Of a DNA stretch of 20,486 nucleotides, positions 1-20,486 are shown piece by piece. Each line of letters opens with the position of its first letter. Within the stretch, counting starts at the first letter, position 1. Position numbers and translations under genes: made by a program. Source of the stretch: a virus. The notes under the pieces are model-generated. The model saw nothing but the letters and a program-made list of their open reading frames with translations, was not told the DNA's origin and ran no database searches. The stretch covers positions 1 to 20,486 of IMG/VR virus record IMGVR_UViG_3300025889_001185; one strand, written 5' to 3'.

Positions 1-2
1 GG

Positions 3-34
3 TATCGCAGAGGCGCTTTTTTCGCCTAGCGATA
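3..34. repeat. Inverted repeat (hairpin) at left edge
   Basis: TATCGC (3-8) pairs with GCGATA (29-34), and AGGCG (11-15) pairs with CGCCT (23-27). A small internal bulge separates the two stems and the loop is CTTTTTT. It lies beyond the last gene of the leftward operon, so it could be a transcription terminator or a processing hairpin. However, the T-run sits in the loop and not after the stem, so a standard rho-independent terminator is not shown. Confidence 0.4.
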
Positions 35-41
35 GAATTTT

Positions 42-85
42 GCTCACCTAAACGGCAATCAACATGAAAGCCGTTCAAGATGAGC
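42..85. repeat. Second inverted repeat downstream of leftward operon
   Basis: AACGGC (51-56) pairs with GCCGTT (70-75) across a 13-base loop. An outer GCTCA (42-46) / TGAGC (81-85) pair extends the stem across an internal loop. It begins 9 bases beyond the stop of the helix-turn-helix gene. It is probably a 3'-end structure of the leftward transcript. There is no T-tract, so terminator activity is not established. Confidence 0.35.
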
Positions 86-93
86 AGGAGGAT

Positions 94-360
94 TTACCAG
101 TTAAGTTGGAAACCGGAATCGGTTCGTTTGAAGGTTTGTGGCTTTGGGGGTTTTTCGGGGACGATAATTGGTTCTTCGACTACCGGCTGTGGCTTGGCGA
201 CCTTCTTGATCCTGCTGGGAACGCCTTCTCGAAATAGCTGGTTGTTGATAATCTTGCTGATTTGGCCCTGTGTGATTTTGTACTTCTTGGCCAATAGCTT
301 TTGCTTGGTCCCTAAAGTCCTGTATTCGAGCCTGATCTTGTCTGCCGTCTCTAGATTAAT
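94..360 (-). CDS. Small helix-turn-helix-like protein, possible ATT start
   Basis: This small, probably DNA-binding protein is the last gene of the leftward operon. From ATT at 360 it would be 88 aa; from TTG at 294 it would be 66 aa. The N-terminal half (about residues 4-40) has the spacing of a resolvase-type helix-turn-helix: a helix with KIRLEYRTLGTKQKLLAKKY followed by a recognition-like helix in ITQGQISKIINNQLF. The C-terminal half is rich in Pro and Lys and looks unstructured. I favour ATT because AAGGAG lies 7 bases upstream, whereas TTG has no ribosome site and would cut the helix-turn-helix in half. The ATT overlaps the stop of the preceding 50-aa gene. Function is unknown; a regulator or a DNA-binding accessory protein is inferred from the motif alone. 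Confidence 0.55.
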   Translation of the reverse strand: MNLETADKIRLEYRTLGTKQKLLAKKYKITQGQISKIINNQLFREGVPSRIKKVAKPQPVVEEPIIVPEKPPKPQTFKRTDSGFQLNW

Positions 361-508
361 TGCTTTTCTCCTTCATGTTAATTGAACCAGCTCGCTTGAG
401 GTTCTTGTGCTTTCGATTGTTCTCGCACCAGGGACAGCTTCCGTGACTTCGACAAGACTTGTCAAGCGCCTTGGTGCCAGTGTATGGCTTCTTTTTGCTT
501 CTGCTCAT
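356..508 (-). CDS. 50-aa Cys-containing small phage protein
   Basis: This 50-residue protein starts MSRSKKKPYTGTKALDK and has CRSHGSCPWCENNRKHKN in the middle. The Cys and His spacing (C-x3-H-x2-C-x2-C) suggests a small metal-binding knuckle. It is very basic, consistent with nucleic-acid binding. I recall similar short basic proteins as common unnamed phage genes. An AGAGG ribosome site lies upstream of the ATG. The gene overlaps the 3' end of the methyltransferase by 47 bases in another frame, and its stop overlaps the likely start of the helix-turn-helix gene. Its first 20 bases are identical to the first 20 bases of the 58-aa gene at 1845. Function unknown. Confidence 0.7.
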   Translation of the reverse strand: MSRSKKKPYTGTKALDKSCRSHGSCPWCENNRKHKNLKRAGSINMKEKSN

Positions 509-1667
509 TTTTAATCCTCTCGTTTAATGTTATCCATGCCTTTGCAGCAGTCTGAGGCACTACTCCGTTTCCCAAGAGCCTAATGCGGTCCACCCTGTCG
601 GGACACCCATCAACCACTCGACCCAGTCTGGGTTCAGGTGGCCACTTGTTGAGTTCTCCGCTTGATACTCTGCTCGCGCTAGTTGATCTAGTCGCTTGCG
701 CTCTGTACCGTCTGGGTTCTTCGATGTCGTTGCCATCCCTGGCGCGTCTTTGTAATCCCTCGCTGATGGTGTTGGCCAAGTCTGGCGGTAAACCGCCGCC
801 ACATTGAGATTCTGCATACAGTTGTCCCTTTGTAGATGCTCCCTGCCTGTCACGCTGCGGTAATCCCGCGATGCCGGTGTCGGCCAATACCTCGGAACCA
901 GATGCTGCCAATCCCCCGCTGCCACATCCATCAGGTTCTTTGGCCCCTTTGTGTTGGCGTTCTTGTTGGGCGCTTCCATCCCAACAGTTGGGGTCGGAAC
1001 CGAGTACCGCTGCACTACTGCTACCTGCTGACTCAGGCCGTACTGAGCGTTCCTCCATGTCACCTTGTCGTACATCCGCTCGCCCAACCTGGGCGGCTGA
1101 CCGTCCTTCGTTTGCAGGCGGTCTATCGTTATCCCAGGCTCCTGCGCTGATGGAGTTCGCCATAATATAGACGCGCTTTCGCTGGTGAGGCGCACCGACT
1201 TCAGCCGCTGAGAATATTCCCCACGTTGCTTGATAACCTGCTCCTTCCAAGTCGCCAATGACCTCTCTGAGTCCAAGCGATATGTGTCCTTCGACGTTTT
1301 CAAAGAAACACTGAACAGGTCTAATTGATCTGATGTGGTCGAGGATGTAGGGCCAAAGATGTCTGGGGTCTTCTGTTCCCAGTCGCTTTCCTGCCGCTGA
1401 AAACGGCTGGCACGGGTATCCTCCAGTAATGATGTCAACGCAGTCTCGAAAGAGGTGCGCTGGGAAGGTTTTAAGATCCGTGAAGATAGGCGCTGGAACC
1501 AACTCACCCGATTCCATCTTTGAGACCAAGTTCGCAATGGCGAAGGCTTCGATCTCCACATAACACAGGACTCGATGCTTGACCCCAGCAAGGTCAAGTC
1601 CTCTTTCGATGCCAACATATCCCGCGCAAAACGCGATGACAGTGGGTAATTTCTTGGTAATATCCAC
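462..1667 (-). CDS. C5-cytosine DNA methyltransferase (Dcm type)
   Basis: This enzyme would transfer a methyl group from S-adenosylmethionine to carbon 5 of cytosine in DNA. Phages commonly use such enzymes to evade host restriction. Family motifs are in order: FCAGYVG (about 13-19, AdoMet binding), GGYPCQPFSAAGKR with catalytic Cys86, FFENVEGH (122-129), QRKRVYI (162-168), and GNGVVPQ (366-372) near the C-terminus. Length from GTG at 1667 is 401 aa. I chose this start because the 58-aa gene stops one base upstream and GAGGAG lies about 10 bases before it; TTG at 1694 is the other option. Residues about 172-340 are rich in Ser, Gly, Gln and Arg, with repeated 'LADT/LANT' segments. This is where another frame also looks coding. 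Target sequence cannot be predicted. There is no restriction enzyme nearby, so an orphan methylase is likely. Confidence 0.92.
   Translation of the reverse strand: MDITKKLPTVIAFCAGYVGIERGLDLAGVKHRVLCYVEIEAFAIANLVSKMESGELVPAPIFTDLKTFPAHLFRDCVDIITGGYPCQPFSAAGKRLGTEDPRHLWPYILDHIRSIRPVQCFFENVEGHISLGLREVIGDLEGAGYQATWGIFSAAEVGAPHQRKRVYIMANSISAGAWDNDRPPANEGRSAAQVGRADVRQGDMEERSVRPESAGSSSAAVLGSDPNCWDGSAQQERQHKGAKEPDGCGSGGLAASGSEVLADTGIAGLPQRDRQGASTKGQLYAESQCGGGLPPDLANTISEGLQRRARDGNDIEEPRRYRAQATRSTSASRVSSGELNKWPPEPRLGRVVDGCPDRVDRIRLLGNGVVPQTAAKAWITLNERIKNEQKQKEAIHWHQGA
489..509 (-). repeat. 21-base direct repeat, copy A (start of 50-aa gene)
   Basis: This stretch is identical to 1826-1846 and covers the ATG and the first codons of the 50-aa gene (MSRSKK...). 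The two genes share nothing recognisable beyond this point. Confidence 0.8.
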
Positions 1668-1678
1668 ACTAACTCCAC
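560..1678 (-). CDS. Long overlapping frame inside the methyltransferase gene
   Basis: A second frame, +1 relative to the methyltransferase and on the same strand, is open for 372 codons. It does not look random. It has a Trp-Pro motif repeated four times (WRTPSAQEP at 173, VPTPTVGM at 227, WPTPASRDYR at 265, WPTPSARDYKDAPG at 301). It also has SLKTSKDT, RGEYSQRLKSVRLTSES and a C-terminal LNPDWVEWLMGVPTGWTALG (348-367). I recall 'WPTP-x-x-RD' plus 'LNP-x-(F/W)VEWLMG-x-P-x-GW' from phage and bacterial proteins linked to cytosine methylases, but could not search. The protein-like part starts near residue 119. No start codon in this frame has a good ribosome site, so expression could require internal initiation or a ribosomal frameshift from the methylase. 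It may also be an untranslated relic. Stop at 560-562. Confidence 0.4.
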   Translation of the reverse strand: MELVWILPRNYPLSSRFARDMLASKEDLTLLGSSIESCVMWRSKPSPLRTWSQRWNRVSWFQRLSSRILKPSQRTSFETALTSLLEDTRASRFQRQESDWEQKTPDIFGPTSSTTSDQLDLFSVSLKTSKDTYRLDSERSLATWKEQVIKQRGEYSQRLKSVRLTSESASILWRTPSAQEPGITIDRLQTKDGQPPRLGERMYDKVTWRNAQYGLSQQVAVVQRYSVPTPTVGMEAPNKNANTKGPKNLMDVAAGDWQHLVPRYWPTPASRDYRSVTGREHLQRDNCMQNLNVAAVYRQTWPTPSARDYKDAPGMATTSKNPDGTERKRLDQLARAEYQAENSTSGHLNPDWVEWLMGVPTGWTALGSWETE

Positions 1679-1845
1679 TCCTCAAGTATCTCAATCAGCT
1701 TGCCGCTTTTAATTATCGGCATCCCGTTTTCGTTGTTCAGCTTGACCTTAACCCTTGCACCGATCATGCCGCCGCTCATCACAAACTCAGCAATTAAGCG
1801 TTTTATGATTTCAGATTCGATTTCTTTCTTTTTGCTTCTGCTCAT
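1669..1845 (-). CDS. 58-aa hypothetical protein, MSRSKKK start
   Basis: This 58-residue protein lies directly upstream of the methyltransferase. Its ATG overlaps the TAA of the 75-aa gene (TAATG), and its TAG ends one base before the methylase GTG, so all three are probably translated in a coupled way. There is no clear ribosome site of its own. It starts MSRSKKKEIESEIIKRLIAE, a basic then amphipathic helical stretch. A beta-like centre (GARVKVKLNNENG) and an acidic end (KLIEILEEWS) follow. I do not recognise the family. The constant position next to the methylase could mean a shared role, but this is speculation. The N-terminal seven residues match the 50-aa protein at the DNA level. Confidence 0.65.
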   Translation of the reverse strand: MSRSKKKEIESEIIKRLIAEFVMSGGMIGARVKVKLNNENGMPIIKSGKLIEILEEWS

Positions 1846-1846
1846 T
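1826..1846 (-). repeat. 21-base direct repeat, copy B (start of 58-aa gene)
   Basis: Identical to 489-509. It covers the ATG and first codons of the 58-aa gene, so the two copies bracket the methyltransferase gene in the same orientation. Confidence 0.8.
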
Positions 1847-2072
1847 ATTTGTACGGTCTTAATTGGTGTAGCGAGCAATCAGTCATCTCGCACAACTTGA
1901 TTTCCATGCGCTGGCCACAGGTGCAGTCCCAGCACTTGGCGTTGATTGCTAACCTAAGCGATTTAGGATTTGCTTTAGCCTTCTCTTCAGGGTTCCTCCT
2001 CGAGGCAGTCGCAATGATTTCGCCAGACTTGACCTTTCTGTTATACTCTTGTAACTTGCTGATATTATTCAT
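1845..2072 (-). CDS. 75-aa protein with four-Cys motif
   Basis: This 75-residue protein has a basic N-terminal half (SRRNPEEKAKANPKSLRLAI) followed by NAKCWDCTCGQRMEIKLCEM and TDCSLHQLRPYK. Five Cys residues spaced C-x2-C-x-C-x8-C-x4-C suggest a small zinc-binding fold. I recall a widespread phage and proteobacterial small-protein family with the same layout ('NP-x-SLR-x-AI-x-x-C-x-x-C ... C-x-L-x-x-x-RP'), with no known function that I can name. AGGAG lies 5 bases before the ATG. The gap to the upstream 74-aa gene is 8 bases. Its stop overlaps the next gene's ATG by one base. Confidence 0.75.
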   Translation of the reverse strand: MNNISKLQEYNRKVKSGEIIATASRRNPEEKAKANPKSLRLAINAKCWDCTCGQRMEIKLCEMTDCSLHQLRPYK

Positions 2073-2080
2073 ATTTACTC

Positions 2081-2305
2081 CTATATCATTCCAGCAGAAT
2101 GAAGTTGCTCATATTTGTCGTTATCATCCCATTCACTGCGCTGCTCTTCCCAAATATCGCTAATTAGCTTTGCTTGGGCGGCTAAGTCATAGACCATCTG
2201 TGCCAGATCAAGATCGATACCAGCATCAAGGTTGCTGCGTATCTCAAATATGCAATCATCTATTTCTGATAATGCTTCCTCGACTTTCTTTGGTGTTGTT
2301 TTCAT
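2081..2305 (-). CDS. 74-aa acidic helical hypothetical protein
   Basis: This is the first gene of the leftward operon. An excellent ribosome site (GAGGAGGT) lies just upstream of the ATG. The 74-residue product is acidic (KVEEALSEIDDCIFEIRSNL, then IWEEQRSEWDDNDKYEQ) and predicted by eye to be nearly all helix, with no signal peptide or membrane segment. It has no motif that I recognise. As the promoter-proximal gene it should be the best expressed of the leftward set. Confidence 0.65.
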   Translation of the reverse strand: MKTTPKKVEEALSEIDDCIFEIRSNLDAGIDLDLAQMVYDLAAQAKLISDIWEEQRSEWDDNDKYEQLHSAGMI

Positions 2306-2374
2306 GCTACCTCCTCAAGTAGTAAAACATCAATCATATTGTTGATATACTATATAATCACAAAGGAGACATAC
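2306..2374. promoter_or_regulatory. Divergent intergenic region, likely promoters
   Basis: These 69 bases separate the leftward accessory operon from the rightward packaging and structural operon, so at least one promoter is expected here. The centre is very AT-rich. TATAAT at 2353-2358 is a perfect -10 hexamer for the + strand, 17 bases before the small-terminase ATG, and AAGGAGA (2362-2368) is that gene's ribosome site. No convincing -35 lies at the right distance. On the - strand, TATGAT (near 2332-2337) is a possible -10. An imperfect dyad, TGAT...ATCA, flanks the AT core and could be an operator. All of this is motif-level inference. Confidence 0.4.
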
Positions 2375-2806
2375 ATGGCAAGTACTGGTGGAGTTAAATT
2401 AGGTTCAACCTATGACGAGGCTAGAACGCGCAAGATAAACGCTGAGGCCGAGATCTCAGAGCTTGAGCTAGAAAAGATTAAAGGCGCTTTGGTCCTTGCT
2501 GAAGACGTTGCCAAAGCCTGGATGGACGTTCTTGGTGCGCTCAAAGGCAAACTGTTATCAATACCAACCAAAGCGGCTCCAATCGTTGCGGCAGAGTCTG
2601 ATGCTGCGATGTGCCAATCTATCCTCGAAGACACCATTAATGAAGCACTTCAAGAGTTAAGCAACTATGACCCTAAAATCAACGCTGGAAAATCGAAACC
2701 TTCTGAAACAGCATCTGAAGACGGCAATGATGACTCTTCAGCCACCACCAAAGTTAAGCGTGGCAGAGTGGGCAGACCAACGAAGACGGCTAGACTCGCA
2801 GACTAG
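2375..2806 (+). CDS. Terminase small subunit (Nu1-like)
   Basis: This is the DNA-recognition subunit of the packaging motor, which binds the phage genome end and recruits the large subunit. From ATG at 2375, with AAGGAGA 6 bases upstream, it is 143 aa. An in-frame ATG at 2339 has no ribosome site. The helical core (TYDEARTRKINAEAEISELE, then LVLAEDVAKAWMDVLGALKG and a long helix to LQELSNYDP) matches the part of Nu1-type proteins that follows the helix-turn-helix; the usual N-terminal helix-turn-helix itself is missing. The tail (about 103-143) is acidic, then basic, with KRGRVGRPTK resembling an AT-hook. The last 80 bases overlap the large-subunit gene in another frame. Position directly before a gpA-type terminase supports the call. 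Confidence 0.8.
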   Translation: MASTGGVKLGSTYDEARTRKINAEAEISELELEKIKGALVLAEDVAKAWMDVLGALKGKLLSIPTKAAPIVAAESDAAMCQSILEDTINEALQELSNYDPKINAGKSKPSETASEDGNDDSSATTKVKRGRVGRPTKTARLAD

Positions 2807-4529
2807 CTCAGAGCCTGGAAGGTGGTATACATCTCGCAGTGAGTATCAGAGAGGCATGATGGATGCCTGCTCAGATCCGAGAAACAAAGAGGTTGTAATC
2901 ATGGCGGGTGCCCAGCTAGGCAAATCAGAAGTTTTGCTTAACATAATAGGCTACCATATCGATAATGACCCTGCGCCCATTTTGATGCTCCAGCCTACAG
3001 AATCAATGGCCCAAGCCTTCTCGAAAGATCGAATTGCTAATGGCTTACTGCGAGCAACGCCATGCCTGTCTGGTAAAGTTAAAGACCCAAGGGCAAGAGA
3101 CTCGAACAACACTACGCTGCACAAGATCTTTCCAGGCGGCTCATTGAGCTTGGTTGGTGCCAATAGTCCAGCAGGGCTTGCCAGTCGCCCTATTCGAGTC
3201 TTGTTGGTGGACGAATTAGATAGAGCGCCAGCATCTGCCGGTTCCGAGGGTGATCCACTAAACCTAGCGAAAAAGCGTACATCTACGTTTTGGAACAGGA
3301 AAATCGTTATTGTCAGCACTCCAACAAATAAAGGTGCCAGCAGGATAGAAGAAGCCTATTTGAACTCAGATCAGCGCAAATACTACATTCCATGCCAGCA
3401 TTGCAAAGAATTTCAGGTTTTGAAGTGGTCAAATGTGAAGTGGCAGGACAATGACCCAAAGACTGCAAAATACATGTGTGATTCATGCGGCTCGCTGTGG
3501 GATGAAAGTGACCGCCGTTGGTCTGTTAGGAATGGTGAATGGCGAGCCAATAAAGAGTTCAAGGGAATTGCTGGGTTTCACATCAGTGGAATGTACAGTC
3601 CATGGACGCCTCTCGCGGATGGTGTTACAGAATTCTTGACTGTTAAGAAGAATCCCGAGCAGCTTCGAGTCTGGGTTAATACATATTTAGGCGAATCATA
3701 TGAAGAAAAAGGTGAAGCAATCGATCATGGCGCATTAAATGACCGAAGAGAAGATTTCGACGGAATAATACCAGAAGAAGTTATATTTCTGACATGTGGT
3801 GTCGATGTCCAAGATAATCGATTAGAGCTGTCTGTGATTGGATGGGGCAGGGATTACGAGGCATATGTTATTGAGCATATAACACTGTATGGCGACCCAT
3901 CTACGCCACAATTGTGGACAACATTAGATTCTCACCTGTTTAAGATGTATGAAGCTGTAAATAATAAGCAAATGCCGATTAGAGCTACATGCATAGACTC
4001 AGGTGGACACTTCACAAATACTGTATATTCCTACTGCAAAAAGCATACAGGCAGGAGAGTATTTGCAATTAAGGGTGTTGGTGGTGAAGGCAAAGGTATT
4101 GTTGGACGGCCAACCAAAAACAATATAGGTAAATGCCCATTATTTCCTGTAGGCGTCGATACTGCCAAAGACTTGATATTTGCTCGATTGAGAATTACCG
4201 AAGAGGGTCCAGGATATGTGCATTTTAGCGATAAACTGGATGATGAGTATTTTTTACAGTTAACGGCTGAAAAAGTTGTTACTAAATATCATCGCGGATT
4301 CAAAAAAAGAATGTATATCAAGTCAAGACCGAGGAACGAAGCTCTTGACTGTATGGTATATTCTATAGCGGCTTATGCTATAATAAATATAGATGTCAAT
4401 AGTTTGGCTGATAGGCGCGATAATGATGTTGCTGATGAGCCTGAAATTCAGCAAGAACAGCGCACAAAGCCTGTTGCAATGCCTTTTGTGCCGAGAACTG
4501 GTTCAGGCTTTGTAAATTCGTGGCGATAG
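2727..4529 (+). CDS. Terminase large subunit (lambda gpA type)
   Basis: This is the ATPase and nuclease that cuts concatemeric DNA and pumps it into the prohead. From ATG at 2727 it is 600 aa, close to lambda gpA (641). The N-terminus PPPKLSVAEWADQRRRLDS and SEPGRWYTSRSEYQ is typical of the family. The Walker A-like loop is AGAQLGKS (60-67) and Walker B is VLLVDELDR (158-166). A zinc-binding pair CQHC / CDSC (223-254) follows. The nuclease domain begins CGVDVQDNRLELSV with Asp360 and continues with CIDSGGH and ALDCMVYSIAAY, which supply further acidic residues. The start is uncertain: ATG at 2667 would add 20 residues, and both overlap the small subunit. The 2727/2730 pair agrees best with the family N-terminus. 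Confidence 0.95.
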   Translation: MMTLQPPPKLSVAEWADQRRRLDSQTSSEPGRWYTSRSEYQRGMMDACSDPRNKEVVIMAGAQLGKSEVLLNIIGYHIDNDPAPILMLQPTESMAQAFSKDRIANGLLRATPCLSGKVKDPRARDSNNTTLHKIFPGGSLSLVGANSPAGLASRPIRVLLVDELDRAPASAGSEGDPLNLAKKRTSTFWNRKIVIVSTPTNKGASRIEEAYLNSDQRKYYIPCQHCKEFQVLKWSNVKWQDNDPKTAKYMCDSCGSLWDESDRRWSVRNGEWRANKEFKGIAGFHISGMYSPWTPLADGVTEFLTVKKNPEQLRVWVNTYLGESYEEKGEAIDHGALNDRREDFDGIIPEEVIFLTCGVDVQDNRLELSVIGWGRDYEAYVIEHITLYGDPSTPQLWTTLDSHLFKMYEAVNNKQMPIRATCIDSGGHFTNTVYSYCKKHTGRRVFAIKGVGGEGKGIVGRPTKNNIGKCPLFPVGVDTAKDLIFARLRITEEGPGYVHFSDKLDDEYFLQLTAEKVVTKYHRGFKKRMYIKSRPRNEALDCMVYSIAAYAIINIDVNSLADRRDNDVADEPEIQQEQRTKPVAMPFVPRTGSGFVNSWR

Positions 4530-4538
4530 GATAAATTA

Positions 4539-5132
4539 ATGGCTAACGCTTTTGATCCAACAGAAGCCCCCGAGGGCGAGCCTTCAAGCATTGTTGTGGG
4601 CGACTTTCTGCAATGGAAAAGATCAGACATATCTAAAGATTACCCTACCTCAAGTGGATATACAACAGAATATGTTGCAAGAATAACTGCTGGCGGGTCA
4701 TCTGAAATCAAAATACCCCAATCTGTTTCATCAACAGATGATTATTACTTATTTAGTGTATCAAGCGACATAAGCGCAGCTTTCTTGCCAGGGTCTTATC
4801 ACTGGCAGCTAGAGCTTACGCAAACATCGTCAAGCAATAGAATTGTCGTTGATTCTGGCGACTTTTTTATTGTTGCAGACATGGACAATAACCAAGCTGA
4901 TGCAAGAATCCATGCTGAGATAATGGTAGCAAAGATTGAAACCATTTTGCAGGGCAAAGCTGACTCAGATGTCGCCAATTACTCGATAGCTGGTCGATCA
5001 TTGACCAAAATGTCATTCAAGGACTTGATGGATGCTCGCGAATACTACAAGCGCGAGGTTACCAAGTTGAAAAATGATGAACTATTAAAGCGCGGCAAGT
5101 CTGGCGGTTCGACGATACGAGTAAGATTCTGA
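4539..5132 (+). CDS. gpW-like head-tail connector with extra N-terminal domain
   Basis: The C-terminal 75 residues of this 197-aa protein resemble lambda gpW, the small protein that closes the packaged head and lets the tail attach. They show ARIHAEIMVAKIETILQGKA, SIAGRSLTKMSFKDLMDA, then REYYKREVTKLKN and a basic end. This is gpW's helix, beta-hairpin, helix layout, and the gene sits exactly where W lies in lambda, between A and B. The first 120 residues are extra: beta-rich, with VVGDFLQWKRSDISKDYP and YHWQLELTQTSSSNRIVVDS, possibly an immunoglobulin-like or jelly-roll fold. I recall this two-part architecture in other phages without a firm name. It starts 9 bases after the terminase stop. 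Its TGA overlaps the portal ATG. Confidence 0.65.
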   Translation: MANAFDPTEAPEGEPSSIVVGDFLQWKRSDISKDYPTSSGYTTEYVARITAGGSSEIKIPQSVSSTDDYYLFSVSSDISAAFLPGSYHWQLELTQTSSSNRIVVDSGDFFIVADMDNNQADARIHAEIMVAKIETILQGKADSDVANYSIAGRSLTKMSFKDLMDAREYYKREVTKLKNDELLKRGKSGGSTIRVRF

Positions 5133-6616
5133 TGGGAATATTTGACTATTTCAAGAAACCAGAACCTGTAGCGCCAAAAGTGTTCAAGCGAACATATGCT
5201 GCCGCCAATCAAGGTCTGTTATTTAATGACTTTAAAGCGTCAGAACGATCAGCAGACAGTGAATTACAGCCAGTATTAAAGACTATACGCGCTAGAGCTA
5301 GAGATTTAGCCAGAAACAACGAATACGCCAAAAGATATCTCAATCTGCTCAAAACTAACGTGGTAGGTGAGCGCGGATTTGGCCTTCAGGTCAAGTCGCT
5401 CGATTCAACCGGAAAACTTGATCAAGTCGGAAACCAAAGCATTGAAGACGCATTCAGGGCGTGGGGAAAGCTGTCATATCCAACGGCAGACGGTAAAATG
5501 TCATGGATTGACGCGCAGAAGCTATGTATAGAGACATTAGCGCGTGATGGCGAAGTGTTTATCATCAAGCATCGAAGTGCAAAATTCAAGAACTCATTTG
5601 CAATAGAGTTCATCGAGGCAGATCAGGTTGATGAAAGCCTGAGCCAGAAGGCGGCAAATGGTAATGATATAAGAATGGGCATTGAGCTGGATAATTTTAG
5701 GCGTCCAGTTGCCTACCATGTGCTTGGATATCACCCAGGCGATTACGATTACACGACAAAAAGCATTACACCAAAGCATATCCGCATACCTGCCGAGAGA
5801 GTGATCCATGTGTTCGTTCCGCTGCGAGCAGGGCAGACTCGCGGAGAATCTTGGATGTCCCCCGCGATGGCAGGAATGAAGCAATTGGGTGGATACCGAG
5901 AAGCTGCAATAGTTGCGGCGCGAGTTGGTGCCAGCAAGACTGGGTTTTTTACATCTCCTGCTGGTGACGGATTTGCTGCTGATGATTTAGACGGCAATAT
6001 ACCAATAATGGACGCTCAACCAGGCAGCTTTCATCAGTTGCCTGCTGGAGTTAGCTTTCAGTCATTTGACCCAGCCTATCCAAGCAATGAATTTGAGTCG
6101 TTTCACAAGTCTGTTTTGCGAGGCATAGCATCAGGATTGGGCATTAGTTATACCAGCCTATCAAATGACCTTGAGGCAACGAGTTATAGCTCTATCCGTC
6201 AAGGAGCCTTGGAAGAACGCGATCATTATAAGAATTTGCAAGCGTTTATGGTTGAGCATTTTATCAGGCCGGTTTACGAAGAATGGTTGGCTTCTGCCAT
6301 GGAGATAGGATCAATTAATTTGCCTCTGAGGGTTTATGAGAAGTTTGCTTTAGCGTCTGAGTTTAGAGGCAAGGCATGGTCATGGGTTGATCCGCAAAAA
6401 GAAATGACAGCAGCAGTAATGGGTATGAAGAATGGTATTTTATCAATTCAAGATGTTGCATCACAATATGGTAAAGATGTTGAAGAGTTGTTCTCGCAAA
6501 TACAAAGAGATAAAGCGTTGGCTGAACAATTTGGTATTAAGTATGCTCTTGAGCCTTTCGCAGCACAAATGGTTGCAATTCCTCCTGATGTAATTGGAGA
6601 TAGCTCTGTTGATTAA
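5132..6616 (+). CDS. Portal protein (lambda gpB family)
   Basis: This protein forms the dodecameric ring at one capsid vertex through which DNA enters and leaves. It is 494 aa against 533 for lambda gpB. Family features include FKASERSADSELQPVLKTIR, RARDLARNNEYAKRYLNLLK and NVVGERGFGLQ near the N-terminus. ERVIHVFVPLRAGQTRGESW follows, then the central GISYTSLSNDLEATSYSSIR, which I recall as strongly conserved in this family. The last part, WSWVDPQKEMTAAVMGMKNG, is also characteristic. The ATG overlaps the previous TGA (TGATG), so translation is probably coupled. In lambda the portal precedes protease C, and here too the next large gene is the protease fusion. Confidence 0.95.
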   Translation: MGIFDYFKKPEPVAPKVFKRTYAAANQGLLFNDFKASERSADSELQPVLKTIRARARDLARNNEYAKRYLNLLKTNVVGERGFGLQVKSLDSTGKLDQVGNQSIEDAFRAWGKLSYPTADGKMSWIDAQKLCIETLARDGEVFIIKHRSAKFKNSFAIEFIEADQVDESLSQKAANGNDIRMGIELDNFRRPVAYHVLGYHPGDYDYTTKSITPKHIRIPAERVIHVFVPLRAGQTRGESWMSPAMAGMKQLGGYREAAIVAARVGASKTGFFTSPAGDGFAADDLDGNIPIMDAQPGSFHQLPAGVSFQSFDPAYPSNEFESFHKSVLRGIASGLGISYTSLSNDLEATSYSSIRQGALEERDHYKNLQAFMVEHFIRPVYEEWLASAMEIGSINLPLRVYEKFALASEFRGKAWSWVDPQKEMTAAVMGMKNGILSIQDVASQYGKDVEELFSQIQRDKALAEQFGIKYALEPFAAQMVAIPPDVIGDSSVD

Positions 6617-6737
6617 AGACGCTCTAATTAGCATTCTTAAATCGTTTTGGTACGCTGTCGCGACATTAGCGATAGGTGTTGGTTTTTGTATTATAATTAC
6701 AATAGGCATTATTCATGGAATCGTTTACAGAGATTGA
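6609..6737 (+). CDS. Possible 42-aa single-pass membrane protein
   Basis: A short frame starts at TTG 6609 inside the portal gene's end and runs to TGA 6735, inside the protease-capsid start. It fills a gap of almost 100 bases that is otherwise empty. GGAGA lies 8 bases before the TTG. The product begins IKDALISILKSFWYAVATLA and continues IGVGFCIIITIGIIHGIVYR: a positively charged start and about 22 hydrophobic residues in one block, as expected for a transmembrane helix. The start codon would couple its translation to the portal stop. It could be a real micro-protein or merely a chance AT-rich frame; only the ribosome site and the hydrophobic pattern support it. Confidence 0.45.
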   Translation: MIKDALISILKSFWYAVATLAIGVGFCIIITIGIIHGIVYRD

Positions 6738-8832
6738 TATACCGGAATCTCGACCTTATCCAAATGAACATGCGGCAAGGATAACTGATCCGAAGCTGTA
6801 TGATGAGTTCAAGAGAACAAACGATAAGTTTGGGCCAGGAATTGATGCAATTTGGGGGCTTAAAGAAGGTGAAATAAGCCTCCAGGGTATTAGGTTTGAC
6901 AAAAACAAATATACAGTTGATGAAGCAAAGAAATGGCTTAAAGATAATGATTACACACCAATTAAATTTGAGCCAGCTACAGAAGGAAGGACTATGGACC
7001 AAGTAATAGAAACACCAGAAGTCATTGACGAAATTGTCGAAGAAGTTATTGAGGATATTGTGGAACAGCGGAAAGAATTGGAAGTTCTACATCGAGCAAT
7101 GGCTGTTGAGATGTCGCCAATTAATGAAGAAAAACGAACTGTACAAATTGCCATTTCATCTGAAGAGCCTGTAGAACGATCTTTTGGGATGGAAGTGCTA
7201 GAACATTCTGCCGAAGCAATGGACCTATCATTCCTTGCATCTGGCAGAGCGCCTTTTTTGATGGACCACGATCCTGAAAAGCAAATTGGCGTTATTGAAT
7301 CTGTTGAGCTTGATAGCAATTCCCGCAGACTACGGGCAAAAGTGCGCTTTGGAAAAGGCGCATTGGCTAATGAGGCATTTTCAGATGTTGCTGACGGTAT
7401 CAGAGCTAACATTAGCGTTGGATATTCGATAAGCAAATTAGAGCGTGATCCAAAAAAAGCCAACACATATTTGGCCAAAAAATGGCGTCCCGTCGAAGCA
7501 TCACTAGTATCTATTCCCGCTGACGTGACAGTTGGTGTTGGTAGGTCTTGGGAGTCTTCAACCCAAAACATAACTGTAATTTCTAATGGAGAAAAAACTA
7601 TGTCAGAACTAGACATTGCAGCGGTTGAGGCACAAGCCAAACAAGCTGCACAACGTAACGCTGCTCAAATTGTTGAGCTTGGCGCACGACACAACAAATC
7701 TGATCTGGCCCACAAAGCTATTTCAGAAGGCCGTAGCATCGAGGAATTCCGAGGTGAATTGCTTGAAGTAATCGGTTCTAAAAAAGCATTGGAAAGCCAA
7801 GATGCTGGCATGAGCAAGAAAGAGATCAAGCGATTCTCAATCATGCGAGCCGTCAATGCTTTGGCTAATCCTACCGATCGTCGCGCTCAAGAAGCCGCTG
7901 CATTTGAATTTGAATGCTCACGCGCTGCTGCTGAAGCCTATGGTCGAACAGCTCAGGGTATCCTGTTGCCTGCCGAAGTTCTGCGTAACTGGAAGCGCGA
8001 CCTGAACAGCTCTGATGAATCAGCATTGTTCTCTGATGACTTCCGTGGCGGCGACTTCATTGATGTCCTGCGAAACAGCTCATCAGTAATGCAGGCCGGT
8101 GCGCGTATGCTGACTGGTCTTTCTGGTGATGTAAAAATCCCACGCAAGACTGCTGGTGCCGCTGCCGCTTGGATAAGCACTGAAGGTGGAGCTGCTTCAG
8201 AGTCAGAAATGACTGTTGGCTCAGTTTCTCTCCAGCCTCGCACACTGGGTTGTTTTACTGACGTAACACGGCAATTGTTGATCCAAAGTTCATTGGATGT
8301 CGAATCTTTGATTCGTGATGACCTGGCTCAAGCTCTTGCTGTTGCAATCGACAAAGCTGGTCTTGAGGGTACAGGTGCAAGTGGTCAACCAACTGGTATC
8401 CTGAACACTTCCGGTGTTAACACTGTTGCCGCCTTTGCTGCTGCAAATCCGACTTTTGCTGAGGTAGTTGGTCTTGAAACTGCCGTTGCAGAGGACAATG
8501 CACTGCTTGGTAGTCTGTCGTATATCATGCCAGCATCAATGTATGGCGCATTGAAAACCGTGGAGAAAGCCTCTAACACTGCACAATTCGTTGTGGAGCC
8601 AGGCGGCACTATGAACGGCTACCGAGCTATTGTTTCCAACCAGGCAACTGCTGGAAATCTTTATTTCGGAAACTTCAATGATCTTCTCATTGGTATGTTT
8701 GGCGGTTTGGATATCGTAGTTGATCCATACACCAATAGCACCTCTGGCACGATCCGAGTTGTAGCTCTGCAATCTGTAGATGCAGCAGTTCGTCGCGCAG
8801 TCAGCTTTGCATACGGCAATGATGGCGTCTAA
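6715..8832 (+). CDS. Prohead protease-major capsid protein fusion
   Basis: This 705-aa protein joins three parts. Residues 1-90 (RPYPNEHAARITDP..., then AIWGLKEGEISLQGIRFDK and VDEAKKWLKDNDY) form a domain I recall at the front of other phage head proteases. Residues about 125-280 are an HK97-type serine prohead protease, with likely catalytic His185 in FLMDHDPEKQIG, Ser234 in NISVGYSISKLE and Glu261 in RPVEASLVSIPAD. From about 296 comes an HK97-fold capsid protein: a helical delta-like segment, then EAYGRTAQGILLPAEVLRNW, VKIPRKTAGAAAAWISTEGG and EGTGASGQPTGILNT. The protease would cleave the delta segment during maturation. Only weak ribosome signal precedes the ATG. Fusion of the two genes is known in other phages. 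A free capsid copy may also be made from 7600. Confidence 0.9.
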   Translation: MESFTEIDIPESRPYPNEHAARITDPKLYDEFKRTNDKFGPGIDAIWGLKEGEISLQGIRFDKNKYTVDEAKKWLKDNDYTPIKFEPATEGRTMDQVIETPEVIDEIVEEVIEDIVEQRKELEVLHRAMAVEMSPINEEKRTVQIAISSEEPVERSFGMEVLEHSAEAMDLSFLASGRAPFLMDHDPEKQIGVIESVELDSNSRRLRAKVRFGKGALANEAFSDVADGIRANISVGYSISKLERDPKKANTYLAKKWRPVEASLVSIPADVTVGVGRSWESSTQNITVISNGEKTMSELDIAAVEAQAKQAAQRNAAQIVELGARHNKSDLAHKAISEGRSIEEFRGELLEVIGSKKALESQDAGMSKKEIKRFSIMRAVNALANPTDRRAQEAAAFEFECSRAAAEAYGRTAQGILLPAEVLRNWKRDLNSSDESALFSDDFRGGDFIDVLRNSSSVMQAGARMLTGLSGDVKIPRKTAGAAAAWISTEGGAASESEMTVGSVSLQPRTLGCFTDVTRQLLIQSSLDVESLIRDDLAQALAVAIDKAGLEGTGASGQPTGILNTSGVNTVAAFAAANPTFAEVVGLETAVAEDNALLGSLSYIMPASMYGALKTVEKASNTAQFVVEPGGTMNGYRAIVSNQATAGNLYFGNFNDLLIGMFGGLDIVVDPYTNSTSGTIRVVALQSVDAAVRRAVSFAYGNDGV
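7587..7602 (+). promoter_or_regulatory. Internal ribosome binding site for free capsid protein
   Basis: TGGAGA (7587-7592) stands 7 bases before an in-frame ATG (7600, residue 296 of the fusion). This is a better ribosome site than the one for the whole fusion. It lies precisely at the border between the protease and capsid parts. Confidence 0.55.
7600..8832 (+). CDS. Major capsid protein from internal start
   Basis: If translation starts at ATG 7600, the product is a 410-aa HK97-type capsid protein starting MSELDIAAVEAQAKQAAQRN. Its first ~100 residues are helical and charged like the HK97 delta (scaffold) domain, and the rest is the capsid fold. Phages need hundreds of capsid subunits and few proteases. 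A strong internal start gives that ratio, comparable in principle to nested lambda C/Nu3. This is the same reading frame as the fusion entry, listed separately because it would be a distinct product. Confidence 0.55.
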   Translation: MSELDIAAVEAQAKQAAQRNAAQIVELGARHNKSDLAHKAISEGRSIEEFRGELLEVIGSKKALESQDAGMSKKEIKRFSIMRAVNALANPTDRRAQEAAAFEFECSRAAAEAYGRTAQGILLPAEVLRNWKRDLNSSDESALFSDDFRGGDFIDVLRNSSSVMQAGARMLTGLSGDVKIPRKTAGAAAAWISTEGGAASESEMTVGSVSLQPRTLGCFTDVTRQLLIQSSLDVESLIRDDLAQALAVAIDKAGLEGTGASGQPTGILNTSGVNTVAAFAAANPTFAEVVGLETAVAEDNALLGSLSYIMPASMYGALKTVEKASNTAQFVVEPGGTMNGYRAIVSNQATAGNLYFGNFNDLLIGMFGGLDIVVDPYTNSTSGTIRVVALQSVDAAVRRAVSFAYGNDGV

Positions 8833-8840
8833 ATAAGTGA

Positions 8841-8860
8841 GGGGGGGCTTGCGCTCCCCC
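8841..8860 (+). terminator. Strong hairpin after the capsid gene
   Basis: Seven G's plus C (8841-8848) pair with GCTCCCCC (8853-8860): eight base pairs with one G-U and a TTGC loop. It stands 9 bases after the capsid stop. The tail AATCTTT is only weakly T-rich, and the next gene's ribosome site (GGAGG, 8868-8872) follows at once. It therefore probably acts as a leaky terminator or an mRNA-stabilising 3' end for the capsid message, not as a full stop. Confidence 0.55.
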
Positions 8861-8876
8861 AATCTTTGGAGGAAAT

Positions 8877-9113
8877 ATGAAATACGAAGTGATGAAAGGT
8901 TGTGTAATTAAGGGCCAGCCACACAGTGTTGGCAGTATTGTTGAGCTTGATCATTCGCAAGCTAAAGAATTGATAGAAATCGGCAGAATAGCTCTTCTGT
9001 CAGAAGTAGTTAAGCAGCAACCTGTTGAAGAGCCAATAGAGCTTGAAAACAGAAGTGTTGGCTTGGATGCATCAGATGACGCTATTGTGATCAAAAAGAA
9101 GAAGCATAAATGA
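8877..9113 (+). CDS. 78-aa protein next to capsid, possible head accessory
   Basis: This small protein starts at ATG 8877 behind GGAGG. The N-terminal 45 residues (YEVMKGCVIKGQPHSVGSIV, then ELDHSQAKELIEIGRIALLS) form a compact motif that I recall from small phage proteins beside the capsid gene, in the region of lambda FI. The rest is acidic and ends in a Lys-rich IKKKKHK. The ATGA overlap at 9110 couples it to the next gene. Exact role unknown; a head-tail junction or head-completion helper is inferred from position only. Confidence 0.6.
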   Translation: MKYEVMKGCVIKGQPHSVGSIVELDHSQAKELIEIGRIALLSEVVKQQPVEEPIELENRSVGLDASDDAIVIKKKKHK

Positions 9114-9415
9114 CAATAGAAACATCAGAATTCCGATCAATCATGCTGGCAGATTTCGGCATTGATTCCGTTTACACGCCAATTGGAGGCGGTGCAACGA
9201 CGATTAAAGGAATTTTTGATAACGATTATCAGGCATATGATGCTGGTGGAAGTGTCTCGTTTGCTGTTCAAGTGCCAAGATTCTTCTGCCAGACAGCTTC
9301 AATGCCTGCCGCTCAAGAAGGCGATCAGATCGTTGTTAGTGGTGTTACATACATCATTCGAGTGGTAATGCCAGACGGTACAGGCATGACTGAACTAGCT
9401 TTAGAGAAGCAATAA
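9110..9415 (+). CDS. Head-tail joining protein (lambda FII position)
   Basis: This 101-aa beta-rich protein has GATTIKGIFDNDYQAYDAGG and QVPRFFCQTASMPAAQEGDQ, then IVVSGVTYIIRVVMPDGTGM. This pattern and length fit the FII-like head-tail joining proteins that seal the connector and receive the tail (lambda FII is 117 aa). The ATG overlaps the preceding TGA, and its TAA overlaps the next ATG. The assignment comes from recalled family pattern and gene order. Confidence 0.65.
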   Translation: MTIETSEFRSIMLADFGIDSVYTPIGGGATTIKGIFDNDYQAYDAGGSVSFAVQVPRFFCQTASMPAAQEGDQIVVSGVTYIIRVVMPDGTGMTELALEKQ

Positions 9416-9858
9416 TGCCTCACGTTAGAAAGCAAATAAGAGATGCACTGATTACTAGGCTAACTGGTCTGGCAACCACTGGAACGAAAGTATATAGAAG
9501 TCGAGTCTATCCACTGGCTGAAGGTAAGCTACCAGGAATAGTTGTATATACAAATAGCGAAGAAATTAACTACTTGACCATGAGGCTTCCCAGGACTGAA
9601 GAGAGAATATTGTCAGTCAGTGTGGAGATATACGTCAAGGGCGTTATTAATTATGACGATACCTTGGACGAAGTATGCCTTGAGATAGAGAATGCACTTT
9701 ATAATGATGTGACGTTAAATGGCCTCGCTAGAGACTCGAAAGTAATCAGCTTTAATAGCGAGTATAATGGCGATGGTGATCAGCCAATTTGTGTTGGTAA
9801 AATAGATATTCAGATCACATATTCAGTGCTGGAGAACTCTTCAGCAGTGTCTGTGTGA
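9415..9858 (+). CDS. Tail terminator / tail completion protein (gpU/gpZ type)
   Basis: This 147-aa protein starts with PHVRKQIRDALITRLTGLAT and continues VYRSRVYPLAEGKLPGIVVY, then ERILSVSVEIYVKG and a helix (DDTLDEVCLEIENALYND). This is the usual layout of tail-completion proteins that cap the tail tube and bind the head connector. It lies between the FII-like gene and the tail tube, where lambda has Z and U. One gene here may do the work of both, since I see no second candidate. Start ATG overlaps the previous TAA (TAATG). Confidence 0.65.
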   Translation: MPHVRKQIRDALITRLTGLATTGTKVYRSRVYPLAEGKLPGIVVYTNSEEINYLTMRLPRTEERILSVSVEIYVKGVINYDDTLDEVCLEIENALYNDVTLNGLARDSKVISFNSEYNGDGDQPICVGKIDIQITYSVLENSSAVSV

Positions 9859-9915
9859 TTTGTTTATGTTGGTACTACAATTAATGATTTATAGGCGCAC
9901 AGCGCAGGAGTAAAA

Positions 9916-10305
9916 ATGGCTACTTTGACAGGAAAAGACGGCGCTGTGTATGTTGGCGCCACTGCAATCGCGGAAATTCGTGATTGGAGCATAGAAACGA
10001 CCAGTGAAATGGTTGCAGATACAGTAATGGGTGATTCTTGGGTTACTAACAAGCCAACCCTGAAATCATGGACCACATCAGTAAATTGTTACTGGGACTC
10101 AGCAGATGCAGGCCAAACGGCATTGGTTGAAGGCGCAGAGGTTGTTATCAATGTTTATCCATCTGGTAACACTAGTTCCAAGACATATTACACTGGCTCC
10201 GTTATCGTTGCATCAGTAAGCAAAAGTGCTTCATTCGATGGCATGGTTGAAGTCTCTTTCTCAGGTACTGGTAACGGCGCACTGACTGAGGATACTGTAG
10301 CCTAA
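9916..10305 (+). CDS. Major tail tube protein (gpV type)
   Basis: This 129-aa protein starts MATLTGKDGAVYVGATAIAE and has IRDWSIETTSEMVADTVMGD, then TLKSWTTSVNCYWDSADAGQ and KSASFDGMVEVSFSGTGNG. The pattern is typical of phage tail tube proteins that stack as hexamer rings around the tape measure. AGGAG stands upstream of the ATG. The 57 bases before it are the longest gap in the tail operon, consistent with separate translation at a higher rate. It lies immediately before the G/GT chaperone pair, as in lambda. Confidence 0.85.
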   Translation: MATLTGKDGAVYVGATAIAEIRDWSIETTSEMVADTVMGDSWVTNKPTLKSWTTSVNCYWDSADAGQTALVEGAEVVINVYPSGNTSSKTYYTGSVIVASVSKSASFDGMVEVSFSGTGNGALTEDTVA

Positions 10306-10637
10306 TGAGCAAACTAATCGATGTAGCGGTTACGCATTTTAGCAGCCAGGAAGTTCGCAAGTTGGAAGTTCCAGAATGGCAGACCACTGTATATTCTAAA
10401 AGCCTTTCATTGGATGATAAGGCTAAGTGGTTATCACGATCAGATGGTGATACGACAGATTACATGATCTACTCGTTGATCTATGGTGTAACAGATGAAA
10501 GGGGTGAACCATTATTCGATATAGGCGATAAAACCAAGCTAAGACGTAATGTCGATCCAGACGTTATTTCCAAAGTCGCTAATTTCGTTCTGAAACTCGA
10601 CGCAAAAAGCGAGGAAGATCGCGAAAAAAACTCATAG
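10305..10637 (+). CDS. Tail assembly chaperone, short form (gpG-like)
   Basis: This 110-aa protein is the N-terminal form of the chaperone pair that coats the tape measure protein and recruits tail tube subunits. It starts MSKLIDVAVTHFSSQEVRKL and has TTVYSKSLSLDDKAKWLSRS, then TTDYMIYSLIYGVTDERGEP. It ends shortly after an A7C slippery run at a TAG (10635-10637). The ATG overlaps the tail tube stop (TAATG). Position between tail tube and tape measure is diagnostic. Confidence 0.85.
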   Translation: MSKLIDVAVTHFSSQEVRKLEVPEWQTTVYSKSLSLDDKAKWLSRSDGDTTDYMIYSLIYGVTDERGEPLFDIGDKTKLRRNVDPDVISKVANFVLKLDAKSEEDREKNS

Positions 10638-10795
10638 GCGCTCAGGGTAATCCGACAGAGCTGTACTATATGTACACTCTAGCGGATCACCTTGGGCAAC
10701 CTCTGTCATCTGTATTGGCAATGACTGTCGATGAATATGATCATTGGTTTACGTTTTTGCGATTAAAGAGCGAGCGAGCGAAGAAAAATGGCTAA
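10305..10795 (+). CDS. Tail assembly chaperone, frameshifted long form (gpGT-like)
   Basis: A -1 frameshift on the slippery run at 10625-10631 would carry ribosomes past the TAG into a frame that is open to TAA at 10793. The added 54 residues begin LIGAQGNPTELYYMYTLADH and continue LGQPLSSVLAMTVDEYDHWF, then TFLRLKSERAKKNG. This strongly resembles T domains, which bind the tape measure. Predicted length is 163 aa. The stop overlaps the tape measure ATG (10788). The T domain has no start codon with a ribosome site of its own, which supports expression only by frameshift. Confidence 0.85.
10625..10631 (+). promoter_or_regulatory. Programmed -1 frameshift site A_AAA_AAC
   Basis: In the chaperone frame the codons are GAA AAA AAC, giving a heptamer of the X_XXY_YYZ type, two codons before the TAG stop. 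A weak GCTC...GAGC pairing lies downstream; I see no strong pseudoknot. Confidence 0.85.
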
Positions 10796-12833
10796 CATTG
10801 ATCTATATTCTATTGCAGTTAAGGATAACGCCTCATTAAAAATTGATGGCATTTCCAAAAAATTGCAATCAATGACGCAATCTTTGCTGAAGCAAAAGAT
10901 GGCAACACAGCTATCTGCTGATGCTCTTGTTCGCTGGGAAGCAAAGCTGGCTGGTGCTGGACCGTTCCAGGTCATGCAGATATACCAGTTACAACGTCAA
11001 GTAAAAGCCCACAAAGAAAAACAGGCTGCTGAAGCGCAAGCATTAGAAGCAACTGTTACCGCGCAAAAAATGGAAGCTCAAGTTAGATCGCAACAACTGC
11101 AATCAACAATTAGTTCGATTGATAGAGCTGCTGCGGCTCAAAGAAAAGCCCAGCAAGTAGATATGCAGGCAAAAGTAGCTACAGATAAATTAGTTAAATC
11201 TTTGCGTGATGAGGCCGCAACCTATGGCATGACAAGAGACCAGATAGAGCTTTATAGATTAGAGCAGTCTGGAGCAACCCAGGCTCAAATTCAATCTGTC
11301 AAAACTGCTCAAATATACAGGACAGAGCAAATAAAAGGCATTGCGGCAAGCAAGGGTTTAAATAAGCACTTGAGGTTTATGCGCGGCGGTTTTGGTCAAG
11401 TAGGACATCAACTACAGGATATAGCAGTTCAGGCCCAAATGGGAACTAATGCTATGATCATATTTGGTCAGCAAGGTTCACAAATAGCTTCGCTGTTTGG
11501 TCCTCATGGAGCAATGATAGGTGCTTTCTTGGCCGTTGGCGCTGCCATTGGTTCAGTTTTGATTCCGTCACTATTTGGTGCCGGAGAAAGCATGAAGCAA
11601 GTTAAAGAATATATTGATGGTTTGATTGATAATTTTGATAATCTTGATGGCGCTTTGAAAATAGAAGCGTTAAAGCAAGTGCAAAAGCAAACCAAAGGTT
11701 TTCAGGAAATCATTGATGACGCAAATAAATCAATAGATCAATCACGACAATCTATAGAATACTGGAAAAGTGTTATATATGATGTTGATTTTGCTGGATT
11801 AGGTAAAACAGCAAACATAAACGAAGCAATAGAAAATATAGAGAGGCAAACAATAATCCTTCTAGCTGCTCAAGCTCTTATGGGCAAGTTAGCCAGTAAA
11901 ACAGATGATGTTAGTGATGCCGCCCAAGGTGTAATAAAAGCTCTTGAAGAAGAAGAGGCTGCACTTGGGGCGACAAGAACAGAAATGGCTTTATATAATG
12001 CCGGTGTAACTTCTGGATCTAATACAGGAAAAGTAATAGCAGATATTGTTGATAGAATTGAATCATATAAAAAAGAAGAAGAGGCTTTAAAATCATTTAG
12101 GAAATTACAGGAAGATCAGATTACAGCAACAGAAAGTCCGGCAGAAAAAATAGCAAGAGAGTATGAAGAAAGAATAGCTGTCATAAGAGAATATCAAGCC
12201 ACAGAAAATGCAATTAAAGAAGAAGCAATTGCGGCAGAATTGGCGGCAGAAAAGATAAAGAATGACGCGATCAAAAAGCTAAATGATGATGTTGCCAAAT
12301 CACAATTAGCTGCTGCATCTTCAGTATTATCCTCTTTTCAGAATCAAATATCTGCAATGGCAGAGTTTGTTGAAGAAGGATCTGCGCTTGGCAAGGCGTT
12401 CTATCTAGCCCAGCAAGCGATGGCCGCTGGTATGGCTATCATAAAGGGTTATGAAGCTGCAATGACCATTAGAGCAATGATGCCTATTGCTGGAGAGCCT
12501 TTAGCTGCGGCATCTATAGCTATGGGCTATATTACTGCCGCAATGATTGCTGGTCAGACTCTAGCATCGTTTGAAGGTGGTGGCCACATAGGAGGTAGAA
12601 GCCGATCAGGTGGCATGGACAATAAGGGTGGCGTTTTAGCCATGTTACATCCCAATGAATCGGTAATTGACCATACTAAAGGCCAGAGCAGCGGTGTTAC
12701 AATCATCAACAACATAGACGCATCTGGTGCTGGCCCAGAGGTTGACATAAAGATTGAGAAAGCAATGAATCAATCAAGTGCAATGACTGTTGCCAAGATT
12801 CAAGACCTGATGAGCCGGAGAAGATTCGCGTGA
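10788..12833 (+). CDS. Tail tape measure protein (gpH type)
   Basis: This protein sets tail length and is ejected with the DNA. It is 681 aa, largely helical, with long Gln/Ala/Lys coiled-coil stretches. A hydrophobic centre, at about 200-265, contains GQVGHQLQDIAVQAQMGTNA, then MIIFGQQGSQIASLFGPHGA and an AIGSVLIPSLFGAG segment. These match the tape measure family core. Near the C-terminus GGHIGGRSRSGGMDNKGG and LAMLHPNESVIDHTKG are also typical. At roughly 0.15 nm per residue the tail would be about 100 nm. The ATG overlaps the end of the T-domain frame. Its middle is more AT-rich than its neighbours. GTGA joins it to the next gene. Confidence 0.92.
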   Translation: MANIDLYSIAVKDNASLKIDGISKKLQSMTQSLLKQKMATQLSADALVRWEAKLAGAGPFQVMQIYQLQRQVKAHKEKQAAEAQALEATVTAQKMEAQVRSQQLQSTISSIDRAAAAQRKAQQVDMQAKVATDKLVKSLRDEAATYGMTRDQIELYRLEQSGATQAQIQSVKTAQIYRTEQIKGIAASKGLNKHLRFMRGGFGQVGHQLQDIAVQAQMGTNAMIIFGQQGSQIASLFGPHGAMIGAFLAVGAAIGSVLIPSLFGAGESMKQVKEYIDGLIDNFDNLDGALKIEALKQVQKQTKGFQEIIDDANKSIDQSRQSIEYWKSVIYDVDFAGLGKTANINEAIENIERQTIILLAAQALMGKLASKTDDVSDAAQGVIKALEEEEAALGATRTEMALYNAGVTSGSNTGKVIADIVDRIESYKKEEEALKSFRKLQEDQITATESPAEKIAREYEERIAVIREYQATENAIKEEAIAAELAAEKIKNDAIKKLNDDVAKSQLAAASSVLSSFQNQISAMAEFVEEGSALGKAFYLAQQAMAAGMAIIKGYEAAMTIRAMMPIAGEPLAAASIAMGYITAAMIAGQTLASFEGGGHIGGRSRSGGMDNKGGVLAMLHPNESVIDHTKGQSSGVTIINNIDASGAGPEVDIKIEKAMNQSSAMTVAKIQDLMSRRRFA

Positions 12834-13429
12834 CAATATTCGCTTTTCCAAACATTACTCCAACATCCAATTCGTTTGAGCTTGTGACGAATACAAAGAC
12901 GTTCAGGTCTCCGCTGACTAACTCTGTTCAAACGTCAAGCAGGAAAGGCTCGCTCTGGTCAATCGGTATGACTTTTGAGAATTTGAGTGGAGATCAAAGA
13001 GCTGAAATGCAGGCTTTTATTGTCAAGCTGAACGGGCAAGAGCATCGATTTAGAGTTCAAGATCATTCTTTTGTGCGTCGAGGAGTTGGAACTGGAACAT
13101 TGACAGTTAACGGTGCTGGGCAAGGTGGTAGAGTGCTTGTTTGCACTACGACAGGGTTCAGTATTAATAATTATGTCAGGATCGGAGACTATATAGAATT
13201 CAATAACGAGCTGCATATGGTCGTTGCTGACGCAAATTCAGATGGTGCTGGGAACATTTCAATTGAGATTGCGCCGCCAATTCGCAAGCCAACGATAGAT
13301 AATGATTCAATTAGTTATGCGGCACCAGTGAAAGGCGTTTTCATGCTTTCTTCAAAATCAGGATGGTCAACAAATGTTAGTTTGTTGTCTTCATTTTCAA
13401 TTGAAGCTGTTGAGGATGTATTGGCATGA
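12830..13429 (+). CDS. Minor tail protein, distal tail-like (gpM position)
   Basis: This 199-aa protein is read from GTG at 12830, which overlaps the tape measure TGA and has GGAGAAG upstream. It begins TIFAFPNITPTSNSFELVTN and shows SLWSIGMTFENLSGDQRAEM and QAFIVKLNGQEHRFRVQDHS, a beta-rich plan that I recall for a phage tail protein just after the tape measure, often called distal tail or minor tail. It would join the tube to the tip. A Gly-rich GTGTLTVNGAGQGGR links two halves. ATGA couples it to the next gene. Confidence 0.6.
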   Translation: MTIFAFPNITPTSNSFELVTNTKTFRSPLTNSVQTSSRKGSLWSIGMTFENLSGDQRAEMQAFIVKLNGQEHRFRVQDHSFVRRGVGTGTLTVNGAGQGGRVLVCTTTGFSINNYVRIGDYIEFNNELHMVVADANSDGAGNISIEIAPPIRKPTIDNDSISYAAPVKGVFMLSSKSGWSTNVSLLSSFSIEAVEDVLA

Positions 13430-14061
13430 GTAGAGCGTTTGGTGCAGAAAGTGCAGCGGCTTTCATTCAGCCGAATGTTTCGATTATCACTTTTGTGATG
13501 ATGGATTTCACAACTGGAATAGTGCGAACTCATAATGGTATTGGCACATATACTTGGGGCGGCGAGGAATGGATTGGCGTTGGATCTCTTGGCGCAGTAT
13601 CCCAGTTCGAGGAGGGCGCTGATGTATCTCCATATGGCATAACATTGAGCATTTCAGGCTTGGATTCGACAGTTTCTGGCGAGGCATTAAATCATGATTA
13701 TTTCATGCGTCCAATAGAAATTTACATTGGAGCCTTATCAGCAGATGATGAGCTGCTAAACAATCCTTTGCCAATTTGGTCTGGGCATATGGATGTTATG
13801 ACTTTAACGGCTGGCACTGAAAATGATACAATTACAATTAAATGCGAGTCAGAACTTGCGGCTTTTGATAGGTCTTCAAATTTAAAATATACAACTCAAT
13901 CGCAGCAAAAATTTTATCCTGGAGATTTGTTTTTTGAGTTTTTGCCAAAGATCGAAGGAGCCAAAATTCGATGGCGTGATAAAACATCAGATTCAATTGC
14001 TGGAACTCCTAGGGCAACAATAGTTGATGGTATTGGAGCTAAGGCAGGAAGTGGTCGATAG
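13426..14061 (+). CDS. Tail tip / baseplate hub protein (gpL position)
   Basis: This 211-aa protein has VSIITFVMMDFTTGIVRTHN, then GIGTYTWGGEEWIGVGSLGA, FEEGADVSPYGITLSISGLD and SGHMDVMTLTAGTENDTITI. The 'DF-x-x-G...R...G-x-G...W-x-G-x-x-W-x-G-x-G' start is what I recall from DUF2163-like hub proteins, and a peptidase-like gene then J follow, as with lambda L, K, J. It ends with TAG 14059-14061 and overlaps the following gene. It is shorter than some hub proteins, with no iron-sulphur Cys cluster of the lambda gpL sort visible. Confidence 0.65.
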   Translation: MSRAFGAESAAAFIQPNVSIITFVMMDFTTGIVRTHNGIGTYTWGGEEWIGVGSLGAVSQFEEGADVSPYGITLSISGLDSTVSGEALNHDYFMRPIEIYIGALSADDELLNNPLPIWSGHMDVMTLTAGTENDTITIKCESELAAFDRSSNLKYTTQSQQKFYPGDLFFEFLPKIEGAKIRWRDKTSDSIAGTPRATIVDGIGAKAGSGR

Positions 14062-14443
14062 AAGAAAACAAACTATACAAGCATTAAACGCTTGGAAGAG
14101 AAGGCGATTTGATTATGGAGATGCTGATTGCTGTCAATTTGTTGCTCATGTTGTAAAACATATTGGCGGCAAAGACTACGCAGAGGGATTTGCATATAAC
14201 AGTGAGTCTGAAGCAGGCTTATTGATATCCAAATTTGGCAGTTTAAAAGAATTGATTACAAGCGTCCTTGGCGAACCATCTGATAACTTGCTTGATGGCG
14301 ATCCTGTAATTAGTTTTTTCCCTGTTACCGGCGAAACAATGGGCATTAAATTAGGCGATAAAGTTGTTTGCTTGACCGAAAAAGGACTAATAAAATTGTC
14401 AAATAATTATCAGATTTGTGGGTGGTCTATATGCCACCAATAG
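14051..14443 (+). CDS. NlpC/P60-like tail peptidase relative (gpK position)
   Basis: This 130-aa protein is read from GTG at 14051, where AAGG stands 6 bases upstream; ATG 14027 would add 8 residues. RFDYGDADCCQFVAHVVKHI (about 18-37) fits the active-site Cys region of NlpC/P60-like proteins of the DUF6950 sort. These sit before J in many phages and probably open peptidoglycan during entry or tail assembly. The later part, MGIKLGDKVVCLTEKGLIKL followed by a CGWSI end, is where a catalytic His would be expected, but I see none. So activity is not certain. It overlaps the hub gene by 11 bases and the J-like gene by 13. Confidence 0.65.
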   Translation: MVDRRKQTIQALNAWKRRRFDYGDADCCQFVAHVVKHIGGKDYAEGFAYNSESEAGLLISKFGSLKELITSVLGEPSDNLLDGDPVISFFPVTGETMGIKLGDKVVCLTEKGLIKLSNNYQICGWSICHQ

Positions 14444-17400
14444 TTGCATTTGGAGCGGCCGTCGTTGGCACTGGAATCTTAGGTGTTGGTGTATTTTCAA
14501 CGGCAACACTTTTCGTAATCGGTGCTACAGCAACGGCACTTTTGGTTGGCGCTGGAGCATTAGCTTTTAAGGCGATGATACCGAAGATAAATTACGATCA
14601 GCCAGATAATGATAAAAGCCGTCAAACTACTGTTAGAAGCACAATAGAGCCGCAGAAAATAATATATGGCGAAACCCTTGTTTCTGGGCCTATAACTTTT
14701 GTTGGTGTCAGTGGTCCACAAAATCGAGTAATGCATCATGTTATTGCATTGGCTGGCCATGAAGTTAATGCTATAACTGATATTTGGCTAGACGATCAAA
14801 TAATTCAAAATTCTACAATCAATGGCTTTGGCAATGTAACTAGCGGAACATTTGCTGACATTGTTAGGATAACAAAATATCTTGGGACTGAAACGCAAGC
14901 TGCTGATCCAACTTTACGAACTGAGTTTCCGTTGGGATATACAACGGCTCATCAAGGCAAGGGCATAGCTTATATCCACACTGAATTTACGCTAACCGAT
15001 GATAGCCAAGAGGTTTGGGACAAGTATTCACCAAGCAATATCAAAGCTGTTGTTCAAGGCCGCAAGATTTACGATCCAAGATTAGATCTATTTCCTGGAG
15101 GTCCAAGCGCCAATCCAGCCTCTATAGTTTATTCAAGCAATCCTGCTCTCGCCGTTGCAGACTATTTGATGAATGCCAGATTTGGAATGGGAATCAATCA
15201 AGCAAAAATTGATTGGGACGCAGTAGAAATTGCCGCAAATGCCTGTGATGTTTTAGTTGATGTACCTGGAGGGCAGGAAAAACGATTTACTGCTAATGGT
15301 GTTTTGTTTGCCACGGATAATCACAATGCAAGCATCAGTAAATTATTGAGCGCCATGAATGGGAAGTTAATCTATTCAAGCGGAACTTATTACATAAAAG
15401 CTGGCATATTTGAGGAGGCAACAGAAACATTAAATGAAACAGATTTATCTGGGTCAATAACAGTAAAAACTTCTGTAGAGCGTTCAGAAAGATTTAACAC
15501 TGTGGGCGGTTTATTTATAGATCCACGACAATTATACAAAAGCAGCGAATTTCCAAAGGTAACTATTACATCAGCTCTTTTGAGAGATAACAGCGAAGTA
15601 TTAGAGCAAGAAATTGAGCTTCCATTTACGAATTCATCATATATGGCGCAACGTCTTGCCCATAAGATGATTCAAATAAGCGATCAGCAAAAAGTTGTGA
15701 ATTTTCCAGCTAATCTTGCAGGGTTGCGAGTTGCAGTTGGTGATCGCGTCACGGTATCAATAGAAGAGCTGAACTGGTCAAACAAGGTCTTCCAGTGCCT
15801 TGGCTGGTCGTTTAATAACGGCGGCGATGATGGCGTAATGCTGACATTGCAAGAGGATGATGCTGGCTCATACGCTGATATGAGCGTTCCTGAGTATTCT
15901 ACAGTTTCGGCAGACGGCGTGATTGCAGAAGGATTTGCTGGCATTCCAGATCCGCAAAATTTAACAGCGGTTGGGGATATCAGTGGCATAGAGCTAAATT
16001 GTATCGCTCCTCAGAACACTGGTTTATTTGATGCGCTAGTCTATTATGCTTCTCCAACCTCCAACTGGTCTGGCGCTGTAGAAATCGGTCGAGGCTTGAT
16101 GACCACGTTTTTTCATTCTGCCGCGACAACAAACGATCCTATAGGCGTTGGTGATCAAAGATGGTATTGGGTCAGAGCCGTCAGCAGCGGTCTATTTAGT
16201 GACAGAAATCCAGATAATGATGTTTCAAACATCACTGCAATCGTTGCAGGCAATAAGCCAGATTACACAGACATCATTGATGACACGCCAGCTCAAGCAG
16301 CGCCCAGCGCATTAACTCTGGTTGAAACAACAGTTTTAGGCAATGACGGCTCTGTTTTGCCAGCCGTTCAAATCAGTTGGACCGCAGCAAGCCCAGCAAC
16401 TTATGTCAATTTCTACGAGGTTCAATTTAAGCAAACAAGCCAGGGCGAAATTGACTATGGTCTGACCTCAGATCCATATACTGCGATTATCAATTACGGT
16501 TCTGTCGCAGACGCTACAACGCTTGAACTTAATTATGGCAGTGTCAATGAGGCGGTAGTCGGCGGTGGCGGTGCTTATTCGTCTGTAAATGTTTATGGCA
16601 CAACGACAACAATTTCTGGCATGAAGGAGCTGGAAGAGTTCACGTTCAGAGTCAGAGCTGTGACGCTGACAAACAAAACATCCGAATTCGTCACTGCAAG
16701 TTTAACCCTGCAAGGCGACCAAACGCCGCCAGCATTGCCATCGACTGTAACGGCTACACCTGGTATTCAGCAAATCAAGCTGAACTGGGAGAATCCATCA
16801 GATTCAGATTTGGCGTTTATCGAGATATTTGAAAACACGACCAATAATCAATCTACGTCAACGCTGATTGTGCAAACGCTGGCTGATCAACATACGATTA
16901 CCAGTCTGCCAAATCAGGCGACGAGATATTATTGGTTAAGATCTGCTGATAGATCTGGCAATCGGTCATCGTTCACTTCAGCGGTCTCTGCGACTACTTC
17001 ATTGATCAGCCTAAATGATTTTAATCAAAGCGTTCTTGATGAGTTCGCTGCTGGCGATGCGTTTGGTGTTCAACCTGTATCGACGTTAAGCGGCGTTGTA
17101 GGCGATCATATTGGCCAGATTAAACTGTTAACCACTACGAACACTCTATACGTTTGGAATGGCACAGAATGGACTACAGAGCTTTTCACGGCATCCAATG
17201 TTGATCCTGGCGCTATAACTGCGGCATCATTTGCTGCTGGCGTGGAGCCTATTTCAGCGGTAAGCAGCCTGCCTTCGCCGGTCGGTTATACAGGGCCAAA
17301 GGTCGTATTTTTAACGACTGACGCAAAGTTATACAGGTATAACTCAGCAGTTCCTGAATTTACAACTCTGATCAATACAACCGATTTGAATGGAACGCTT

Positions 17401-18900
17401 GGCGAAAATCTATTCAGCGATACATTGCGCCCAATCGAACGAGTCAACACTTTGCCAACGACCAATCTGGTCACTGGTCGAGTTGTCATGCTTACAACCG
17501 ATTCAAAACTGTATAGGTACACTGGATCGCAATGGACAAGCGCAATTGCTGCTGCTGACCTATCTGATCAACTAAACTTGGCAACGCAAGCATCAGGATT
17601 ATTGCCGGTTGCGAACGCATCACCAGGATTGGTGAATAGTAACGTCACCATCAATGCAAACGGAACGCTTTCTGGTGCTGGCGCTGGACAGGCCACACTT
17701 GGCGGGTTAGGTGCTGGGCAAGTAGCGACTCTTGACGTAATCACTGAGACATATATTGGCGATAACGCAATTTCGACCGCTAAGATTCAGGCCAATGCGA
17801 TCACCGCAAATGAAATCTTGGCCGGTCAAATAACGGCTGCAAAATTAGCTGTTGGCTCAGTAACGGCGAATGCTATTGCTGCAAACTCAATCACCACTGC
17901 TGCACTGCAAGCTGGGTCGGTAGTAGCTGATTCATTAGCAGTTGGTGCTGTTGTAGCGGATAAGATTTCAGCAAATGCTGTGACCGTCACGAAGCTGGCA
18001 GCTAACTCTGTCAATGCCGATAAAATTATCGCAGGAAGTATTACCGCTTCTAAACTAAATGTATCGGAGATATTTGCAGATAGTGCGGTTATTGGCTCGA
18101 TTCAAGCAAACTCAATCACAACATCAGCAATAGTTTCAACAATAGGCGCTTTTGAATTTATTACCGCGAGCAATATAGTTGGCGGGACAATTGTAGCGTC
18201 CAAACTAAATATCGATGAGATTTTTGCTAATTCTATTGTTCTTCAGAAAACAGCCGCAGCCGCACCAGTGCAAAGCGTTGCTGGCGCTACAGGAGCAGTA
18301 AGTGCAGCAACAATCATTACTGCTGGAAACCTGGTTGTTCAGGGCGAAATTAGTGATTTTATTACCGGCAGTGAAGTCAATCAAAACGTAACAAGCATCA
18401 GCGGTGGCGTAATAACGACTGGCACTATCAATGCTGATCGAATAAATATCGATGGAATTACATTGGACACTAATGCTCTTGGGCAGTTGATAATCCATAA
18501 TAATGGCGTTGGAACAGCACAAATAGCTCCAGATGCAATCACATCAGATAAAATTGAAGAAAACGCAATTGTTTTTTCTCAAGGTGACATTGCGGTTATA
18601 TACAATTGGGACGGCACAAATCACAGTCCAAGCGCAGATTATATTGATGTTCCGGTTATTTTTACTAATGTCGTCGGTAATTCTATTGCTGGCGTGACAA
18701 CGGTAAGAATAACTTGGGTTAGCAGCACACAATTGACTGGCGCTGAATTTGGAACAAACGCCTTCACTACTGTTGCGTTAAACGATGGAGGCGGCACAAC
18801 TGATGGTTATGTCAGAATGAAAGTCCAGCATACAGCATCTGGCGTTTCGACTTATGTTTCTGGAACTATTTTGGCGTCAGGAGGGAGCGGAGGCAAATGA
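14431..18900 (+). CDS. Tail tip attachment protein (gpJ-like)
   Basis: This very long tail-tip protein probably recognises the host receptor. From ATG 14431 it is 1489 aa; TTG 14416 would add five. The first ~45 residues are hydrophobic (VAFGAAVVGTGILGVGVF...), with a gpI-like look. The J core follows, including SRQTTVRSTIEPQKIIYGET, IVYSSNPALAVADYLMNARF and GMGINQAKIDWDAV. Fibronectin-type segments (around 16300-17000) come next, the first holding a doubled INYGSV/LNYGSV insert. Three related ~55-residue repeats (17062-17574) follow, then ten decapeptide repeats (17758-18057). The last part (DRINIDGITLDTNALGQLII, IAPDAITSDKIEENAI) resembles the C-terminal region of J proteins. Lambda J is 1132 aa, so the extra length is the repeat region. 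Confidence 0.9.
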   Translation: MPPIVAFGAAVVGTGILGVGVFSTATLFVIGATATALLVGAGALAFKAMIPKINYDQPDNDKSRQTTVRSTIEPQKIIYGETLVSGPITFVGVSGPQNRVMHHVIALAGHEVNAITDIWLDDQIIQNSTINGFGNVTSGTFADIVRITKYLGTETQAADPTLRTEFPLGYTTAHQGKGIAYIHTEFTLTDDSQEVWDKYSPSNIKAVVQGRKIYDPRLDLFPGGPSANPASIVYSSNPALAVADYLMNARFGMGINQAKIDWDAVEIAANACDVLVDVPGGQEKRFTANGVLFATDNHNASISKLLSAMNGKLIYSSGTYYIKAGIFEEATETLNETDLSGSITVKTSVERSERFNTVGGLFIDPRQLYKSSEFPKVTITSALLRDNSEVLEQEIELPFTNSSYMAQRLAHKMIQISDQQKVVNFPANLAGLRVAVGDRVTVSIEELNWSNKVFQCLGWSFNNGGDDGVMLTLQEDDAGSYADMSVPEYSTVSADGVIAEGFAGIPDPQNLTAVGDISGIELNCIAPQNTGLFDALVYYASPTSNWSGAVEIGRGLMTTFFHSAATTNDPIGVGDQRWYWVRAVSSGLFSDRNPDNDVSNITAIVAGNKPDYTDIIDDTPAQAAPSALTLVETTVLGNDGSVLPAVQISWTAASPATYVNFYEVQFKQTSQGEIDYGLTSDPYTAIINYGSVADATTLELNYGSVNEAVVGGGGAYSSVNVYGTTTTISGMKELEEFTFRVRAVTLTNKTSEFVTASLTLQGDQTPPALPSTVTATPGIQQIKLNWENPSDSDLAFIEIFENTTNNQSTSTLIVQTLADQHTITSLPNQATRYYWLRSADRSGNRSSFTSAVSATTSLISLNDFNQSVLDEFAAGDAFGVQPVSTLSGVVGDHIGQIKLLTTTNTLYVWNGTEWTTELFTASNVDPGAITAASFAAGVEPISAVSSLPSPVGYTGPKVVFLTTDAKLYRYNSAVPEFTTLINTTDLNGTLGENLFSDTLRPIERVNTLPTTNLVTGRVVMLTTDSKLYRYTGSQWTSAIAAADLSDQLNLATQASGLLPVANASPGLVNSNVTINANGTLSGAGAGQATLGGLGAGQVATLDVITETYIGDNAISTAKIQANAITANEILAGQITAAKLAVGSVTANAIAANSITTAALQAGSVVADSLAVGAVVADKISANAVTVTKLAANSVNADKIIAGSITASKLNVSEIFADSAVIGSIQANSITTSAIVSTIGAFEFITASNIVGGTIVASKLNIDEIFANSIVLQKTAAAAPVQSVAGATGAVSAATIITAGNLVVQGEISDFITGSEVNQNVTSISGGVITTGTINADRINIDGITLDTNALGQLIIHNNGVGTAQIAPDAITSDKIEENAIVFSQGDIAVIYNWDGTNHSPSADYIDVPVIFTNVVGNSIAGVTTVRITWVSSTQLTGAEFGTNAFTTVALNDGGGTTDGYVRMKVQHTASGVSTYVSGTILASGGSGGK
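17062..17574 (+). repeat. Three ~55-residue repeats within J-like protein
   Basis: Units at 17062-17235, 17236-17418 and 17419-17574 each run 'P-(V/I)...L...G-x-(I/V)-(K/V)-x-LTT-x-x-x-LY-x-(W/Y)...W/F-T'. Examples are GQIKLLTTTNTLYVWNGTEW, GPKVVFLTTDAKLYRYNSAV and GRVVMLTTDSKLYRYTGSQW. They are diverged at DNA level, so they are old duplications. I take them for small beta domains before the fibrous tail end. Confidence 0.65.
17758..18057 (+). repeat. Ten decapeptide repeats (30-base period) in J-like protein
   Basis: Exactly ten units of 10 residues, such as QANAITANEI, LAGQITAAKL, AANSITTAAL, SANAVTVTKL and IAGSITASKL. The consensus is x-A-x-S-(I/V)-T-A-x-K-(L/I). DNA copies differ, so the repeat is held by protein structure. 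The regular hydrophobic positions suggest a trimeric beta-helix or a mixed beta/coiled stalk. Related 'ASKLN-(V/I)-x-EIFA-(D/N)-S' units continue until about 18240. Confidence 0.8.
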
Positions 18901-19547
18901 AAATCGAATGTATTATGCAGGGCAATAGACTTGGATGGACTGCAAAACCAATTCAATTTAGAGATTTATTTGATTTCCATGAAACGATGGAAGATTGGCC
19001 AAAAGATCATGAGGGCAATTTTACGTTATCTCGATCAACATTGGTGGTAAATAAGCATGTTGTTCACAGTCGATCAATAAAAGCGCCATTAACTGAACAA
19101 TGTTTATTTAATGGAACTTGGGCAGTTAGAAATGCTGATGGAGAATGGATAGGTTATTGGCGCGACAAGATTAAGGGAAAATCAGTTCATACTGGTCAAA
19201 CGGCAATCCATCCCAACCATAGAGGAAAAGGCTATTTGCGAACATTTATGCACATGCAAGCATATCTTGCTTTTTATGTTTACAATTGCGAAAACTGGTC
19301 ATTTGAAGTAATGGATGAAAATCCAGCTTTAATGGTAAAAATTGATCGACATTGGGATGGCGGGAAAGATCAAAAAATTGCAGAGAGAAAAGGCTCAACT
19401 GGAGCTAATGTAGTAAAATTCACACAAAGCAGAGAAGATCAAATAGCGCGATATGGAACGGCCAAGCACAGCCAAGATATCGCTGATGGGCTGGTTATGA
19501 CACCTGATTACCCAGGATATATTAACGTGTTTCAATTCACTAATTAG
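18897..19547 (+). CDS. GNAT-like N-acetyltransferase in the tail operon
   Basis: This 216-aa protein would move an acetyl group from acetyl-CoA to an amine. The acetyl-CoA loop is clear: QTAIHPNHRGKGYLRTFMHM with Arg109-Gly-Lys-Gly112, preceded by a beta strand (EWIGYWRDKIKGKS) and followed by the helix LRTFMHMQAYLAFYV. FEVMDENPALMVKIDRHWD then resembles the GNAT region with 'N-x-x-x-x-x-x-(Y/F)', although Leu and Met stand where Tyr is common. The substrate is unknown. It is coupled to the J-like gene (ATGA overlap; GGAGG upstream) and precedes a fibre gene. A role in modifying the fibre or a host-surface molecule is possible; an effector is also possible. Confidence 0.65.
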   Translation: MKIECIMQGNRLGWTAKPIQFRDLFDFHETMEDWPKDHEGNFTLSRSTLVVNKHVVHSRSIKAPLTEQCLFNGTWAVRNADGEWIGYWRDKIKGKSVHTGQTAIHPNHRGKGYLRTFMHMQAYLAFYVYNCENWSFEVMDENPALMVKIDRHWDGGKDQKIAERKGSTGANVVKFTQSREDQIARYGTAKHSQDIADGLVMTPDYPGYINVFQFTN

Positions 19548-19558
19548 CGGATAAAAAA

Positions 19559-20486
19559 ATGGCAACTCAATTACAGATTAGGCGAGGCACCGCCGCTCAG
19601 GTAGCCGCATTCACTGGCGCTGAAGGTGAGATTGTATATAACAGCACAACAGACTCTATCCATACAAATGACGGCGCTACAGTAGGCGGTTTTGAGCTTG
19701 CCAGGGTCGATGGGTCAAACTGGAACATCAGCAACAATGTGGCATTTACAACCATCAGCGCATCAGGCGAGATAGCAGCCAACGGCGGCATAGCATTGGG
19801 CGACAATGACAAGGCTACTTTTGGCAGTGGTGATGACCTACAGATTTATCATGATGGTGATTCTAGTTATATATCGCATAACACAGCAGGTACAGACCTT
19901 GTTATAGAAGCTACAAGCCCAGGAGACGATGTTATTGTTAGGGCGGCTGATGATTTAAATTTTAGAGTTAATGGAAACGAAAACGCTATTGTTGCTGTAG
20001 GTGGTGGCGCAACTACACTTTACAATAGTAACTCAGCCAAACTATCCACCACAGCCACAGGTATAGACGTTACTGGTACAGCCACGATGGATAGATTGGG
20101 CTTGGGGGTTGCGGCACACGCTTCAGCGGCACTATTTATAGATACTACCGCCCAGCACATCCGACTTGCTAATGGCTCAGAACTTGGAGTTATAGAATTA
20201 GATTCTGATGGCAAGTTAAACATTTGGGCGCATGGCGATGGCGAAACTATCAATTTGAAGACTGGTAGTGGTGCAGGCACTGATGTTTTAAGCGTAGTCG
20301 GCAGCAATGTGGGTATTGGTAAAGCGCCAGCAACCGCCCTTGATGTAAATGGAACAATTACGGCTGATGGGCTTGTTGTTGATGGAACTAATGGTGCTTA
20401 CACAGTATCCACAAGTGGTAATGACTTTTACTATGGTCGTGATGGGGCTAACTATCACATAGCAAACACTGCTAACGGTGCTTTTA
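19559..20486 (+). CDS. Tail fibre protein, 3' end cut by the window
   Basis: A frame opens at ATG 19559 and stays open to the window end, at least 309 codons. It begins ATQLQIRRGTAAQVAAFTGA and EGEIVYNSTTDSIHTNDGAT, which I recall as the start of fibres in marine and cyanobacterial phages. ALGDNDKATFGSGDDLQIYH, DGDSSYISHN and later VGSNVGIGKAPATALDVNGT follow; such segments occur repeatedly in long fibre or spike proteins, ending in a chaperone domain in some. Only weak ribosome signal (CGGA) precedes the ATG, 12 bases after the GNAT-like gene stop, so coupled expression is likely. The receptor-binding end is outside the window. Confidence 0.85.
   Translation, partial: MATQLQIRRGTAAQVAAFTGAEGEIVYNSTTDSIHTNDGATVGGFELARVDGSNWNISNNVAFTTISASGEIAANGGIALGDNDKATFGSGDDLQIYHDGDSSYISHNTAGTDLVIEATSPGDDVIVRAADDLNFRVNGNENAIVAVGGGATTLYNSNSAKLSTTATGIDVTGTATMDRLGLGVAAHASAALFIDTTAQHIRLANGSELGVIELDSDGKLNIWAHGDGETINLKTGSGAGTDVLSVVGSNVGIGKAPATALDVNGTITADGLVVDGTNGAYTVSTSGNDFYYGRDGANYHIANTANGAF

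Follow-up and report, generated by a model that had tools for sequence, protein, structure and literature searches.

A phage C5-cytosine DNA methylase probably composed of two chains encoded in two frames of the same DNA

Introduction

The small-subunit gene of the C5-methylase M.EcoHK31I is said, after Lee et al. 1995, to lie inside the large-subunit gene in a different reading frame. In this naturally split enzyme (YGGCCR), motifs I-VIII and X are found on the large subunit and motif IX on the small one, and the predicted target-recognition region (TRD) has been assigned to the large subunit (PMC3404938). In the two-subunit C5-methylase M.AquI (CYCGRG), the catalytic motifs are located on one chain and the distal TRD, motif IX and motif X on the other (PMC3404938). 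Here, we analyzed a virus record of 20,486 bases (the window), the plus strand of which carries the tailed-phage genes for terminase, portal, major head protein, tape measure and tail fibre. The head protein (705 aa, positions 6715-8829) also matches head maturation protease families and is possibly a protease-capsid fusion. On the minus strand lies a locus that we take, with a probability of roughly 0.8, to encode a two-polypeptide C5-cytosine DNA methylase by two genes, alpha and beta, that share one stretch of DNA read in different frames. A small minus-strand open reading frame downstream of it (97-372) appears helix-turn-helix-like by eye and has no PHROG match.

Results

Two overlapping genes with overlapping start codons

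The alpha frame (frame 0) is open from stop to stop over positions 462-1694 of the minus strand, the GTG at 1667 being its likely start. In the +1 frame, 373 codons free of stops cover 560-1681; this frame contains several WPTP/VPTP motifs and ends in LNPDWVEWLMGVPTGWTALGSWETE. Both frames had been noticed in the initial annotation, which placed the methylase at 560-1667 and counted 372 codons for the open, WPTP-containing second frame. Alpha continues past that end, to 462. The features of the locus are as follows.

462..1667, minus strand: alpha gene, frame 0, 401 aa, GTG start; C5-cytosine methylase chain with motifs I-VIII and X (PF00145, phrog_363, GTG start kept in relatives)
560..1669, minus strand: beta gene, +1 relative to alpha, 369 aa, GTG start; TRD-like region and motif IX-like segment (open frame, phrog_1008, stop-depletion and codon-position tests)
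1665..1669, minus strand: overlapping start codons GTGTG, with the beta GTG at 1669-1667 and the alpha GTG at 1667-1665
1678..1683, minus strand: GAGGAG, putative ribosome-binding site by sequence, located 8 bases upstream of the beta GTG and 10 upstream of the alpha GTG
1140..1646, minus strand: alpha catalytic region, motifs I-VIII, alpha residues 8-176 (AlphaFold, hhalign); the same DNA encodes the beta N-terminal extension
641..1147, minus strand: TRD-like region in the beta frame, beta residues 175-343 (codon-position rates); low-confidence passenger linker in the alpha frame (alpha pLDDT mostly <50)
581..640, minus strand: motif IX-like HLNPDWVEWLMGVPTGWTAL in the beta frame, where beta-frame constraint dominates; the alpha frame reads RLGRVVDGCPDRVDR
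543..578, minus strand: motif X (LLGNGVVPQTAA) in the alpha frame (single-frame substitution pattern, alpha pLDDT >90); its last part lies past the beta stop codon (560-562)

Beta has its conserved start at the GTG of position 1669 and not at 1678, where another GTG lies. The alpha GTG of 89 relatives that are of the same kind as the window is embedded in the sequence NTGTGG, the first three bases of which form the beta start; one further locus (L068) was left out of this set because its NTGTGG falls outside its open reading frames. The variable base is A in 76, G in 10 and T in 3 of these relatives and never C, giving beta ATG, GTG, TTG and no CTG starts, respectively. Apart from the G common to the alpha start, the bases of the beta start are outside the alpha coding sequence. 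The start site is pinned down by several loci in which one of the two frames has a stop right upstream of it. An SD-like 4-mer is present at most 16 bases upstream of the starts in 77 of the 89 relatives. In more distant relatives, beta starts a few bases after alpha or about 50 codons into the catalytic region.

Features of the two predicted proteins

Alpha carries the catalytic motifs I, IV, VI and VIII of the C5-cytosine DNA methylases (PF00145, E 3.7e-28, residues 19-181 of the stop-to-stop reading), and all motifs expected by the initial annotation (PCQPFSAAGKR, ENVEGH, QRKRVYI and GNGVVPQ) were found. The PF00145 match is confined to the N-terminal half. Alpha also matches phrog_363 (E 1.2e-56), and its catalytic region aligns with canonical C5-methylases with an E value of 1.1e-30 (hhalign). 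In the AlphaFold model, pLDDT is mostly >90 for residues 10-170; confidence is restricted to the catalytic half and motif X, and the approximately 170 residues in between are unstructured. The top fold match is M.HaeIII (1dct). At this locus no single chain unites all motifs including the TRD and motif IX.

For beta, the database search proposed in the initial annotation returned relatives, namely phrog_1008 (E 1.1e-22), which is also matched by the betas of related loci, and phage genes annotated as methylases. Beta carries the motif-IX-like LNPDWVEWLMGVPTGWT. A profile comparison with canonical motif IX gave a weak match (E 0.099) at the expected place, and position and pattern suggest that the beta segment LNPxWVEWLMGxPxGWT corresponds to that motif. 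This part of beta would comprise the TRD plus motif IX. The AlphaFold model of beta is poor (pTM 0.30), with better-predicted parts at residues of about 131-222 and 311-360, that is in and before the TRD and at motif IX. Alpha is confident in its catalytic half and motif X and beta is better in the TRD and motif IX, so that the chains complement each other.

Distribution of the arrangement and movement of motif X

We classified 243 loci from IMG/VR (152), cultured phages (12) and bacterial genomes of several phyla (79). In all 243, motif IX is read in the +1 frame with respect to motifs I-VIII, without a single case in the frame or open reading frame of alpha. This count describes this family and not all methylases, as similarity to the window's proteins was the basis on which loci were collected. 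Motif X is part of alpha in most classifiable loci and of the beta open reading frame in 13 (L161, L163, L164, L165, L071, L080, L081, L083, L086, L087, L088, L236 and L240). In these 13, alpha stops before motif IX and in most of them soon after motif VIII. A quick FastTree tree indicated at least 6-8 changes of the motif X frame.

Existing annotations differ among the loci. In an E. coli prophage-like element (L284, 663-1832), RefSeq lists two incomplete methylase pseudogene pieces where alpha is open for 404 codons and beta for 343. On a Sphingomonas plasmid (L286, 692-1801), only beta is annotated, as a hypothetical protein, and the alpha frame is missing from the gene table. The 'methyltransferase' annotated in a Cylindrospermopsis phage (L004, 1183-1920) is the beta frame and not the catalytic one. 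The annotation of Paenibacillus phage Bloom lists a methylase in each of the two frames.

Beta could be translated and yet be an independent protein, for example a regulator or a counter-defence factor. The lack of any Pfam match, the lack of a meaningful Foldseek match to its model and an N-terminal part that resembles nothing known would fit this idea. However, it leaves alpha without a structured TRD and without motif IX. The conserved end of beta lies between alpha's motifs VIII and X, where motif IX resides in one-chain enzymes. Furthermore, motif X has entered the beta open reading frame on at least 6-8 occasions, and in such cases the C-terminal half of alpha is lost. We consider an independent beta unlikely; most likely, the second protein is the other subunit of the same enzyme.

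A frameshift producing a methylase with a different C-terminal half had been offered in the initial annotation as the alternative to a separate second protein. Programmed ribosomal frameshifting would fuse the catalytic half of alpha to the TRD and motif IX of the +1 frame in one chain, and the 13 loci in which alpha stops before motif IX and motifs IX and X are both in the +1 frame have the arrangement that a +1 shift would use. In most loci, however, motif X is back in frame 0 and two shifts would be needed. A shift has no need of a +1 frame that is open through the catalytic half and has its own conserved start, and the contexts of the alpha stops differ among the 13 loci with no obvious slippery site in common. 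Frameshifting is therefore disfavoured and appears improbable to us compared with two separately initiated chains.

Stop codons in the overlapping frames

The initial annotation had held that the open second frame is hard to explain by chance. Indeed, when the synonymous codons of alpha were shuffled 20,000 times, the +1 frame acquired 9.0 stops on average and at least 2 in every shuffle, versus none in the 368 codons of the window. We then counted stops in relatives picked with alpha alone, none of them with beta. As these loci are mutually related, the counts are not independent. The +1 frame contained no stop in the half with motifs I-VIII (154.5 expected) and one in the TRD half (93.2 expected), whereas the +2 frame behaved as expected (507 versus 460 and 279 versus 283, respectively). 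In canonical one-chain C5-methylases from bacterial genomes, no depletion of +1 stops was observed (e.g. 10 versus 9.2, 18 versus 15.5 and 6 versus 7.3 expected), which shows that an open +1 frame is not a general property of methylase genes.

The reciprocal count in beta-picked loci, not conditioned on alpha being a stop-free open reading frame, gave 16 alpha-frame stops in the TRD versus 198.7 expected. In 49 of 51 loci, against 5.4 expected, the alpha frame was free of stops there. Only L081 and L088 deviate; they have motif X in the beta frame and contain close to the expected number of stops. Alpha thus appears to be kept open across the TRD only to reach motif X.

Codon-position constraint

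In ordinary coding DNA, most change occurs at the third codon position. Motif X, the greater part of which is located past the beta stop, exhibits this classic single-frame pattern, with differences of.21,.20 and.59 at the first, second and third positions of alpha codons (pairs 65-80% identical in that segment). Third-position change is reduced in motifs I-VIII (.25/.15/.35), which is what constraint on both frames would produce. The pattern is inverted in motif IX (.31,.11 and.14), and in the TRD, at 80-90% nucleotide identity, the values of.335,.085 and.060 in alpha numbering are those of a beta-frame gene. Hence alpha dominates in motifs I-VIII and X and beta dominates in the TRD and motif IX. 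The comparison of homologous loci that the initial annotation had called for accordingly found both frames constrained, with the beta frame governing the TRD, and silent change in the methylase frame restricted at the motifs of the second frame.

It is hardly credible that the second frame goes untranslated and merely reflects codon bias or conserved DNA signals: +1 overlaps do arise by chance and the window alone is one sequence, but the stop depletion goes far past that in synonymous shuffles, affects the +1 frame only and is absent from ordinary C5-methylases, TRD substitutions are governed by the beta and not the alpha frame, and the beta start codon is conserved outside the alpha coding sequence.

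Discussion

Both frames of the locus are open under selection, constraint is divided between them, the overlapping starts are conserved and the methylase motifs are distributed over the two frames. The proposal that the second frame is a real overprinted protein is thereby borne out: the frame is kept open in relatives, has relatives itself and restricts synonymous change. Stops throughout the frame, a lack of homologues and free synonymous disruption of its motifs had been named as observations that would speak against it, and none of the three was encountered.

We infer that both chains are translated and associate into one enzyme. A single ribosome-binding site would bring ribosomes to both starts. 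Initiation at the first start codon, usually ATG in relatives and GTG here, would give beta, and initiation at the GTG two bases downstream would give alpha. Alpha would provide motifs I-VIII as the AdoMet-binding and catalytic half and, beyond the passenger linker, motif X, and beta, after an N-terminal extension read from the DNA of alpha's catalytic half, would provide the target-recognition region and motif IX. Together, alpha and beta may form a single enzyme that acts on a specific cytosine and, by methylating it, probably shields phage DNA from host restriction.

Some findings are at odds with the two-chain reading. It gives no explanation for roughly 130-170 N-terminal residues of beta across alpha's catalytic half. 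In addition, the beta model is poor, the motif IX match is weak and the predicted TRD of M.EcoHK31I was assigned to the large subunit.

It is likely that the locus represents a widespread phage and prophage family of two-chain methylases with near-full-length overlap, co-initiation from one ribosome-binding site, swapped functional and passenger halves and a motif X that switched frames repeatedly. If this holds true, it would rank among the top cases of dual coding in tailed phages for both length and conservation, and with both frames serving one enzyme it would offer a clear model for the origin and upkeep of overlapping genes. The two-frame design would also explain the annotation errors at the E. 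coli, Sphingomonas plasmid and Cylindrospermopsis phage loci, and it points to the small chain as the place to look for the specificity region of such methylases. Paper searches, with most subscription journals outside their scope, yielded no published account of a two-frame phage methylase arrangement. New here are the co-start with full-length overlap, the TRD in beta, the wide distribution and the repeated frame moves of motif X.

How does the locus compare with known systems? M.HaeIII and other one-chain C5-methylases resemble the catalytic half of alpha, but in them a single frame holds everything and +1 stops occur as expected. Window alpha matches phrog_363 and window beta phrog_1008. 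Each of these families bears the name DNA methyltransferase, in a library with no indication that they derive from one DNA read in two frames. M.AquI resembles the 13 relatives whose motif X is read in the beta frame; the window differs, as its motif X is in alpha and thus not on the second chain. From M.EcoHK31I the locus differs in that beta overlaps nearly the whole of alpha from a start 2 bases ahead of it, and in that the TRD evolves as beta-coding sequence, whereas the TRD predicted there was assigned to the large chain (PMC3404938). Like M.EcoHK31I, the locus has an alpha with motifs I-VIII and X and without IX, and a probable motif IX (weak profile match, E 0.099) on a second frame within the first gene. 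Judged by this motif arrangement, as published for M.EcoHK31I, the locus is best explained as an enzyme whose closest known kind would be M.EcoHK31I.
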